A DNA stretch of 64,000 bases from Phaeobacter inhibens DSM 16374 (GTDB taxonomy: Bacteria; Pseudomonadota; Alphaproteobacteria; Rhodobacterales; Rhodobacteraceae), in the NCBI RefSeq assembly GCF_000473105.1, contig NZ_KI421498.1, forward strand, positions 1,612,001 to 1,676,000. Reading direction: 5' to 3'. This document shows positions 1 through 64,000 of the stretch, one piece after another. The notes under the pieces are model-generated. The model did no database searches. It saw only the letters and a program-made list of their open reading frames with translations, and had not been told where the DNA came from. A program made the position numbers and the translations under genes. Numbering within the stretch: the first letter of the stretch is position 1; each line of letters begins with the position of its first letter.

Positions 1-206
1 GTCTTGGACACCGTCTCGGCCGAGATCTGTACATCGTACCAATCGTCCCCCAGCGCGATCACGGTCAGGCAGACGCCATCGGAGGCAATCGAGGCGCCAA
101 TATCGATGGTCGCAGTGTCATAGCCGGTCCGGATCCGCGCCCGCAGGTCGCCCTGCTGCTCCAGCTCGGTGATGATGCCGATATCGGTGACGATGCCTGT
201 AAACAT
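1..206 (-). CDS. ribE: riboflavin synthase alpha chain (partial, N-terminal part only)
   Basis: The reading frame starts at the ATG at 206 and leaves the window at base 1, so only about 68 residues are visible. The start, MFTGIVTDIG, is the family signature of riboflavin synthase, which dismutates two 6,7-dimethyl-8-ribityllumazines into riboflavin and 5-amino-6-ribitylaminouracil. The visible part is the first lumazine-binding barrel, including the conserved ASDGVCLTV stretch. RibD lies 5 kb away on the same strand, with three capsule genes between them on the other strand. No FMN riboswitch was recognised upstream of the start. Confidence 0.93.
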   Translation of the reverse strand, partial: MFTGIVTDIGIITELEQQGDLRARIRTGYDTATIDIGASIASDGVCLTVIALGDDWYDVQISAETVSK

Positions 207-391
207 GGGCGGGCTCCTGCAAATGCGGTTGTGGCCGTATTGATCGGCCGGCGCCTCTCTGGTAGCCACTGGACCGCCGCGCGGCAAGCCCCGCTGTTGC
301 CGGATGAACCCGCCCCGCCCTGCAATTGCCCGGAACCGATGGCCGCTCTTGCCTTGCGCCATTCCGGCGCCCTACCCTAGCCCGCAAATAT

Positions 392-417
392 GGTTAAGCC
401 GAATTAGCGGTTAAGCC
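392..417 (+). repeat. direct repeat GGTTAAGCC x2 upstream of kpsS
   Basis: The nonamer GGTTAAGCC occurs at 392-400 and again at 409-417, a 17-bp start-to-start spacing, 35-60 bp before the likely kpsS start. It could be a binding site or promoter part for the capsule genes. This is inferred from repetition and position only; no known regulator consensus was recognised. Confidence 0.35.
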
Positions 418-451
418 ATTGTTTGTACAATCGGGATATATTTGGTCCATT

Positions 452-1744
452 ATGCACAAGACCGACGATCCACAGCGCGCTTTCCTGTTCCTGCAAGGGC
501 CACACGGTCCGTTCTTTGCCAGTCTGGCAGAGATGCTGCAGGCGGCTGGTTGCGCTGTCTGGCGCGTCGGTTTCAATGCGGGTGATCAGGCCTTCTGGCG
601 CGATAAGTCCCGCTACCTGCCCTATCGCGGCACGCCGGAGGACTGGCCTGCACATCTCGAACAGGTGTTGGGCGATCATCAGATTACCGATTTGGTACTT
701 TATGGCGACACCCGTCCGATCCATGCGACAGCTGTGTCCGCCGCGCGCGCGCGCGGCATCCGGGTGCATGTGTTTGAGGAAGGCTATCTGCGGCCCTATT
801 GGGTCACCTATGAACGGGAGGGATCCAACGGGAATTCCCGGCTGATGGACATGCCGGTGGCAGAAATGACCACGGCCCTTGCCCTTTCCGATATGGAGGC
901 GCCACTGCCGCCGTCCCATTGGGGTGATACCCGGCAGCATGTCTTTTACGGCGCGCTCTATCATGGCTTTGTCATGCTGCTCAATCGTGGCTACCGCCAG
1001 TTCCGCCCCCATCGCACGCTGCCGGTCACCCGCGAATTTCAACTTTATCTGCGCCGCCTGCTGCTGATGCCGTTCCAGGCGCTTGAGCGCCGGCTCGCCA
1101 CCCGGCGTATCCGCAATGGGGGCTTCCCCTATCACCTGGCCCTGCTGCAACTGGAACATGACAGTGCCTTTCAGGAGCATTCACCCTTTGCCAGTCTGAC
1201 GGATTTCCTGACTGACGTGTTTCAAGGCTTCGCTGAGGGCGCTCCACGTCATCACCACCTCGTGGTCAAGGCGCATCCGCTTGAGGATGGTCGGGTTCCG
1301 ATCCGGCGCACCGTCCGCCAGCTGGCCAAACGCTATGGGCTGGAACATCGCGTGCATTACGTGCGTGGCGGCAAACTGGCTGCCCTGCTGAATGAGGCCC
1401 GCACGGCCGTTACCGTGAATTCAACCGCAGGTCAGCAGGTGCTCTGGCGCGGTATCCCGCTGAAGGTGTTCGGCAAGGCAGTCTATGACAAGCCTGAGTT
1501 TGTTTCGACCCAGCCACTGGCAGAGTTCTTTGCCGCCCCCGCAAGGCCGGATAACCGTGCCTACAAGGACTATCGCCGCTATCTTCTGGAAACCTCGCAA
1601 CTCCCCGGTGGCTTCTATTCCCGCAAGGGTCGCCGCCAACTGCTACGGCAGGTGGTGGATATGATGCTCGCCTCGGAGGACCCCTATCAGGCGCTCATGC
1701 AGGGGACAGCGGCACCGCGGCAACAGTTGCGTGTGGTGAGCTGA
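452..1744 (+). CDS. kpsS: capsule polysaccharide glycolipid-anchor Kdo-transferase, KpsS family
   Basis: This 430-residue protein opens with FLFLQGPHGPFF (residues 11-22), the hallmark start of KpsS. Known KpsS proteins add the first beta-linked Kdo to phosphatidylglycerol, starting the lipid anchor of group 2-type capsules at the inner face of the cytoplasmic membrane. A VVKAHPLEDG motif near residue 270 and the VNSTAGQQVLWRG stretch near 322-336 match the nucleotide-sugar-binding half shared with KpsC. The frame is open back to a TTG at 419, but the ATG at 452 gives the family-typical N-terminus. It leads a plus-strand cassette with the export lipoprotein and kpsC. No KpsM/KpsT ABC transporter is in the window. 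Confidence 0.9.
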   Translation: MHKTDDPQRAFLFLQGPHGPFFASLAEMLQAAGCAVWRVGFNAGDQAFWRDKSRYLPYRGTPEDWPAHLEQVLGDHQITDLVLYGDTRPIHATAVSAARARGIRVHVFEEGYLRPYWVTYEREGSNGNSRLMDMPVAEMTTALALSDMEAPLPPSHWGDTRQHVFYGALYHGFVMLLNRGYRQFRPHRTLPVTREFQLYLRRLLLMPFQALERRLATRRIRNGGFPYHLALLQLEHDSAFQEHSPFASLTDFLTDVFQGFAEGAPRHHHLVVKAHPLEDGRVPIRRTVRQLAKRYGLEHRVHYVRGGKLAALLNEARTAVTVNSTAGQQVLWRGIPLKVFGKAVYDKPEFVSTQPLAEFFAAPARPDNRAYKDYRRYLLETSQLPGGFYSRKGRRQLLRQVVDMMLASEDPYQALMQGTAAPRQQLRVVS

Positions 1745-1790
1745 GACGCCACATCTCTAAGGCTGGATTTTTTCAAGACGCTGCGCTAGC

Positions 1791-1821
1791 TTGACCCCAA
1801 AACTTGAGGCAAAACAATAAT
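1791..1821 (+). promoter_or_regulatory. possible promoter before the export lipoprotein gene
   Basis: TTGACC at 1791-1796 and AATAAT at 1816-1821 resemble -35 and -10 boxes, but the 19-bp spacing is longer than ideal. They lie in the 96-bp gap between kpsS and the next gene, so the export gene may have its own promoter as well as read-through. Weak evidence. Confidence 0.3.
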
Positions 1822-1840
1822 AGGTCGAGGAGACCGAGCA

Positions 1841-2977
1841 GTGAAAACCGTTCCCTTTCAATGGGCGCGACCGGTTGCGATTCTGGCCGCAGTCTCGCTG
1901 GCAGCATCCTGTGGCCTTCCCCAGGTCGGCCCGAACAAGCGTCAGATCTACGCCGGTTCCGTGCAAAAAGAAGGCGATGCCTTCATCGTCTCGGTCAATG
2001 ACCGCGTCACCCGTGCCACCGCCGTGGTGCCCGCGCTCGGATTTTCTGACAATTTCCGCAGCGCCGGTCAGCTGACCTCCGATGTGATCCGCCCCGGCGA
2101 TGTTCTGGGCCTCACGGTCTGGGAAAACGTCGATGACGGGTTGCTGGCGGCTGAAACAACCAATGCCACGGTTCTGGAAGAGGTGCAGGTCGACAGTGCC
2201 GGCTTCATCTTCGTCCCCTATGCAGGGCGGCTGCGCGCCTCGGGCAATACGCCGGATCAGTTGCGCCGCACCATCACCAAGAAGCTGGAAGATCAGACAC
2301 CGGACCCACAGGTTCAGGTGCGCCGCCTTGCGGGCGATGGCGCGACTGTCAGCCTGACCGGGGCGGTAGGTGGACAGGGTGTCTATCCGATTGAACGCCC
2401 CACCCGGACGCTGGCAACCATGCTGGCCCGTGCGGGCGGCGTTGCGATTGAGCCTGAAAACGCTCAGATTACCGTCATTCGTGGCGCCGAACGTGGCACC
2501 ATTTGGTTCCAGGATTTGTTCAAACACCCGGAGCTGGACATTGCCCTGCGCGGCGGTGACAAAATCCTGGTGGAAGAGGACAGCCGCTCCTTCACCGCAT
2601 TGGGCGCCACCAGCGCACAGGCGCGCGTCCCGTTTGAAAGCCAGAACCTCTCCGCACTTGAAGCGATTGCGCAGGTCGGCGGTCTGGTCTCCACCGCATC
2701 GGATCCCACTGGCGTCTTTGTCTTGCGCAACGAACCCGCAGAAATCGCCAATCAGGTCTTGGGACGCAACGATCTGATCGGTGCGCAGCGGCTGGTCTAT
2801 GTGCTGAACCTTACGAAACCCAACGGGCTGTTCGTGGCCCGCGACTTTGTGATCCGTGATTCCGATACGCTCTACGTCACCGAAGCGCCCTATGCCCAGT
2901 GGACCAAGACGATTTCCCTGCTGGCCAGCCCGCTGGCCCCCATCGCCAGTGTCGAAAGTTTGGCCAGCGGCGGCTGA
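1841..2977 (+). CDS. polysaccharide export lipoprotein (Wza/KpsD-like outer-membrane export family)
   Basis: This 378-residue protein has a signal peptide ending in a lipobox (LAASC, lipidated Cys24). Next comes a polysaccharide-export domain at about residues 80-170, with the typical RPGDVLGLTVWENVDDG and GFIFVPYAGRLRASG stretches, then SLBB-like repeats around 180-350. Such proteins form the periplasmic and outer-membrane channel for capsule or exopolysaccharide. The start is a GTG preceded by GAGGAGA at proper spacing. It lies between kpsS and kpsC (4-bp gap to kpsC), so its cargo is probably the KpsS/KpsC-anchored capsule. Whether it is closer to KpsD or Wza cannot be settled by eye, so no symbol is given. 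Confidence 0.85.
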   Translation: MKTVPFQWARPVAILAAVSLAASCGLPQVGPNKRQIYAGSVQKEGDAFIVSVNDRVTRATAVVPALGFSDNFRSAGQLTSDVIRPGDVLGLTVWENVDDGLLAAETTNATVLEEVQVDSAGFIFVPYAGRLRASGNTPDQLRRTITKKLEDQTPDPQVQVRRLAGDGATVSLTGAVGGQGVYPIERPTRTLATMLARAGGVAIEPENAQITVIRGAERGTIWFQDLFKHPELDIALRGGDKILVEEDSRSFTALGATSAQARVPFESQNLSALEAIAQVGGLVSTASDPTGVFVLRNEPAEIANQVLGRNDLIGAQRLVYVLNLTKPNGLFVARDFVIRDSDTLYVTEAPYAQWTKTISLLASPLAPIASVESLASGG

Positions 2978-2981
2978 TGAC

Positions 2982-5012
2982 ATGACGGGACACCACCCGA
3001 CAACCAAGGCCGGGGGCCCGCACTCCCGGCTTTTTTATTACAACGCCGGCTTCCTGCGTCAGAAGCGGCTGCGGCGTATCCTGTCGCTGGCCGGCTATGA
3101 CCTGCGCCTGGGCAAACCAACCGCCGATGATCTGGTCGCGGTCTGGGGCAATGCAGATACCGCCCATCGTGGCCATGCTGTGGCAGAGGCGCAGGGCTGT
3201 GGCCTGTTGCGGGTCGAGGACGCTTTTCTCCGCTCAATCCATCCCGGCCGGGCGGGGGAGCCACCGTTGGGACTGTTGCTGGACCGCTCCGGGTTGCATT
3301 TTGACCCCGCTACCCCGTCCGATCTGGAGCAGCTGCTGGCCTCACATCCGCTGGATGACAGCGCATTGATGCGGCGCGCCCGGCGCGCCATCGCGCGGCT
3401 GCAGGACGCCCATCTGAGCAAATACAACGCCTATTCGCCACAGGCACCGGTCCCTGATCCCGGCTACGTGCTGGTGATCGATCAGGCCCGTGGCGATGCC
3501 TCGGTCCGCGCCTCGACCCCGTTCGAGGGCACCGATCACGCGCGGTTTCAAGAGATGCTCTATTACGCGCAGGACGAACATCCAGGCGCCCGTATCATCA
3601 TCAAATCTCACCCGGAGGACCGCGCGGGCCACCGCCCCGGCTACTACAGCGCCGCAGACGCGCAGGGCCGGGTTGAAATCCTTAATACGCCAGTGTCACC
3701 CTGGGCACTGCTGGAAGGCGCAATCGCCGTCTATACCGTATCGTCGCAAATGGGATTCGAGGCGATCCTTTGCGGCCACAAACCCCGCATTTTTGGTCAG
3801 CCTTTCTATGCAGGCTGGGGCCTCAGCGAGGATGAATTCCCCATCACCCGGCGCCAACGCAGCCTGACCCGCGCGCAGCTGTTTGCAGCCGCGATGATCC
3901 TTTATCCCACATGGTACAGTCCCCATCACGACCGCCTGTGCGAGCTGGAAGAGGTGATCGACGCGCTGGAGGCGGAGACCCGCGCCTGGCAGCAGGACCG
4001 CGCCGGCTGGATCGCCTCCGGCATGCGGCTTTGGAAACGGCACCCGCTACAGACCTTTTTTGGCCGCTACCGGCGCCTGCGGTTCAGCAACAGCCCCAAG
4101 ACGGCGAAGGCAAGTGGGCGCAATTGGATGATCTGGGCCGGGCGCACCAGCACCGGGCAATCTCCCGGCGCCCATCGTGTCGAAGATGGCTTTCTGCGGT
4201 CGCGCGGCTTGGGCGCGGATCTGATACCACCGCTGTCACTGGTGGTGGACCGGCAGGGGATCTACTACGACCCTCACCAACCCAGCGATCTGGAGGATCT
4301 GATCGCCGCCCGTGCCACCCTGACGCCCGAGCAGCAGCAGCGTGCGGAAACCCTGACCCAGCGACTGGTGCAAGACAGCCTGTCGAAATACAACCTAGGC
4401 GGCACAGTGCCGGACCTGCCGGAGGGGCATCGGGTGCTGGTCGTCGGACAGGTGGCGGATGATGCCTCGGTTCGGCTGGGCTGCGAGAAAATCGCGACCA
4501 ACGCCGATCTTTTGCGCGCCGCCCGCGCCGCAAACCCGGGCGCGGTGCTGATCTACAAACCCCACCCCGATGTGGAGGCCGGTCTGCGGGATGGCAGCAT
4601 CGCCGCAGAGCAGCTGGCCGATGTGGTGGTGCCCGACAGCGACCCGATGGCGCTTTTGGATATGGTACATGACGTTTGGACAATGACGTCGCTAATGGGA
4701 TTTGAGGCCCTGCTGCGCGGGGTGAAGGTCACAACGGTTGGCGCGCCCTTCTATGCTGGCTGGGGGCTGACCACGGATCTGGGCGCTGTCCCGGTGGCCC
4801 GACGTCAGGCACGCCCCTCGCTGATGGGGTTGGTGCACGCCGCGCTGATCGACTACCCGCGTTACGTGGATCCAGTCAGCGGCCTGCCCTGTCAGGTGGA
4901 ATTGGTGATTGAGCGACTGGCCAAAGGAGAAATCCCCGAGCCGAGCGCCGCCAATAGAACACTGGCCAAGCTTCAGGGTCTGCTGGCCACCTACGCCCAC
5001 CTCTGGCGATAA
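2982..5012 (+). CDS. kpsC: capsule polysaccharide beta-Kdo transferase, KpsC family (two-domain)
   Basis: The 676-residue length and internal duplication are characteristic of KpsC. The N-terminal half carries IIIKSHPED and SQMGFEAILCGHKP followed by PFYAGWG (near residue 253). The C-terminal half repeats the pattern as LIYKPHPDVEAG and SLMGFEALLRGVKV followed by PFYAGWG (near 568). KpsC extends the Kdo linker on phosphatidylglycerol with alternating linkages, one per catalytic domain, after KpsS adds the first sugar. The open frame extends upstream to 2856, but the ATG at 2982, just after the previous stop at 2975-2977, gives the family-typical start. It converges on ribD, with 45 bp between the stops. 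Confidence 0.92.
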   Translation: MTGHHPTTKAGGPHSRLFYYNAGFLRQKRLRRILSLAGYDLRLGKPTADDLVAVWGNADTAHRGHAVAEAQGCGLLRVEDAFLRSIHPGRAGEPPLGLLLDRSGLHFDPATPSDLEQLLASHPLDDSALMRRARRAIARLQDAHLSKYNAYSPQAPVPDPGYVLVIDQARGDASVRASTPFEGTDHARFQEMLYYAQDEHPGARIIIKSHPEDRAGHRPGYYSAADAQGRVEILNTPVSPWALLEGAIAVYTVSSQMGFEAILCGHKPRIFGQPFYAGWGLSEDEFPITRRQRSLTRAQLFAAAMILYPTWYSPHHDRLCELEEVIDALEAETRAWQQDRAGWIASGMRLWKRHPLQTFFGRYRRLRFSNSPKTAKASGRNWMIWAGRTSTGQSPGAHRVEDGFLRSRGLGADLIPPLSLVVDRQGIYYDPHQPSDLEDLIAARATLTPEQQQRAETLTQRLVQDSLSKYNLGGTVPDLPEGHRVLVVGQVADDASVRLGCEKIATNADLLRAARAANPGAVLIYKPHPDVEAGLRDGSIAAEQLADVVVPDSDPMALLDMVHDVWTMTSLMGFEALLRGVKVTTVGAPFYAGWGLTTDLGAVPVARRQARPSLMGLVHAALIDYPRYVDPVSGLPCQVELVIERLAKGEIPEPSAANRTLAKLQGLLATYAHLWR

Positions 5013-5057
5013 GCTGCGCACGCAGAAGGTACTTTGCCCGGTCTTGGGGCGCTGCCC

Positions 5058-6176
5058 CTAGCGCAGGGAACGCGTCCAGCGGTGTTGGATATCAGCTCCG
5101 ACCGGACGGACATCAACCAAATCAAAGCGCGGCGCCTCGGCCAATGCGTCCAGCCCGAGGCTGCCGATTGAAGACAAGCCATCGCCGCCGATACCCAGCC
5201 CTGCGGTGAACCCGATCAGCTCATCCACCAGATCCTGCGCCAATAGCGAGGCCGCAAGCGCACTCCCCCCCTCGCAGAAGACCCGTGTCAGCCCCGCCTG
5301 CCCCAGTTGCTGCAACACGTCGCCCGCATCCAGCTGCAGCCCATCTGCCGCGCAGGGCAGCAAGACCGCCCCCAATCCTTCCCAGGCGCGCAGGCGTTCG
5401 GCGTCGGCCCCGGCGCCGTGGCAGATCCAGACCGGAATGTCGCGCGCGCTGCGCGCCAACTGCCCCATCAACGGCAGGTCCAGATGGCGTGAGATCACCA
5501 CCCGCACCGGTTGGCGCGCCACCCCCAGATCCCGCACCGTCAACGAGGGATCATCCGCCCGGGCGGTGCCGCCGCCTACCATCACCGCATCATGGCGCGC
5601 CCGCATGGCATGTACGGCCCGCCGCGCCTCCGACCCGGTGATCCATTTGCTTTCACCCGCAGCGGTGGCAATGCGCCCGTCGAAGCTGCTTGCCAGCTTC
5701 AGGGTGACAAAGGGGCGTCCCTGTTCGGTCTTCAGAAAGAACCCGGCATGATCCCACGCCGCCGCATCGGAACAGACCCCGGTGGTGACCGGGATCCCTG
5801 CGTCACGCAACATCGCAAACCCGTGGCCTGAGACACGCGGATCGCTATCCTCGATCGCCGCGACGACACGCGCCACGCCAGCATTGATCAGAGCCTGCGC
5901 GCAGGGCGGGGTCTTGCCGGTATGAGAGCAAGGTTCGAGCGAGACATAGACCGTTGCACCGCGGGCCAGGTCTCCGGCCTGCTGCAACGCCTGTGGTTCA
6001 GCATGGGGGCGACCACCCGGTTGGGTCCACCCACGGCCAACGATGCGTCCGTCGCGCACGATCACGCAGCCCACGGCCGGGTTCGGCCAGCAATTCCCCT
6101 GGCCACGCCGCCCCAGCGACAGTGCCAGCGACATGAACCTTGCGTCCTCGGGCCGCGCCCGTTCTGCGGGGCTCAC
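5058..6176 (-). CDS. ribD: bifunctional riboflavin biosynthesis deaminase/reductase RibD
   Basis: The 372 residues split into a zinc deaminase (about 1-145) and a reductase (about 148-372). The deaminase shows HAEPQAL (His58, Glu60) and [11 protein letters not shown] (Cys83, Cys92), the zinc ligands and catalytic glutamate. The reductase has [18 protein letters not shown] and [13 protein letters not shown]. RibD converts 2,5-diamino-6-ribosylamino-pyrimidinone phosphate to 5-amino-6-ribitylamino-uracil phosphate. The start is a GTG sharing GTGA with the nrdR stop, so translation is probably coupled. The nrdR-ribD order is common in alphaproteobacteria; ribE is displaced by the kps cassette. 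Confidence 0.95.
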
Positions 6177-6640
6177 TCTTCTGGCGCCACCGGCGGGCGC
6201 AGCTCGTGAACGAAGTCCTCGAAATCGTCCGCCGCCTGGAAATTCTTGTAAACACTGGCAAAACGCACATAGGCGACGGTGTCGATCCGGGCCAGCGCCT
6301 CCATCACGATCTCACCAATCTTGCTGGACTGAATATCGGTCTCGCCCATGCTTTCCAGCCGCCGCACGATACCCGAAATCATCTGGTCAATGCGTTCCGG
6401 TTCGATGGGGCGCTTCTGCATGGAAATACGGATCGAACGCTCCAGCTTGTCGCGATCGAAATCTTCGCGTTTTCCGTTGGTCTTGATCACAACGAGATCA
6501 CGCAGCTGCACCCGTTCATAAGTGGTAAACCGTCCGCCGCAGGCCGGGCAGAACCGGCGCCGCCGGATCGAGACATGATCCTCAGCAGGGCGCGAGTCTT
6601 TTACTTGGGTGTCGATATTTCCGCAAAACGGGCAGCGCAT
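6173..6640 (-). CDS. nrdR: transcriptional repressor NrdR
   Basis: This 155-residue protein begins MRCPFCG. Its N-terminal zinc ribbon is made by Cys3, Cys6, Cys31 and Cys34, and an ATP-cone follows (about 46-136, starting near [17 protein letters not shown]). NrdR senses ATP/dATP and represses ribonucleotide reductase genes. Length and architecture are full and canonical. It is the first gene of nrdR-ribD, with a 4-bp overlap. A convincing self-binding NrdR box pair was not found upstream. Confidence 0.96.
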
Positions 6641-6760
6641 CAGCTGTCCCCCCTGTTCCAGTCCGCCGGTGAACGGGACGCCGCTGCGTCCTTATCCACA
6701 ACTATATGGCAGCCTCTAGGGTTTGGGTAGAGGTGAATTACGACCACAAGATGCCGGGGC

Positions 6761-7177
6761 CTAGACCAGATGCGCGATCACCCTACGGCTGTGTGGTGCG
6801 TCGCGATGCTCGAAGAGGTAGATCCCCTGCCAGGTACCCAATGCAGGCCGCCCACCGCTCACCGGGATGGACAGGCTGACCGGCAACAACGCTGCCTTGA
6901 TATGGGCAGGCATGTCGTCCGGCCCTTCATAGGTGTGGCGCAGATAGGCCATCGACGGATCGGAGGCCGGAGGCACCAAGCGGGACAGATAGGCCAGCAA
7001 ATCACCCTGTACTTCCGGATCAGCATTTTCCTGGATCAACAGCGAACAGGAGGTGTGCTGCACAAAAAGCGTCAGCAGCCCCTGGCTGTGCCCGCTATCC
7101 TGCACCCACGGGGCGATCTGATCGGTTATCTCATACAGCCCCTGCCCACGGGTTGTGACGGTGAACTCTGCCTGCAT
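6761..7177 (-). CDS. yjbQ: YjbQ family protein (UPF0047, secondary thiamine-phosphate synthase-like)
   Basis: This 138-residue protein has the single-domain YjbQ fold signature: LFVQHTSCSLLIQENADPE around residues 38-56, the HIKAALLPVSLSIPV stretch, and a C-terminal GTWQGIYLFEHRD. Family members show weak thiamine-phosphate synthase activity in E. coli, but the physiological role is unclear. It is transcribed towards nrdR from upstream; the intervening 120 bp contains the likely nrdR promoter, so it is probably a separate unit. Confidence 0.9.
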   Translation of the reverse strand: MQAEFTVTTRGQGLYEITDQIAPWVQDSGHSQGLLTLFVQHTSCSLLIQENADPEVQGDLLAYLSRLVPPASDPSMAYLRHTYEGPDDMPAHIKAALLPVSLSIPVSGGRPALGTWQGIYLFEHRDAPHSRRVIAHLV

Positions 7178-7217
7178 GACCTCTGACCTTGGTCCTGATT
7201 GTCTTGTGCCTCACGCC

Positions 7218-7709
7218 TCAGTTGCGGCTGCGAAAGGGGAAAATCCAATCCTCGCATTTGCCATAGGCCGCATTGGCGCGGAATGCATATCCCGGCGTCA
7301 GGATATCGCCGGTCCAATTGCCGGTAAAGGGCGTCACCCCGGCGGCTGCCGGATCCAGCGTGAAGCGCACGGCAGAGCGCGCGCCGGTTGTGGCGCTGGC
7401 GCCGATACCGTCCACGGCGTAGATCTTCGTCTGCCAGGACAGCCCCAGGGATTTGCGCACATAATCTCCGGCGGCACACCAATAGTCGGATTTGAGGGCC
7501 CCGGCGCGGCCAGTCACCTCAAACTGGCCGGTCCCGGCTGGCACCACCTCCAGCCGGTTGATGGCGCGAAAGGCAGAGGCAGGTGTCGATAGGGTGACCA
7601 GCACCAGCGCGGCCCCCACTATTCCCAGAATGCGCCGTCCGGCTGAGGTGGGGATGGTGCGACCCGCACCTATGCCAAAGCGAGAGGTGAAACGGGAAAC
7701 AAAACGCAT
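7218..7709 (-). CDS. hypothetical secreted protein, tandem paralogue 1
   Basis: This 163-residue protein has a basic N-terminus, a hydrophobic segment (about residues 28-45) and an AxA-type cleavage site (TPASAFR), so it is predicted to be exported. The mature part contains QFEVTGRAGALKSDYWC, a YVRKSLGLSW helix-like stretch, and a second cysteine near the C-terminus (GKCEDW). It resembles the next gene upstream (7743-8153) residue for residue over most of the mature domain, with both cysteines conserved. This suggests a disulfide-bonded periplasmic fold. The ATG at 7709 was chosen because AGGAGG precedes it at good spacing. Function unknown. Confidence 0.75.
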   Translation of the reverse strand: MRFVSRFTSRFGIGAGRTIPTSAGRRILGIVGAALVLVTLSTPASAFRAINRLEVVPAGTGQFEVTGRAGALKSDYWCAAGDYVRKSLGLSWQTKIYAVDGIGASATTGARSAVRFTLDPAAAGVTPFTGNWTGDILTPGYAFRANAAYGKCEDWIFPFRSRN

Positions 7710-7742
7710 GGGCAACCTCCTGGTCCGGGACCACTGTGCTTC

Positions 7743-8153
7743 TCAGAAGCGGGTAAAAGCGGTTGTGCATTGGTGGTCAGCCTGCTGAACACTGAGCCGA
7801 TCCCCGACGCGATAGGCGTTGGTCCGTTTCAGCCAGCTGTCGCCGCGCTCACTTGCGACCGGTGCCAGGGTGAAATGCACGGTGGATTTGCGGTTCACCG
7901 CCACCCCCTCACCCAGGCCGCGGGCAACATAGATATCCTGCCCCCAGCCAGCACCCAACGCGCGGCGTGCGTAATCCGCAGCACCACACCAGAACGCCGA
8001 ACGAACCGCGCCCTGCGGAGGCGCCACCTCGAATTGACCATCAGGCAGCGCAAAAACCCGTGCCCGGTCAGGAGTGACATGGCCCGTGGGCGCCGCATCG
8101 GCACAGGCCGAGAGCGCGAGCGTCGCCGCTAGGAGGAATGAAGGTAGTCGCAT
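7743..8153 (-). CDS. hypothetical lipoprotein, tandem paralogue 2
   Basis: This 136-residue protein starts with a short signal peptide ending LALSAC, a lipobox with Cys17, so a lipoprotein is likely. The body aligns with the neighbour at 7218-7709: QFEVAPPQGAVRSAFWC, ADYARRALGAGW, then IYVARGLGEG, a VHFTL strand and a C-terminal Cys (DHQC). The pair is a local duplication in which one copy is lipid-anchored and the other free. They are separated by only 33 bp and probably co-transcribed. No function is recognised. Confidence 0.75.
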   Translation of the reverse strand: MRLPSFLLAATLALSACADAAPTGHVTPDRARVFALPDGQFEVAPPQGAVRSAFWCGAADYARRALGAGWGQDIYVARGLGEGVAVNRKSTVHFTLAPVASERGDSWLKRTNAYRVGDRLSVQQADHQCTTAFTRF

Positions 8154-8407
8154 GATGCCAATCCCTGAATAACTAAAACTGCCGCAGGTCCCGACCGAAT
8201 GCTTCAGTCCGACCGACCCGGCGTCGCAAAGCCTGCATGAAGGTTCTGAAGTGTGAGATAGGAGGCCACGGACAGGATTCCAGATACAGACGGACGCTGC
8301 CAGTCACAACTGATCACATTCATCGGGGTAACGCCACTTTGCCGCGCAACCAAACAGGTGATCACCGCGTTGAGCGGGCAAACAACCATCAGACAGAGGA
8401 TCTTTTC

Positions 8408-9082
8408 ATGGCTCAGAAAACCTTGTTCATCACCGGCGCCTCCAGCGGCATTGGCGCTGCAACCGCCCGCGCAGCTCATAAGGCAGGCTGGAATGTCGGG
8501 CTATTTGCCCGCTCCGAGGACAAATTGAACAGCCTTGCTGAGGAACTGGGTGACGGCGCCTTGGTCCTGCCCGGCGATGCGACGAAATTCGAAGATCAGG
8601 TCGCTGCCCTGCAACATCTTCGCGACAGTTTTGGTCAGGTGGACGCCGCTTTTGCCAATGCGGGCACCGGGCTGAACACCCCCGGCACAGAGAAGGGAGA
8701 TCCGGCTGAATGGCACGATTTGGTGCATATCAACATCATGGCTCTCCTTTACACAGCCAAGGCCGCCCTCCCGCATCTGAAACGTCAGAAGGGCCACATG
8801 GTGCTAACCGGCTCGGCAGCCGGGCGAGTGCATATCCCCGGCTCGATCTACGGCGCCTCCAAATGGTTCGTCCATGGTTACGGTGGCAATCTGGCGGAGG
8901 AAATGAAGGAATGGGGTGGTCGCTGCACGGTGGTCGCGCCGGGAATGGTGGACACCGCGTTCTTTGACGAGGCCAAGCCCGACAAGTTGAAGCCCGAAGA
9001 TGTGGCCGATGCCGTAGTCTTTGCGCTGGAGGCTGATCCACGCAACGCCGTGCGCGAAGTGTTCCTGATGCCTACCGGCTGA
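8408..9082 (+). CDS. short-chain dehydrogenase/reductase
   Basis: This 224-residue classical SDR has the cofactor motif TGASSGIG at residues 8-15, FANAG near 86, the catalytic serine in TGSAAGR, and YGASK as the Tyr-Lys active site. FARSEDK after strand 2 places an arginine suited to NADP binding. The substrate is not identifiable. The frame is open back to 8237, but the ATG at 8408 gives the normal SDR start. It stands alone between the divergent lipoprotein gene and a strong hairpin at 9115-9148. Confidence 0.88.
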   Translation: MAQKTLFITGASSGIGAATARAAHKAGWNVGLFARSEDKLNSLAEELGDGALVLPGDATKFEDQVAALQHLRDSFGQVDAAFANAGTGLNTPGTEKGDPAEWHDLVHINIMALLYTAKAALPHLKRQKGHMVLTGSAAGRVHIPGSIYGASKWFVHGYGGNLAEEMKEWGGRCTVVAPGMVDTAFFDEAKPDKLKPEDVADAVVFALEADPRNAVREVFLMPTG

Positions 9083-9114
9083 CCTGACTGTCTTCCCACC
9101 GTCTTGGTCGCAAG

Positions 9115-9148
9115 TCATCCGGAGGGGTATCGCACCCCTTCCGGATGA
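9115..9148. terminator. strong hairpin after the SDR gene
   Basis: TCATCCGG and GGGGT arms pair with ACCCC and CCGGATGA around a 5-base loop. The tail is not T-rich on either strand, so termination is likely but not of the textbook type. It sits between convergent genes (SDR on plus, 9190-9489 on minus). Confidence 0.6.
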
Positions 9149-9189
9149 TTACAGCAGCACCACAGATGTCCTTGGACATAAGGCGCTGG

Positions 9190-9489
9190 TTAGTGGCGGC
9201 GCTCAGTGGGAAAGGGTATAATTTCAGCGGTTTGCCCTTCGGTCAGGGCCGTTGCCAGCACCTCCAGAACATCCGGATCAGCCGCCTCACCAGCCTCTTG
9301 GCCGAAGGCGGCGCAAGCACGATCCATCAGCATGGCGCGGGCAGCTGGTGCATCCAGTTCCTCAAGCAACGCCCGATCCTCGCGCATGATATCCACCAGA
9401 AATGCATTCGCTTTGGTCAGCGCGCTGAGCGATCTGAGTTTGTCATCCAACACGGTAAGTGCGTCGTTCAAATTGGAATGATGCGGCAT
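9190..9489 (-). CDS. hypothetical protein, small, alanine/glutamate-rich
   Basis: This 99-residue, mostly helical acidic protein has no signal peptide or membrane segment. It ends with a short polar tail (IIPFPTERRH). The ATG at 9489 is preceded by GGAGGGGG at good spacing, which supports translation. It contains one cysteine (ACAAFGQEAGEA). I do not recognise a family. Upstream, TTAA at 9514-9517, seven bases, then GTAAC resembles a one-mismatch CtrA site, which is only suggestive. Confidence 0.6.
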   Translation of the reverse strand: MPHHSNLNDALTVLDDKLRSLSALTKANAFLVDIMREDRALLEELDAPAARAMLMDRACAAFGQEAGEAADPDVLEVLATALTEGQTAEIIPFPTERRH

Positions 9490-9655
9490 TGGACCCCCTC
9501 CGATATCGCGAAATTAACATGTTGGTAACTTAGGTGCTTGCGGGCGGAAAACAATTGTTGACCGTTAGGAATGGTTAACGAACCGACCTGTCCGACATCT
9601 CGTCAAGCGCCTCGTATTTCACTCTTCATCCAGTGCAGCCCTGTGGCACGCGCAA

Positions 9656-9683
9656 TAAAAAAGGCGCCCCGGATGGGACGCCT
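9656..9683 (-). terminator. rho-independent terminator of rpoD
   Basis: Read on the minus strand, GGCGTCCC, a 4-base loop and GGGGCGCC are followed directly by six T. It lies 26 bp after the rpoD stop. Confidence 0.88.
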
Positions 9684-9708
9684 GGTACTCCGTTGCTATG
9701 CATCAGTG

Positions 9709-11697
9709 CTACTGATCCAAGAAGGAACGCAGTTTGCGCGAACGGCTCGGATGCTTCAGCTTTCTGAGCGCCTTGGCCTCGATCTGACGGATCCGTTCAC
9801 GGGTTACGCTGAACTGCTGGCCAACTTCCTCCAGCGTGTGGTCGGTATTCATCCCGATACCAAACCGCATCCGCAAAACCCGTTCTTCACGCGGGGTGAG
9901 TGAGGCCAGAACCCGGGTTGTGGTTTCCTTGAGGTTTTCCTGAATGGCGCTATCCAAGGGCAGCACCGCATTCTTGTCCTCAATGAAATCGCCCAGCTGG
10001 CTGTCTTCCTCGTCCCCAATCGGGGTTTCGAGAGAGATCGGCTCCTTGGCGATCTTCATCACCTTGCGAACCTTCTCCAGCGGCATCTGCAGCTTTTCAG
10101 CCAGTTCTTCCGGAGTCGGCTCGCGGCCGATTTCATGCAGCATCTGGCGACCGGTGCGGACCAGCTTGTTGATCGTCTCGATCATGTGGACCGGAATACG
10201 GATGGTCCGCGCCTGATCCGCGATGGAGCGGGTGATCGCCTGGCGGATCCACCAGGTCGCATAGGTCGAGAACTTATAACCGCGACGGTATTCGAATTTA
10301 TCCACCGCCTTCATCAGGCCGATGTTGCCTTCCTGAATGAGGTCAAGGAACTGCAGACCACGGTTGGTGTATTTCTTGGCGATGGAAATCACGAGACGCA
10401 GGTTTGCCTCGACCATTTCCTTCTTGGCCTGACGGGCCTCTTTTTCGCCCTTCTGAACCTGCTGCACGATGCGGCGGAATTCAGAGATATCAAGACCCAC
10501 ATATTGACCAACTTGCGCCATATCAGCGCGCAGCTCTTCAACCTTCTCGGTCGACCGTTCGACAAACATCTGCCAACCGCGCCCGGGCTTTTCGCCCATC
10601 TCGGCCAGCCAGTTCGGGTCCAGCTCGCGACCGCGATAGGCCTCGACGAACTCACGACGGTTGATACGGGCCTGATCAGCCAACTTCACCATGGAGCTGT
10701 CGATCGACATGACGCGACGGTTGATCCCATAAAGCTGATCAATCAGCGCTTCGATCCGGTTGTTGTGCAGGTGCAACTCGTTCACCAGCAGCACGATTTC
10801 AGAGCGCAGGGACTGGTAGACCTGCTCGTCGCGCGCGCTGAAGGAGCCATCCTCGTTCAGGGTGGCCGAAATCCGGCTGTCCTGCATCTCGCTCAGCTGT
10901 GCATAGTCCGAGGAGATCTGCTCCAGAGTGGTCAGGACCTTGTCCTTCAGCGCCGCTTCCATCGCAGCGAGGGACATATTGGCCTGATCGTCCTCGTCGT
11001 CGTCATCGTCCTGCGCAATCGGGTTGCCGTCTGCATCCAGCTCGGGACCGGTTTCCTTGGCGGCGGGCTTGTTCGCGGCCACGGCGGAGGTATCCACCAC
11101 CGGCTCGCTCACCTCGCCATCCTCATCCAGCTGATTGCCGAATGTCGCCTCAAGGTCGATCACATCGCGTAACAGAATGTCTTCGGACAGAAGTTCATCA
11201 TGCCAGATGGTGATTGCCTGGAAGGTCAGCGGGCTCTCGCAGAGGCCTGCAATCATCGTGTTGCGACCGGCCTCGATCCGCTTGGCGATGGCGATCTCGC
11301 CCTCGCGGCTCAGCAGTTCGACAGATCCCATCTCGCGCAGATACATCCGCACGGGGTCATCGGTGCGGTCCAGCTTCTCAGCTGCCGCCCCGGCCACCGC
11401 CACTTCGCGGTTGCTCTCGGTGGTCACCAGTTCGGTCGAGCCTTTCTGCTCTTCCTCTTCGGCTTCCTCATCCTCGATGATGTTGATGCCCATTTCGGAG
11501 AGCATGGACATCACATCCTCGATCTGCTCCGAACTTACCTGATCCGGCGGCAGGACCTGATTGAGCTGATCATAGGTGATGTAGCCCTTCTCACGCGCTT
11601 CGGCGATCATCTTCTTGACCTGAGTCTGGCTCATGTCGAGAGAGATTTCGGGCTCCTGATCGTCAGGTTTGCGGTCGTCGGTATCTTTGGCGGCCAT
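9709..11697 (-). CDS. rpoD: RNA polymerase primary sigma factor (sigma-70)
   Basis: The 662 residues contain region 1.1 (about 20-85), an acidic non-conserved region (about 100-380, with a run of Asp/Glu near 235), region 1.2/2 with [18 protein letters not shown] and [12 protein letters not shown], region 3, and region 4 ending in [20 protein letters not shown] and a basic tail. This is the housekeeping sigma factor that directs RNA polymerase to -35/-10 promoters. Length and order are full. It lies downstream of dnaG on the same strand with 130 bp between, the conserved dnaG-rpoD macromolecular-synthesis arrangement. A clear terminator follows. Confidence 0.98.
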
Positions 11698-11827
11698 TCA
11701 ATGCTCCTCGTAGGGGCTGGGGCGATTCGGTTTCGCGAATCATTATCGCGATCCGCTGATTCGTCACCCGGTTTACCCGTTTTTCTTTCGCTCTTCCTTA
11801 GCAAAACGACTCACTGCGGCGCAGCGG

Positions 11828-14077
11828 TCACTTCTTGGAGTAGCCAATTCGTTCCAAAAGGGCGCCGAAAGCGTCACGTTCCTCACGGTTCAGACGCGCT
11901 CCGTTCTCCCCAACATCATATTGCGCACGATCTTCATTCTCGCTGCGCACGGCCTTGTTGCGGGCTTCTGCCGCCTGCCCCAGTCGCCATGTCACGGCTT
12001 CATCTGCCAGTCCGTCCAGATCCTCTTCCGCCTCAGCCAGCTCGGCATCCAGACCGCGGCTCGCCTCCAGTTTGGCAAACTCCTCCGCCAGGGTCAGACT
12101 GGCCACCTCAACGTCACCGGGTCGCCGCAGACAGGGGCTGATTGCCACATGGCGAAGCGCAAAGAGGTTTTCAAGAGCATGTGCCCCGGCAGCCGCAGCT
12201 ATTTCTTCTTTCAGCCGTTCCGGTGCATCAATGCCATGGCGCAGCACCAGATCACGCAGCAGCGCGTGATCCGATCCGATACAGGCCATGCGTTCCAGAT
12301 TGACCTCATATTTGGCGACGACGGCCGGGGTGGTGATCACCGTGGCCAGTATCACCGCCTCGCGCACCCGCGCCAGTGACTCTTCGCTGCCACCGGCCAG
12401 CAGAGAGTTACGCGTGGTTTCCAGCGGCTGCGGTGGGGCGTTCTTGCCCCGCCAGGGCATCCGCGTACCATCACGAAACCCGCTGCTCTTGCGCGATTTA
12501 CCAGCGGCATAGCCGCCTTGTTTGCCTGAATAGCCCTGGCTACCGGATGTGTCTGGCCGACCTGCTGGCACACCAGCAGGCGCCGGCCCGTTATCGTAAG
12601 GTCCGGCGTCATAACCCGGATCAAATCCCGGATCGTAGCCCGCTGTATCATACCCGGGATCATATCCGGCGTCGTAATCTGCACCGAAACCAGGATCATC
12701 TGCCGGCCTGCCCCCCGGATCAAAACCGGCATCAGGCGCGGCATCAAAGCCAAGATCCAGACCCGATCCGGCTGCCTCCTCCCGCGGGCGCCCTCCCCGA
12801 AACAATTCCCAGCGCAGATCCTGCAAATCCTCACCATAGTGGCGGCGGATCGAAGGGTCACGGATCAGTCGGACCTTGTCGCGCAGCGCCTTGTCCAGCG
12901 CGGCCTTGCGTTCCGGGCTGTCAAACACCTTGCCTTCGGTTTCGCGCTGCCAGAGCAGCCGTACCATGGGCATCGCCTGATCCAGCACCGCTTGCACGGC
13001 CTCGCGCCCTTCGGCGCGGATCAGATCATCCGGGTCCTTGCCCTCTGGCATCAGCGCAAAGCGCAGGGATTTTCCGGCTTCCAGCAACGGCAGAGCCAGA
13101 TCAATCAACCGCATCGCCGCACGCAGGCCTGCGGTGTCACCATCCAGCGCAATGATCGGCTCATCGGCGATCCGCCATAGCATCTGCAACTGGTTTTCAG
13201 TGATCGCGGTACCCAGAGGCGCCACCGACGCCTCAAAGCCACCCTCGGCAAGCGCGATCACATCCATGTAACCTTCGGCGACCAAAAGCTGGCCAGATTT
13301 CCCCGATGCGGTGCGCGCAGGCCCGTGATTGTAAAGGCTGCGCCCTTTGTCAAACAGCGCCGTCTCCGGCGAGTTCAGATATTTCGCATTGTCACGCGGA
13401 TCCATTGCACGCCCGCCAAAGGCAATCGCCCGCCCCCGCGCATCGCGGATGGGAAACATGATCCGGTTACGGAACGTATCGTAGGGTTTGCCCCCTTTGT
13501 TGGAAGGCTTGGCAAGGCCCGCCCCCATGATCAGCTCTTCCGGCACCCCTTTGCCACGCAACGCATCCCAGAGATTCTGCCACCCTTCCGGAGCGAAGCC
13601 GATCTCCCAGCGTTCCAGCGCCGGGCCGCTCAGCCCACGCCGCATCAGATAGCTGCGCGCGCCTTCCCCGGCCCGCGTGTTGAGCTGCAGGCGAAAAAAT
13701 CGCACAGCCTGCTCCATGACCTCGGCCAGCTGGGCCCGGTGATCCTGTTTCTGCTGCGCCCTCGGATCACGGGCGGGCATCTCCATCCCCGCCTCCTGCG
13801 CCAGGATCTGCACCGCCTCCATAAACCCGACGTTTTCGGTTTCCTGCACAAACTTCAGCGCGTCCCCTTTGGCGTGGCAGCCAAAGCAGTAGTAGAACCC
13901 TTTGCGGTCATCGACGTGAAAGCTGGCGGATTTCTCATGGTGAAACGGGCAAGGTGCCCACATGTCGCCCTTGCCCTGGTTCGATTTGCGCTGATCCCAC
14001 ATGACCTTGCGCCCGACAACCTGCGTGAGGCTGACGCGGGTGCGCAATTCGTCAAGGAAACCGGGGGGAAGCGACAT
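11828..14077 (-). CDS. dnaG: DNA primase
   Basis: The 749 residues include the CHC2 zinc finger (Cys43, His46, Cys64, Cys67), the primase core, and a TOPRIM domain with LLVAEGYMDVIAL and the ALDGDTAG acidic motif (about 255-345). A C-terminal helicase-binding-like part is at about 560-749. DnaG makes RNA primers at the replication fork. Unusually, the linker between core and C-terminal domain (about residues 430-555) is a low-complexity stretch with repeated F/Y-D-P-G units, making the protein longer than the roughly 580-650 usual for the family. A small secreted-protein gene ends 1 bp upstream of its start, and rpoD follows. Confidence 0.96.
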   Translation of the reverse strand: MSLPPGFLDELRTRVSLTQVVGRKVMWDQRKSNQGKGDMWAPCPFHHEKSASFHVDDRKGFYYCFGCHAKGDALKFVQETENVGFMEAVQILAQEAGMEMPARDPRAQQKQDHRAQLAEVMEQAVRFFRLQLNTRAGEGARSYLMRRGLSGPALERWEIGFAPEGWQNLWDALRGKGVPEELIMGAGLAKPSNKGGKPYDTFRNRIMFPIRDARGRAIAFGGRAMDPRDNAKYLNSPETALFDKGRSLYNHGPARTASGKSGQLLVAEGYMDVIALAEGGFEASVAPLGTAITENQLQMLWRIADEPIIALDGDTAGLRAAMRLIDLALPLLEAGKSLRFALMPEGKDPDDLIRAEGREAVQAVLDQAMPMVRLLWQRETEGKVFDSPERKAALDKALRDKVRLIRDPSIRRHYGEDLQDLRWELFRGGRPREEAAGSGLDLGFDAAPDAGFDPGGRPADDPGFGADYDAGYDPGYDTAGYDPGFDPGYDAGPYDNGPAPAGVPAGRPDTSGSQGYSGKQGGYAAGKSRKSSGFRDGTRMPWRGKNAPPQPLETTRNSLLAGGSEESLARVREAVILATVITTPAVVAKYEVNLERMACIGSDHALLRDLVLRHGIDAPERLKEEIAAAAGAHALENLFALRHVAISPCLRRPGDVEVASLTLAEEFAKLEASRGLDAELAEAEEDLDGLADEAVTWRLGQAAEARNKAVRSENEDRAQYDVGENGARLNREERDAFGALLERIGYSKK

Positions 14078-14078
14078 C

Positions 14079-14417
14079 TCAGTTGCTCTGCAGCTGCTTT
14101 TTCATCTTCTGGATCTGATCCCAGTTTTCCAGGCACTGCTGTTCCATCAATTCCCCGAGATCCGTATCGCGCAGATCACGTTTGCGCAGGCTGTAGACAT
14201 GGGCCGTCAGCTGCGGAATGGCCTTGCTGTACTGGTCAGGCCAGCTGGGGTCGCTGTCCAGAATCGTCTGGCCGACGTCCGCCTGCTTCACCCGGTCCAG
14301 CCGCGCCTGTTGCACCGCCGCCATGACCTGCCCTTGATACTTGCAGCTTTTTTCTTTCTTTTCAGCCGCATAGACTGGCGTTGCCAGCAATGCCGCGACA
14401 AGGGCAAGACGGATCAT
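14079..14417 (-). CDS. hypothetical periplasmic protein
   Basis: This 112-residue protein has a clear Sec signal peptide (MIRLALVAALLATPVYA, cleavage after residue 17). The mature part is helical and charged, with two cysteines (KSCKYQ and EQQCLEN) that could form a disulfide. A GGGAG ribosome site precedes the ATG at 14417. Its stop is 1 bp from the dnaG start, so dnaG may be translated from the same message. No named family is recognised. Confidence 0.7.
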   Translation of the reverse strand: MIRLALVAALLATPVYAAEKKEKSCKYQGQVMAAVQQARLDRVKQADVGQTILDSDPSWPDQYSKAIPQLTAHVYSLRKRDLRDTDLGELMEQQCLENWDQIQKMKKQLQSN

Positions 14418-14455
14418 ACAGATGACTCCCGGAATCAGTTGGTGATCCAGAGAGA

Positions 14456-15001
14456 TTACCCCCGTGCCGCGACAGCTTCCATCGCTGTTTTCAGATCATC
14501 CACAAGTGTCTCCGCCATGGACCGGAACACCATGATCTGCAGGGTCTTTGGCCCCAGCCGCGTGATGGACGCCGCCATGTGTTTCAACTCACAGCGAGCT
14601 GTGTGGCCGCGTTTGAACACACTTGGCCGCAGATCCACCGGGCACAGCCGCGCCAGCACCGCATCTCCCTGCGCTCCCTCCAGCCGGACCACCGCCCAAC
14701 CATCGCTCTGATCGGTAAGCGCAGCATGCTCTGCCAGCGCAGGATCCGGGCGGGTCCCGCTCAGCAGTGCCATCTCGCGGCCAAACCAGATAATCCGCGC
14801 GCCCGCTTTGGCATGGCTGCGGTTCGGCGCCGGCCAGCGCAGCCCGTGGGCTGCCTCCAGGGCAGCCGACAGCGCAGCCACCTGCCCCGCATAGGGCGCC
14901 AGCGTCGTCATCCCTTCACCCGGCGCTTCCGTCAAAGACAGCTCCCCGACCTCCAGGGGCAACAATCCGGCACAGGGGGTTTTTACGCGTAACTCAACCA
15001 C
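14456..15001 (-). CDS. soxG: sarcosine oxidase gamma subunit
   Basis: About 181 residues, the last gene of soxBDAG. The small gamma subunit pairs with the GcvT-like region of the alpha subunit in heterotetrameric sarcosine oxidase. Visible family features are the mid-protein IIWFGREMALLSG, DQSDGWAVVRLEG and the C-terminal LCPVDLRPSVFKRGHTAR. The frame is open to 15043. The GTG at 15001 overlaps the soxA stop by 8 bp and gives the expected N-terminus; a GTG at 15007 is an alternative. Translational coupling to soxA is likely. Confidence 0.88.
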   Translation of the reverse strand: MVELRVKTPCAGLLPLEVGELSLTEAPGEGMTTLAPYAGQVAALSAALEAAHGLRWPAPNRSHAKAGARIIWFGREMALLSGTRPDPALAEHAALTDQSDGWAVVRLEGAQGDAVLARLCPVDLRPSVFKRGHTARCELKHMAASITRLGPKTLQIMVFRSMAETLVDDLKTAMEAVAARG

Positions 15002-17915
15002 GGGCACGCTCCCCTTCCGGGTCAAAGAACACTGGCTCCACAATCTCGCAAAGCGTATCCAGACCCGCGGTGTGATCTACCATACGAATGGGATCACCAA
15101 TCCTGTCAGGGCCAGCCTTAATCAGCGCCAGACCAATCATATGACCCAGCGTCGGCGCATAGCAGACGGAGGTCACATAGCCCTGATCATGCGCCCGCGT
15201 GACCGGATCCTCCGGATCAAAGAGATGCGCCCCGGCGGTCAGCTGCTGCACCGCGCCGGTAGGTTTGATCCCCACCAGCCGCATTCGGGTCTTGTCGACC
15301 AACCCCTCGCGCAATGCCATATCGCGACCGACGCAGGATTTGCCAGAACGCAAAATCCCGCCGAACCCCAGATCATGCAGCGTGGCCGTGCCGTTGATCT
15401 CCGCATGGGTCAGAAACCCTTTCTCAATCCGCAAGACGTTCAGGGCTTCCAACCCGTAGGCCCCACCGCCCAGCCCCTCGGCCCGGCGCAGCAACTCGCC
15501 AAACAGGCTCTCACCGTAGCGCGCCGGCACCGCCAGTTCATAAGCTTCCTCACCGGAGAACGAGATCCGAAACAGCCGCGCGGAAACCTCGCCCAGCGCA
15601 ATCTCACCACAGGCCATGAACGGCCAATCAGCGGGTTCAAAGGCCGTGCCCAACAGCTCCTGCAACAAGGTGCGCGCCTTAGGGCCTGCGACGGAAAACT
15701 GCGCCCATTGCTCGGTGACCGAATTGATCCGCACATCCCAATCCGGGTGCAACGCCTGCGTCACGAACTCCAGATGCGCCATCACCTGCCCGGCAGCAGC
15801 GGTTGTTGTGGTCATCACATAGTGGTTCGGCGCAAGACAGGCCGTTGTGCCGTCATCCATGACAAAGCCATCTTCGCGCAGCATCAAACCATAGCGCACC
15901 CGACCGGGTTTCAGCTTGGCAAAACCATTGGCATAAACAAAGTCCAGCAGCCGCGCCGCATCCGGCCCCTGAATATCAATCTTGCCGAGGGTGGAGACAT
16001 CCGCGACCCCCACCGCATTGCGCACATACCCAACCTCGCGGTCACAGGACTGCCGCCAATGGGTCTCGCCGGGTTTGGGAAAATAGCTGGCCCGATACCA
16101 AAGCCCAACCTCCATCATATGGGCGCCCATATCCTCCGCCAGCCGATGCGACGTCAGCAACCGCCGGGGCGCAAAGCCCTGATCCTCTGCCCCTGCCCCC
16201 ATCACGCCAATCGGCACTGGCACATAGGGCGGGCGAAAGGTGGTGGTGCCCGTCTCAGGGATACTGCGCCCCGTGGCCTCCGCCAGAACCGCCAGCGCCA
16301 CCACATTTGAGCTTTTTCCCTGATCCGTGGCCATACCTTGGGTCGTGTAGCGTTTCATATGCTCAACCGAGCGGAAGTTCTCGCGCCCAGCCTGACAGAT
16401 GTCCTTGACCGTGACATCATTCTGAAAATCAACCCAGGCCCGCCCCCGCCCCGGCACCGACCACAGCGGGGAAATGCGATATTCCGCCTGCTCGGCCTCA
16501 GGCAGCTCTGCCGCAACAGCCCGCTTGCCCAATGCCTCTAATGCTCGCGCGCCGGCTTCTGCCCCATCTTGCAAGACCGCCATGGTGGTGAAGCGCCCGC
16601 GACAGGCCCCCACGGCCTCCAGCCCAGGAACCGCACCGTCCTGCGGCACAAAACACGCAAGGTCCCGCCGCCAGCGGGGCCGTCCGTTTAGATGGCAGGT
16701 CAGATGCAACGTCGGGTTCCAACCACCGGACATGGCCAGACAGTCCGTCTGCAACTTCTCCTCTCCCGATACCGATCGCAGGGTCAGGCTCTCCAACCGT
16801 TGACGGCCAGAGGCATTGCAGACCTGCGCCCCCCGGATCACCCGAAAAGCATCACTCTGAGGTGCGTCATGGCGGCTGTCGATCACCGCTGCAACATGCA
16901 CCCCGGCCGCAACAAGATCCCGCGCGGTGCGGTGGGCATCATCGTTGTTGGCAAACACGGTCACCCGTTCCCCCGGCGCCACCCCCCAACGATTGAGGTA
17001 ACTGCGCACAGCCCCGGCCATCATGATCCCCGGCCGGTCATTATTGGCAAAGGCCACGGGTCGCTCCAATGCGCCTGCGGCAAGGATCGCGCGTTTTGCA
17101 ACCAGCCGCCAGAAACAAGCGCGCGCGGGTTTGCCGCTACCGGCAGGTACTGTCTCAAGCGCGCCGTAGGTGCCCTGATCGTAAACACCTGTCACGCTCG
17201 TGCGCGCCATACGGCGCACATTGTCCAGACTGTCCAGCTCTGCCAGCGTGGCCGCAACCCACTGCTGCGCCGGGTTTCCATTGATGATCTCTTGTTCGCT
17301 GAGCAATCGACCGCCGGGCTGACTATCCTCGTCGCACAGGATCACATCCGCCCCGCCCCGCGCCGCCGTAAGTGCCGCCATCAGCCCCGCAGGTCCGGCG
17401 CCGATCACCAAGAGATCGCAGAACCCATAGGCCTTTTCATAGATCCCATCATCCGGCGCGCCAGACAATGCGCCCAGCCCCGCCGCACGGCGAATGACCG
17501 GCTCATAAATCTTTTCCCAGAACGCTGCAGGCCACATAAAGGTCTTGTAGTAAAACCCCGCGCCCAGAAACGGTGCGGCCAGATCGTTCACCGCCATCAC
17601 GTCAAAACCAACCGACGGCCAGCAATTCTGACTGCGCGCCGCCAGTCCTTCATAAAGCGGCAGCGTGGTGGCCCTCAGATTGGGCTCCTGTGCTGCCCCC
17701 TCTCCCACGGTGACCAACGCGTTGGGTTCTTCACTGCCAGCAGTCAGGATGCCGCGTGGGCGGTGATATTTGAACGACCGCCCCACCAGATGAATGTCAT
17801 TGGCCAGCAGGGCTGCCGCCAGCGGCTCCCCTTCCCGCCCGGTCAGGGCGCGCCCATTGAAGGAAAAGCCGACCTCGCGCGTATCGGACCTCCCCGCCCA
17901 TCCTGCGATCCGCAT
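14994..17915 (-). CDS. soxA: sarcosine oxidase alpha subunit
   Basis: This 973-residue alpha subunit combines an N-terminal ferredoxin-like segment (FNGRALTGREGEPLAAALL), an NAD-binding flavoprotein domain with VIGAGPAGLMAALTAARGG around residue 170, and a C-terminal GcvT-type folate-binding domain (about 590-960) with SFSGEEAYELAVPARYG. The enzyme oxidatively demethylates sarcosine to glycine, giving 5,10-methylene-tetrahydrofolate and H2O2. The open frame is longer (to 18023), but the ATG at 17915 shares bases with the soxD stop (TGATG) and is preceded by AGGAGG. Confidence 0.95.
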   Translation of the reverse strand: MRIAGWAGRSDTREVGFSFNGRALTGREGEPLAAALLANDIHLVGRSFKYHRPRGILTAGSEEPNALVTVGEGAAQEPNLRATTLPLYEGLAARSQNCWPSVGFDVMAVNDLAAPFLGAGFYYKTFMWPAAFWEKIYEPVIRRAAGLGALSGAPDDGIYEKAYGFCDLLVIGAGPAGLMAALTAARGGADVILCDEDSQPGGRLLSEQEIINGNPAQQWVAATLAELDSLDNVRRMARTSVTGVYDQGTYGALETVPAGSGKPARACFWRLVAKRAILAAGALERPVAFANNDRPGIMMAGAVRSYLNRWGVAPGERVTVFANNDDAHRTARDLVAAGVHVAAVIDSRHDAPQSDAFRVIRGAQVCNASGRQRLESLTLRSVSGEEKLQTDCLAMSGGWNPTLHLTCHLNGRPRWRRDLACFVPQDGAVPGLEAVGACRGRFTTMAVLQDGAEAGARALEALGKRAVAAELPEAEQAEYRISPLWSVPGRGRAWVDFQNDVTVKDICQAGRENFRSVEHMKRYTTQGMATDQGKSSNVVALAVLAEATGRSIPETGTTTFRPPYVPVPIGVMGAGAEDQGFAPRRLLTSHRLAEDMGAHMMEVGLWYRASYFPKPGETHWRQSCDREVGYVRNAVGVADVSTLGKIDIQGPDAARLLDFVYANGFAKLKPGRVRYGLMLREDGFVMDDGTTACLAPNHYVMTTTTAAAGQVMAHLEFVTQALHPDWDVRINSVTEQWAQFSVAGPKARTLLQELLGTAFEPADWPFMACGEIALGEVSARLFRISFSGEEAYELAVPARYGESLFGELLRRAEGLGGGAYGLEALNVLRIEKGFLTHAEINGTATLHDLGFGGILRSGKSCVGRDMALREGLVDKTRMRLVGIKPTGAVQQLTAGAHLFDPEDPVTRAHDQGYVTSVCYAPTLGHMIGLALIKAGPDRIGDPIRMVDHTAGLDTLCEIVEPVFFDPEGERARG

Positions 17916-18175
17916 CACAGATCCTCCTGCGCAGATGCCAGCTGCACCGCGAGCATCTCGTGACTGGACGTGTCGCGCCGCACCCGGATCCAGCTGCCGC
18001 AGCCTTGCTGGTGATACCACCATTCCTCAACCGGACCGGCGGGATTGTCCCGCAGATGGACATGGGCATGCCAGGCCTCAAGGCTGCCGCCCTCTGCAGG
18101 TGCCTCCAGCGCGGCACCCCGGTAATAGAACTCGCGCCGATCGCGCTCACCACATAGGGGGCAGGTAATCCTCAT
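17915..18175 (-). CDS. soxD: sarcosine oxidase delta subunit
   Basis: This 86-residue protein starts MRITCPLCGERDRREF, with the Cys-x2-Cys pair at positions 5 and 8, and the later HQQGCGSW supplies His and Cys. Together these are the zinc ligands of the delta subunit. EFYYRG and WHAHVHLRDNPAGP are also family-typical. It overlaps soxA at TGATG and lies 81 bp after soxB, the canonical B-D-A-G order. Confidence 0.95.
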   Translation of the reverse strand: MRITCPLCGERDRREFYYRGAALEAPAEGGSLEAWHAHVHLRDNPAGPVEEWWYHQQGCGSWIRVRRDTSSHEMLAVQLASAQEDL

Positions 18176-18256
18176 GGCCGACGCCCTTTCACCTTTCCAA
18201 AAATACTCATATCCACCGCTGCGGCAATCGCAGGCGCAAATTCGGCACTGCAGCGA

Positions 18257-19510
18257 TCAATGCAGATTATGCTGCGCACCGGTCGCCTCCTCATCCATTA
18301 GGCCATGGCCAGTTTCGAACCGCTCCAGCCGGAATGCCGCCGCGGCCTCATGTGGACGGTCCGTGGCGATCAGATGGGCATAACACTGCCCAGAGGCAGG
18401 CGTTGCCTTGAATCCGCCATAGCACCAGCCCGCATTGAGATAGAGCCCCTCAATCGATGTCCGGTCTATGATGGGCGAGCCATCCGGTGTCATATCCATA
18501 ATGCCGCCCCAGCTGCGCAACAGCCGTGCCTTGCCGATGGCGGGCAGCATCGCCATACAGGCCTCCATTGTGTGCTCCACCATCGGCAGGTTCCCCCGCG
18601 CCGCATAAGAAGTGTAGAGATCAAGGTAGCTGCCAAAGACCAAACCGCCCTTGTCCGACTGGCTGATATACAAATGCCCCTCCGCAAAGGTGATGACATG
18701 ATCAATGATCGGCTTCAGCCCTTCTGAAACAAACGCCTGCAAAACATGGCTCTCAATCGGCAGGGTCAGACCAGCCATGGCCGCCACCTGACTGGACCGC
18801 CCGGCGGCGGCCATAGCGACCTTGCCCGCGCGGATCAGACCACGGGAGGTCTCAACCCCGATGACCTTGCCACCCTCAGTCCGAATGCCGGTCACCTCAC
18901 AGTTCTGCAGGATATCAACACCGCGCTGATCCGCCCCCCGTGCAAACCCCCAGGCCACCGCATCATGGCGCGCCGTGCCCGCCCGGCGCTGTAGTAGCGC
19001 CCCCTGGATAGGAAACCGGTTGTTGTCATAGTTCAGCAGCGGCGCCATCTCGCGCAGTTGGTCGCGGGATAGAATCTCGGCATCATCGCCCTGATTGATG
19101 ATCGCATTCGCCCGCCGCACGGCGCTGTCACGCTGCGCATCATTGTGAAAAACGTTCAAAATCCCGCGCTGCGACATCATCGCGTTGTAATTCAGATCCT
19201 GTTCCAGCCCCTCCCACAGCTTCAGGGAATGGGAGTAGAACTCAGAGTTGCCCGGCAAATAATAATTCGCCCGAACGATGGTGGTGTTGCGCCCCACATT
19301 GCCGCCGCCGATATAGCCACGCTCCAGCACGGCGATATTGGTCATGCCGTGATCCCTGGCTAAATAATAGGCGGTCGCCAGCCCATGACCACCGCCGCCG
19401 ATGATCACCGCATCATATTCGGGTTTTGGATCCGGGTCGCGCCAATGGCCCTGCCAGCCCCGATTGCCCGTCAGCCCTTCGCGCAACACACGCCAGCCAG
19501 AAAATCGCAT
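18257..19510 (-). CDS. soxB: sarcosine oxidase beta subunit
   Basis: This 417-residue flavoprotein has an FAD-binding VIIGGGGHGLATAYYLA motif near residue 35 and the RAGTARHDAVAWGFARGAD stretch near 172-190. In that stretch a histidine carries covalent FMN in characterised heterotetrameric enzymes. GWCYGGFKATPASG near the C-terminus completes the DAO fold. It heads the soxBDAG operon. The 148-165 bp upstream region carries a dyad element also found upstream of the mttB-like gene (see 19651-19675). Confidence 0.96.
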   Translation of the reverse strand: MRFSGWRVLREGLTGNRGWQGHWRDPDPKPEYDAVIIGGGGHGLATAYYLARDHGMTNIAVLERGYIGGGNVGRNTTIVRANYYLPGNSEFYSHSLKLWEGLEQDLNYNAMMSQRGILNVFHNDAQRDSAVRRANAIINQGDDAEILSRDQLREMAPLLNYDNNRFPIQGALLQRRAGTARHDAVAWGFARGADQRGVDILQNCEVTGIRTEGGKVIGVETSRGLIRAGKVAMAAAGRSSQVAAMAGLTLPIESHVLQAFVSEGLKPIIDHVITFAEGHLYISQSDKGGLVFGSYLDLYTSYAARGNLPMVEHTMEACMAMLPAIGKARLLRSWGGIMDMTPDGSPIIDRTSIEGLYLNAGWCYGGFKATPASGQCYAHLIATDRPHEAAAAFRLERFETGHGLMDEEATGAQHNLH

Positions 19511-19650
19511 CCCCGCCCCCTTGGTCTTTTACCCGGCGATCAGACGCGGGCCTTTGCCCCGACCAACTGCCCTGGTGTCGTCGCGTGCCAGTCTGACCGG
19601 AACGCCACTGGGATACCAGCCCCGTGCAGATCAGCCGCCCGTTATCAGCA

Positions 19651-19675
19651 GCATATTCAGGACACATATGTCTAG
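19651..19675. promoter_or_regulatory. candidate operator/promoter element upstream of soxB, shared with the mttB-like gene
   Basis: On the plus strand GCATATT (19651-19657) is followed by the imperfect dyad CAGGACACATATGTCTAG (19658-19675). The same arrangement, GCATATT then a closely similar 18-bp dyad, occurs at 37932-37957 at almost the same distance upstream of another minus-strand gene. Read towards soxB, the flank becomes AATATGC and could supply a TATGCT -10 box, with the dyad where a -35-region activator would sit. The regulator is unknown. Confidence 0.6.
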
Positions 19676-19747
19676 TACTGAAAGCGACGCAGACCACCAG
19701 CACCGGGTCGCGTTCACCCCAAAATCACCCGCGCAGGCTACTAAAAC

Positions 19748-19779
19748 GAAAAAAGAGGCGGGACATGCCGCCTCTTTTC
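19748..19779 (-). terminator. rho-independent terminator of glutamate dehydrogenase
   Basis: GAGGCGG (19755-19761) pairs with CCGCCTC (19768-19774). On the minus strand the stem is followed by six T; on the plus strand it is followed by CTTTTCTT. It lies about 40 bp beyond the gdh stop. The rest of 19511-19814 holds the soxB promoter region and no gene. Confidence 0.88.
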
Positions 19780-19814
19780 TTATGTATGACCCAAAAGGGC
19801 TGCCTTGAATAAGG

Positions 19815-21245
19815 TCAAAGCCCCTTGGCACGGTAACTCTTGGCAACCTTGTCAATGGACACCAGATAAGCGGCTGTACGCAGATCAGTCACGTCATTGC
19901 GGCCGTGCCAGACCTCCCGCATCGACTGATAAGCCGTGCGCATGGTGTCATCCAGACCGGAGCGCACCAGCTCCAGCTCATCAGCGCCTCGCAGGTAGCG
20001 TTCGGTGAACTTGGGGTTCAGCGTCCAGGTCTTGCCCAGGCTTTCAGACAGGGCCTCCAGCTCATCCACAACCAGCTGATGACGCGCCTCTTCCTGGCGG
20101 CGTTGCATCCGGCCAAAGCGGATGTGGCTGAGGTTTTTGACCCACTCAAAGTAGGAGACCGTCACACCGCCCGCGTTGGCGTACATGTCAGGAATGATTA
20201 CAGTCCCTTTGTCGCGCAGGATCTCATCCGCGCCCGCAGTGACGGGGCCATTTGCCGCCTCAATGATCAGGCGCGCTTTGATGTTGGCTGCATTGGTGAG
20301 GTTGATCACCCCCTCCAGAGCCGCCGGGATCAGGATGTCGCAATCCTCTTCCAACAGCAGCGCGCCATTTTCAACATACCGCGCATCCGGATAGCCCGTC
20401 ACGCCGCCGTTGTTGGCGATCCACTGGAACACCGCTTCGATATCGAGACCATTTTCGTCGATCAGACCACCGTCGCGCTCGATCACAGCGGTGATCTTGG
20501 CGCCGTCTTCCGACATCAGGAATTTGGCCGCGTGGTAGCCCACATTGCCGAGGCCCTGAACGATCACCCGTTTGCCGTCCAGTTTGCCGTCCATATTGGC
20601 AGCCGCCACATCCTCCGGATTGCGGAAGAATTCGCGCAGAGCATACTGCACGCCGCGACCCGTCGCCTCGACCCGGCCAGCGATACCGCCCGCGTTCAGC
20701 GGTTTGCCGGTGACACAGGCCTTGGCGTTGATATCCGTGGTGTTCATCCGCGCATATTGGTCTGCGATCCAGGCCATCTCGCGTTCGCCAGTGCCCATAT
20801 CGGGGGCTGGAACGTTCTGAGAGGGGTTGATCAGGTCGCGCTTGGCCAGTTCATAGGCAAAACGGCGTGTGATCAGCTCCAGCTCGTGCTCTTCGTACTG
20901 GCGCGGATCAATGCACAGCCCGCCCTTGGAGCCACCAAAAGGCGCCTCAACCAGCGCACATTTATAGGTCATCAGCGCCGCCAGCGCCTCAACCTCATCC
21001 TGATTCACGCCCATCGCATAGCGGATGCCGCCCTTCACAGGCTCCATATGTTCGGAATGCACCGAACGATACCCGGTGAAGGTCTGAATCCCCCCACGCA
21101 GGCGCACGCCAAAGCGCACGGTATAGGTCGCGTTGCAAACCCTGATCTTCTCTTCCAGACCCGGTGGCAGGTCCATCAGGGACACCGCCCTGTTGAACAT
21201 CAGGTCCACACTCTGGCGAAAACTGGGTTCTGTTGCACTGCTCAT
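19815..21245 (-). CDS. gdhA: glutamate dehydrogenase (Glu/Leu/Phe/Val dehydrogenase family)
   Basis: The 476 residues show the substrate-domain motif VEAPFGGSKGG (active-site lysine), PAPDMGTGEREM, then the Rossmann motif IVQGLGNVGYHAAKFL and EAANGPVTAGADEIL. The enzyme interconverts glutamate and 2-oxoglutarate plus ammonium; coenzyme preference cannot be read with certainty. The open frame extends to 21377, but MSSATEPSF from the ATG at 21245, behind a GGAG site, is the likely start. The upstream 18-bp perfect palindrome falls inside the longer frame, which also argues for the shorter form. It lies just upstream of the sox operon on the same strand, separated from it by a terminator. Confidence 0.93.
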   Translation of the reverse strand: MSSATEPSFRQSVDLMFNRAVSLMDLPPGLEEKIRVCNATYTVRFGVRLRGGIQTFTGYRSVHSEHMEPVKGGIRYAMGVNQDEVEALAALMTYKCALVEAPFGGSKGGLCIDPRQYEEHELELITRRFAYELAKRDLINPSQNVPAPDMGTGEREMAWIADQYARMNTTDINAKACVTGKPLNAGGIAGRVEATGRGVQYALREFFRNPEDVAAANMDGKLDGKRVIVQGLGNVGYHAAKFLMSEDGAKITAVIERDGGLIDENGLDIEAVFQWIANNGGVTGYPDARYVENGALLLEEDCDILIPAALEGVINLTNAANIKARLIIEAANGPVTAGADEILRDKGTVIIPDMYANAGGVTVSYFEWVKNLSHIRFGRMQRRQEEARHQLVVDELEALSESLGKTWTLNPKFTERYLRGADELELVRSGLDDTMRTAYQSMREVWHGRNDVTDLRTAAYLVSIDKVAKSYRAKGL

Positions 21246-21281
21246 CGGCTGTACTCCGTGCTTCTGCGTCGACTCAGTGAG

Positions 21282-21299
21282 ATAGTGTCCGGACACTAT
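21282..21299. promoter_or_regulatory. perfect 18-bp palindrome, candidate operator of gdhA
   Basis: ATAGTGTCCGGACACTAT is a perfect 9+9 palindrome located 37-54 bp upstream of the gdhA start. That position suits a repressor site overlapping the promoter or 5' leader. The cognate regulator is not known and no regulator gene is adjacent. Confidence 0.7.
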
Positions 21300-21603
21300 G
21301 ACTCTTGGATTAAGAAGGTGCGACCTTTTTGACCATTCCCGAGCAAAAAGAATCAATATTAGGCAAATTGAGGGCATGCGGCATTTGACTGAGTCGCCAC
21401 GTTTGGCAGGTCGCTTCCGATTTGTTGACGCGCACTGAACAACCCGCGCGCGCGCGCCACATTACCGTTAAAATCAAGGACAATGCGCGCGATTTGGTCC
21501 GGTATACGCCCCAATTCCGCCACCTTCATAAAGCATTAATATGTGTGAAATTCCATTTCTGATGGCGCTGTGCCGGGGGGTTAAGCGGCTGGGGGTTCGA
21601 CAC
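21300..21603. other. divergent intergenic region gdhA / tad genes
   Basis: About 300 bp between the gdhA operator and the TadG-like start. It contains A/T-rich blocks (around 21325-21365 and 21465-21545) and an alternating GCGCGCGCGCG tract near 21450. It should hold promoters for both sides, but no box pair is convincing. No small gene is supported. Confidence 0.5.
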
Positions 21604-23286
21604 ATGACTATGCGTTCTGACAAGATATCCATCGCGGCCCGACAGGCCTGCCTGACCGCCTGCATTCGCAGCGGGGCGCAGCTGCGCGCTTTCCGGCAGG
21701 ATGACTCGGGCGTACTGCTGAAACCCATGGTGGGCTTCCTGCTGTCAATGCTGGCCGTCGGCGGGATTGGCGTTGATCTGATGCGTATGGAACGGGACCG
21801 TACCATCCTGCAGTATACCCTTGACCGCGCAGTTCTGGCGGCTGCCGATCTCGACCAGCCACTGCCTCCTGCAGCGGTGGTTCAGGACTATCTCAGCAAG
21901 GCGGGGCTCAATAAATACTACACGCCCCCGGTGGCTGAAACCGGGCTCGGGTTCAAAAAGGTGCAAAGCACCATCGACACCACATTTGAAACCCACATGC
22001 TCAAATTCTCCAGCGGGCAGGACATGCCGCTCTATGCGACCTCCCGCGCCGAAGAGAGTATCGACGGGCTGGAGATCTCATTGGTGCTGGATGTCTCCGG
22101 ATCGATGGGCAGCAACAGCCGCCTGGCCAATCTCAAGGTCGCGGCAAAAGATTTCGTCGACACGATGATCGCCAATACCATCGACAACAAGATGTCGATC
22201 TCCATCATCCCCTACGCCACACAGGTCAGCCTGCCGACCGAGTTGATGGATCAGTACAACACCACGGATGAGCACGCCTATTCCAACTGCGTGAATTTTG
22301 TCGGCAGCCATTTTCAGACCACCGCCCTGTCCACCACCCAGGAACTGGACCGGACGATGCACTTCAGCGTTTGGTCCGGCAGTGACTACCGCGCCAGCGC
22401 AAACCCGCTGGACAGCCCGACCTGTGAAGACAGTGCCAACCGTGAAATTCTGCCTTTCCAGAAGGATGCAAACACACTCAAAGGCTTCATCGACGGCCTT
22501 CAGGCAGAAGGCAACACATCGATCGATGTTGGCATGAAATGGGGCACTGCCCTGCTCGACCCAAGTGCGCGTCCCGCCATCAGCGCGCTGGCATCGGGCG
22601 GCGGCGCCATGGTGCCTGCAACGTTCAACAATCGCCCTGCGGCCTTCAATGACCACGAAACGGTCAAGGTTATCGTGCTGATGACCGACGGCAAGAATAC
22701 CAACCAGTACTATGTCGAGTCCGACCACCGCGAAGGATCCTCCGACGTCTGGTACAACTCTGCCGCCACCGGATCGAACCCGCGCTACTCGCTCTATGAT
22801 CCGCAACGCGACAAATACTGGTGGGACCGCATGAACCGCTGGGAAGATCACGCCTACGGTCAGGGCAGCTATCGCAAATGCGGCAGCTACAGCTGCTGGT
22901 GGCAGGATGAGCAGGGAGAGCCTGAGAATGTCAAACGCCTGAGCTGGGGTGAGCTGTTCGGTGAAACCTCGCTGAAATATCTCTACAAGTACCTCTATGG
23001 CGATTGGATGGGCCAGTCCTCGGCGCGCAGCGTCTGGTACTACGGCGTCTATGACTACTGGAACACCAGCACCAAGGACGCCCGCACCCGCGCGGTCTGC
23101 AACGCCGCCAAAAACCAGGGCATCGTTGTCTACACCATTGGGTTTGAGGCACCCAGCAGCGGCACTGCGGTGTTGAAGGATTGTGCCAGCTCGGATGCTC
23201 ATCATTTTGATGTGCGCGGGCTTGAGATCCGCGACGCCTTTGCCTCGATCGCGACGTCGATCCGCCAGCTGAGGCTGACGCAATGA
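21604..23286 (+). CDS. TadG-like pilus assembly protein with von Willebrand A domain
   Basis: The 560 residues begin with a short cytoplasmic segment, then a single membrane anchor (PMVGFLLSMLAVGGIGVDL), as in the TadE/TadG group. A large extracytoplasmic VWA domain follows, with the MIDAS motif DVSGSMG near residue 163 and LMTDGKN near 363. An insert rich in Tyr/Trp (about 380-480) is unusual. Related proteins act in or near Flp pilus and tight-adherence machines. The ATG at 21604 was chosen; an in-frame ATG at 21541 is possible. It overlaps the next gene by 4 bp. Confidence 0.82.
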   Translation: MTMRSDKISIAARQACLTACIRSGAQLRAFRQDDSGVLLKPMVGFLLSMLAVGGIGVDLMRMERDRTILQYTLDRAVLAAADLDQPLPPAAVVQDYLSKAGLNKYYTPPVAETGLGFKKVQSTIDTTFETHMLKFSSGQDMPLYATSRAEESIDGLEISLVLDVSGSMGSNSRLANLKVAAKDFVDTMIANTIDNKMSISIIPYATQVSLPTELMDQYNTTDEHAYSNCVNFVGSHFQTTALSTTQELDRTMHFSVWSGSDYRASANPLDSPTCEDSANREILPFQKDANTLKGFIDGLQAEGNTSIDVGMKWGTALLDPSARPAISALASGGGAMVPATFNNRPAAFNDHETVKVIVLMTDGKNTNQYYVESDHREGSSDVWYNSAATGSNPRYSLYDPQRDKYWWDRMNRWEDHAYGQGSYRKCGSYSCWWQDEQGEPENVKRLSWGELFGETSLKYLYKYLYGDWMGQSSARSVWYYGVYDYWNTSTKDARTRAVCNAAKNQGIVVYTIGFEAPSSGTAVLKDCASSDAHHFDVRGLEIRDAFASIATSIRQLRLTQ

Positions 23287-23843
23287 CTCGCCGCAACCAA
23301 CATCAAAAGGCCAGTCGGCTACGCCGCGCCCTGCGCCTGTTCCGCAAGCGCGAGGATGGCAACGCCACGGTTGAATTCGCCATCGTGATCCCCGCCTTTC
23401 TGTTTCTGCTGATGAACACAGTGGAACTGGGCATGATCACCATCCAGCAATCCATGCTGGAACGGGCACTGGATCAGACCGTGCGCGGCCTGCGCCTCTC
23501 AACCGGCGTTCCAAAACAGCACAATGAGATCCGCGACGAGGTTTGCCGCCGCTCTGGGTTTATCCGCAACTGCGGCACGTCACTGCGGCTCGAAATGGTA
23601 CAGGTTGATCCTTATGCCTGGACGCCGGTTGACCCGGTTCCCGACTGCATCAACCGGGTTGAGGACGTGCAGCCCGTGCGCAATTTTGTCACCGGCGACT
23701 CCAACGAGCTAATGTTCATCCGCGCCTGCATGGCCATGAAACCCGTGTTCCCCCATTGGGGCCTGGCTGACGATATGGACAATGATGCCGACGGCCGGAT
23801 CCGCCTCTATGCGACCTCAGCCTTTGTTCAGGAGCCCCGGTAA
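23283..23843 (+). CDS. TadE-like pilus assembly protein
   Basis: This 186-residue protein has an N-terminal basic stretch, then EDGNATVEFAIVIPAFLFLL, the TadE signature: a pseudopilin-like segment with a conserved Glu at the start of a hydrophobic helix. The rest is predicted periplasmic. It overlaps the VWA gene (ATGA) and lies 3 bp before another TadE-like gene, so the three form one translation-coupled unit. Confidence 0.85.
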   Translation: MTRRNQHQKASRLRRALRLFRKREDGNATVEFAIVIPAFLFLLMNTVELGMITIQQSMLERALDQTVRGLRLSTGVPKQHNEIRDEVCRRSGFIRNCGTSLRLEMVQVDPYAWTPVDPVPDCINRVEDVQPVRNFVTGDSNELMFIRACMAMKPVFPHWGLADDMDNDADGRIRLYATSAFVQEPR

Positions 23844-23846
23844 GCC

Positions 23847-24446
23847 ATGTTGACCCGTATCCGCACCCTGTTCTACCGCTACCGACGCGAAACCGATGGC
23901 TCGGTCTCGGTTGAGTTTGCCTTCTACATGCCGCTGCTGCTTGGCGTCTTTGCAGCAATCTACACCTATTTTGATGCTTTCCGTCAGGAAGGGGTCAATC
24001 TGAAAGCGGCTTATACCATCTCGGACCTGATCTCGCGCGAGACCTCCACCCTGAATGAGGATTACATCGACAGCATGCATGATCTGGCCAAGCTGCTGAT
24101 CCGCGTCGACTCCTCTATTTCTCTCAGGATCTCGGTGATCCGCTGGGATGAGGACGATAACCGCTACTATGTGGACTGGTCCAAGGTGCGTGGCGGCAAA
24201 TTCACCGAATGGCAGGACGGCAACATTCAGGAGGTCAAGGATGATCTGCCGACCATGCCGGATCAGGAGCGGGTGATTCTGGTGGAAACCAAGAACGATA
24301 TCGACCCGGCCTTCAACGTTGGCCTGCCAGATATGGACATCCAGAATTTCGTCTTCACCCGCCCGCGTTTCGCACCGCAAGTGAAGTTTGAAGGTCAAGA
24401 CAGCGGTGGCGGTGACCACAATGACAACAGTGGCGCCACGGACTAG
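23847..24446 (+). CDS. TadE-like pilus assembly protein, second copy
   Basis: This 199-residue protein again shows the TadE start, TDGSVSVEFAFYMPLLLGVF, followed by a periplasmic region (about 50-180) and a polar, glycine/aspartate-rich tail. It differs strongly from its neighbour outside the hydrophobic segment, so the two are probably not interchangeable minor pilins. It is last in the operon; a terminator follows 18 bp after the stop. Confidence 0.84.
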   Translation: MLTRIRTLFYRYRRETDGSVSVEFAFYMPLLLGVFAAIYTYFDAFRQEGVNLKAAYTISDLISRETSTLNEDYIDSMHDLAKLLIRVDSSISLRISVIRWDEDDNRYYVDWSKVRGGKFTEWQDGNIQEVKDDLPTMPDQERVILVETKNDIDPAFNVGLPDMDIQNFVFTRPRFAPQVKFEGQDSGGGDHNDNSGATD

Positions 24447-24464
24447 GCCTGCTGCTCAACCAAC

Positions 24465-24494
24465 AAAGGCACCTCCGACGTCGGTGGCGCCTTT
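24465..24494 (+). terminator. rho-independent terminator of the tad-like operon
   Basis: AAAGGC..CC..CCGAC and GTCGG..GG..GCCTTTT form a long stem ending in four T on the plus strand. The symmetric A-run means it can also serve the minus-strand gene that converges at 24521. Confidence 0.85.
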
Positions 24495-24520
24495 TACCAT
24501 TCGAAAATACAGATGCCGCC

Positions 24521-25036
24521 TTAGCTCTGCGACTGCCCCGCCTCACGCCGTGCAATCATGATCGCCAGGATTTCCGCCATGGATTTGCTCTGCGCACCCG
24601 GCGTGACGCCCCCAATGCCAATCCGATGCCCCAGTCGCCACCAAAGCCCCGGCCGCCAGCTGCGCGCACCCTTGGTGGCTGTTCGGATCAGAAAGCCGTT
24701 CGACGGTTTGAACGCAAACACCCCACGATCCACCGCAACAACATCCGCCACCTCGGCTATCACTGCCCCGTCGGAACTGCGCAGCACCTCTTCGGTCAGT
24801 TCAATCCGCAACGCGGTAGCCTGCCACAGACGCATGGCCAGCCACAGGCAAAACCCACCAATGGCCAGCAGGAACACCAGCCAATGGGGGGCTGGCGGTT
24901 TGGCCAGTGCCACATAGATTGCCAGCGCCCCGACCACGATCAGCATCACCGCTGCCAGCACCCGCCGCGGCGCGGAGGCATCAACAGTTGCCAAAATCTC
25001 ATCCTTCGTCTCGCCCGATCCAGCCCTCTGGCCCAT
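24521..25036 (-). CDS. hypothetical membrane protein (two transmembrane segments)
   Basis: This 171-residue protein has two adjacent hydrophobic helices (about 28-45 and 52-70) with a short PPAPHW turn, then a soluble C-terminal domain of beta character. The domain contains LRIELTEEVLRSSDGAVIA and a basic, tryptophan-rich segment (GARSWRPGLWWRLGHRIG). The layout resembles bacterial PH-like membrane proteins, but the match is only structural impression. The ATG at 25036 is preceded by a GAGG site; an upstream GTG is possible. Confidence 0.65.
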   Translation of the reverse strand: MGQRAGSGETKDEILATVDASAPRRVLAAVMLIVVGALAIYVALAKPPAPHWLVFLLAIGGFCLWLAMRLWQATALRIELTEEVLRSSDGAVIAEVADVVAVDRGVFAFKPSNGFLIRTATKGARSWRPGLWWRLGHRIGIGGVTPGAQSKSMAEILAIMIARREAGQSQS

Positions 25037-25270
25037 CACCCGTGTCCTCACCCTGTTCTTCCGCCCCGGTCATTACCACGGAGCTGGTCCCGGCGGATGT
25101 AGCCTGATTGCACCAAAGGGCATAGCCCCCTGTTGTCACGGTCTCCCGGAATGAGGCTCGCACGGGCGCCTCATGTGCATTTTCGCACATCAGCAGTTAA
25201 CCGGGGAGCCTTTCCGACACACTCGCACAGACCTATCTATGAGGTCGTACACAGCAACCGGAGACCTGCC

Positions 25271-26182
25271 ATGTCGATCCGTCCCATTCTCGAAACCCGT
25301 CCCGCCACACCCGCGCTGGAAGGTGCAGGCGTCAAGCTGCACCGCGCCTTCGGGTTTCACGACCCGAGCGAGCTGGACCCCTTCCTGCTGTTCGACGACT
25401 TCCGCAATGACCGCGCCGAAGATTTCGAAGCCGGTTTTCCCTGGCATCCCCACCGGGGGATCGAGACCATCACCTATGTGTTGGACGGTACCGTTCACCA
25501 TGGCGACTCTCTGGGCAACAATGGAACATTGGGCGCCGGCGACGTGCAGTGGATGACCGCCGGATCGGGCATCCTGCATCAAGAGATGCCAAAAGGGAAT
25601 GCCAAAGGCCAGATGCATGGTTTTCAGCTCTGGGGCAACCTGCCCGCCAGCCAAAAGATGACCGCCCCGCGCTATCAGGACATCACCGCCAAGGACATTC
25701 CCGAGGTAATTGACGACGACGGCACCCGGGTGAAGGTCATTGTTGGTGATTTCTGGGGGAAGCGTGGTCCCGTCGACGGCATCGCCGCCGATCCGCAATA
25801 TCTGGATGTCTCCGTCCCGCCCGGTGTGAAAAAGACCTTTCGCATCGACACATACCGGCGCGCTTTTGCATATGTCTTTGCCGGTCAGGGTGCCTTTGTC
25901 GATGCTGCAACGCCGCAGGGTGTGCTGCTGGAGAAAGAGGTCGCGGGCGAGGAACTGCACATCCGCGATATGTCCGGCGATCGTACGCTGGTCCGGTTTG
26001 GCACCGGTGAAGAAATCACCGTACAGGCTGGCCCGGAGGGGGTTCGCTTCCTGCTGATCTCAGGCGCCCCGATTGAGGAACCTGTCGCCTGGCATGGCCC
26101 GATTGTCATGAACACACAGGATGAGTTGCGGCAGGCCTTCAGGGATCTGCGCAATGGTCAGTTTATCCGGCCCGCCCACTAG
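25271..26182 (+). CDS. pirin family protein
   Basis: This 303-residue bicupin has its metal site in the N-terminal cupin: HPHRGIETITYVLDG provides two His, then HHGDS, and ILHQEMP supplies the last His and Glu. The Pirin and Pirin-C domains fill the length (about 15-125 and 175-285). Bacterial pirins are iron proteins with quercetinase-like or regulatory roles; the partner here is not evident. The ATG at 25271 fits the family start. The TetR gene lies convergently downstream. Confidence 0.9.
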   Translation: MSIRPILETRPATPALEGAGVKLHRAFGFHDPSELDPFLLFDDFRNDRAEDFEAGFPWHPHRGIETITYVLDGTVHHGDSLGNNGTLGAGDVQWMTAGSGILHQEMPKGNAKGQMHGFQLWGNLPASQKMTAPRYQDITAKDIPEVIDDDGTRVKVIVGDFWGKRGPVDGIAADPQYLDVSVPPGVKKTFRIDTYRRAFAYVFAGQGAFVDAATPQGVLLEKEVAGEELHIRDMSGDRTLVRFGTGEEITVQAGPEGVRFLLISGAPIEEPVAWHGPIVMNTQDELRQAFRDLRNGQFIRPAH

Positions 26183-26257
26183 ATCCGCCTCAGACTGCCC
26201 GCTTGGTGCCGCGTTGCAGCGCGGCACCGACCCTCAAGGGGGGGCAGGCACATAGGG

Positions 26258-26875
26258 TCAGGCGCGCACGGATTTCTGTACCATGTCCCAATAAATTGCC
26301 TCGACCTCGTCCAGCGACAGACGCCCGCCGCTGCGGTACCAGGTCATCACACCGTTCAGCATCGCAATCACCGCCAGAGTTGCGATTTTGGTGTCGGGGA
26401 TATGGAACACGCCCAGCCGCACCCCGTCTTTCAGGATCGTTTCCAGCGCATTCTCATATTCGCGACGCAGGGACTCGATAGCCGTGAAATTGTCTTCCGA
26501 CAGGTTCCGCAACTCCATATAGGCAATGAAAACCGCGTCGGGTCGTTCCAGATGGAAGCGGATGTGAAACCGGGTAAAGGCTTCAAGCCGTGCCAGAACG
26601 TGATCTTCGGCACTGCCAGCAGACACAGTCTGATCCGGGTCCCGCAGATCCTGCCAGGCCTGCAACAACTCCGTCATATGACCTTCCATCAGGCTGAACA
26701 GCAGGCTCTGCTTGTCAGGGGTATAGTTATAGAGCGCACCGGCCTGCACCCCGACCTCGGATGCGATCTGGCGCATTGAGACCGCCGCATAGCCATGTTG
26801 GGCAAACAGCTTCAGCGCCGCAGCGCGGATGCGCGGACCGGTGATATCGGAATGTGAACCTTGGGTACGTGCCAT
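26258..26875 (-). CDS. TetR family transcriptional regulator
   Basis: The 205 residues have an N-terminal HTH (about 15-60: RIRAAALKLFAQHGYAAVSM then IASEVGVQAGALYNYTPDK) and an all-helical ligand domain typical of TetR repressors that control CoA-ester or fatty-acid pathways. A 24-bp inverted repeat sits 10 bp upstream of its start, so it very likely represses itself. The divergent lipoprotein gene may share the control region. The ligand is unknown. Confidence 0.92.
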   Translation of the reverse strand: MARTQGSHSDITGPRIRAAALKLFAQHGYAAVSMRQIASEVGVQAGALYNYTPDKQSLLFSLMEGHMTELLQAWQDLRDPDQTVSAGSAEDHVLARLEAFTRFHIRFHLERPDAVFIAYMELRNLSEDNFTAIESLRREYENALETILKDGVRLGVFHIPDTKIATLAVIAMLNGVMTWYRSGGRLSLDEVEAIYWDMVQKSVRA

Positions 26876-26884
26876 CTCTCCATT

Positions 26885-26908
26885 TTATATGAACATTCGT
26901 TCATATAA
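26885..26908. promoter_or_regulatory. inverted-repeat operator for the TetR regulator
   Basis: TTATATGAAC, a 4-base spacer and GTTCATATAA form two perfect 10-bp arms immediately upstream of the tetR-type gene. Size and place fit a TetR dimer operator; the A/T-rich arms may include the promoter. Confidence 0.85.
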
Positions 26909-26972
26909 AAGCCCCGCTTGTGCCTTTTCACCAATATGTGCATCAAGGGAATAGTGAACAAGGATGGTTTTT

Positions 26973-27302
26973 ATGCAATCGCCCGCACAGTCCAAGACCC
27001 GGCTCCCGATGCCCAGCATTTGTGCAACTTCGGGATTGGACCCCCTCCGTCGGCATTCTCGGCTTTTCCCGCTGTTGGCCGCAGCTGCGCTTGCCTCGGC
27101 CTGTGCCCGCGTGCCGGAGCTGGAGGACCGGCTTACACCCGATCTGCGCGGCGCCGCCTACCCTGCCCTTGTGTCCTTGGAGGATGCGCTTCACCCCCGC
27201 ACATCCGCAGCTGAGGAGAGCAAAGCGCTGGAAGACACGCTAGAAGCGCGCGCCGCCCGTTTGCAGGCCCGCGCAGATCGGCTGCGCGCAGCACAACCCT
27301 GA
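26973..27302 (+). CDS. hypothetical lipoprotein
   Basis: This 109-residue protein has an unusually long N-terminal region before the hydrophobic core LFPLLAAAALASAC, which ends in a lipobox cysteine. The mature part, about 65 residues, is a charged, alanine-rich helix (ALEDTLEARAARLQARADRL) likely to form a coiled coil. The ATG at 26973 has AAGG at good distance; an ATG at 26964 and a later one at 27009 are alternatives. It is divergent from the TetR gene and could be its target. Family unknown. Confidence 0.6.
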   Translation: MQSPAQSKTRLPMPSICATSGLDPLRRHSRLFPLLAAAALASACARVPELEDRLTPDLRGAAYPALVSLEDALHPRTSAAEESKALEDTLEARAARLQARADRLRAAQP

Positions 27303-27474
27303 CGCAAGGCCCCAGCTTGGCAGCCCCCTCAGCTGCGGGCAAAACCGTCTGATCTCACAGCAACACAGGCCCTGCCTTGGGATTTGTCCGCCGCGTATCG
27401 CCGCCGCCGTTGCACCGCTGCGCCGAACCCGCTAAGGCGGGGAGACGTCTTTCGGAATTAAAGGATCCCCAGCT

Positions 27475-28761
27475 ATGACAGAGCCGCTTCGCCTTGGTAT
27501 TGCAGGTTTGGGCACGGTTGGCACCGGCGTGATCAAGATCATCCGCCGTCAAGCAGCCATGCTGGAGGCCCGTACCGGACGCCAGATCCAGATCACAGCC
27601 GTCTCCGCGCGGGACGCAAGCAAGGACCGTGGCGTGCCGCTTGGCGACTATGCCTGGGAAACCGACCCCGTGGCGCTGGCCACCCGCGACGATGTCGATG
27701 TCTTTGTCGAACTGATGGGCGGCCATGAAGGCGCTGCCAAGGCCGCAACCGAGGCCGCGTTGGAGGCAGGCAAGGACGTCGTTACCGCCAACAAGGCGCT
27801 GCTGGCGATCCACGGTCAGGCGCTGGCCGAACAGGCCGAGGCTGCAGGCCGCGTCATCCGCTTTGAAGCGGCTGTAGCGGGCGGCATCCCGGTGATCAAA
27901 TCGCTGACCGAAGGTCTGGCAGGCAATGAAATCACCCGCGTCATGGGCGTGATGAACGGCACCTGCAACTATATCCTGACACAGATGGAAGCCACCGGTC
28001 AGGGCTACAACGCCCTGTTCGAGGAATGTGGCCGCCTTGGCTATCTTGAGGCCGATCCCAATCTGGATGTGGGCGGCATCGACGCCGGACATAAGCTGGC
28101 GATCCTCTCCGCCATCGCCTTTGGCACCAAGCCCGCCTTTGACGATGTGCAGCTGGAAGGCATCCAGCGCATCAGCCTGGACGACATCCGCCACGCCGCC
28201 GATATGGGTTACCGGATCAAGCTTCTGGGCGTCGCACAGCGCACCGGGCGTGGGCTGGAACAGCGCATGTCGCCCTGTCTGGTGCCTGCAAATTCCCCGC
28301 TCGGCCAGCTGGAAGGCGGCACCAATATGGTGGTGATCGAAGGCGACGCGGTCGAACAGATCGTCCTGCGCGGCCCCGGTGCCGGCGAAGGCCCAACCGC
28401 CAGCGCCGTCCTTGGTGACATCTGCGATCTGGCCCGCGGCAGCCGTCTGGCCACCTTCGGCCAGCCTGCGACCTCTCTGGAAGATGCCCCTGCAGCCCAG
28501 ACCAGCCTTGCCGCTCCGCATTATCTGCGCTTGGCGCTGCTGGACAAACCGGGCGCGCTGGCCAAGGTGGCTGCTGCCCTTGGCAATGCTGGGATCTCCA
28601 TCGACCGGATGCGCCAATACGGCCATTCCGAACCAACCGCGCCAGTGCTGATCGTGACCCATAAATGCACCTCCAGCACCCTGCAGACGGCACTGGAAGA
28701 TCTGGCCAAGACCGATGTTGTGGCAGGTGAGCCTGTTGCGCTGCGTATCGAAGAGGTCTGA
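27475..28761 (+). CDS. hom: homoserine dehydrogenase
   Basis: The 428 residues show the NAD(P)-binding GLGTVGTGVIKII at positions 9-21, the VVTANKALLA motif near 103, the substrate domain with EAAVAGGIPVIKSL and the lysine-containing AGHKLAILSAIAFGT, and a C-terminal ACT domain (about 350-428, from LRLALLDKPGALAKVA). The enzyme makes homoserine from aspartate semialdehyde for threonine and methionine synthesis; the ACT domain usually mediates threonine feedback. glpX follows 133 bp downstream on the same strand. Confidence 0.96.
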   Translation: MTEPLRLGIAGLGTVGTGVIKIIRRQAAMLEARTGRQIQITAVSARDASKDRGVPLGDYAWETDPVALATRDDVDVFVELMGGHEGAAKAATEAALEAGKDVVTANKALLAIHGQALAEQAEAAGRVIRFEAAVAGGIPVIKSLTEGLAGNEITRVMGVMNGTCNYILTQMEATGQGYNALFEECGRLGYLEADPNLDVGGIDAGHKLAILSAIAFGTKPAFDDVQLEGIQRISLDDIRHAADMGYRIKLLGVAQRTGRGLEQRMSPCLVPANSPLGQLEGGTNMVVIEGDAVEQIVLRGPGAGEGPTASAVLGDICDLARGSRLATFGQPATSLEDAPAAQTSLAAPHYLRLALLDKPGALAKVAAALGNAGISIDRMRQYGHSEPTAPVLIVTHKCTSSTLQTALEDLAKTDVVAGEPVALRIEEV

Positions 28762-28894
28762 GCGCCATCAGATGTAAAAAACAGCGGGAACGGTGCCAAT
28801 TGCAGCGCGCCGTTACCGCCAACCGCCCTTGCCCGCACTGCCAGATGCAGGGTATGCGACGGCACCGACCCGGGATTGAGATAGGACATTGGCT

Positions 28895-29878
28895 ATGACT
28901 TCTGACACCAACGACGCCGCATTCAACGACCGCCTGCTGTCGCTCGGCCTGGCCCGCGTGGCTGAGCAGGCCGCTCTGGCCTCCGCACCGCTGATCGGTC
29001 GCGGCGATGAAAAAGCCGCCGACCAGGCCGCCGTCAACGCCATGCGCGAACAACTGAACCTGCTGGATATCGCAGGCGTCGTGGTCATCGGCGAAGGCGA
29101 GCGGGACGAAGCACCCATGCTGTTTATCGGCGAGGAAGTAGGCACAGGCAAAGGCCCCGGCGTTGATATCGCGCTGGACCCGCTGGAAGGCACCACGCTG
29201 ACGGCCAAGGATATGCCGAACGCGCTGACCGTGATCGCGATGGGGCCGCGCGGCTCTATGCTGCACGCGCCGGATACCTATATGGACAAGCTGGCCGTGG
29301 GCCCGGGCCTGCCGGAAAATGTCGTGTCGCTGGACATGAGCCCGCGCGAGCGCGTCGAGGCGCTGGCCAAGGCCAAGGGCTGCGCCCCCTCTGACATCAC
29401 CGTCTGCATTCTGGAGCGCCCCCGCCACGAAGCGATGATCGCTGAGGTGCGCGAAACCGGCGCCGCCATTCGCCTGATCACCGATGGCGATGTGGCCGGC
29501 GTAATGCACTGCGCCGAAAGCGAAATCACCGGCATCGACATGTATATGGGCCAGGGCGGCGCACCCGAGGGCGTGCTGGCTGCTGCCGCGCTGAAATGCA
29601 TGGGTGGTCAGATCTTTGGCCGCCTGCTGTTCCGCAACGATGATGAGAAAGCCCGCGCCGCCAAGGCCGGCATCACCGATCTGGACCGCGTCTATGCCCG
29701 TGACGAAATGGTCACCAGCGATGTGATCTTTGCCGCCACCGGCGTCACCGGCGGCTCGCTGCTGCCCGCGATCAAACGTCAACCGGGCTGGGTGGAAACC
29801 ACCACGCTGCTGATGCGCTCCAAAACCGGCTCCGTGCGCCGGATGAGCTACCGGACACCGCTCAGCGCGCATCAATAG
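28895..29878 (+). CDS. glpX: class II fructose-1,6-bisphosphatase GlpX
   Basis: The 327 residues match GlpX: RGDEKAADQAAVNAMR near 30, GEGERDEAPML near 68 with acidic metal ligands, DPLEGT near 95, and VTGGSLLPAIKR with C-terminal SYRTPL. It hydrolyses fructose 1,6-bisphosphate (some homologues also act on sedoheptulose 1,7-bisphosphate) in gluconeogenesis. The frame is open from a TTG at 28889, but the ATG at 28895 is the natural start. The hom-glpX-recJ order is typical of Rhodobacterales. Confidence 0.95.
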   Translation: MTSDTNDAAFNDRLLSLGLARVAEQAALASAPLIGRGDEKAADQAAVNAMREQLNLLDIAGVVVIGEGERDEAPMLFIGEEVGTGKGPGVDIALDPLEGTTLTAKDMPNALTVIAMGPRGSMLHAPDTYMDKLAVGPGLPENVVSLDMSPRERVEALAKAKGCAPSDITVCILERPRHEAMIAEVRETGAAIRLITDGDVAGVMHCAESEITGIDMYMGQGGAPEGVLAAAALKCMGGQIFGRLLFRNDDEKARAAKAGITDLDRVYARDEMVTSDVIFAATGVTGGSLLPAIKRQPGWVETTTLLMRSKTGSVRRMSYRTPLSAHQ

Positions 29879-29934
29879 GATCTGATCTTGCGACGCTACG
29901 CAAAGGTCGGGTTTTGAGTATTTAAAGAAAGGTG

Positions 29935-29964
29935 AAAGGCCGGGTCCGCGCAGATCCGGCCTTT
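29935..29964 (+). terminator. hairpin between glpX and recJ
   Basis: AAAGGCCGG (29935-29943) pairs with CCGGCCTTT (29955-29963) over an 11-base loop. Only three T follow the last G/C pair, so it may attenuate rather than stop transcription. Confidence 0.6.
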
Positions 29965-30018
29965 GCCATGAGAAAGCCCGTCAGGGGCCGGGCAGTCACG
30001 CGGAAAAGGGACGACGAT

Positions 30019-31761
30019 ATGAGCTTTCTGGGAGTTGAGACTTCACTCAGCGGGCGTCGCTGGATTGGCCCCGATGTGGAGGTTGCCCGCGCAGCCGAGA
30101 TGATGGAACAGCAGACCGCCCTGCCCGCCGCCGTCTGTCAGGTGCTGGCCCGGCGCGGCGTCCCCTCCCATGAGGCCAGCGGTTTTCTAACGCCGCAGCT
30201 GAAGGAATTGCTCCCCGACCCACGCCGGATGAAAGATATGGAACCCGCTGCGGCCCGGTTCCTGCAAGCGGTGGAGCGGCGCGAGCGGATCGCGGTCTTT
30301 GCCGATTATGACGTTGATGGCGGCTCCTCAGCAGCGCTGCTTCTGGTCTGGCTTGATCAGGTCGGTCTTGGGGCCACGCTCTATGTGCCCGACCGTATCG
30401 ATGAGGGCTATGGCCCAAATGATGCGGCGATGGCCGCGCTGGCCCGTGAGCACGATCTGATTGTCTGCGTCGATTGCGGCACGCTGTCCCATGGTCCGAT
30501 CGCCGCCGCCAAAGGCGCTGATGTGATCGTGCTCGACCACCATCTGGGCGGAGAGACCCTGCCGGACTGTGTCGCAGTGGTGAATCCCAACCGCCAGGAT
30601 GAGGACGGCGACCTGGGCTATTTCTGTGCTGCAGGCGTGGTGTTTCTGATGTTGGTCGAGCTGCGCCGCCAGATGCGGGACAAGGGGCTTGGCACCGGTC
30701 CTGACCTGATGGCCCTGCTGGATCTGGTGGCACTGGCCACCGTTGCGGATGTGGCCCCCCTAATTGAAGCCAACCGCGCGCTGGTGCGTCAGGGGCTGAA
30801 GGTCATGGCCACTCGTCAGCGGCCCGGACTGGTGGCACTGGCGGATGTCTCGCGGATGGATTCTGCCCCCTCCACCTATCATCTTGGCTTTCTGCTGGGG
30901 CCACGGGTCAATGCTGGCGGGCGCATCGGCAAGGCCGATCTTGGTGCGCGATTGCTGGCGACCAGCGACCCGGCCGAGGCCGAAGCCATCGCCGCCCGGC
31001 TGGATGAGCTGAACACCGAGCGCCGCGATATTGAAAACGCCGTTCGCGCCGCCGCGCTGGAGCAGGCGGAGGCGCGCGGGTTGGATGCGCCGCTGGTCTG
31101 GGCCGCTGGTGAAGGCTGGCACCCCGGCGTTGTTGGCATCGTTGCCTCTCGCCTGAAAGAAGCTGCCGGCCGTCCCGCCATCGTGATTGGCCTGGATGGC
31201 GATGAGGGCAAGGGATCTGGCCGCTCGGTCAGCGGCATTGATCTGGGCGCCTCCATCCAGCGCGCTGCGGCTGAGGGGCTGCTGATCAAGGGCGGCGGAC
31301 ACAAAATGGCAGCTGGGCTGACGGTCGCGCGCGACCAGCTGGAACCCGCCATGGCGCGGCTGAGCGAGCTGCTGGCCAAACAGGGCGCCGGTGATCTGGG
31401 CCCAAGTGACCTGAAACTGGACGGCATGTTGATGCCCGGTGCCGCAACGGTACCGTTGATCGAACAGATCGAACAGGCAGGCCCCTTTGGGGCCGGCGCG
31501 CCCGCCCCCCGCTATGGGTTTCCCGACCTACAGGTGCGATTTGCCAAACGGGTTGGCGAAAGCCACCTGAAACTCTCACTCAGTGACGGGTTGAGCAGCG
31601 GGATTGATGCCATCTGCTTTGGCGCCTTTGATACTGCTTTGGGATCGCGCCTGCTGGATCACGGCGGCGCCCGTTTCCACTTTGCCGGTCGCCTTGAAAT
31701 CAATACCTGGGGGGGCCGCCAATCCGTACAGCTGCGGCTGGAGGATGCCGCCGAGGCCTGA
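30019..31761 (+). CDS. recJ: single-stranded-DNA exonuclease RecJ
   Basis: The 580 residues contain the DHH domain with FADYDVDGGSSAALLL (residues about 94-109), VCVDCGT and LDHHLGG motifs, and the DHHA1 half with GRIGKADLGARLL and GGGHKMAAGLTV. A C-terminal OB-like region completes the protein. RecJ degrades single-stranded DNA 5' to 3' in recombination and mismatch repair. The frame extends upstream to 29932, but MSFLGVE at 30019 is the expected start. Confidence 0.95.
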   Translation: MSFLGVETSLSGRRWIGPDVEVARAAEMMEQQTALPAAVCQVLARRGVPSHEASGFLTPQLKELLPDPRRMKDMEPAAARFLQAVERRERIAVFADYDVDGGSSAALLLVWLDQVGLGATLYVPDRIDEGYGPNDAAMAALAREHDLIVCVDCGTLSHGPIAAAKGADVIVLDHHLGGETLPDCVAVVNPNRQDEDGDLGYFCAAGVVFLMLVELRRQMRDKGLGTGPDLMALLDLVALATVADVAPLIEANRALVRQGLKVMATRQRPGLVALADVSRMDSAPSTYHLGFLLGPRVNAGGRIGKADLGARLLATSDPAEAEAIAARLDELNTERRDIENAVRAAALEQAEARGLDAPLVWAAGEGWHPGVVGIVASRLKEAAGRPAIVIGLDGDEGKGSGRSVSGIDLGASIQRAAAEGLLIKGGGHKMAAGLTVARDQLEPAMARLSELLAKQGAGDLGPSDLKLDGMLMPGAATVPLIEQIEQAGPFGAGAPAPRYGFPDLQVRFAKRVGESHLKLSLSDGLSSGIDAICFGAFDTALGSRLLDHGGARFHFAGRLEINTWGGRQSVQLRLEDAAEA

Positions 31762-31860
31762 GATCAGCCCCGAAAAGCGCAGCACACAAAGAGCCTAGCA
31801 GTCGAAAATAACCGCCGCCCGCCCACGACAAAATAAATTGCAATACTGGTGTTTTTTAGC

Positions 31861-31889
31861 TTGCGGGTTCCGGCCCAAGACACTAAATA
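31861..31889 (+). promoter_or_regulatory. promoter of tRNA-Glu copy 1
   Basis: TTGCGG (31861-31866), a 17-bp spacer and TAAATA (31884-31889) lie 16 bp before the tRNA. The second copy has an equivalent pair, which supports the call. Confidence 0.7.
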
Positions 31890-31905
31890 CCCGCTCACAC
31901 CAAGT

Positions 31906-31980
31906 GGCCCGTTCGTCTATCGGTTAGGACGCCAGGTTTTCAACCTGGAAAGAGGGGTTCGATTCCCCTACGGGCTGCCA
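31906..31980 (+). tRNA. tRNA-Glu (anticodon TTC), copy 1
   Basis: The 75-nt gene folds as a cloverleaf: acceptor GGCCCGT with ACGGGCT, anticodon stem CCAGG/CCTGG with loop TTTTCAA (anticodon TTC), and T-arm AGGGG-TTCGATT-CCCCT. It has an encoded 3' CCA after discriminator G. It is identical to the copy at 32316-32390. Confidence 0.97.
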
Positions 31981-32268
31981 CTTTTCCGCATATCACCTTC
32001 GATTGACCGCCTGCATCTTGCAGAATGCTGCCTGTGCGACATTTGCAGTAGCCTGCTATCACGGCGCGGCCTCGACGATCTGTCGCCCGTTCCGCCAAGG
32101 GCGCTGGCCTGTGAGTGCCACTTTCCGCGATCCAAGCAGCGACAGAAGTTGCTCGCGGGAACACGTCGGATACCACAGGCGGTGCATCAAGTTATTTTCA
32201 TAATTTTCATAAGCTTGCAGGATATTTCACGAGGTTGAAAAAAACTCGCGCTGATGTCAAAATCCCTC
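31981..32268. other. spacer between two identical tRNA-Glu genes
   Basis: The 335-bp gap to the second tRNA (to 32315) carries its promoter at the end. Otherwise it shows a T-rich tail after the first tRNA and no supported gene. Open frames crossing it run through the tRNA itself and lack ribosome sites. I see no integrase fragment or further tRNA. Confidence 0.6.
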
Positions 32269-32297
32269 TTGCGCCGGGGCGATGTACTCAGTAAACA
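32269..32297 (+). promoter_or_regulatory. promoter of tRNA-Glu copy 2
   Basis: TTGCGC (32269-32274), a 17-bp spacer and TAAACA (32292-32297) sit 18 bp before the second tRNA, almost the same geometry as copy 1. The second copy is therefore likely to be transcribed independently. Confidence 0.68.
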
Positions 32298-32315
32298 CGC
32301 CCTCACAGACCAAGT

Positions 32316-32390
32316 GGCCCGTTCGTCTATCGGTTAGGACGCCAGGTTTTCAACCTGGAAAGAGGGGTTCGATTCCCCTACGGGCTGCCA
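32316..32390 (+). tRNA. tRNA-Glu (anticodon TTC), copy 2
   Basis: Base-for-base identical to the copy at 31906-31980, including the encoded CCA. The identity extends about 4-5 bp upstream (CAAGT or ACCAAGT) and 2-3 bp downstream, so the duplication unit seen today is little more than the gene. The 261 bp from here to the diguanylate cyclase stop hold no recognised feature. Confidence 0.97.
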
Positions 32391-32651
32391 CTCTGTTTCC
32401 CCTGAACATTGTAATATGAACACTTTCGGAAACACGCTTCGTGTATGCCTGACTGCTGCGGTCGAACCACTTTCTGCCCGCTGTCACTCATAGGGGTCAA
32501 TCATCAGGGCATCTGCGGCATGCATACGACCTTTCGATCAGACCCGGCTCCACGCGATAGCCTCAGGACCACGGCACCAGCGCATCAGTCCACCCGCATC
32601 AGATCACACGCAAAGGCCAGATCAACCGCAGATCCACCGACTGGCTGAGCA

Positions 32652-33656
32652 TTAGGCTTCATCCTGCTCATCCATACCAGGCTGATAGAAGAAGTGGCGC
32701 GCCCGGCCTGCGTTTTTTGCAGCATAAAGTGCCACATCCGCCTGATGGAGCAACGTTGCCGCGTCCAGCCCTTGCGAAAAGGCCGCAGAAAGTGCTGTCC
32801 CTGCGCTCGCCGAAATCTTGCAGGTCTTATCACCGAAGGGGATTGGTTCCTCGATGCTGGAAATCAGCCGACGGGCAATACCTGAGAGCTGTATTCGGTC
32901 AATAAGACCCTCAAAGATAAGAACAAACTCATCCCCACCAACCCTTGCGACCGTATCATTCTGACGGGTGCATTGCACCATCAGCTTGGCTACCCGTTGC
33001 AGGACGGTATCCCCCGCCGCATGGCCAAGCGTATCATTGACCTCTTTGAAGAAATCGAGATCCACATGCATCAGGGAGAAATCTCGGCCCGAGGAGATCA
33101 GCCGATTCAGGATGTGATCCATCGCGCGGCGGTTCTTCACACCTGTCAGCGTATCTGTAAACGCCTGTTCCTCTGCGGCGATTTTTGCCCCCTGTAGGCG
33201 TAGATTAAGCTGGCGTGACGCCTCCATAGCGGCGGATTTCGCCTCAACAAGATAGAGCATCTCAATGGTCAGATCCGTCGGGGAAAAATCAGCACTTGTA
33301 AGATCATAGTCGCGCACCGCTTCAAGCACTGAAATGCCGAAAGATAGGTTGATGAACCCGCCCTTACCCTCCGGGAAGGGGGCAAGCACCCCTTTCAGAC
33401 CGGTTTGCGGAGCATCGCGGAAATTGAGATGCAGTTTTGCACCGGCTGTCTTGATCAGGTCCTCAGTCGACCGGACCCGACGCGGCCGCGCGAGATCAAA
33501 GATCCGAAAGAACCGGCTGCCGATCCATTCGGTATCCGGGCGCAGTTTGCGCAATGTCGGCCCAACCCCGGTAATCCGCCCTTCATGGTTAATAACCACA
33601 TGCATCGGACAGATTTCATTGGCGATGGAGGAGATTTCCCGCATGCTCAGCATCAT
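32652..33656 (-). CDS. HNOBA-GGDEF diguanylate cyclase
   Basis: The 334 residues start with a heme-NO-binding-associated (HNOBA) type domain (about 15-135, with MHVVINHEGRITGVGPTLRK). A helical signalling linker follows (about 136-165), then a GGDEF domain (about 165-320). The active site is GGDEF at 240-244, with an RxxD inhibitory site (RQND, 231-234) five residues before it, so product-inhibited c-di-GMP synthesis is expected. It overlaps the H-NOX-like gene by ATGA, so the two are made together. In related bacteria H-NOX proteins modulate such cyclases in response to nitric oxide. Confidence 0.9.
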   Translation of the reverse strand: MMLSMREISSIANEICPMHVVINHEGRITGVGPTLRKLRPDTEWIGSRFFRIFDLARPRRVRSTEDLIKTAGAKLHLNFRDAPQTGLKGVLAPFPEGKGGFINLSFGISVLEAVRDYDLTSADFSPTDLTIEMLYLVEAKSAAMEASRQLNLRLQGAKIAAEEQAFTDTLTGVKNRRAMDHILNRLISSGRDFSLMHVDLDFFKEVNDTLGHAAGDTVLQRVAKLMVQCTRQNDTVARVGGDEFVLIFEGLIDRIQLSGIARRLISSIEEPIPFGDKTCKISASAGTALSAAFSQGLDAATLLHQADVALYAAKNAGRARHFFYQPGMDEQDEA

Positions 33657-34240
33657 AGTGAATGCGCCCCCAGATCGAAGGCGCGGCCTTCGGCAAATTC
33701 AGTTTCAACCAGGGTGATTGCTATCACCTCTGCGTTGTCCTGCGTGCCTGAATGATCAAGGAAAACCAGATCGCCGTAGTCATCCGCCATCGCCCTCAGG
33801 ACCCCCATCAATACATGGGCGTACCCCGGCAGACCGGGCTGGCAATGCAGTTCAAATTGCCCCGGCGCCTGTTCAATCAACTCCAGCCCCGGCAGGTTCA
33901 GATCTGCGACAGCCAGCCGTGCGCGATCCGGCAAATCATCCAGTGAATGCAGGAATTCCACATAGTTGACCCCACCAAAACGCAGCAATCGGCGCAGCGC
34001 CTCCAGCTGCGGGTTCGACACCAGAAACGTGCCCATATCTTCCAGCATTTCCGGCAGCGGGCGTTTCAGAATATCCTCTGCAGTCCGCAACATGATCTGG
34101 GATTGCTCATCCGTATAGGTAAGCATGGCTTCGAACTCGCTAAAGCCGAGCTCCGCCGTATCCATGATTGCCTGCCAGCTGTCCTTCCCGAAGGTGGTGC
34201 TGACAAACGCCTGGAATGCCCTATTGATCAGACCGTGCAT
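33653..34240 (-). CDS. H-NOX-like protein lacking the canonical proximal histidine
   Basis: This 195-residue protein begins MHGLINRAF, the standard H-NOX start, and follows the family through LRFGGVNYVEFLHSLDDL and DLNLPGLEL. Aligned by eye with soluble guanylate cyclase beta (LDALHDHL), the heme-ligating His falls on Pro104 (DDLPDRARL). The usual Tyr-x-Ser-x-Arg propionate motif is also not evident (region FELHCQPGLPG). A nearby His in EFLHSL is five residues earlier. The protein may bind no heme or use another ligand. The ATG at 34240 has AAGGGG before it; the frame also opens at a GTG one codon earlier. Confidence 0.85.
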   Translation of the reverse strand: MHGLINRAFQAFVSTTFGKDSWQAIMDTAELGFSEFEAMLTYTDEQSQIMLRTAEDILKRPLPEMLEDMGTFLVSNPQLEALRRLLRFGGVNYVEFLHSLDDLPDRARLAVADLNLPGLELIEQAPGQFELHCQPGLPGYAHVLMGVLRAMADDYGDLVFLDHSGTQDNAEVIAITLVETEFAEGRAFDLGAHSL

Positions 34241-34334
34241 CACTGGCCCCTTGTTACGTGTCTCTACTTTTGGCCCAGCCTGGTTAATAAAGGGCCAACA
34301 ATTAAAATTGCTACGGTTTTCCCGCAGTCAGATG

Positions 34335-36125
34335 TCAGGGCCTTACCAGAACCTCTAGCCCCCCCAGCTTCAGCGTATTCTGCCGTGCCGGAGATATCTC
34401 GAAACGGCCAGCCTGCGCTGCCGCCAGCGCAGCCTCGACCTGCTCTGTTGTCCATTCTTCCACTGGTGTCCCGCGCTCCAGAATCACACGGCCTAGCATA
34501 TCGGCACCGTCCGGGCCAAACCGCAGGGCCAGGCTCTCCAGCTGCGCCCCGTCACGACCTTCTCTGAGGAACAGCAACGCGAAGTCCGCCGTCTCATCGG
34601 AGGTTGCACCCAGCGCGCCGCGAATAAGCACACATCCCGCGTTGCCATCCGGCAGCAGCTGCTTGCACCCGCGAATCCAGCGCAGCAGCTGATACCGCTT
34701 CAGGCCCCTGAAATCATCCGCTGTTACCAAGGCTCCGGCGGGTCGTACGGGCAGCAGTTCAATCAGCTCCTTGCGCTGATCATCGGTAACATCCACCACG
34801 TCCGTCGTCATTTGCCAACGGGTCGCGGCGCTGCGCGCCAACTGCAGACGCTTGGAGAGGTCCTTGTCGCCGGTCTCTTCCGCATGGGCATCCAACCGCG
34901 CCAGAGCGTCAAGCCCGCCCTGCCCCCAGTCATGAGCCATCTGCCACAGGGGCAGCTCTTCTGCTTTGGTCTCACCTGCCAGCACCCGCGCCACCTGGTT
35001 GTTGCCCGCAATGCGCCCCGCATCCACCAGCGGAGTCAGGGCCAGCGCCAGGGTGGCACCTGTCATCAGCGCCAGGCCGACAATGGCGCGGCGCAACAGA
35101 TCCGGCCAATGCGCCCCGCCAATGGCGGCGCAGCCGGCATAGACCAACCCATGCAGCAGTAACATCATCGCAAACAACAGCGCATAGATGCGATCCGGGG
35201 TCCAACCATATTGCCAGACCCGCATCAACACCGCCCAGGCCGCCAGACCAGTGACGAGCATCAGACCAATCGCCAACAGCCGAGCCGCCATGCCGTTTGC
35301 GCCCTTTGGTTGCTCCTGCCGGGTCAGCGCCACGCAGACCAGTGTCATCATTACCGCTGACATCGCCATCAGCGTTGCAGCTGAGGACAGATGACCAAAG
35401 GCGCTGGACAACCCCTGCAGCGGAATCGCCGCCAAAAACAGGCCGACCACCAGAAGAACCGGGATCAGCAGCAGGCTGAGTAATCGAAACAAAAGATGCG
35501 GCGCGCCACCGCCCCCCAGCTCCTGCACCACCGCCAGGCCCAGACCGAAAACCGCGCCGCTCAGCGTCAGCGCCAGCCAGTCCACCTCGGCGATGTCTTC
35601 AAGAATAGTGATATTGACCAGATCCAGCAGGGCATTGGACAACAAGCCAAGGATCCAGAAGACCGCGACAAATCCGACCCCGCAGGCCAGGCGAAACGCA
35701 ATCCCCCAACTGGCCGCAGACAGCGCCGCAAACCGGGTCCAGCGATCGGGCACTGACAGCCGTAGCAACACAAAGGGACAGGCCATCGCGCCAAGCGTCA
35801 GCGCCATCAGCACCAACACCTCATTCTGCAACAGATCGGTCGCCGCCGGGTAGCGCAACGCCGCCAGAAGCATCAGCGCGGTCATCGGCACCGCAACCCA
35901 AAGCGCCCCCTGCAGCGCACGCAGCAGCGACAGCGGCCCGATCATGGCCAGTGATGCGCCGCAAAAACTGGACAGAAACGCAAACATCGCCAGAAACACG
36001 CTCTCAGAGAGACCAGTCTGATCCCAGTCCCGCGCCAGCAGCCACAGCGCGAATCCACTGCCCGCACCCAAAGCCACCATTGGCAAACGGGCGCGCAAAG
36101 CGGTCGCAGTATCCGGGTCAGTCAT
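34335..36125 (-). CDS. DUF4153 multi-pass membrane protein
   Basis: The 596 residues show about eleven hydrophobic segments in the first 380 positions, then a soluble C-terminal part rich in charged residues (about 390-596) containing DDQRKELIELLPVRPAG and GCVLIRGALGATSDE. The overall plan fits DUF4153 proteins, whose role is unknown. The frame extends to 36212, but MTDPDTATALRARLP at 36125 is the probable start. It lies 93 bp downstream of the mttB-like gene on the same strand. Confidence 0.72.
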   Translation of the reverse strand: MTDPDTATALRARLPMVALGAGSGFALWLLARDWDQTGLSESVFLAMFAFLSSFCGASLAMIGPLSLLRALQGALWVAVPMTALMLLAALRYPAATDLLQNEVLVLMALTLGAMACPFVLLRLSVPDRWTRFAALSAASWGIAFRLACGVGFVAVFWILGLLSNALLDLVNITILEDIAEVDWLALTLSGAVFGLGLAVVQELGGGGAPHLLFRLLSLLLIPVLLVVGLFLAAIPLQGLSSAFGHLSSAATLMAMSAVMMTLVCVALTRQEQPKGANGMAARLLAIGLMLVTGLAAWAVLMRVWQYGWTPDRIYALLFAMMLLLHGLVYAGCAAIGGAHWPDLLRRAIVGLALMTGATLALALTPLVDAGRIAGNNQVARVLAGETKAEELPLWQMAHDWGQGGLDALARLDAHAEETGDKDLSKRLQLARSAATRWQMTTDVVDVTDDQRKELIELLPVRPAGALVTADDFRGLKRYQLLRWIRGCKQLLPDGNAGCVLIRGALGATSDETADFALLFLREGRDGAQLESLALRFGPDGADMLGRVILERGTPVEEWTTEQVEAALAAAQAGRFEISPARQNTLKLGGLEVLVRP

Positions 36126-36218
36126 GGCAGCGATTCTCTCGTTAGATCGGCCTGACTTATACACTTGCGCAAAATAATGGCAGAGGTCTGAACGCGCGAA
36201 ACTTCCCCTCAACTGGCG

Positions 36219-37778
36219 TTAGAAATCAGTTGGCGCGCCTCCCTCGGATTTCCGGCGTGCGACGAAGTCCGCCAGTTCCTCGTGCCGGGCCACATCCAGC
36301 GGTGGCGCTTCAAATCGGGCAATGATCTCCTTGAACATGTTATGTGCCCGTTCCGGCGTCCAGACCGCGCCTGCCGCCTCCCAGGCCTCATAGTTGCGCC
36401 AATCACTGAGGTAGGGCTGATAAAACGCGGTGCTATAGCGATCCTGCGTGTGCTGAATACCAAAGAAATGGCCGTCGTTGCCGACCTCGCGAATGGCTTC
36501 CAGCGCGATATCCTCAGGGCCGGTGCCGATGACTTCCGGCTGCATGTAGCGCTGGATCTGCTGGAGAATTTCGCAATCCATGATGAACTTCTCGGGGCTG
36601 GCAATCAGCCCGCCTTCCAGCCATCCCGCCGCGTGGTAGACCATATTGGTGCCCGACTGCACTGCCGCCCAGAGCGAATTGGACGTCTCCCACATCGCCT
36701 GCCCGTCGGGCACATTGGCCGCACAGACACCGGACGACCGCATCGGCAGGCCATAATAGCGCGCCATCTGCCCGGTCATCTGGGTCGAGCGCATGTATTC
36801 CGGTGTGCCAAAGGCCGGAGCACCGGATTTCATATCCACATTGGAGGTGAAGGTGCCGATCACACAGGGCGTGCCGGGGCGTACATATTGAAAAAGCGCA
36901 ATCGCCGAGAGCGACTCGGCGATGGATTGCGCCACAGCCCCGGACATGGTCACCGGTGCCATCGCCCCCGCCAGCGTGAAGGGCGTGACAACGATCGCCT
37001 GCCCCCGCCGTGCCAGCCGCAGGCAACCGTCGATCATCGGCTGGTCGTGTTTCAGCGGCGAGGTGGAGTTGATGTTGGTATACATATGCGGACGGGCCTC
37101 GAACTCCTCATGAGTCAGCCCTCCCGCGATCCGCACCATCTCCATCACATCCTCGACCCGCTCCTTGCCCAGCGAATAAGCATGCATCGCCTTGTCCGTA
37201 AGCGTCAGCTTGTCATAGAGCACATCCAGATGGCGGACCGAGGCATGAATATCCACCGGCTCCACCGGATAGCCCCCGGCAAAATGGATGCAGTTGAAAT
37301 ATTGGGTCAGCTTCAGCAGGTTCTGGCACTGCTCACGTGTGCCTGCGACCTTGGCATTCAGCGACATATCCCAGTAGTTTGGCGGCGAAGACACATTGCC
37401 GAATAGGATATGATCGCCCCCCACCGGCAGGGTTCGATCGGGATTGCGCGGCGTGATGGTGAATTCCGATGGCGCCTTGGCGACCATCTCCATCACGAAC
37501 TCCCGGTCCAGATGAACCCGGTCACCCACGACCTTGCAGCCCGCCTCCTTGAAGATCTCAAGCGCCTCATCGTTAAGGAACACGATGCCGATCTCTTCGA
37601 GGATCCGCATCGCCCCATCGTGAATGGCCGCCACGCCCTCAGGGCCAAGCGGCTCAATCGGGCGATCAATGTTGCGTGGCACCGACCATGGCATCTGCTC
37701 AATCACCGCATCCCCGCGCCGGGCCGCCGCACCGGCGCGTCCGCCACCACGTTTTCGGGTTCGTGTCTCGGTCGTCAT
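36219..37778 (-). CDS. MttB-family (trimethylamine/glycine betaine) methyltransferase, non-pyrrolysine type
   Basis: The 519 residues match the MttB superfamily (COG5598), with HDQPMIDGCLRLARRGQ, VTPFTLAGAMAPVTMSGA and GNDGHFFGIQHTQDRY. The frame has no in-frame amber codon, so it lacks pyrrolysine, as in MtgB glycine betaine methyltransferases. Those move a methyl group from a quaternary amine to a corrinoid protein. No corrinoid protein gene is nearby, so the methyl acceptor is unknown. The N-terminus has a basic, disordered leader (residues 1-22). A dyad element 162-179 bp upstream is shared with soxB. Confidence 0.88.
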   Translation of the reverse strand: MTTETRTRKRGGGRAGAAARRGDAVIEQMPWSVPRNIDRPIEPLGPEGVAAIHDGAMRILEEIGIVFLNDEALEIFKEAGCKVVGDRVHLDREFVMEMVAKAPSEFTITPRNPDRTLPVGGDHILFGNVSSPPNYWDMSLNAKVAGTREQCQNLLKLTQYFNCIHFAGGYPVEPVDIHASVRHLDVLYDKLTLTDKAMHAYSLGKERVEDVMEMVRIAGGLTHEEFEARPHMYTNINSTSPLKHDQPMIDGCLRLARRGQAIVVTPFTLAGAMAPVTMSGAVAQSIAESLSAIALFQYVRPGTPCVIGTFTSNVDMKSGAPAFGTPEYMRSTQMTGQMARYYGLPMRSSGVCAANVPDGQAMWETSNSLWAAVQSGTNMVYHAAGWLEGGLIASPEKFIMDCEILQQIQRYMQPEVIGTGPEDIALEAIREVGNDGHFFGIQHTQDRYSTAFYQPYLSDWRNYEAWEAAGAVWTPERAHNMFKEIIARFEAPPLDVARHEELADFVARRKSEGGAPTDF

Positions 37779-37931
37779 GGCCGCCCTCCCCTGCTGTCAG
37801 CTGATCGGCGCGACCGCCCATGGGGCCGCGCTACCGTTGGCTCATAGCGTCAGCAGGCCCTGTTCAGGCGCATTTCGAATGCCTGTTCCCGACAGGTTTG
37901 GTCGCTTTTCAGCGCCAACCCTGGTCAGACT

Positions 37932-37957
37932 GCATATTTCTGGGCATATGTGTCCAG
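37932..37957. promoter_or_regulatory. candidate operator/promoter element upstream of the mttB-like gene, shared with soxB
   Basis: On the plus strand GCATATTT (37932-37939) is followed by CTGGGCATATGTGTCCAG (37940-37957), an 18-bp dyad with only two mismatched pairs. It aligns with 19651-19675 in the same orientation: GCATATT is identical and 13 of 18 dyad bases match. Towards the gene the flank reads AATATGC and could be part of a -10 box. No regulator gene is adjacent. Confidence 0.6.
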
Positions 37958-38000
37958 TTCGCCTGACCCGGAGGCCACCAAACCACCGCTGGCGACGCGG

Positions 38001-38690
38001 TCAGCGATCCAGCCAGCCGGGGATATGGCCGATATCCGGCAGAACCACATCCGCATGGGCTTCCAGTTCCGCTGCCCCGGCCAGTCCGGTCAGCACCCCG
38101 ATCCGATGCATCCCCGCCGCCGATCCAGCCTCCAGATCATGCAGGCTGTCGCCCACCATGGCGGTGCGCTCCGGTGCGATACCGGTGGCGGCACAGAAGG
38201 CCAGCAACGGGTCGGCGTCCGGCTTTGCCCCATGGCCGCTATCGAACCCGGCAACAAAGGCAAAGCGATCCAGTACACCGCTGCGACTGAGCTGGGATTT
38301 TGCAGACAGTTCCGCATCATTGGTCATCACCCCCAGCACCTTGCCCCGCGCTAGAAGATCATCAAGGAAGGCCGCCAGCGGCACGGCCTCGGCCAGGTCC
38401 GCCTCACCGGCGCTTTCGGCCATATATTGCTCCAGCTGATCCAGATCCATCTGTGGCACATGCGGCGCCAACGCCTCCGCCACCTGCCGGTTGGTGGAGG
38501 CGATCACCAGACTGCTGGGCAGGATCTTTCCCGTCTCCAGGTCAAAATCTATCGCCGCCGCCATCGCCTGCAACCGATCCGTATCTCCCTCCGACAGCAG
38601 ATCCAGCATCCGCCCGGTCCAACGGTTCCAGGTCTCGGCAAAGTCAAACAGCGTTCCGTCCTTGTCGAACAGCAGGGCATCAACGGGCAT
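38001..38690 (-). CDS. HAD-family hydrolase (phosphoglycolate phosphatase-like)
   Basis: The 229 residues carry the four HAD motifs: LFDKDGTLFD at 6-15 with the nucleophile Asp, MTNDAEL near 128 (Thr), the lysine in GAKPDADPLLAF near 160, and MVGDSLHDLEAG near 180. The cap is helical, as in Gph-type phosphatases, but the substrate cannot be assigned. The frame is open to 38744; the ATG at 38690 gives the normal start. The 237 bp upstream (38691-38927) hold nothing I recognise. Confidence 0.88.
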   Translation of the reverse strand: MPVDALLFDKDGTLFDFAETWNRWTGRMLDLLSEGDTDRLQAMAAAIDFDLETGKILPSSLVIASTNRQVAEALAPHVPQMDLDQLEQYMAESAGEADLAEAVPLAAFLDDLLARGKVLGVMTNDAELSAKSQLSRSGVLDRFAFVAGFDSGHGAKPDADPLLAFCAATGIAPERTAMVGDSLHDLEAGSAAGMHRIGVLTGLAGAAELEAHADVVLPDIGHIPGWLDR

Positions 38691-38927
38691 GGGCACTCCT
38701 AGATCAGAAATCCGCCCCCAATACCGCGCCGGCCTCAGGCGCAAGGGAACAGACGTGGGGCTGTGGTCATCAATCCACCAGGGACGTCGCCCCGATACAT
38801 AGGTGATTGAAGACCGCCGCGCCAGCCAGCCCGAGGCATTGGACGCTCAGTCCCGGTAAGAGAGGTTAATCACATCCCTTAACGGCGCGATGGTTTCCGC
38901 CGATCAACGCCGCCACATTCGCGAAAC

Positions 38928-39212
38928 TCAGGTCCAGTGAACCTGCGCCCCGCCCGGCAGCGCCATACGCGCCTGCATCGGCTGATCATAGGCCAGCCCG
39001 GCACTGTCACAGAACTGCATGACCCAGGCGTCATCCATCGTCAGAAAGTCGAGAACAGAGCCGAGAAACTCGGGATTGGCGGCCTGCTCACGCAGATCCG
39101 CCTCACTCGCTCCGGTTGCGCCCAGAAAAACCGGCAGCAACTCGTCGTTGCCTGCCAGCCAGGCAAGCGCTTTTAAGCCTAAAGTCTCGGCTGCATCGGC
39201 GGAAAATAGCAT
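38928..39212 (-). CDS. DUF3572 family protein
   Basis: A 94-residue helical protein with LGLKALAWLAGNDELLPVFLGATG and a C-terminal VLDFLTMDDAWVMQFCDSAG, the pattern of DUF3572. In alphaproteobacteria this gene commonly lies next to pleD, as here (divergent, 115 bp between starts). Function unknown. The open frame starts at a GTG at 39233; MLFSADAAETL at 39212 fits the family start best, with an AGGA site 12 bp before it. Confidence 0.8.
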   Translation of the reverse strand: MLFSADAAETLGLKALAWLAGNDELLPVFLGATGASEADLREQAANPEFLGSVLDFLTMDDAWVMQFCDSAGLAYDQPMQARMALPGGAQVHWT

Positions 39213-39327
39213 ATGTGCACACATTCCTGACACTTCGCGGTCAAATTGGTGAAAATACGAAAGGGTTTGTTAACCAGTCTCATTAAAACTTGAGACAATT
39301 CCAACGCAAGGGGCGAAAGGGCACCAC

Positions 39328-40758
39328 GTGCAGGGCACTATCCTTATTATCGACGGTGTTGCGACCAACCGGATCATGCTGAAGGTTCAGCTGTCCGCCG
39401 CCTATTACCGGGTGGTTCAGGCCGAAACTGTTGCCGATATTGCCAAGACCGCCCTGCGCTGCCGCCCCGATCTTATCCTCAGTGCCATGTCGCTGCCCGA
39501 TGGCGACGCGGTCGCCGTGAAACAGGCGCTGGCCGCCGATGACCAGCTTGCCGATATTCCGATGATCGCCATCGATCACGACAGCGACGCCGCCCGCCGC
39601 TTGGCCGCCCTCACTGCCGGGATTGACGATGTGTTGTTGCAGCCGCTGGATGACACCATGTTGCAGGCCCGGATCCGCAGCCTGCTGCGCGCCAGCAGCA
39701 CCCAGGAAGAGCTGAATTTGCAGCGGGGCAATACCCATGGCTATGCCCTGCCCCTCTCCAGCCCACATATCAGCGCGGGCCTGAGCGGCGCACAGGTGGC
39801 CTTGGTAACCGAACAATCCGCCACCGGCGTCTACTGGCAGGCCCAGCTGGCACCGCGTGTGCCCTACCGGCTGTGCAACCATCAGTTCAATGCGGTGCAT
39901 CCCCTGATGCGCGAACCGGTGCCTGATGCCATCGTGATCGAACTGGGACGCAACACATTGGCGCAGGGCCTGCGTCTGCTGGCGGATCTGCGCGCCCGCG
40001 CGACCACCCGCAAATCCGTGGTCATTGCCGTCGTCCACCCCGCCGACCCCGCCATCGCCGCTGAGGCGCTGGACCGGGGGGCGCATGATGTGCTTCAGTC
40101 CGGCTTCGACGTCGCCGAGCTGGCGCTCCGGCTTGATAGCCAGCTGCGCAACAAGGCACGCATTGATCAGCTGCGCGACACCGTCCGCAACGGGCTGCGC
40201 GCCGCCGTTGAGGATCCGATGACCGGCCTCTTCAACCGCCGCTATGCCAAACCCTTCCTTGAGCGGGTCGCCAGCACCTCTGCCAAGACCGGCGAAACAT
40301 TTGCAGTGATGCTGGCCGACCTTGACCATTTCAAACAGATCAATGACCTCTACGGCCACCCGGTCGGCGATGCTGTGCTGATCGAAGCAGCCAAACGCCT
40401 GCAAACCGCACTGCGCCCGGTCGATCTGCTGGCCCGCGTCGGTGGCGAAGAATTCATGATCGTGATGCCCGCAATTGGTGAGGCGATGGCCGAAGCCGCT
40501 GCCAGTGATCTCTGCAACCGGATCAACAGCAAACCGTTCCATATCCCCGGCGTTGACGCGCCGATCTATGTGACCATCAGCATTGGCGTTGTCATCGGCG
40601 GACGCGCCTCGGCTGTGGATCAGCGCGACGGCACCGATCTCGCGCCGCAGGATCACGACAGCGCCGTCAGCGCCCTGATCACCAATGCCGACCGCGCGCT
40701 CTATTCGGCCAAACATGCCGGACGCAATCAAGTCTCGCTGGCAGACCTCGCAGCCTGA
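39328..40758 (+). CDS. pleD: PleD-like diguanylate cyclase with degenerate receiver domains
   Basis: The 476 residues have the PleD plan: receiver 1 (about 1-125), receiver-like 2 (about 150-285) and GGDEF (about 295-475). The output domain is intact, with GGEEF and an RxxD inhibitory site (RPVD) five residues before it. Receiver 1, however, has ILIIDG in place of the acidic pair, Ala53 where PleD has the phosphorylated Asp53 (LSAMSLPD), and Gln instead of Lys before the conserved Pro (LLQPLDD). Phosphorylation-based activation is therefore unlikely. The start is a GTG. DUF3572 is divergent upstream. Confidence 0.88.
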   Translation: MQGTILIIDGVATNRIMLKVQLSAAYYRVVQAETVADIAKTALRCRPDLILSAMSLPDGDAVAVKQALAADDQLADIPMIAIDHDSDAARRLAALTAGIDDVLLQPLDDTMLQARIRSLLRASSTQEELNLQRGNTHGYALPLSSPHISAGLSGAQVALVTEQSATGVYWQAQLAPRVPYRLCNHQFNAVHPLMREPVPDAIVIELGRNTLAQGLRLLADLRARATTRKSVVIAVVHPADPAIAAEALDRGAHDVLQSGFDVAELALRLDSQLRNKARIDQLRDTVRNGLRAAVEDPMTGLFNRRYAKPFLERVASTSAKTGETFAVMLADLDHFKQINDLYGHPVGDAVLIEAAKRLQTALRPVDLLARVGGEEFMIVMPAIGEAMAEAAASDLCNRINSKPFHIPGVDAPIYVTISIGVVIGGRASAVDQRDGTDLAPQDHDSAVSALITNADRALYSAKHAGRNQVSLADLAA

Positions 40759-40827
40759 CAGCGACAACGCGGCCCGCGCCGCCAACGGCGCGGACAAAGA
40801 CCACCAGACACGGGACAGTGTCACTGG

Positions 40828-40872
40828 GCGCCAGTTGCCACAGACCGGGACAACCCGGCAGACAACTGGCGC
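40828..40872. repeat. nested inverted repeat downstream of pleD
   Basis: GCGCCAGTTG (40828-40837) and CAACTGGCGC (40863-40872) are perfect 10-bp arms. A second hairpin, CCGGG-ACAA-CCCGG, lies inside the loop. The RNA would form a stable two-tier stem; no T-run follows, so it is not a standard terminator. Confidence 0.6.
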
Positions 40873-40919
40873 AAATACAGGCAGGACCGGCCGAGCAGCC
40901 ATATGGTCCAGAAACATGA

Positions 40920-40950
40920 AACGGGGCAGCGATCCTCTCACTGCCCCGTT
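40920..40950. terminator. hairpin at the convergent end of pleD and the metal-sensor-like operon
   Basis: AACGGGGCAG and CTGCCCCGTT form a 10-bp perfect stem with an 11-base loop, about 165 bp after pleD and 67 bp after the minus-strand stop at 41018. No T-run on either side. Confidence 0.6.
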
Positions 40951-41017
40951 CGGTATTCCAGATAGCCATCGCCCCAGCTGACCGGTGATCAAAAACGGGT
41001 CGGTTCGACTTCCCTGC

Positions 41018-41497
41018 TCAGTGCCGCCAGTTGCGCCGTTTCGGGTGCTGGATACGCTGCTCAAGCTGGTCAGCATAGGCCGCCCGCTCGCCCGCAGTCA
41101 TCGCAACGATCTGATCCAGCCAGGCCGTCTGAACGGAGCGCTGGAATTCATGCCGCCGTGTGGCCTGCGCCTCCAGCATCCCCCCCAGCGCCATCGCATC
41201 AAAAGGGCTGGCCCGCAGCAGCTCAACCACCTTGCCCCCTTCCGCACGCCGCCGCCCCTTGTAGCTGCCATGCTCGCCCTCAGCCGTGCTGCGAAGGCTG
41301 CGCCGGGTTTCAGCATCCAGATCCCGAAACAGCATGGCCCCGACCGGAGGCGGCATTCCGGCGCCTCTTTTGTGGTCGCTAAACCGCCAGGCCGCCCCGG
41401 CAACGACGCCAACCACCGCAAGGTTCAGCGCCAGCGACGCCATCAGCAGCCAGCGCAGGCGGCGGCTGGGTTTGGATTTGCGGGTCTCGTTGGTCAT
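41018..41497 (-). CDS. periplasmic heavy-metal-sensor-like protein (Spy/CnrX-type helical)
   Basis: This 159-residue protein has one N-terminal membrane anchor (WLLMASLALNLAVVGVVAGAA, spelled over about residues 16-36) and a helical periplasmic part ending in a basic tail (QHPKRRNWRH). RRHEFQRSVQTAWLDQIVAM and MTAGERAAYADQLEQ resemble the Spy/CpxP/CnrX helical group. It is last in a four-gene unit after an ECF sigma gene and a membrane protein, overlapping the latter by ATGA. It may sense envelope stress and signal to the sigma factor; direct metal binding is not shown by any clear motif. Confidence 0.75.
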   Translation of the reverse strand: MTNETRKSKPSRRLRWLLMASLALNLAVVGVVAGAAWRFSDHKRGAGMPPPVGAMLFRDLDAETRRSLRSTAEGEHGSYKGRRRAEGGKVVELLRASPFDAMALGGMLEAQATRRHEFQRSVQTAWLDQIVAMTAGERAAYADQLEQRIQHPKRRNWRH

Positions 41498-41970
41498 TCC
41501 ATCTCCTCGCTCAGCACCACGGCCAGGTCGTAGCTATCATAGGGAAGGCTGTCATCAACCTGCTCCAGCCCCGCCAGGCTTACCGGGTCGGGCAGAAACG
41601 CAGGCGGCGCCAACCCGATCCACAGCCCGGCAGCACTGGCCGTGACCAATCCGCCAAGGGCAGGCCATCCACCAAGCCCGACCAACAAGTCCCGCAACCC
41701 GGCAAAAACTCCGCTGCCCGCAGCGCCCGGCTGCGCGGTCAGATCTGATCCCATTGCCTGACGCTCCAGGATCGCCGCCTGTGTCGCCGCAGCCTCGCTC
41801 AGGATCGCCTGCTCCAGCACCTCAGGGAGGGCGGCCGGGGCAGCGGTCCGCGCGCTGGCAAAAAGATCATCAAGCGCCAGCTCAGCCGCCACAAGATCCG
41901 CCGGGCCCAACCCGTCCCCGGCATCAGCGCCCGTCGGTGTGGGCGCGGTTTTTCCAGTTTTATCAACCAT
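41494..41970 (-). CDS. single-pass membrane protein, putative anti-sigma factor
   Basis: The 158 residues have a cytoplasmic acidic/alanine-rich region (about 1-95), one hydrophobic segment (WPALGGLVTASAAGLWIGLA, about 103-122) and a short acidic tail. There is no zinc anti-sigma motif. The case for an anti-sigma role is its position directly after the ECF sigma gene with an 8-bp overlap (ATGGTTGA) and its N-in topology. The start at the ATG at 41970 was chosen over a GTG one codon earlier. Confidence 0.65.
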   Translation of the reverse strand: MVDKTGKTAPTPTGADAGDGLGPADLVAAELALDDLFASARTAAPAALPEVLEQAILSEAAATQAAILERQAMGSDLTAQPGAAGSGVFAGLRDLLVGLGGWPALGGLVTASAAGLWIGLAPPAFLPDPVSLAGLEQVDDSLPYDSYDLAVVLSEEME

Positions 41971-42571
41971 CACTATACCCCAGTTCGGCCCGGCGCCCGA
42001 CCAGGATTGCCGCCAGCGCCCGCTTGCCCCGCGCGGTCAGACTTTCAACCGCCTCGACGCTGATGTCCATGATCCCGGCAATCTCCGGATTCGCCAGATC
42101 TTCGATGTGACGCAGCACCACCGCCTGCCGCTGACGCTCCGGCAAATGCATGAGTGCATCCTGCAACGCGTCCTGCCGCGCCCCGTCCTGCATCTGCTCC
42201 GCCGCGGATTTCGCAGGGTCCGGCGGGTCGGGAATGGCGTCCAGACCCAAATGTCCGCCCCGCAATCGGCGCTTATGATCAATACAGAGGTTCATCACCA
42301 CCCGGTAGAGCCAAGTCGAAAGCCGCGCCCGCCCCGGCTCCCAATGTTCCGCCTGCCGCCACAGCCGTACCATCGCCTCCTGGGTGATGTCTTCGGCCTC
42401 TGCGCGATTGCCAAGCACCCGCAGTGCCACGCCTAGCGCCCGGGGGGCCAGCCGCGCCGTCAGCACAGCTGCGGCCTCCGGATCCCCAGCAGCAAAGCGG
42501 ATCAGCAATGCCCCGTCCGGATCATCCACGCCCTCCGCCTTTGGCGTCGGCGGGCTTTCAGGCGGCGGCAT
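41963..42571 (-). CDS. ECF-family RNA polymerase sigma factor
   Basis: The 202 residues contain sigma region 2 (ALGVALRVLGNRAEAEDITQ then EAMVRLWRQA, STWLYRVVMNLCID) and region 4 (ALMHLPERQRQAVVLRHIED then LANPEIAGIMDISVEAVES), without regions 1 and 3. That is the ECF plan. The open frame reaches 42880, but MPPPESPPTP at 42571, downstream of the EF-hand gene, is the likely start. Tight coupling with the next two genes suggests that they control it. Confidence 0.92.
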   Translation of the reverse strand: MPPPESPPTPKAEGVDDPDGALLIRFAAGDPEAAAVLTARLAPRALGVALRVLGNRAEAEDITQEAMVRLWRQAEHWEPGRARLSTWLYRVVMNLCIDHKRRLRGGHLGLDAIPDPPDPAKSAAEQMQDGARQDALQDALMHLPERQRQAVVLRHIEDLANPEIAGIMDISVEAVESLTARGKRALAAILVGRRAELGYSDG

Positions 42572-42635
42572 CAGCGGGCCCTGCTCCGGGGCCCGCTCCG
42601 CAGTATTGGCAGATATATGCACCTGTCGTATCGGA

Positions 42636-43139
42636 TCAGTTCTGCTCCACTTCGCCGCCCTGCATATCCCCACGTGGTTTATGACCGGCCCCATGGCGGC
42701 CCCGGAATTTTGCCCGCGCGCTCTCGAATTCTTCCTTGCTGATAGCACCATCGTCATTGGCGTCCACGCGGTCAAACATCTTTTCCATCCGGCGCGGCTT
42801 GGGCAGCTCATCAAGGCTGAGTGCGCCATCTTTGTCCACGTCCATCCGCTCCAGCATCGCAGCGGCGCGTGTTTTGGCACGGGCCTGTGCAGCGGCTTCC
42901 ATTTCCGCCAGTGTCAGTTGACCATCACCATCGGTATCCGCCGCCGCGAAACGGGCCTCACGCAGCCCTTCCATCTCGGCCTTGGTCACCTGACCGTCGC
43001 CATTGATGTCCATCTCTTCAAAGCTCATGCGCGGACCATGACCCCCCTTGCCGCCAAAGCCCGGCTTCGCAATCGCACCCGTAGCTCCGATGACAGCTCC
43101 GACAGCGATAACGGCGGCGATAAACTTGGTATGTTTCAT
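42636..43139 (-). CDS. secreted EF-hand calcium-binding protein
   Basis: The 167-residue precursor has a Sec signal peptide (MKHTKFIAAVIAVGAVIGA, cleavage near GAIA-KP). Four EF-hand loops are visible: DINGDGQVTKAE, DTDGDGQLTLAE, DVDKDGALSLDE and DANDDGAISKEE. Each keeps the 1, 3, 5 and 12 ligands. It should bind calcium in the periplasm. It lies 64 bp upstream of the ECF sigma gene on the same strand and is either the first gene of that operon or its target. The frame extends to 43184; the ATG at 43139 starts the signal peptide. Confidence 0.88.
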   Translation of the reverse strand: MKHTKFIAAVIAVGAVIGATGAIAKPGFGGKGGHGPRMSFEEMDINGDGQVTKAEMEGLREARFAAADTDGDGQLTLAEMEAAAQARAKTRAAAMLERMDVDKDGALSLDELPKPRRMEKMFDRVDANDDGAISKEEFESARAKFRGRHGAGHKPRGDMQGGEVEQN

Positions 43140-43374
43140 GTCTGCGGTTCCTTTTGCAGCAGGCAGCCCGTTGCTGCCGATCACAGAAACAAAACGCAGC
43201 CCCGGCAGAGTTCCGTCGCAAAAAAATCAAAAGCTCAGAAGAAATTTCCGGCAGCGCATTGCACCAAAGGTGCGGGCAGCGCACTCTTGCGGCATGCCGA
43301 CGCACTACAGCGGACTGCCCCTTTAAACTTGCGGCCAATGCGCTCAAATATGCGGGCAAAAGATAGGATTTGTT

Positions 43375-43791
43375 ATGACCGAGTCATCTGCGGCACTTTC
43401 AGCCGATCTCAAAACTGATACTCCGGAAGACCGCCCCACCATGCCCGCTGTGCTGCGCGGCTGGCGGTGCAAATGCCCCAATTGCGGCGAAGGCAAACTG
43501 TTGCATTCATATCTGAAGGTCAACGACAACTGCTCCAATTGCGGGCTCGACCTCACCAGCGCCCGCGCTGATGACGGCCCGGCGTATCTGACCATTCTGC
43601 TGGTCGGTCACATTATGGCGCCGCTGCTCCATGTGGTCTATTTCACCTGGCGGCCTGAGCCTATGGTTACTTTCACCGTGTTTTCGCTTGGCTGCCTGCT
43701 GTCATCGCTGTTTCTCCTGCCCCGGATGAAGGGTATCGTGATCGCCTATCAATGGGCGCGTCGGATGCACGGCTTCGGCAAGGAGAGCTGA
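43375..43791 (+). CDS. DUF983 family membrane protein
   Basis: This 138-residue protein has a zinc-ribbon-like pair, CKCPNCGEGKLL and CSNCGLDL, followed by two hydrophobic helices (about 68-86 and 94-113) and a basic C-terminus. That is the DUF983 plan common in alphaproteobacteria, with unknown role. It lies 27 bp upstream of a NUDIX gene and is probably co-transcribed. Confidence 0.9.
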   Translation: MTESSAALSADLKTDTPEDRPTMPAVLRGWRCKCPNCGEGKLLHSYLKVNDNCSNCGLDLTSARADDGPAYLTILLVGHIMAPLLHVVYFTWRPEPMVTFTVFSLGCLLSSLFLLPRMKGIVIAYQWARRMHGFGKES

Positions 43792-43818
43792 CTCGCCAGA
43801 GTTAAGGAAGACGCAGAC

Positions 43819-44586
43819 ATGAGCAAATCGCCCACCCCGGCCAAGGCGACCATCGACAACGGTTATGCCGATGCCGCCGCCGCGCGCCGGGACACCACTC
43901 CGATCCGCAATGCCGCGACAATTATCGCGGTGCGCGATCGGATGGGCGATGATCCTCAGGTCCTGATGGGCCAGCGCGGCGCCAAAGCTGCCTTTATGCC
44001 CAACAAAGTGGTGTTTCCCGGCGGCGCTGTCGATCCCGGGGACGCCCATGTGCCGCTCGCCAACCCGCTGCCGCAGCTCTGCCGGGACCGCCTGTCCGAA
44101 CAATCCCCGGCGGGTCTGCATCACGCCCTCGCCGTCGCCGCCATTCGCGAACTGTGGGAGGAAACCGGCCTCATCCTCGGACAGCCCGGCACATGGGCCG
44201 CCACGCCTGAGGCAGACTGGATCGACTTCGCCGCCACCGACCACCTGCCTGCCGCCGAGACGCTGCAATTTGTCTTCCGCGCCATCACACCACCCGGCCG
44301 CCCGCGCCGGTTCGACGCCCGGTTTTTTCTGGTGGATGCGGCGCATATCAACAGCGATATCGACGATTTCTCCCGCGCCTCGGATGAGCTGTCGCATCTG
44401 CAATGGATCCCACTCAGCCAGGTCCGCACCTATGATCTGCCGTTCATCACCGAGGTGGTGCTGGCGGAGGTCACCCGACGCATCCGTCAGGATGGCCCAC
44501 CCGAAAGCGTGCCATTCTTTCGCAACGATGATGAATCAAGCCATTTTCTGAGGCTGAAGGGCTATCCGATGCCCACGGACGACTGA
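43819..44586 (+). CDS. NUDIX hydrolase
   Basis: The 255 residues include VVFPGGAVDPGDAHVP and the Nudix box centred on AIRELWEETGL near residue 110, with the required REx2EE core. The long sequence before the box and the RFFLVDAAHINSD region fit the COG0494-like group acting on CoA or nucleotide diphosphates; the exact substrate cannot be told. Pairing with DUF983 is seen in several alphaproteobacteria. Confidence 0.88.
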   Translation: MSKSPTPAKATIDNGYADAAAARRDTTPIRNAATIIAVRDRMGDDPQVLMGQRGAKAAFMPNKVVFPGGAVDPGDAHVPLANPLPQLCRDRLSEQSPAGLHHALAVAAIRELWEETGLILGQPGTWAATPEADWIDFAATDHLPAAETLQFVFRAITPPGRPRRFDARFFLVDAAHINSDIDDFSRASDELSHLQWIPLSQVRTYDLPFITEVVLAEVTRRIRQDGPPESVPFFRNDDESSHFLRLKGYPMPTDD

Positions 44587-44616
44587 CCTGTCACCAAAGG
44601 CCGCAACACAGGCCGC

Positions 44617-45519
44617 TCAGATTGCCAGCAGCAGCGCCAGAATCGACAGGATCAGCAAACCCATGCCGACAATCTCGCGCCGGGTGATCTGCTCCTTGAA
44701 GAACAACACCGACGCCAGCAGTGACAGCAGCAATTCAATCTGCCCCAGAGCCTTCACATAGGCGGCGTTCTGCAAAGTGAAGGCCCAGAACCAGCAGAAG
44801 GATCCCGCCATGCTGGTCAGCCCGACCCAGATCGCCACCCGCCGCGCCGCCCAGACCCGCGCGATCTCTCCCGGCTCCCGCCACTTCAGCCAAACCAGCA
44901 TGAACAGCGTCTGCAGGCTCACGACGATGGCCAGCGTCACACCGGCGCGAAACGCGGGTGCCAGCGCATCCAGTTCCAGCGAGGCCGCGCGATAACTCAC
45001 CGCCGAGAAGGCAAACAGCACCCCCGACCCAAGCCCCAGCAGCGACGCCGGGCTGGACAGATGCCGCCACCACGGCCCCTTGCTCTGCGGTGTCTTCGAC
45101 AGCACCAGCACCGCGCAAAGGCCGATCACAATCGCCACCCAGCCCAAGGGCGTGATCTGATCTCCCAGAACCACCAGCCCGACCAGCGCGGTCTGGATCA
45201 CCTCGGTTTTCTTGAAGGTAATCCCGACAGCAAAATTGCGCTGCCGGAACAGGGCCACCACGCAGACTGTCGCAAGGATCTGCGCAGTGCCACCGATGGT
45301 GGCAAACATCCAGAACGTCGCAGACAGCGCTGGTATCTTCTGCCCTGACACCGCCAGATAGGCCAGCAGCCCGGCCCAGATCAGCGGCGCGGAATAGACA
45401 AATCTCGAAAACGTCGCCCCCGCCGTCGACAGCGTGACGCTGCTCAACACTTTTTGCAGCATAAAGCGGACGGTCTGAAAACTGGCAGCCGCGATGGCGA
45501 TGGGGATCCACAATGTCAT
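44617..45519 (-). CDS. EamA/DMT-family transporter
   Basis: The 300 residues have ten hydrophobic helices arranged as two five-helix EamA repeats, with a KKTEVIQTALVGLVVLGD segment at the end of the first repeat and FFKEQITRREIVGMGLLIL at the end of the second. This is a drug/metabolite-type permease with unknown substrate. It starts 17 bp after the desaturase stop, and AAGGGG precedes the ATG. Confidence 0.9.
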   Translation of the reverse strand: MTLWIPIAIAAASFQTVRFMLQKVLSSVTLSTAGATFSRFVYSAPLIWAGLLAYLAVSGQKIPALSATFWMFATIGGTAQILATVCVVALFRQRNFAVGITFKKTEVIQTALVGLVVLGDQITPLGWVAIVIGLCAVLVLSKTPQSKGPWWRHLSSPASLLGLGSGVLFAFSAVSYRAASLELDALAPAFRAGVTLAIVVSLQTLFMLVWLKWREPGEIARVWAARRVAIWVGLTSMAGSFCWFWAFTLQNAAYVKALGQIELLLSLLASVLFFKEQITRREIVGMGLLILSILALLLAI

Positions 45520-45536
45520 GTGCCCCTTATGGGCGC

Positions 45537-46493
45537 CTATTGCGGCTCTGACCAGATGGGATGTGCGACCGGGTCCTTTGCCCGCAGCGCATAGCGGCGC
45601 ATGACCACACCATAGGAAGGGTAGGCATAGCCGTCATTCCGGGCCAGAAACTGCGCCCGCCGCCCCTGGTAGAGGCGCGGCAACTCATGCCAGGGCACCC
45701 CCGGATGGCAGTGATGCACCACATGCAGGTGATTGTTCAGAAACAGAAATCCAAGCACGCCGCCGCGCTCGATAATCACCGTACGCGCCGCCGGATCAAG
45801 ATGCGCGCGATGCTCCAGGAAGGTGCGGATCTTCAAGATCGCCAGCCCCAGATAGGCCGCCAGAAGATAGGCCCAGAACGGCAGCGCGCTCTGCGCCACC
45901 AGCCACAGTGTCAGCCCCGCGCCGAGGAGATGCAGCAGCCAATCGCGCAGAACCGCTTCATCGCCGCGCCGGATCAATCGCCAGTCTTCGGCCATAAATC
46001 GGATCTGCCCCAGCATAGGCCCCAGCAACACCCGCCCCGCCAGCGTATTGTTGAGCCAGAGCAAGCCGCGCTGCGCGCCTCCCAACCGCCGCCACTGCGC
46101 CGGATCCAGATAATTGGTCTCCGGGTCATCATATGGATCGGTCAACCGCTCATCATGGTGATGGGCCAGATGGGTGTCGCGAAACCGCCCATAAGGAATC
46201 GCCAGATTGAGCGGCAGAAACATCAGCGCCTCATTCAACACCCGCAGGCGGAACGGATGGCCATGCAACGCCTCATGGCTGAGCGAGGACTGCAACGTGA
46301 TCAGGCAGGCCAGAACCGGCACCGCCAGCCAGACCGATACCAGCGGCAGCCAAGCCAGCGCCGCCCCCCAGGCCGCATAACATCCCAGCATCAGCGCCAG
46401 CGTGCCCCATTCGACACGCCCCAATTGCACCTGCACCCGTTCCAGCGCGGCGCGCTCGCTCGGCACCGGAGGGCTGATCTGCAGATCAGACAT
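45537..46493 (-). CDS. fatty acid desaturase family protein
   Basis: The 318-residue membrane protein shows the three histidine boxes of the desaturase/hydroxylase superfamily: HEALHGH near 72, HLAHHHDE near 108 and HVVHHCHPG near 250. They ligate a di-iron centre. Four to five hydrophobic helices surround them. Substrate (acyl-lipid or carotenoid) is not resolved. The frame extends to 46595; the ATG at 46493 overlaps the DUF2061 stop by 8 bp. Confidence 0.9.
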   Translation of the reverse strand: MSDLQISPPVPSERAALERVQVQLGRVEWGTLALMLGCYAAWGAALAWLPLVSVWLAVPVLACLITLQSSLSHEALHGHPFRLRVLNEALMFLPLNLAIPYGRFRDTHLAHHHDERLTDPYDDPETNYLDPAQWRRLGGAQRGLLWLNNTLAGRVLLGPMLGQIRFMAEDWRLIRRGDEAVLRDWLLHLLGAGLTLWLVAQSALPFWAYLLAAYLGLAILKIRTFLEHRAHLDPAARTVIIERGGVLGFLFLNNHLHVVHHCHPGVPWHELPRLYQGRRAQFLARNDGYAYPSYGVVMRRYALRAKDPVAHPIWSEPQ

Positions 46494-46692
46494 GCCGCCG
46501 CCCCCAGCGCACCCCGGCCCAGATCCGTTCATACAGCAGGTAACACAGGAAGCCGACGCAGGTGTTGACCAGCGCCAGCGTCCCGCCAAGCGCAAGTGAA
46601 CCGGTCAGCAGCCAGCCAACCCCCGCCATCATCGCCAGCCCCAGCAGATTCCAGATCACCGCTTTCACCACTGATCGTGCCCGTGTGTCCAT
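46486..46692 (-). CDS. DUF2061 small membrane protein
   Basis: This 68-residue protein has two hydrophobic helices (VIWNLLGLAMMAGVGWLLTG and LALVNTCVGFLCYLLYE) and starts MDTRARSVVK, the DUF2061 pattern. It leads the DUF2061-desaturase-EamA operon, opposite an XRE regulator. The frame extends upstream, but the ATG at 46692 is the family start. Role unknown. Confidence 0.85.
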   Translation of the reverse strand: MDTRARSVVKAVIWNLLGLAMMAGVGWLLTGSLALGGTLALVNTCVGFLCYLLYERIWAGVRWGRRHV

Positions 46693-46785
46693 CCGCAGCC
46701 TCCTGTTTTTCTTACCTTTCCTCTGGTCTACAGGGATGCCGGGCGATGCAGAATTCCGAATATGATTAACAAAATTCAGCAATCG

Positions 46786-46800
46786 TGATAAAATTCATCA
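46786..46800. promoter_or_regulatory. dyad next to the XRE regulator start
   Basis: TGATAAAATTCATCA is a 15-bp near-palindrome (TGAT-x-AA-x-TT-x-ATCA) ending 1 bp before the regulator frame, in the divergent promoter region. A related TGATTAACAAAATTCAGCA lies at 46763-46781. These are candidate sites for the XRE protein itself. Confidence 0.55.
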
Positions 46801-46801
46801 C

Positions 46802-47665
46802 ATGATTGATATTATGGACAAACGCTTGCGCGCCGAGCAGTTTCGCCTACGACTCAACCGGGCGCTCCGCGACAGCGGTCTCAGCCAAAGCGCGCTCGCC
46901 CGCGCCATCGGGGTGGATCGCTCGACCATATCGCAGCTTCTGACCGATGCCGGGGCGCGGCTGCCCAATGCCCATGTGGTCGGTGCCTGTGCAGGCGCAC
47001 TTGGGGTTTCTGCCGACTGGCTCCTCAGCCTGTCGGATCGCCCGGAAAACGCCGCAGATCTGGTCGCAGCCAGCCTGTCGATGGCCAAGGCTCCGCGCGC
47101 CTTGGTGGATGAACGCATCTTTGAATGGCACCAAGAGGCGCAGGGGTACAAGATCCGCCATGTCCCTGCCGCCCTGCCCGACATGCTCAAGACGCGGGCG
47201 CTGCTGGAATGGGAATATGCCCCGCATCTGGGGCGCACGGCCGATCAGGCCATCGGCGCCTCTGAGGATCGACTGACATGGATGCGGCAATCGGCCTCCG
47301 ACTATGAAATCGCCATGCCAATCTATGAGTTGGACAGCTTTGCCCATGCGGTTGGATATTATGAAGGCCTGCCGCTGGACATCCGGCTACAGCAGCTCGA
47401 CCATTTCGAACAGCTCTGCACCCAGCTTTATCCGCGCCTGCGGATCTATCTCTTTGATGCCAAGCGGCTCTATTCAGCGCCACTCACCGTCTTTGGCCCG
47501 CTGCTGTGCGTGTTTTACGCAGGCAGCCATTATCTCGCCTTCCGCGACAAGGAGCGGGTCGAGACCTTTAGCAGCCATTTCGACGATCTGGTGCGCGAGG
47601 CCGATATCACCGCGCGGCAATTGCCGGGGCGGCTCAGGGCGCTCAGGGCGGCGATCAGCAGTTAA
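46802..47665 (+). CDS. XRE-family transcriptional regulator
   Basis: The 287 residues have an HTH_3 domain (about 10-75; DSGLSQSALARAIGVDRSTI) and a long C-terminal part (about 80-287) without a named fold, containing IRHVPAALPDMLKT, YEIAMPIYELDSFAHAVGYY and YLAFRDKERVETF. It is divergent from the DUF2061-desaturase-EamA operon, a likely target. An ATG at 46814 (MDKRLRAEQF) is an alternative start and would leave more room for the operator. Confidence 0.88.
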   Translation: MIDIMDKRLRAEQFRLRLNRALRDSGLSQSALARAIGVDRSTISQLLTDAGARLPNAHVVGACAGALGVSADWLLSLSDRPENAADLVAASLSMAKAPRALVDERIFEWHQEAQGYKIRHVPAALPDMLKTRALLEWEYAPHLGRTADQAIGASEDRLTWMRQSASDYEIAMPIYELDSFAHAVGYYEGLPLDIRLQQLDHFEQLCTQLYPRLRIYLFDAKRLYSAPLTVFGPLLCVFYAGSHYLAFRDKERVETFSSHFDDLVREADITARQLPGRLRALRAAISS

Positions 47666-47741
47666 ACCTGTTTCGCCCGCCCTATCGGTTCTGCGACAGG
47701 TTTCATCAAACCGCAGGCCTTCCCCCCCCGCCGTCACATCA

Positions 47742-48500
47742 TCACAGCTTCGGGTCCGGGTTCTCCGTATGGCCATCCACTGCGATCACCTGCCCTGACA
47801 CCAGTCGCGCCGCATCGGACCCCAGAAACACCGCCATATTGGCAATATCCTGTGCTTCGACAAAGGACCGCATCGAGGTCCCAGAGGCATAGCCCTCATA
47901 GATCTGATCGCGGGTCATGCCCTTGGCCGCTGCCTCGCGCTCCAGCACGCCCTCCATCCGCGGGCCCTCGACTGCACCGGGACAGATCACATTGGCCCGG
48001 ATGCCAAAAGGGCCCAGCTCCATCGCCAAGGTCTTCATCAGCCCGATCACCGCCCATTTCGCCGAAGCATAAGGCGCCCGGTTGGGATAGCCGTACAGCC
48101 CAGCGGTCGAAGACGTCACGATGATCGACCCGGCCCTCGCTGCCTTCATCAAAGGAGCCGCATATTTCGCCGCCAGAAAGCAGCCCTCCAGGTTGACGCT
48201 GACGCATTTGCGCCAATCCTCCAGCGCGATATCCTCAATCAGCGCGGTCGGCCCGGCAACACCTGCATTGGCGCACAACACATCCAGCCCGCCCCAGACC
48301 TCAGCGATCTCTGCGAACAGCACCTTCACGCCCGCCTCATCGGTGGCATCCACCACCGTTGTCCGCCACCCCTCAGGCACGTCAGCCAGCGCCACCGCGC
48401 TGACATCCGTGACCCAGACCTGATGCCCGGCGGCGGCGAATCCTTCCGCCATCGCCCGGCCAATCCCTGACCCGCCGGCGGTCACCAGAACACGGCGCAT
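47742..48500 (-). CDS. short-chain dehydrogenase in the carnitine cluster
   Basis: The 252-residue SDR has TAGGSGIG at 7-14, an acidic residue after strand 2 (WVTDVSA) favouring NAD, LCANAGVAGP, the catalytic TSSTAGLYGYPNRAPYASAK with Ser, Tyr and Lys, and CPGAVEGPRM. It is last in the carnitine operon. It could be a D-carnitine dehydrogenase or a 3-hydroxybutyrate-type enzyme acting on the acetoacetate product; both are inference. A GTG at 48515 would overlap the upstream stop by GTGA and is an alternative start. Confidence 0.87.
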   Translation of the reverse strand: MRRVLVTAGGSGIGRAMAEGFAAAGHQVWVTDVSAVALADVPEGWRTTVVDATDEAGVKVLFAEIAEVWGGLDVLCANAGVAGPTALIEDIALEDWRKCVSVNLEGCFLAAKYAAPLMKAARAGSIIVTSSTAGLYGYPNRAPYASAKWAVIGLMKTLAMELGPFGIRANVICPGAVEGPRMEGVLEREAAAKGMTRDQIYEGYASGTSMRSFVEAQDIANMAVFLGSDAARLVSGQVIAVDGHTENPDPKL

Positions 48501-48511
48501 CCCTTCAGCGC

Positions 48512-49987
48512 TCACCGCGGCGCACCAATCGCGCGGCCCAGCCCCTCTGGCGCTGCCAGCGAAGCATGGGCTTCGGCCAGCTTCACCAGGTTGGCCTCGA
48601 TATGCGCCGCAGGCGGAGCCGAACGGCGGGTCGCAAGATCCACATGCAGCAGCATATGCTCCCCCGTCGCCAGTAGCCGCTCGCCGGAATACATCTCGTG
48701 CCACAAATGCATTTTCTTGCCCGCGCCCATGATCACCCGCGTCCGCACCTGGATCGGATCTCCCGCATGCACCTCGTCGATGTGGCGGATATGGGTCTCG
48801 GCGGTGAAATAGCTGCCGCCACTGGCGATATACTCCGCATCGCAGCCGATGATCATCATCAGCCTGTCGGTGGACTGGGCAAAGGCATCCAGATAGCGGC
48901 TCTCGGTCATATGGCCGTTGTAGTCGGTCCAATCCAGCGGCACGATCCGGCTCTGCGTCAGCACCGGCTGGCTCAGGTCCTCCAGACCGTCCATCGACCG
49001 CACCAACCCAGCCTCCCCCTCGCGCTCCGCGTCATGGGCGTTCTGCAGCGCGCCTGCACCCCAGTCATTGGCGCCCAGCGCCCGCATCATACCCACAAGG
49101 TTATCGTCGCGAATACGCTCCAACGCGCGGATCGAGTGATGGCCAGACTGGTCATCCGACTGGCCCGCAATCAGATCGACCAGCTCATCCGTGAACTCCG
49201 GCACATCCATCAGCTTGGTCCAGGGCCATTTCAGTGCCGGGCCAAACTGCGCCATGAAATGCTTCATGCCCGCTTCACCGCCCGCCACGCGGTAGGTTTC
49301 AAACAGGCCCATCTGCGCCCAGCGGATACCAAAACCATAGCGGATCGCATTGTCGATCTCCTCGGTGGTGGCAATGCCGTCCTTGACCAGCCACAGTGCC
49401 TCGCGCCAGACCGCCTCAAGGAAGCGGTCGGCCACATGCGCGTCGATCTCTTTCTTCAGATGCAGCGGGTACATCCCGATCTCGGTGACAATAGCCTTGG
49501 CGCTGTCGATCACGCTGGCAGTGTTGGCCTCGGTTGTGACCAGTTCCACCAGCGGCATCAGATAGACCGGGTTGAACGGATGCGCGACCAAGATCTGGGC
49601 GGCATTGCTGAACCCATCCTGCAATTGCGACGGTTTGTAACCAGAGGTGGACGAACCGATGACAGCATCCGCCGCGACATGTGCCTGCAACGCGCCGTAG
49701 ACTTTCTGTTTCAGTTCCAACCGCTCTGGCACGCTTTCCTGGATCCAGATCGCCCCGGCCACCGCCTCTTCAATGGTCGCATGGTAGCTGAGACCGCCCT
49801 CTGCAGGCAGCGCAACATTACCAAGGCCCGGCAAAGAGCGCCGCGCATTGGCAAGAACTTCGCCAATCTTGCGCTCTGCCTCCGGGTCCGGGTCGAACAC
49901 CCGCACATCCCAGCCATTCAGCAGGAACCGCGCGGCCCAGCCGCCGCCAATAACCCCGCCACCGATGATTGCTGCTGTTTTTGTCAT
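48512..49987 (-). CDS. cdh: L-carnitine dehydrogenase fused to a betainyl-CoA thioesterase-like hot-dog domain
   Basis: The 491 residues comprise a 3-hydroxyacyl-CoA-dehydrogenase-type half (1-320) with the NAD motif IIGGGVIGGGWAARFLLNGW, HPFNPVYLMPLVEL and the helical domain. A hot-dog thioesterase half (about 345-490) follows, with RIVPLDWTDYNGHMTESRYL. Such fusions oxidise L-carnitine to 3-dehydrocarnitine and release glycine betaine from betainyl-CoA. BKACE (50569-51486) supplies the step between. The start at 49987 (MTKTAAIIGG) was chosen; upstream in-frame codons precede the family N-terminus. Confidence 0.92.
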   Translation of the reverse strand: MTKTAAIIGGGVIGGGWAARFLLNGWDVRVFDPDPEAERKIGEVLANARRSLPGLGNVALPAEGGLSYHATIEEAVAGAIWIQESVPERLELKQKVYGALQAHVAADAVIGSSTSGYKPSQLQDGFSNAAQILVAHPFNPVYLMPLVELVTTEANTASVIDSAKAIVTEIGMYPLHLKKEIDAHVADRFLEAVWREALWLVKDGIATTEEIDNAIRYGFGIRWAQMGLFETYRVAGGEAGMKHFMAQFGPALKWPWTKLMDVPEFTDELVDLIAGQSDDQSGHHSIRALERIRDDNLVGMMRALGANDWGAGALQNAHDAEREGEAGLVRSMDGLEDLSQPVLTQSRIVPLDWTDYNGHMTESRYLDAFAQSTDRLMMIIGCDAEYIASGGSYFTAETHIRHIDEVHAGDPIQVRTRVIMGAGKKMHLWHEMYSGERLLATGEHMLLHVDLATRRSAPPAAHIEANLVKLAEAHASLAAPEGLGRAIGAPR

Positions 49988-50137
49988 GACATTGTTCTCC
50001 AAAAGACATTGGCCCATGAACCACACGAGCACGTCACGCGGGTTAAGCGCGCATGGCTTCCTTGCCCGCTGGCAAGCAGGCAGTTTTCATTTTCATTGAA
50101 TTCAAATGCGCTGGCAGCGCGAAACTTGTGATCTGCT

Positions 50138-50470
50138 TTAGATGAGGAAAGGCAGAACACTGAAGAACGCAAAACCGCCAAGGAAGGCGGTCCCGGCGAT
50201 CCGGCCCGGGGACAGGGACTTTCGCAAAATCAGAGCAAGAACTGCTCCCAGACCGATAACCCCGGCACCAAGCCACGCCCCGGCTGCGATCCCCATGGCA
50301 GGTGGGGCAATGCTGTTTTCCACTACAGCGTCGGGCAGACCGACCGCGACCCCAAACCCGGCCAAAAACAGCACGAGCGCCGCAAGCGGCCCTTTCCACC
50401 AAGCGGCCTCGGACTGAAGGAAAGCGGTGAGGGACAGCATCGAGGCAGCGAAGAATGGAAGGAATATCAT
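50138..50470 (-). CDS. small hydrophobic membrane protein inside the carnitine operon
   Basis: The 110 residues have three to four hydrophobic segments (about 1-18, 27-46, 57-82 and 90-108), few charges and no signal peptide. It sits between BKACE and the carnitine dehydrogenase, on the same strand. I do not recognise a family; a DUF-type inner-membrane protein or a transport accessory are the options. Confidence 0.62.
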   Translation of the reverse strand: MIFLPFFAASMLSLTAFLQSEAAWWKGPLAALVLFLAGFGVAVGLPDAVVENSIAPPAMGIAAGAWLGAGVIGLGAVLALILRKSLSPGRIAGTAFLGGFAFFSVLPFLI

Positions 50471-50531
50471 TCAACCAAGTAATCCAGTTCCTTTTTGAGC
50501 TTCAACCCTGAATTGTCGCCGCCCTGTGTCA

Positions 50532-50558
50532 GGGGGCACGTTTGCCCCCCTTTTTTTT
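50532..50558 (+). terminator. intrinsic terminator in plus orientation inside a minus-strand operon
   Basis: GGGGGCA (50532-50538) and TGCCCCC (50543-50549) form a stem followed by C and eight T (50551-50558) on the plus strand. All neighbouring genes are on the minus strand, where the T-run would precede the stem as A's. It would stop antisense or read-through plus-strand transcripts. Confidence 0.75.
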
Positions 50559-50568
50559 GAAACCCGTA

Positions 50569-51486
50569 TTACTTCGTCACCGGTGCGCGTTTCACCAGAC
50601 CCAGCTGGGCGCGCACTTCATCGGGTCCCATCAAGGACGCGCCCATGTTTTCGATAATGGTGCCTGCACGTTCAACAAGCTGCCAGTTTTCCGCCAGCTG
50701 CCCCTTGCCGAGCCACAGGTTATCCTCCAATCCGACACGGACATTGCCGCCCGCCAGCACGGAGGCCGCCACATAGGCCATCTGATCGCGCCCAAGCGAA
50801 AACGCCGACCAGTCCCAGTCGTCCGGCACATTGTTCACCATCGCCATGAAGGTGTTGAGGTCATTGGGCGCGCCCCAAGGGACCCCCATGCACAGCTGGA
50901 CCAAAGCGGGACTGTTCAGCACGCCTTCCTTCACCAGTTCTTTGGCGAACCACAGATGACCGGTGTCAAAGGCTTCGATCTCCGGCTTCACCCCCAGATC
51001 GGTCATCATCTGCCCCATTGCCCGCAACATGCCCGGCGTGTTGGTCATCACGTAATCGGCCTCGGCGAAATTCATCGTGCCGCAATCCAGCGTGCAGATC
51101 TCCGGCAGGCATTCGGCCACATGCGCCATCCGGGCGGTGGCGCCAATCATATCGGTGCCCGCCTCATTCAGCGGCAGCGGGTTTTCGGTATCGCCAAACA
51201 CCATGTCACCGCCCATACCTGCGGTGAGGTTCAGCACCACATCGGTGTCGCTTTCACGGATCCGGTCAGTCACTTCGCGGTAAAGCGCCAGATCGCGCGA
51301 GGGCGCGCCGGTTTCCGGATCACGCACGTGGCAATGCACGATCGCCGCCCCGGCCTTGGCCGCCGCAATGGCGCTTTCAGCAATCGCCTCGGGCGATCTG
51401 GGCACATGCGGGCTGCGATCCTGAGTGCTGCCAGAGCCGGTGACGGCGCAGGTGATGAAGACGTCTTTGGCCATATTCAGAGGCAT
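50569..51486 (-). CDS. beta-keto acid cleavage enzyme (BKACE, DUF849), 3-dehydrocarnitine:acetyl-CoA type
   Basis: The 305 residues form a BKACE TIM barrel with AIVHCHVRDPETGAPS (zinc His-x-His near 48), LNLTAGMGGDM, the EAFDTGHLWFAKEL stretch and VRVGLEDNLWLGKGQLA near the end. In carnitine clusters the enzyme converts 3-dehydrocarnitine and acetyl-CoA to betainyl-CoA and acetoacetate, which fits its neighbour Cdh-thioesterase. Start at the ATG at 51486 (MPLNMAKDVF) with AGGGG upstream; an internal ATG at 51474 lacks a ribosome site. Confidence 0.92.
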   Translation of the reverse strand: MPLNMAKDVFITCAVTGSGSTQDRSPHVPRSPEAIAESAIAAAKAGAAIVHCHVRDPETGAPSRDLALYREVTDRIRESDTDVVLNLTAGMGGDMVFGDTENPLPLNEAGTDMIGATARMAHVAECLPEICTLDCGTMNFAEADYVMTNTPGMLRAMGQMMTDLGVKPEIEAFDTGHLWFAKELVKEGVLNSPALVQLCMGVPWGAPNDLNTFMAMVNNVPDDWDWSAFSLGRDQMAYVAASVLAGGNVRVGLEDNLWLGKGQLAENWQLVERAGTIIENMGASLMGPDEVRAQLGLVKRAPVTK

Positions 51487-51618
51487 TTTGGTTTTCCCCT
51501 CGATGTACAGGGTTGTGCCCGAGTTATCCCCAAGCCTGCCCCCAGATTCCTGTTTGTGTTGTTTTCGACAGTGCCGCAGCCTTGGTGCACACACTAGGCA
51601 ACATGCGAATCGAACTTG

Positions 51619-52710
51619 ATGAAATCCGCAAAAAACATCCTCCAGCCCGAGAATCAGCCGCTCAAAACGGCCGTTTTAGTGCTTGATGAGAGCAATACGC
51701 TGTCCTTCGCCGCGGCCGTCGATCCGATGCGCGCCGCCAATCGGCTGGCCGGTCGCGGTGCGTTTGACTGGGACTATGTCACCGCAACCAGCGAGCCTGC
51801 GATGCTGACCAGCGGTCTCAGCGTCCCCGGCATCCCGCTCGCGCGACTGCAAAGCTGCGAGTTGCTGATCGTGATCGCCGGCTTCCAGCTGGCCCGCCAC
51901 GCCACCCCCAGCCTGCTGGCTGGCCTGCGCCGTCTGGCGGCAGGTGGCGCGACCATCGCGGGCATCGACGGTGGCCCCTGGCTGATGGCCGAGGCCGGTC
52001 TGCTTGACGGCCACCCGGCCACCACCCATTGGGAAGATCTGGACAATTTCGCCAGCCGCTTCCCCGGTGTGCAATGCCGCAACGACCGCTTCACCCTCTC
52101 CGAGGGGCGCATGACCTCCGGCGGCGCGACACCTGCCATTGAAATGATGCTGCACATCATCGGCAGCCGCCATGGTGCAGGCTTTGCCTCACGCGTGGCC
52201 GGCCTGTTCCTCTATGACGGCCCCGGCTCCACCGAGCGCCCGCAAAGCCGTCTTGGCAGTTCCAAACATTCCTCCCTCACCGCACGGGCCAACGCCCTGA
52301 TGGAGGCAGCGCTGGATGATCCCAAACCGCTGCGCGACATCGCCGACGAACTGGGCACCAGCACCCGCAGCCTGCAACAGCAGTTCCGCCTGCGGCTGAA
52401 CACCACGCCGCAGGACCATTACCTGCAACTGCGTCTGGCTGAGGCCCGCCGGTTGGTCACCGACACAGATCTGCCGATCATGGAGGTGGCACTGGCAACC
52501 GGCTTCAACTCTCAGTCCAGCTTTGCCCGCGCCTTCCGCACCGCCCATGGCACCACAGCGCGCGAGTTGCGGCAGGCAAGCCTTGCAAGCGCCGCGCCCA
52601 CACGTCTTGCCACCAGCAAACCGCTGTTCAGCCAGGCGCCTCTGTCACAAGGTCAAAGCCCCCTGCGCCAAAGCGGGCCACTGCCGCGCCATTCCACCGG
52701 CTCTTACTGA
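51619..52710 (+). CDS. cdhR: GlxA/CdhR-family transcriptional regulator (DJ-1 domain + AraC HTH)
   Basis: The 363 residues combine an N-terminal DJ-1/PfpI-like domain (about 15-180: VLVLDESNTLSFAAAVDPMR, GIDGGPWLMAEAGLL) and two C-terminal AraC helices-turn-helices (about 225-320: PLRDIADELGTSTRSLQQQF and LPIMEVALATGFNSQSSFAR). Such regulators activate carnitine (CdhR) or betaine (GbdR) catabolism when the substrate binds. It is divergent from the carnitine operon with 132 bp between starts. The ATG at 51619 follows an in-frame TTG. The C-terminal tail (about 330-363) is low-complexity. Confidence 0.88.
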   Translation: MKSAKNILQPENQPLKTAVLVLDESNTLSFAAAVDPMRAANRLAGRGAFDWDYVTATSEPAMLTSGLSVPGIPLARLQSCELLIVIAGFQLARHATPSLLAGLRRLAAGGATIAGIDGGPWLMAEAGLLDGHPATTHWEDLDNFASRFPGVQCRNDRFTLSEGRMTSGGATPAIEMMLHIIGSRHGAGFASRVAGLFLYDGPGSTERPQSRLGSSKHSSLTARANALMEAALDDPKPLRDIADELGTSTRSLQQQFRLRLNTTPQDHYLQLRLAEARRLVTDTDLPIMEVALATGFNSQSSFARAFRTAHGTTARELRQASLASAAPTRLATSKPLFSQAPLSQGQSPLRQSGPLPRHSTGSY

Positions 52711-52737
52711 AGCTCGGGCGCAGATAGATCACACAAA

Positions 52738-52766
52738 AACGGGCGGCCCCATCGGGCTGCCCGTTT
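52738..52766. terminator. bidirectional terminator between cdhR and the aldo-keto reductase
   Basis: AACGGGC-GGC and GCT-GCCCGTTT form a stem flanked by A's on the left and T's on the right, so both convergent genes can use it. Confidence 0.8.
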
Positions 52767-52789
52767 CGCTTTATCAGCAGTCCTAGTGA

Positions 52790-53833
52790 TCAATAGGGCA
52801 TGGGATGCGCACGATGGGCGATGTCGATCTCCTCCAGCACCTCCTGCGACAGGGTCAGATCCGCCCCCGCCAGCACATGCTCCAGCTGCGCCAACGTGGT
52901 CGCCCCAAAAATGGCCGAGGCCATGAACGGCCGCGTATGGCACCAGGCCAGCGCCATATGCACCGGATCCAAACCGTGACGCTTAGCGATCTCCAGATAG
53001 GCCGCCACCGCCGGATAGACCCGATCCGTGTCACGCCCGCCCAGTTCCGGGTTCAATGTCTTGCGCGAGGCCTCAGGCACCGCACCATCCTGATATTTCC
53101 CCGTGAGCAAACCCGTTGCCAACGGCGAAAACGCCAGCAGCCCCACGTCTTCGTAGAGGCTCGGCTCAGCCAGGTCGGTGTCATACAACCGGCACAGCAG
53201 CGAATATTCATTCTGGATTGACGCCACCCGTGGCCCGCCAGTCTGCTCGGCCAGCCGCAGCCAGTGCGCCGTGCCCCAGGCGCTCTCGTTTGACAGGCCA
53301 AAGGCGCGAATATTGCCCTTGTCCACCTGCGCCTTCAGCGCCTCCAGACATTCCGCCATATTGTCCAGCACCGCCGCCCGGTCATCGCCCCCCGGATCAT
53401 ACTGCCAGTTCTTGCGGAACATATAGCTGCCCCGATTGGGCCAGTGAAACTGATAGAGGTCGATGTAATCCGTCTGCAGCCGCCGCAAGGATCCTTCGAT
53501 CGTGGGTGCGATGGTCTCCGCCGTAATCGGCGCCCCATCCCGCACCGCCTGCAGCCCTTCGCCGGAATGTTTGGTGGCAAGGATGTAATCCCCGCGCCGC
53601 CCGGTCTTGGCATTCCAGGTCCCGATGATTGCCTCGCTGTCACCGACCGTCTCCGCGCTGATCGGGTTCACCGGGTACATTTCCGCCGTATCAAGGAAAT
53701 TCACCCCCGCCGCCAAGGCCGCATCAATCTGCGCATGGGCATCCTCCTCCCCCGTCTGGGTGCCAAAGGTCATGGTGCCGAGACAGATCTGCGACACCTC
53801 CATGCCGGTGCGGCCAAGCGGGTTCATCTTCAT
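52790..53833 (-). CDS. aldo/keto reductase (Tas-like)
   Basis: The 347-residue TIM-barrel enzyme has the AKR catalytic set: LDTAEMYP near 47-54 (Asp, Tyr), LATKHSGEG (Lys) and YQFHWPNRG (His). IDLYQFHW and GLSNESAWG, QNEYSLLCR, and the C-terminal FGATTLAQLEHVL (NADP site) match the Tas subgroup. Substrate is unknown; reduction of aldehydes is expected. The frame reaches 53914, but MKMNPLGRTGMEVS at 53833 is the family start. Confidence 0.92.
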   Translation of the reverse strand: MKMNPLGRTGMEVSQICLGTMTFGTQTGEEDAHAQIDAALAAGVNFLDTAEMYPVNPISAETVGDSEAIIGTWNAKTGRRGDYILATKHSGEGLQAVRDGAPITAETIAPTIEGSLRRLQTDYIDLYQFHWPNRGSYMFRKNWQYDPGGDDRAAVLDNMAECLEALKAQVDKGNIRAFGLSNESAWGTAHWLRLAEQTGGPRVASIQNEYSLLCRLYDTDLAEPSLYEDVGLLAFSPLATGLLTGKYQDGAVPEASRKTLNPELGGRDTDRVYPAVAAYLEIAKRHGLDPVHMALAWCHTRPFMASAIFGATTLAQLEHVLAGADLTLSQEVLEEIDIAHRAHPMPY

Positions 53834-54009
53834 GATCGGGATCCTGTTGTTGCAACTCGCAACAGACCCTAGCCCACCCGCAGCCCAGTGCAACCAGCTG
53901 CGTCCCCCGCACATCGGGGCGTTAACCTTTCACGCACAATCCAGACATGAAACACGATGGATGTGATATGATTAAAATTGTCGCAAATCTAGAAAAGGAG
54001 AGTGACAAC

Positions 54010-54411
54010 ATGACGTTCTCTATGTCCAAAAGCTACAAAGACCTGATCGCAGAAGCTGAAGCCATCGTGGTGTCGATTTCCCCGGCAGAGGCGGCAGATC
54101 TGCATGACCGTGACGACAGCCTGTTTGTCGACCTGCGGGTTATCCGCGAAGTTGAACGCACCGGCGTCATCCCCGGAGCCCTGTCCTGCCCGCGCGGCCT
54201 GATGGAGTTCTGGATTGATCCATCCAGCCCCTACCACAAACCAGTCTTTGCCGAAGATCGGGCCTTCATCTTCTATTGTGACAACGGATGGCGGTCGGCC
54301 CTGGCTGCCAGGACCGCGCTGGAAATGGGATTGCAGCGGGCGGTCTTTTTGAAAGGCGGCTTTGATGCCTGGATCGCAGACGGGGGCGATGCCATCCCTT
54401 ACAAGTGGTAA
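54010..54411 (+). CDS. rhodanese-like domain protein, tandem copy 1
   Basis: The 133-residue single rhodanese domain has the active-site loop CDNGWR (Cys-x4-Arg) near residue 94 and the CH2A-like VDLRVIREVERTGVIPGA. The SCPRGLMEFWIDPSSPYHK stretch is shared with the next gene and carries a second cysteine. Sulfur-transfer or cyanide detoxification is expected. AGGAG at 53996-54000 supports the ATG at 54010 over the upstream frame. Confidence 0.88.
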   Translation: MTFSMSKSYKDLIAEAEAIVVSISPAEAADLHDRDDSLFVDLRVIREVERTGVIPGALSCPRGLMEFWIDPSSPYHKPVFAEDRAFIFYCDNGWRSALAARTALEMGLQRAVFLKGGFDAWIADGGDAIPYKW

Positions 54412-54498
54412 CTAACCGGCTGACACCGGGCAAGCGGTGCTTGTCACCCCGGGCAAAACCCGGCAGCCTGTGCATCTAACAGCCAGAGGAAGCACAGC

Positions 54499-54900
54499 AT
54501 GCCCCAAGCCATCACAAAAGGCGTCAAGGCGCTCCTTGACGAGGCCAACGCCGTTGTGGACACCATGTCCGTGGAGACCGCAAAAGAGGCCATCCATGAT
54601 GACGCCTATGTCTTCATCGACCTGCGCGATATCCGCGAATTGCAGTCCAGCGGCATGATTCCAGGCGCCTTTTCCTGCCCGCGCGGGATGCTGGAATTCT
54701 GGATCGACCCTGACAGCCCCTACCACAAACCGGTGTTCAATCAGGACAAGACCTATGTGTTCTACTGCGCCAGCGCCTGGCGTTCTGCGCTGGCCGCCAA
54801 GGCCGCGATGGAAATGGGCCTTGCCCCGGTGATGCATCTTGAGGGCGGCTTTACCGCCTGGGCCAAATCGGGCGGAGAGATCGCCCAGCGCGACGACTGA
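54499..54900 (+). CDS. rhodanese-like domain protein, tandem copy 2
   Basis: Also 133 residues, aligning with copy 1 along its whole length: IDLRDIRELQSSGMIPGA, SCPRGMLEFWIDPDSPYHK and the active loop CASAWR near 94. The C-terminal GGFTAWAKSGG matches GGFDAWIADGG. An AGAGGAA site precedes the ATG. The 87-bp gap between the copies can form small hairpins (CCGGGCAAAACCCGG around 54454), so separate expression is possible. Confidence 0.88.
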   Translation: MPQAITKGVKALLDEANAVVDTMSVETAKEAIHDDAYVFIDLRDIRELQSSGMIPGAFSCPRGMLEFWIDPDSPYHKPVFNQDKTYVFYCASAWRSALAAKAAMEMGLAPVMHLEGGFTAWAKSGGEIAQRDD

Positions 54901-55044
54901 GCCGCCCCCTCGTCCCGGTCCATGGCTGGCGGCGCGGCAAATCTGCCGCGCCGGGCACAAACCGGGCACAATACGACACGCCAATCGGGAAAATGTCGGA
55001 AACACCCGTGCAATCTGACCTCGCAGCGGTCATGACTGGCCATT

Positions 55045-56268
55045 ATGCGGATGATGATTTCCTTTGCGGCGCTGTTTCTCTCTGTGATCCTGTTGCAGCT
55101 GTCGACCGGCGGCGTGGGTCCCTTGGATGCGCTCTCTGGTCTGACACTGGGATTTGACAAGGAACAGATCGGCTTTCTCGGCTCGGCGCATTTCCTTGGT
55201 TTTTTCATCGGTTGCTGGTGGGTACCGCGCCTGATGGGCAACGTCGGCCACAGCCGCGCCTTTGCGGTCTGTACGGCCCTTGGTGCCATGGGGTTGATCG
55301 GCCACACCCTGACCGAAGATCCGCTGGCCTGGGCCGTGATGCGCATGGCCTCCGGGCTCTGCGTCGCAGGGTGTTACACCGTGATTGAGGCCTGGCTGAA
55401 CGCCAAGGTCACCAATGAAACCCGCGGGCGCGCCATGGGCACCTATCGCATCGTGGACCTCTCCGCCTCGCTGGTGGCGCAGCTGCTGATCGCGGTGCTG
55501 CCGCCTGCCTCTTACATTTCGTATAACCTGCTGGCGATCCTCTGCTGCGCGGCCCTCTTGCCGCTCACCATGACCAAGGTCAGCCAGCCCGACATTCCCG
55601 ATGCCCCCCGGCTGCGCCCGAAACTGGCCTGGGCCTGCTCACCTCTGGCGGTTGCCGGTGTGATCGTCGCCGCCCTCAGCTCCGCATCCTTCCGTATGGT
55701 TGGCCCGATCTACGGCCAAGAAGTCGGGCTGGAGGTCGGGCAGATCGCCTTCTTCCTCGCGACATTTGTTCTGGGCGGCGCGCTGGCGCAATACCCGCTG
55801 GGCTGGCTCGCCGACAAATACGACCGCCGCTGGGTGCTGATCTGGCTGTCGGTGGTGGCCATCCTGTCCTGCGGCATCACCATGGCCGCCAGCGGCATGG
55901 GCACCTGGGCCGTTATGGCCTCAGCGGCCTTCTTTGGTTTTACCACCATGCCGATCTTCTCGGTCTCTGCCGCCCACGCCAATGACTTTGCCACCTCGCA
56001 GCAACGGATCGAACTGGCCGCCGCGCTGATGTTTTTCTACGCCCTTGGCGCCATCGCCTCGCCGCTGATCACCTCGGCGCTGATCGAAAACTACGGTCCC
56101 GGCGCGCTCTTTGCCTTTGTCGCAGTCGGCCACCTCGGACTGATTATCTTTGGCCTGGCCCGGATGCGCGCCCGCCCCGCGCCCGAGGACCGCACCCGCT
56201 ACGTCTATGCTCCGCGCACCTCCTTCACCATTGGCCGCCTGCTCAAACGCTCCCGCGAGCGGCGCTAG
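55045..56268 (+). CDS. MFS transporter (YcaD-like)
   Basis: The 407 residues give twelve hydrophobic segments. Between helices 2 and 3 is the MFS signature GCWWVPRLMGNVGHSRAF, and between 8 and 9 GWLADKYDRR. The long C-terminal cytoplasmic tail is basic. The YcaD-like group has no established substrate. It follows the tandem rhodanese genes by 144 bp and precedes metG by about 110 bp. Confidence 0.88.
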   Translation: MRMMISFAALFLSVILLQLSTGGVGPLDALSGLTLGFDKEQIGFLGSAHFLGFFIGCWWVPRLMGNVGHSRAFAVCTALGAMGLIGHTLTEDPLAWAVMRMASGLCVAGCYTVIEAWLNAKVTNETRGRAMGTYRIVDLSASLVAQLLIAVLPPASYISYNLLAILCCAALLPLTMTKVSQPDIPDAPRLRPKLAWACSPLAVAGVIVAALSSASFRMVGPIYGQEVGLEVGQIAFFLATFVLGGALAQYPLGWLADKYDRRWVLIWLSVVAILSCGITMAASGMGTWAVMASAAFFGFTTMPIFSVSAAHANDFATSQQRIELAAALMFFYALGAIASPLITSALIENYGPGALFAFVAVGHLGLIIFGLARMRARPAPEDRTRYVYAPRTSFTIGRLLKRSRERR

Positions 56269-56382
56269 ACGGTCTGCGACACCCTTCAGAGCGGGGAAAT
56301 TAGCCACAAGGTCCACAGCGGGGTTTTCGGCGGCAGCGCCATGCGCTAGACGGGCCAGCAAAGCTTTAGTTGGATGGATGAT

Positions 56383-58101
56383 ATGGCGCGCTTTCTCATT
56401 ACCTCGGCGATCCCCTATATCAACGGGATCAAGCATCTGGGCAATCTGGTCGGCAGCCAGCTGCCCGCAGATCTCTACGCTCGCTACCAGCGCGCACGCG
56501 GCCATGAGGTGATGTTCCTCTGCGCCACCGACGAACACGGCACCCCTGCCGAGCTGGCCGCCGCCAAGGCAGGCAAACCGGTCGCGGATTACTGCGCCGA
56601 AATGCACGAAGTTCAGGCCGGTATCGCCAAGGGGTTCGGCCTCAGCTTTGACCATTTTGGGCGCTCCTCCAGCCCGCAGAATCACGCGTTGACCCAGCAT
56701 TTCGCAGGCAAGCTGGCCGAGCAGGGGCTGATCCGTGAAGTGACCGAAAAACAGGTCTACTCCCACGCCGATGGCCGCTTCCTGCCCGACCGCTATATCG
56801 AAGGCACCTGTCCCAACTGCGGCTATGAACGCGCCCGCGGCGACCAGTGCGAGGAATGCACCAAGCAGCTGGACCCGACCGATCTGATCGACCCGCGCTC
56901 CGCGATTTCCGGCTCCACCGATCTGGAAGTGCGCGAGACCAAGCACCTGTACCTGTGCCAGTCGCAGCTGAAGGACCAGCTGGACGACTGGATCAACAGC
57001 AAATCAGACTGGCCGGTGCTGACCACCTCCATTGCCAAGAAATGGCTGCATGATGGCGACGGCCTGCAGGACCGTGGCATCACCCGTGATCTCGACTGGG
57101 GTGTGCCGGTCAGGAAGGGCGATGCGGACTGGCCCGGTATGGAGGGCAAGGTTTTCTACGTCTGGTTCGACGCCCCCATCGAATATATCGCCGCCTCGCG
57201 CGAATGGGCCGACGCCAACGGCAAGACCGACGCCGACTGGCAGCGCTGGTGGCGCACCGACATGGGCGCTGAGGACGTCAAATACGTCCAGTTCATGGGC
57301 AAGGATAACGTCCCCTTCCACACCCTGTCTTTCCCGGCCACCATCCTTGGTTCGGGAGAACCGTGGAAGATGGTCGACCACCTCAAATCCTTCAACTACC
57401 TGAACTATGACGGCGGTCAGTTCTCCACCTCGCAGGGGCGCGGCGTGTTCATGGATCAGGCGCTGGAGATCCTGCCGGCGGACTACTGGCGCTGGTGGCT
57501 GCTGAGCCACGCCCCCGAAAGCTCCGACTCCGAATTCACCTGGGAGAATTTCCAGCAATCTGTGAACAAGGATCTCGCCGACGTGCTGGGCAACTTCGTG
57601 TCCCGCATCACCAAATTCTGCCGCTCCAAATACGGCGAGGCGGTTCCCGCAGGCAATGACTACGGCGAGGCGGAACAGGCGCTGATTGATGAGATCAGCA
57701 CCCGTGTTACCGCCTATGAAGGCCACATGGCCGCCATGGACGTGCGCAAATCCGCGCAGGAGCTGCGGGCGATCTGGGTCGCAGGCAATGAATACCTGCA
57801 ATCCGTGGCGCCCTGGTCCGTCTTCAAAACCGACCCCGATCAGGCCGCCGCTCAGGTGCGTCTGGGACTGAACCTGATCCGGCTCTATGCGGTGCTGTCA
57901 GCCCCGTTCATCCCCGATGCGACCGAGCGTCTGCTGGCCGCCCTCCAGACCGAGGATCGCAGCTGGCCCGACGATGTCGCCGCCGCCCTCAGCGCGCTGC
58001 CCGCAGGTCATGCCTTTACCGTGCCGGAGGTGCTCTTTGCCAAGATCACCGACGAACAGCGCGAGGAATGGCAGGAGCGTTTCTCCGGCACCCGCGACTG
58101 A
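56383..58101 (+). CDS. metG: methionyl-tRNA synthetase
   Basis: The 572 residues show the class I HIGH-type site as HLGN (INGIKHLGN near 17), [12 protein letters not shown], a Cys4 zinc knuckle ([19 protein letters not shown]), WFDAPIEY and [12 protein letters not shown]. The canonical KMSKS loop is replaced by FSTSQGRG (near 347). A Met anticodon-binding helical domain (about 390-530) follows. It charges tRNA-Met with methionine. The ATG at 56383 gives the family start ([11 protein letters not shown]); an ATG at 56374 is three codons earlier. A strong terminator follows. Confidence 0.95.
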
Positions 58102-58131
58102 TCTCAGGGCTGCGCCCTCTGCCAATGACCA

Positions 58132-58161
58132 AGGCCGCTCCACCGGGAGCGGCCTTTTTGC
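58132..58161 (+). terminator. rho-independent terminator of metG
   Basis: AAGGCCGCTC and GAGCGGCCTT form a 10-bp stem with a CACCGG loop, ending in TTTTT on the plus strand. It overlaps the stop region of the convergent MBL gene. Confidence 0.9.
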
Positions 58162-58163
58162 GT

Positions 58164-59075
58164 TCAAAGGTGGATACGCTCCCCTTCCGGCGGCGTCCGC
58201 AACCGCCAGCGCGGCGCCAGCTCTGCATGATGTTGCCGCAATACCTCCGGCCCCTCACGGTAGAGCGCATAGGTCGAATGATGGATCGGCAGTACTGCCT
58301 GCGGCTCCAGCTGCTGCGCAAACCCCGCCGCCTGCGCCCCATCCATGGAGATCTGCCCCAGCGCCCCCGCCCCGCCGACAGCGCCCAAATGCGGGACAAA
58401 GACATCCAGCAGACCTGCCTCCGCAACCTGCGCTGCTCTCAGAGCCTGCCAGACCGGCGGCACCAGAAAACTGTCGCCTGCCCAATAGATCCGCACCACG
58501 CCAAAGGCCGTCTCCACCTCGATCAGATAGCCGTTGCCCAGCCCCAGCAACCGCGCCACCTCCGGGTTCTCTGAATGAACCGCAGGCAGTGCCGTGATCT
58601 GCAGAACCCCCTCCGGTCCTTCAATGCGCCGCATCTCGCCATGGGCCAACGAGCTGGCGGCAAAGCCTTTCTGCCGCATCGCTGCAAGGTCATGCTGCGG
58701 CACCAGCATCGGCAACTGCGGGTCCAGCCAGGCCTGCGCCGCCTGATCGAAATGATCCTCATGGGCATGGCTCAGCAGCACCAGATCATAGCGGTCGTAG
58801 CGCAACCCCGGAAACGGCGTGAGCCGCGCATGTGACTTTATATTCGGCCCGCGCGCGAGGTCGAACATCTCATTCGGGTCCCCCATGACAAAGGCCTCAG
58901 GCCCCTCTCCCAGACAGGGGTCTGTCAGCACTCGAAGCCCCGCAGCCTCGATCTCCAGCATGGCGCCGCCCAACCAGCGCAGGGATACGCCCGGCTGCGC
59001 AGCCCGCACGACAGCGGGCAAGCCACCACCAAGGGTCAAGGCCGCGCCACTCTTCAGCAATTGACGTCTGTTCAT
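58164..59075 (-). CDS. secreted MBL-fold metallo-hydrolase with Tat-like signal
   Basis: The 303-residue precursor starts MNRRQLLKSGAALTLGGG, a twin-arginine-type signal followed by a hydrophobic core; cleavage is likely after AVVRA. The mature part has LLSHAHEDHFD (metal His/Asp motif) near 106 and LPAVHSEN near 170, the UlaG/RomA-like beta-lactamase fold. Divergent from a LysR gene with 93 bp between starts, which probably controls it. Substrate unknown. Confidence 0.85.
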   Translation of the reverse strand: MNRRQLLKSGAALTLGGGLPAVVRAAQPGVSLRWLGGAMLEIEAAGLRVLTDPCLGEGPEAFVMGDPNEMFDLARGPNIKSHARLTPFPGLRYDRYDLVLLSHAHEDHFDQAAQAWLDPQLPMLVPQHDLAAMRQKGFAASSLAHGEMRRIEGPEGVLQITALPAVHSENPEVARLLGLGNGYLIEVETAFGVVRIYWAGDSFLVPPVWQALRAAQVAEAGLLDVFVPHLGAVGGAGALGQISMDGAQAAGFAQQLEPQAVLPIHHSTYALYREGPEVLRQHHAELAPRWRLRTPPEGERIHL

Positions 59076-59168
59076 CGTCTTCTCCTGTGATGTACGACAG
59101 GAGTAAGCGCTCGCATATTGCGGAATAATCGGTTTAATACTGAATACTTTGAATGGATATTTCGCTTA

Positions 59169-59990
59169 ATGGATCGACTTCAGAACATAGAAACCTTTGC
59201 CGAGGTTGCAGATCAGCTCAGCTTTGCCGCTGCTGCGCGACGCCTCGGGCTACCAGCCTCCACGGTCACCAGCCGCATCCGCACCCTGGAACAGAGCCTG
59301 GGCGTGCGCCTGCTGGACCGCACCACCCGGCGCGTTGCCCTGACACCCGCCGGAGCACTATTTCTGGACCGCTGCCGCCGCGCGCTTGACGAGATCGACG
59401 CCGCCCGCGATCTGGTTGCAGCCGAGGCCAAGGCCAGCGGTCTGCTGCGCCTCTCGGTCCCCACCGCGCTGCCCATGGCCCCACTGGCAGCCCTCACATC
59501 TGCCTTTCTGCGTGATTATCCGCAGATCTCGATCACCATAACCGTGGATGACACCCCTGCCGACTTCATTGCCGACGGCATCGATCTGGCGCTGCGCGGC
59601 AACCGTCCGGGCAGCGACAGCCTGATTGCCCGTGTGCTGTCTCAGACGCCGGTGGTGCTGGCGGCGGCGCCGGGGCAGCTCGCAAATGAGGATCTGCCGA
59701 TTCTCGGCCCGCTTGCGCGGCACCTGACGGACCGGCGCGCAGACAGCCGCATTACCTGTGAATCCTTTGCACTCGCTCTGGAACTGGTGCGGTCCGGTGC
59801 AGCGCGTGGCTGCTTTCCGCGCCCGATGTGCGATGCGGACTATGCGGCGGGGCAGCTGGATCTTGCCCCGCCGCCCGTCGGCGTGGAGACACAGCTCACT
59901 CTGTATCTGGTCTACCCGGACCGCCGTCCGCTGCCTCAGAGATTGCGACTCTTCATTGACAGGCTGGTGGCGGCTTACACCTCTTCCTGA
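59169..59990 (+). CDS. LysR-family transcriptional regulator
   Basis: The 273 residues have the LysR winged helix (ADQLSFAAAARRLGLPASTV then SRIRTLEQSLGVRLLDRTTR, about 10-65) and a shortened effector domain (about 88-270) with DGIDLALRG. It lies opposite the metallo-hydrolase gene, the usual layout for a regulator and its target. The ATG at 59169 starts the standard MDRLQNIETF; the frame extends 17 codons upstream. Confidence 0.92.
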   Translation: MDRLQNIETFAEVADQLSFAAAARRLGLPASTVTSRIRTLEQSLGVRLLDRTTRRVALTPAGALFLDRCRRALDEIDAARDLVAAEAKASGLLRLSVPTALPMAPLAALTSAFLRDYPQISITITVDDTPADFIADGIDLALRGNRPGSDSLIARVLSQTPVVLAAAPGQLANEDLPILGPLARHLTDRRADSRITCESFALALELVRSGAARGCFPRPMCDADYAAGQLDLAPPPVGVETQLTLYLVYPDRRPLPQRLRLFIDRLVAAYTSS

Positions 59991-60042
59991 TGGCAGAAAC
60001 CACCGGGCCATACGCTAAGGCGATCGGCAAAAAATCTTAATC

Positions 60043-60057
60043 TGACTAAAAAAGTCA
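60043..60057. promoter_or_regulatory. RirA-type iron box (IRO) 1
   Basis: TGACTAAAAAAGTCA fits TGA-N9-TCA, the iron-responsive operator of RirA in alphaproteobacteria. It lies 100-115 bp before the small ORF and hemP. Confidence 0.7.
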
Positions 60058-60069
60058 GGTTGACGATTC

Positions 60070-60084
60070 TGATTAAATAAGTCA
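60070..60084. promoter_or_regulatory. RirA-type iron box (IRO) 2
   Basis: TGATTAAATAAGTCA again fits TGA-N9-TCA; centres are 27 bp apart. Two boxes in a row support iron repression of the hemP cluster. Confidence 0.7.
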
Positions 60085-60157
60085 GGTATAGGGCAGTTCA
60101 GCCAACCTGTGATTGTGCAGCCAGCCCGACTGATAGCAAATCAACCGAGATCGCCCA

Positions 60158-60310
60158 ATGTCGTTTCTTCTGCAATTCTTCTCCCTGCGCCACCGCCCTG
60201 TTGAAGGCACCCGCGCGTCGGTCAGCCTGCACGCCTACGGGCTGCCGCGTGGCGATCAGGGGTTTTGCCTGGAATGGTATCTGGATCGGTCGGAAAACCG
60301 AAACGGGTGA
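60158..60310 (+). CDS. 50-residue hypothetical protein upstream of hemP
   Basis: The frame ATG at 60158 to TGA at 60308-60310 encodes MSFLLQFFSLRHRP followed by a 36-residue polar tail with one Cys (GFCLEWYLDR). It is the first frame after the two iron boxes and ends 5 bp before hemP. A Shine-Dalgarno-like GAGATCG lies upstream. The short length and lack of a known family make it tentative; it could be a real small protein or a leader. Confidence 0.55.
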   Translation: MSFLLQFFSLRHRPVEGTRASVSLHAYGLPRGDQGFCLEWYLDRSENRNG

Positions 60311-60315
60311 CCCTG

Positions 60316-60492
60316 ATGAACCAGATGACTTTTGACCACGCCGCCACCACCACAACCGCAGCCACCGAAGTCTTCCCGACCTACCACGCTGAGGAACTCG
60401 CCCGTGGCGGGAACCAGGCCCGCATCCTGCTCAATGGCCAGATCTACAGCCTGCGGATCACCCGCGCCGGAAAGCTGATCCTGACAAAATGA
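60316..60492 (+). CDS. hemP: hemin uptake protein HemP
   Basis: The 58-residue protein ends ILLNGQIYSLRITRAGKLIL, the HemP pattern (YxLRxTRxGKLILTK). HemP proteins are small regulators or adaptors of hemin uptake gene expression. The frame is open from 60265, but the ATG at 60316 fits the family. It overlaps the next gene by ATGA, and iron boxes lie upstream. Confidence 0.9.
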   Translation: MNQMTFDHAATTTTAATEVFPTYHAEELARGGNQARILLNGQIYSLRITRAGKLILTK

Positions 60493-60995
60493 TTTCCAAC
60501 AGCACATCCGCCGCATCTGCGGCGCCACGGGGCGGGGCCACTGTTGGCCTGCTGACAGATTTGCCCGCCCTGGAGGCCCTGGCCGTGCGCAACCTGCGCC
60601 ACTGGTTCAACGGTGCCGACAGCCGCATCGCGTTGCGTCAGGACCTACTGGCTGCACTTGGTCCGGTTCTGGGCCGTCAGGCCTATGAGAATTTTGGTCG
60701 CCTTTGCAATTTCTGCGTCACCGAGGGCCGCCGCCCACTGGTACGCCACGGCATGACCTGCACCTGCCTTGGAGCCGATGAAAACTGCTTTGCCAATCTG
60801 GTCGCCGCCGCCGCGCATGGCGAATATGAGGATGCCAATCTCTTCGCCGCCCTGATCGTCCAGCCACGACAGGCGCAACGCGCCACCGTTCTTGCCGCCA
60901 AAATAGGTCTGGTTCTGGATCAGCTCAGCGCCCAGACAACCGGCCCCGCCGCGCATCCCGCGCAGCTGCAGCCGCTCTCGACCACTCTTCACTGA
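60489..60995 (+). CDS. hypothetical protein, cysteine-rich, in the iron cluster
   Basis: The 168 residues are mostly helical and soluble. A cysteine group stands out in the middle: GRLCNFCVTEGRRP, then GMTCTCLGADENCFANL (about residues 75-118), five Cys within about 40 residues. LLAALGPVLGRQAYENFGRL precedes it. Translational overlap with hemP and the iron boxes suggest a role in iron or heme handling; iron or cluster binding is only inferred. Not a recognised named family. Confidence 0.78.
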   Translation: MISNSTSAASAAPRGGATVGLLTDLPALEALAVRNLRHWFNGADSRIALRQDLLAALGPVLGRQAYENFGRLCNFCVTEGRRPLVRHGMTCTCLGADENCFANLVAAAAHGEYEDANLFAALIVQPRQAQRATVLAAKIGLVLDQLSAQTTGPAAHPAQLQPLSTTLH

Positions 60996-61076
60996 CGGTC
61001 CACTGCCTGACAGCCGCCGTTCCCCTGTAACCCGTTCATATCATAACATCTCGACTAACCCTTAAGGAACGCTCTT

Positions 61077-62345
61077 ATGACATCGCATTTTCTCGCAGGT
61101 ACCGCTGTTGCAGCGCTCGCCACAGTTGCGGCTCCCGCTTTTGCGGCAGACAAGGCTGAGGTGCTGACCACCTACGCAAATATTGCGCACGCCAAATATC
61201 AGGACAGCCTTGAGACGGCAAAAACCCTGCAAACAGCCGTGGACAGCCTGATCGCTGAACCCTCAGCCGAGGCCCTGGAAGCTGCCCGCAAGGCCTGGCT
61301 CGCGGCCCGCGTGCCCTATCAGCAGTCCGAGGTGTTCCGCTTTGGCAATGCCATCGTTGATGACTGGGAAGGCAAAGTGAACGCATGGCCGCTGGACGAG
61401 GGGCTGATCGATTATGTCGATGCCAGCTACGGCGGCCCGACCGATGAAAACACCCTTGCGGCGCTGAATATCGTTGCCAACCCCAGCTTTGAGCTGTCCG
61501 GCAAATCCATTGACACCAGCGCCATCACGCCTGAGCTGCTGGAAACCACCCTGCATGAGGCCGACGGCGTCGAGGCCAATGTCGCAACCGGCTATCACGC
61601 GATCGAATTTCTGCTTTGGGGTCAGGACCTGAACGGCACCGACCACGGCGCCGGCAGCCGCGCCTGGACCGACTATGCCGCAGGCGAGGATTGCACCAAC
61701 GGCAACTGCGATCGCCGCGGCGAATACCTGAAGGCCGCGACCGATCTGCTGATCTCCGATCTGGAGTGGATGGCCGCACAGTGGAGCACCGAAGGCGAAG
61801 CCCGCGGCACGCTTTTGTCGGATGAAAACGCAGGCATCACCGCCATGCTGACCGGCATGGGCTCGCTCTCCTACGGGGAAACCGCCGGCGAACGCATGCG
61901 CCTAGGCCTGATGCTGAACGACCCCGAAGAAGAGCATGATTGCTTCTCCGACAACACCCACAACAGCCATTACTACGATGGTCTGGGCGTGCAGAACGTC
62001 TATCTCGGCGAATATATCCGCACCGACGGCAGCATGGTTTCCGGCGCGTCGCTCTCCGATCTGGTGCAGGAGATCGATCCGGCACTGGACGGCGAGATGC
62101 GCAGCAAGCTCTCGACCACCATGCGCGCGCTGGGTCAGATCAAGACCGCAGCCGAGGCGGGTTTCTCCTACGACCAGATGCTGGAACAGGGCAATGAAGC
62201 AGGCGAAGCGCTGGTCATGGGCGGCGTCAACGGTCTGGTCGATCAGACCCGCTCCATCGAACGCGTGGTGACAGCGCTCGATCTTGATGGCGTCGCCATC
62301 GAAGGCTCCGACTCGCTCGACAACCCAACGGCCGTTTTCCAGTAA
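61077..62345 (+). CDS. imelysin-family periplasmic iron-regulated protein (IrpA-like)
   Basis: The 422-residue precursor has a Sec signal peptide (cleavage after AFAA near 23) and an all-helical imelysin fold with the GYHAIE (GxHxxE) motif near 170, and VPYQQSEVFRFGNAIVDDWE early in the domain. Imelysins of this type bind iron or heme at the cell surface and are usually made under iron limitation. The next gene is a di-heme oxidoreductase, a pairing found in many such operons. Confidence 0.9.
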   Translation: MTSHFLAGTAVAALATVAAPAFAADKAEVLTTYANIAHAKYQDSLETAKTLQTAVDSLIAEPSAEALEAARKAWLAARVPYQQSEVFRFGNAIVDDWEGKVNAWPLDEGLIDYVDASYGGPTDENTLAALNIVANPSFELSGKSIDTSAITPELLETTLHEADGVEANVATGYHAIEFLLWGQDLNGTDHGAGSRAWTDYAAGEDCTNGNCDRRGEYLKAATDLLISDLEWMAAQWSTEGEARGTLLSDENAGITAMLTGMGSLSYGETAGERMRLGLMLNDPEEEHDCFSDNTHNSHYYDGLGVQNVYLGEYIRTDGSMVSGASLSDLVQEIDPALDGEMRSKLSTTMRALGQIKTAAEAGFSYDQMLEQGNEAGEALVMGGVNGLVDQTRSIERVVTALDLDGVAIEGSDSLDNPTAVFQ

Positions 62346-62379
62346 GACAGGCCATAGGCTGCCACGGCAGCAAAAATAC

Positions 62380-62410
62380 GGCAGGGGCGGCGCAATGCGC
62401 GGCCCCTGCC
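62380..62410. repeat. strong hairpin between imelysin and di-heme oxidoreductase genes
   Basis: GGCAGGGGC-GGCGC and GCGC-GGCCCCTGCC form a long G/C-rich stem with a short CAAT loop, 35 bp after the imelysin stop. No T-run follows, so it may tune expression or protect mRNA rather than terminate. Confidence 0.6.
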
Positions 62411-62562
62411 CTTGGCGTTTTGGCCCGGCCCGTTCGCGGCACCAATTCGCCCGAACAACCCGGACGAATTGTCCACCCTGCAAGAGTTGATGCCAGCTCC
62501 GGATCCTCCTATCCAAGGTCAGGAGGCCCCGCGCCCCGCCAATAGAAGTGATCCCTGCCCGC

Positions 62563-64000
62563 ATGCGCGTTTCCCCGTCGCCCCACCGCCCGCATCTGTC
62601 CCAGCTGTTGATGGGCCTCAGCCTCCTCGCGCTGATCGCACCGCTCCCCACTCTGGCCGACACGCAAACCACTGCGCTGTCGGAAACCCTGGCAGGGGAC
62701 GCGCCAGAGGGCGACGCAATCCACGCACAGGCGACGACGCCCTATACAGATCTCTCCGATCCGCATCTCGCCACCCTTCCCCGCACCGCGCAGGAACAGA
62801 CCCGCATTCGCGCCGTCACCCGCCCAACAACGCAGTTCGACCAGCCCGAACCCTATGAGGCCCTGCCCGCAGGTGCGGCCACCGTGCGCGCCCGCACCGA
62901 TGACGAGGCGTTTTCGCAGCACAGCGCCAACCTCAGCTTTGAGGAAGAGCTGGAATTCAAACTCGGCAATGGGCTGTTCAAGAAGATCTGGGTGTTCTCG
63001 CCCGCCTCCACCCTCGCCTCTGATGGGCTGGGGCCGCTCTATAATGCGCGCTCCTGCCAGCGCTGCCACCTGAAGGACGGGCGCGGCCATGTGCCGGATG
63101 GGCCGGACTATGCCTCAACCACGATGTTCCTGCGCGTCTCGGTTCCCGGCCCGGTGCCGGACCAGATGCAGGCCATTGCCGACTATATCGGCACCGCGCC
63201 AGAGCCGACCTATGGCGGCCAGATGCAGGATTTCTCCGCCCCCGGTATCGCCCCGGAATATCGCCTCGGCGTCACCTACAGCGAAGACACCATCGCGCTT
63301 GCAGGCGGCGAGACGGCCACCCTGCAACGCCCTGACTATAGCGCCAATACCCTCGGCTATGGTCCGCTGCACCCCGATGCCATGCTCTCCCCCCGCGTCG
63401 CCCCCAGCATGATCGGCCTCGGCCTGTTGGAGGCGATCCCCGCCGCTGATATTCTGGCGGGCGCCGACGAGGATGACAGCAACGGCGATGGCATCTCCGG
63501 GCGCGCCAATCTGGTCTGGTCGGTGGAACACAACCGGATCATGCTGGGCCGCTTTGGCTACAAGGCCGGACAGCCCACGGTGCATGAACAATCCGCCGCC
63601 GCCTTCTCCGGCGACATCGGCATCTCCACGCCGCTGTTTCCGGCTCATGCAGGCGATTGCACCACTGCGCAGACCAGCTGCCGCAACGCGCCCCATGGTG
63701 GTGATGACATCCGCGAGACCGAGATCGACCAGCCCAATATGGATCTGGTCACCTTCTACAGCCGCAACCTCGGCGTGCCTGCCCGTCGCACCCCGGACGA
63801 CCCCGCCATCCTGCGCGGCAAGGCGCAATTCTACGGCGCAGGCTGCACCAGCTGTCATACGCCGAAATTCGTCACCAACCGGCTGGAGGCGCAACCCGCG
63901 CAGAGCTTCCAGCTGATCTGGCCCTATAGCGACCTCTTGCTGCACGACATGGGCGAGGGCCTTGCCGACAACCGCCCCGAAGCCCGCGCCACCGGGCGCG
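62563..64000 (+). CDS. di-heme oxidoreductase (DHOR/DUF1111 family), runs off the window end
   Basis: At least 479 residues are present, and the frame is open at base 64000. An N-terminal signal peptide (hydrophobic LLMGLSLLALIAPL, cleavage near LADT) is followed by two heme motifs: CQRCH near 166 and CTSCH near 430. NLSFEEELEFKLGNGLFKK and LGLLEAIPAADILAG match the family. Periplasmic c-type cytochrome, probably assisting ferric/ferrous handling with the imelysin. The ATG at 62563 was chosen; a GTG at 62548 is in frame. Confidence 0.9.
   Translation, partial: MRVSPSPHRPHLSQLLMGLSLLALIAPLPTLADTQTTALSETLAGDAPEGDAIHAQATTPYTDLSDPHLATLPRTAQEQTRIRAVTRPTTQFDQPEPYEALPAGAATVRARTDDEAFSQHSANLSFEEELEFKLGNGLFKKIWVFSPASTLASDGLGPLYNARSCQRCHLKDGRGHVPDGPDYASTTMFLRVSVPGPVPDQMQAIADYIGTAPEPTYGGQMQDFSAPGIAPEYRLGVTYSEDTIALAGGETATLQRPDYSANTLGYGPLHPDAMLSPRVAPSMIGLGLLEAIPAADILAGADEDDSNGDGISGRANLVWSVEHNRIMLGRFGYKAGQPTVHEQSAAAFSGDIGISTPLFPAHAGDCTTAQTSCRNAPHGGDDIRETEIDQPNMDLVTFYSRNLGVPARRTPDDPAILRGKAQFYGAGCTSCHTPKFVTNRLEAQPAQSFQLIWPYSDLLLHDMGEGLADNRPEARATGR

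Follow-up and report, generated by a model that had tools for sequence, protein, structure and literature searches.

Marine algae release betaine and DMSP, and roseobacters make use of both. Among the closest described regulatory systems are BetI1 and BetI2 of R. pomeroyi, choline-responsive TetR-family proteins with a betI box that reads ATTGACG*CGTCAAT in the available part of the source (PMC12442346). Trimethylamine catabolism in the same organism is regulated by TmaR (AraC) and TmoR (GntR), for which the accessible text names tmm, tdm, dmm, gmaS, and mgd as targets (PMC13390433), and the MetR motif is given in the excerpt at hand as ATGAA-N5-TTCAT (PMC4239095). The TetR regulons of FabR, FadP, LiuQ, PsrA, and RutR belong to other pathways in the sections available (PMC5343134). 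On the side of the enzymes, the accessible portion of a study of R. pomeroyi on betaine reports a rise of MtgB-type and of predicted DMG and sarcosine demethylation proteins (PMC12478193); its MtgBCDE system includes a PF06253 methyltransferase, like the mttB-like gene analysed here, but that portion describes no regulator for it, and our gene is equated with neither of the DSS-3 MtgB proteins, SPO2108 and SPO2134. In the open-licence literature, among the matches listed and within the accessible parts of those texts, none describes a TetR protein that controls mttB-like or DMGDH-like genes.

The window, i.e., the whole stretch of 64,000 nucleotides that was analysed (G000:C6:1612001-1676000 in the 4.13 Mb genome of Phaeobacter inhibens DSM 16374), contains two 18-bp dyads, one upstream of soxB and one upstream of an mttB-like gene. 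We consider it highly probable (roughly 0.85) that both are operators of one TetR-family regulator, predicted to be encoded by G000:C6:2128433-2129095. When compared to the known systems, such control would resemble BetI in combining TetR-family control of quaternary-amine catabolism, a palindromic operator, and a roseobacter host; it would differ in that the BetI box of the available text is spacer-less and serves bet genes, whereas here the motif is CTRGACA-N4-TGTCYAG, with a GACA-N4-TGTC core, and the targets are N-demethylation genes. BetI is set apart by operator and targets. Likewise, the coordinated control of methylated-amine genes in roseobacters would be common to TmaR, TmoR, and the candidate TetR, but the former two, in the portion of the source at hand, belong to other protein families and have other targets.

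The genes around the dyads were called with a simple purpose-written caller and are collected in Table 1. The PF06253 match of the mttB-like product spans residues 10-514 of 519, and its frame is open, without an in-frame stop or pyrrolysine codon, a combination that fits MtgB; we treat the gene as an MtgB-like candidate glycine betaine methyltransferase. Additionally, several other genes were observed in the window. Immediately downstream of the mttB-like gene, 34335-36125 (-) encodes a 596-aa protein without a Pfam match, and its 625-aa version matched nothing in Pfam or NCBIfam. At 32652-34240 (-), an H-NOX (HNOB) gene adjoins an HNOBA-GGDEF diguanylate cyclase gene, a pair that begins two genes past the mttB-like gene on the downstream side. 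A carnitine 3-dehydrogenase with a thioesterase-like domain (47742-50032, minus strand; NF005716, 808 bits) is accompanied by an SDR gene and an HTH_3-type regulator gene (46802-47665), forming a carnitine catabolism cluster.

Table 1. Features around the two dyads, with positions counted from the first nucleotide of the window.
Feature	Position	Strand	Basis
soxG-like gene, after soxA	14456-15001		TIGR01375 67.5 bits, below cut-off 144
soxA, sarcosine oxidase alpha subunit	14994..17915	-	TIGR01372 1242 bits
Small ORF between soxB and soxA	17915-18175		gene call
soxB, sarcosine oxidase beta subunit	18257..19510	-	NCBIfam TIGR01373 666 bits (cut-off 529)
GCATATT flank of dyad 1, probably not operator	19651..19657	+	2/7 genus genomes; 7 window copies
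Dyad 1, CAGGACACATATGTCTAG, predicted TetR operator of the soxB operon	19658..19675	.	genome scan; genus conservation 7/7 (G004 degenerate)
Terminator-like hairpin 3' of the glutamate dehydrogenase gene, between that gene and dyad 1	19749..19780	-	
Glutamate dehydrogenase gene, upstream of soxB	19815..21245	-	profile match (longer frame), gene call
MttB-superfamily methyltransferase, MtgB-like candidate	36219..37778	-	PF06253 740 bits; TIGR02369 271 bits, below cut-off 525
GCATATT beside dyad 2, separated from it by one base, probably incidental	37932..37938	+	genus alignment
Dyad 2, CTGGGCATATGTGTCCAG, predicted TetR operator of the mttB-like gene	37940..37957	.	genome scan; 7/7 genus; 25/80 named orthologues listed
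HAD-family phosphatase gene, upstream of dyad 2	38001..38690	-	profile match

The original prediction had described GCATATT followed by an 18-bp dyad at both places, in the same orientation and at nearly the same distance (about 150-180 bp) from the genes. Its positions and the identity of 13/18 bases between the dyads as read were reproduced, but the spacing between flank and dyad is unequal: dyad 1 follows its flank immediately, and an extra T at 37939 puts dyad 2 one base further away. The agreement rises to 15/18 with one dyad reversed, the two then having the 11-mer GGACACATATG in common, and the two are near-copies of one palindrome, CTGGACA-N4-TGTCCAG; since the element is a palindrome, the argument from orientation carries no weight. 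The distance from dyad to start codon is 147 bp for soxB (19510) and 161 bp for the mttB-like gene (37778). A scan of the window with the first pattern, CTGGACANATNTGTCCAG, found no 18-mer at up to three mismatches beyond the two dyads, and no sigma-70-like promoter was recognised in a hexamer scan around them. Regarding the heptamer, seven copies occur in the window on both strands, and in the genus alignments it is retained in 2/7 genomes on the soxB side and in 1/7 on the mttB side. Given this abundance and its poor retention across the genus, the flank is probably incidental; it was rejected as part of the element for lack of conservation, and the meaningful part is the palindrome.

Across the window's own genome, CTGGACANATNTGTCCAG matched 26 sites at up to three mismatches, compared to 15 for the reversed pattern, and seven compared to two at up to two mismatches. 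According to the gene calls, six of these seven sites were intergenic, as opposed to only 3 of the 19 with three mismatches, in DNA with an intergenic share of about 13% (stretches L016-L037), which upholds the earlier statement that chance is unlikely; the L020 site, counted as intergenic, shares a few bases with the called start of dddP. Besides the soxB and mttB-like sites of the window, the matches at up to two mismatches were located before the gene of an 805-aa protein with DAO, FAO_M, and GCV_T domains, labelled DMGDH-like on the basis of these domains (L018), at an OYE-type oxidoreductase gene (L019), in the gap between dddP and a gene encoding a haem-dependent N-demethylase-like (HODM) protein (L020), in the gap between an MscS-like gene and a gene without a Pfam match, presumably glycosyltransferase-like (L022), and inside a gene (L021). 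We take HODM/DUF3445 to be the dimethylamine monooxygenase family. The original prediction had named a genome-wide scan as its check, and with the motif CTRGACANNNNTGTCYAG (CTRGACA-N4-TGTCYAG), derived later from other genera, exactly four sites were found at up to one mismatch, those of soxB, the mttB-like gene, the DMGDH-like gene, and dddP/HODM, i.e., all four best genome sites adjoin N-demethylation genes. At up to two mismatches, this relaxed motif showed no numerical excess in the same genome (37 matches compared to 112 for the reversed pattern); its match counts, without excess over the control in seven further genomes either, were dropped as evidence, and the case is therefore carried by position and conservation, not number. 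A variant, CTGGGCA-N4-TGCCCAG, precedes an SBP_5 ABC transporter operon in G000, G002, and G005 (L029:7968-7985, L150:5880, L151:5699) and may belong either to the regulator considered here or to another; an AraC gene beside the L029 site was set aside as the regulator, as elsewhere the dyad accompanies TetR.

Within the genus, the dyad was present upstream of soxB, the mttB-like gene, and the DMGDH-like gene in 7/7 genomes at each locus, with 2-4, 1-3, and 1-2 mismatches to the first pattern, respectively; the soxB site of G004 is degenerate, with 4 mismatches. Relative to the window's genome, identity was 0.86 in the dyad and 0.57/0.67 in its 40-bp flanks at the soxB locus, 0.92 and 0.32/0.72 at the mttB locus, and 0.89 and 0.73/0.73 at the DMGDH locus, a contrast that is clear at the first two and modest at the third. 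Paired changes were also found, e.g., CTGTACAGAAATGTACAG at mttB of G002. At up to two mismatches, 47 sites were counted genus-wide, compared to 11 control matches, and 27 of them fall at five target types (soxB 4, mttB 6, DMGDH-like 7, OYE 5, dddP/HODM 5), the dyad standing before the OYE gene in 5/7 genomes and between dddP and the HODM-like gene in 5/7. The other 20 include five before or between other genes (MscS/glycosyltransferase-like, SBP_5 transporter), the remainder being intragenic, unrelated, or unread.

Regarding the protein that may recognise these sites, the OYE site of G002 has the OYE gene on one side and a divergently oriented TetR gene on the other; a LysR gene beside the OYE gene at L019 was set aside as the regulator, since G002 has a TetR adjoining the OYE site. 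All seven genus members carry a homologue of the G002 TetR, and the window's genome has a single one at E<=1e-15, the candidate gene named above (L186:9431-10096, 221 aa), which is some 0.45 Mb away from the window. The predicted protein bears the N-terminal helix-turn-helix of the TetR family (TetR_N, PF00440, E 8.9e-12), which was the only domain found at E<=1e-5, with neither an AraC- nor a GntR-type domain; it had no NCBIfam match at E<=1e-10, and its PDB matches to members of the TetR family mainly covered the DNA-binding part (best E 5.1e-07). In the genus, this gene adjoins none of the predicted targets and its own promoter has no dyad, so the link in the window's genome rests on homology. 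The OYE site itself is a hybrid, CCTGACA...TGTCCAG, in G000, G003, G004, and G006, which have no local TetR (L019:8007-8024), whereas in G002, with a local TetR, it reads CTTGACA...TGTCAAG (L145:3167-3184), a contrast that may reflect a possible operator takeover.

Homologues of the TetR were found in 113 of 248 genomes of the family, and 60 neighbourhoods, all outside the genus, were fetched. The gene order DMGDH - MttB - TetR occurred in 32 of the 60 (one with an intervening gene), an MttB-like gene lay within three genes of TetR in 43, and an FAD oxidoreductase gene or a soxB-like gene adjoined TetR in 10 and 9, respectively. In G010, which belongs to another genus, the homologue stands between a DMGDH-like gene and an FAD oxidoreductase gene, and CTGGACATCTGTGTCCAG lies 85 bp upstream. 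A dyad at up to two mismatches was present within 300 bp upstream of 37 of the 39 nearby DMGDH genes, a palindromic operator as far as sequence goes, and within the same distance of a nearby DMG/MTTB/OYE/SOXB/TETR gene in 43/60 neighbourhoods, mostly 30-110 bp before the first gene; the control, 60 shuffled palindromes on the 60 neighbourhoods, gave a mean of 0.48 and a maximum of 7. In 17/60 neighbourhoods, no dyad was found at up to two mismatches. When 5-bp-arm dyads were enumerated without any motif, TGGAC-N6-GTCCA and GGACA-N4-TGTCC ranked first, with 13 loci each. The same loci contain TGTCT-N0-AGACA in 10/60 cases, and at L254:11782-11813, L256:2562-2593, and L272:11527-11558 two overlapping dyads lie 14 bp apart with one half-site in common (TGTCTAGACA), possibly a paired operator.

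The loci with an exact GACA-N4-TGTC core (30 of 50 RSS-type, 9 of 10 H-type) were used to compare the recognition helix with its presumed operator. TetRs with the segment RSSFY(W/G)(Y/F)F had a purine before GACA in 59/60 half-sites, while the H-type paralogues, which have an H at that place and are often linked to OYE or MttB genes, had a pyrimidine in 16/18 (Fisher 1.5e-13, a value that ignores kinship and the pairing of half-sites); recognition helix and predicted operator thus covary. The recognition segment VSRSSFYWYF is identical in all seven genus TetRs of the main type, and the G/A in the genus sites is in keeping with it. The history of the locus can be followed in G221, G065, G060, G249, and G053, where relatives of the genus TetR's neighbours border the DMGDH-MttB-TetR group, with IOR on one side (3/5) and GST (5/5) and MT (4/5) on the other. 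In the window's genus, IOR - TetR - GST - MT stand in a row without DMGDH and MttB (the fragmentary contig of G001 gave no GST call); we take IOR to be an indolepyruvate ferredoxin oxidoreductase, and the GST and MT labels are likewise our assumption. A linked DMGDH/MttB pair in the window's own genome was rejected: in five stretches around its other DMGDH, MttB, and SoxB relatives, the best relatives of the linked pair of L268 were 38% and 37% identical. With the partner genes absent from the locus and relatives no closer than these in the stretches fetched, the genus TetR resembles an orphan, and its predicted sites are now found elsewhere.

Conservation upstream of orthologues, on which the original prediction also depended, was found throughout the genus (7/7), before 25 of 80 listed mttB orthologues, and in additional genomes at soxB (three genomes) and at the DMGDH-like gene (one genome), but not in most of the family. 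Among 69 soxB, mttB, and DMGDH orthologue or paralogue loci outside the genus (best matches in 34 genomes), only L096, the mttB paralogue of G010, had a dyad at up to three mismatches. The 80 closest named mttB orthologues, among the matches listed, showed a bimodal distribution, with 25 at up to two mismatches, none at three, and 55 at four or more; the bearers, among the matches listed, include Leisingera, Phaeobacter, Pseudophaeobacter, Roseobacter sp. MED193, and Parasedimentitalea, and orthologous promoters in more distant genera mostly lack the dyad. The TetR was detected at E<=1e-96 in 25/25 bearers compared to 13/25 examined non-bearers (of 55; Fisher 4.3e-5, ignoring kinship). A scan of seven further genomes, picked from outside the genus members listed, gave 21 sites at up to one mismatch, compared to 76 for the reversed control. 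Of the 16 that were read, seven were at soxB (3), mttB (1), the DMGDH-like gene (1), a TetR-linked DMGDH gene (1), and dddP/HODM (1), one was 402 bp upstream of a gene with a below-cut-off match to the GbcA model of glycine betaine monooxygenase, and eight had no link to such genes; the mttB match is not independent, since four of the seven genomes were picked for a dyad at mttB. In the family scan, the first pattern matched 22 of 248 genomes at up to one mismatch, and in four outside the genus (G010, G103, G253, G256) a match lay within 5 kb of the TetR gene; counts over genomes in this analysis are not independent events because the genomes are related.

These results also bear on other explanations. 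A chance resemblance of two palindromes around CATATG could draw on the 15 occurrences of CATATG in the window and on the relaxed-motif counts, which do not exceed their controls, but it is hardly credible and already contradicted by the dyads retained in 7/7 genus genomes amid less conserved flanks, by the bimodality before the 80 listed mttB orthologues, and by the linkage of the dyad to one TetR subfamily. It is very unlikely that the dyads are sites of a described regulator, i.e., BetI (TetR), TmaR (AraC), TmoR (GntR), or MetR: these do act on neighbouring pathways in roseobacters or Rhodobacterales, according to the available parts of the reports (PMC12442346, PMC13390433, PMC4239095), but in those same parts the BetI1 box has no 4-bp spacer, the MetR motif differs from the dyad, and TmaR and TmoR are of the AraC and GntR types, whereas the linked protein matches TetR_N and no NCBIfam model at the thresholds given above, and the enumeration around TetR genes yields the dyads' own palindrome. 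We also regard as unlikely that the TetR subfamily binds the dyads only beside DMGDH-MttB and that another protein took over the sites in the window's genus; the genus TetR is indeed unlinked from all targets and shows no visible autoregulation, but it is kept in 7/7 genus members with the same VSRSSFYWYF segment, and no second homologue of it was found in the window's own genome.

TetR repressors generally bind a palindromic operator as dimers and are released from it by a ligand. With both dyads read as operators of the candidate TetR, its dimer would bind the palindrome near the target promoters and repress the targets until an N-methylated substrate or its demethylation product binds the protein. 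The MttB-like protein, the DMGDH-like protein, and sarcosine oxidase would then be induced together for the stepwise demethylation of glycine betaine, these being the three expected steps from glycine betaine to glycine; here we infer the direction of control, the effector, and the substrates. The shared regulator of methylated-amine catabolism proposed at the outset gains support from the four best sites and the genus conservation, and it is very probably a TetR-family protein. More tentatively, and in our view somewhat less likely than not, a local TetR that had lost its DMGDH-MttB partners may have become a genome-wide regulator of methyl-group stripping in Phaeobacter-Leisingera. One regulon would then comprise the demethylation steps from glycine betaine to glycine, the OYE-type oxidoreductase, and the dddP/HODM pair (DMSP lyase), placing the use of nitrogen and sulphur osmolytes under one signal, and the OYE operator, formerly that of a sister TetR since lost, would have been taken over by a change in one half-site.

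In the accessible parts of the literature examined, the demethylation enzymes are being assigned and a regulator of their genes is not described; the best reading of our comparisons is that the predicted TetR regulator of N-demethylation genes would be an undescribed repressor. For direct testing in cultured roseobacters, the analysis offers a candidate regulator gene, a predicted 18-bp operator of exact sequence, and a rule for the recognition helix; it also suggests how the DNA code of a local repressor may persist when one set of targets is replaced by another.
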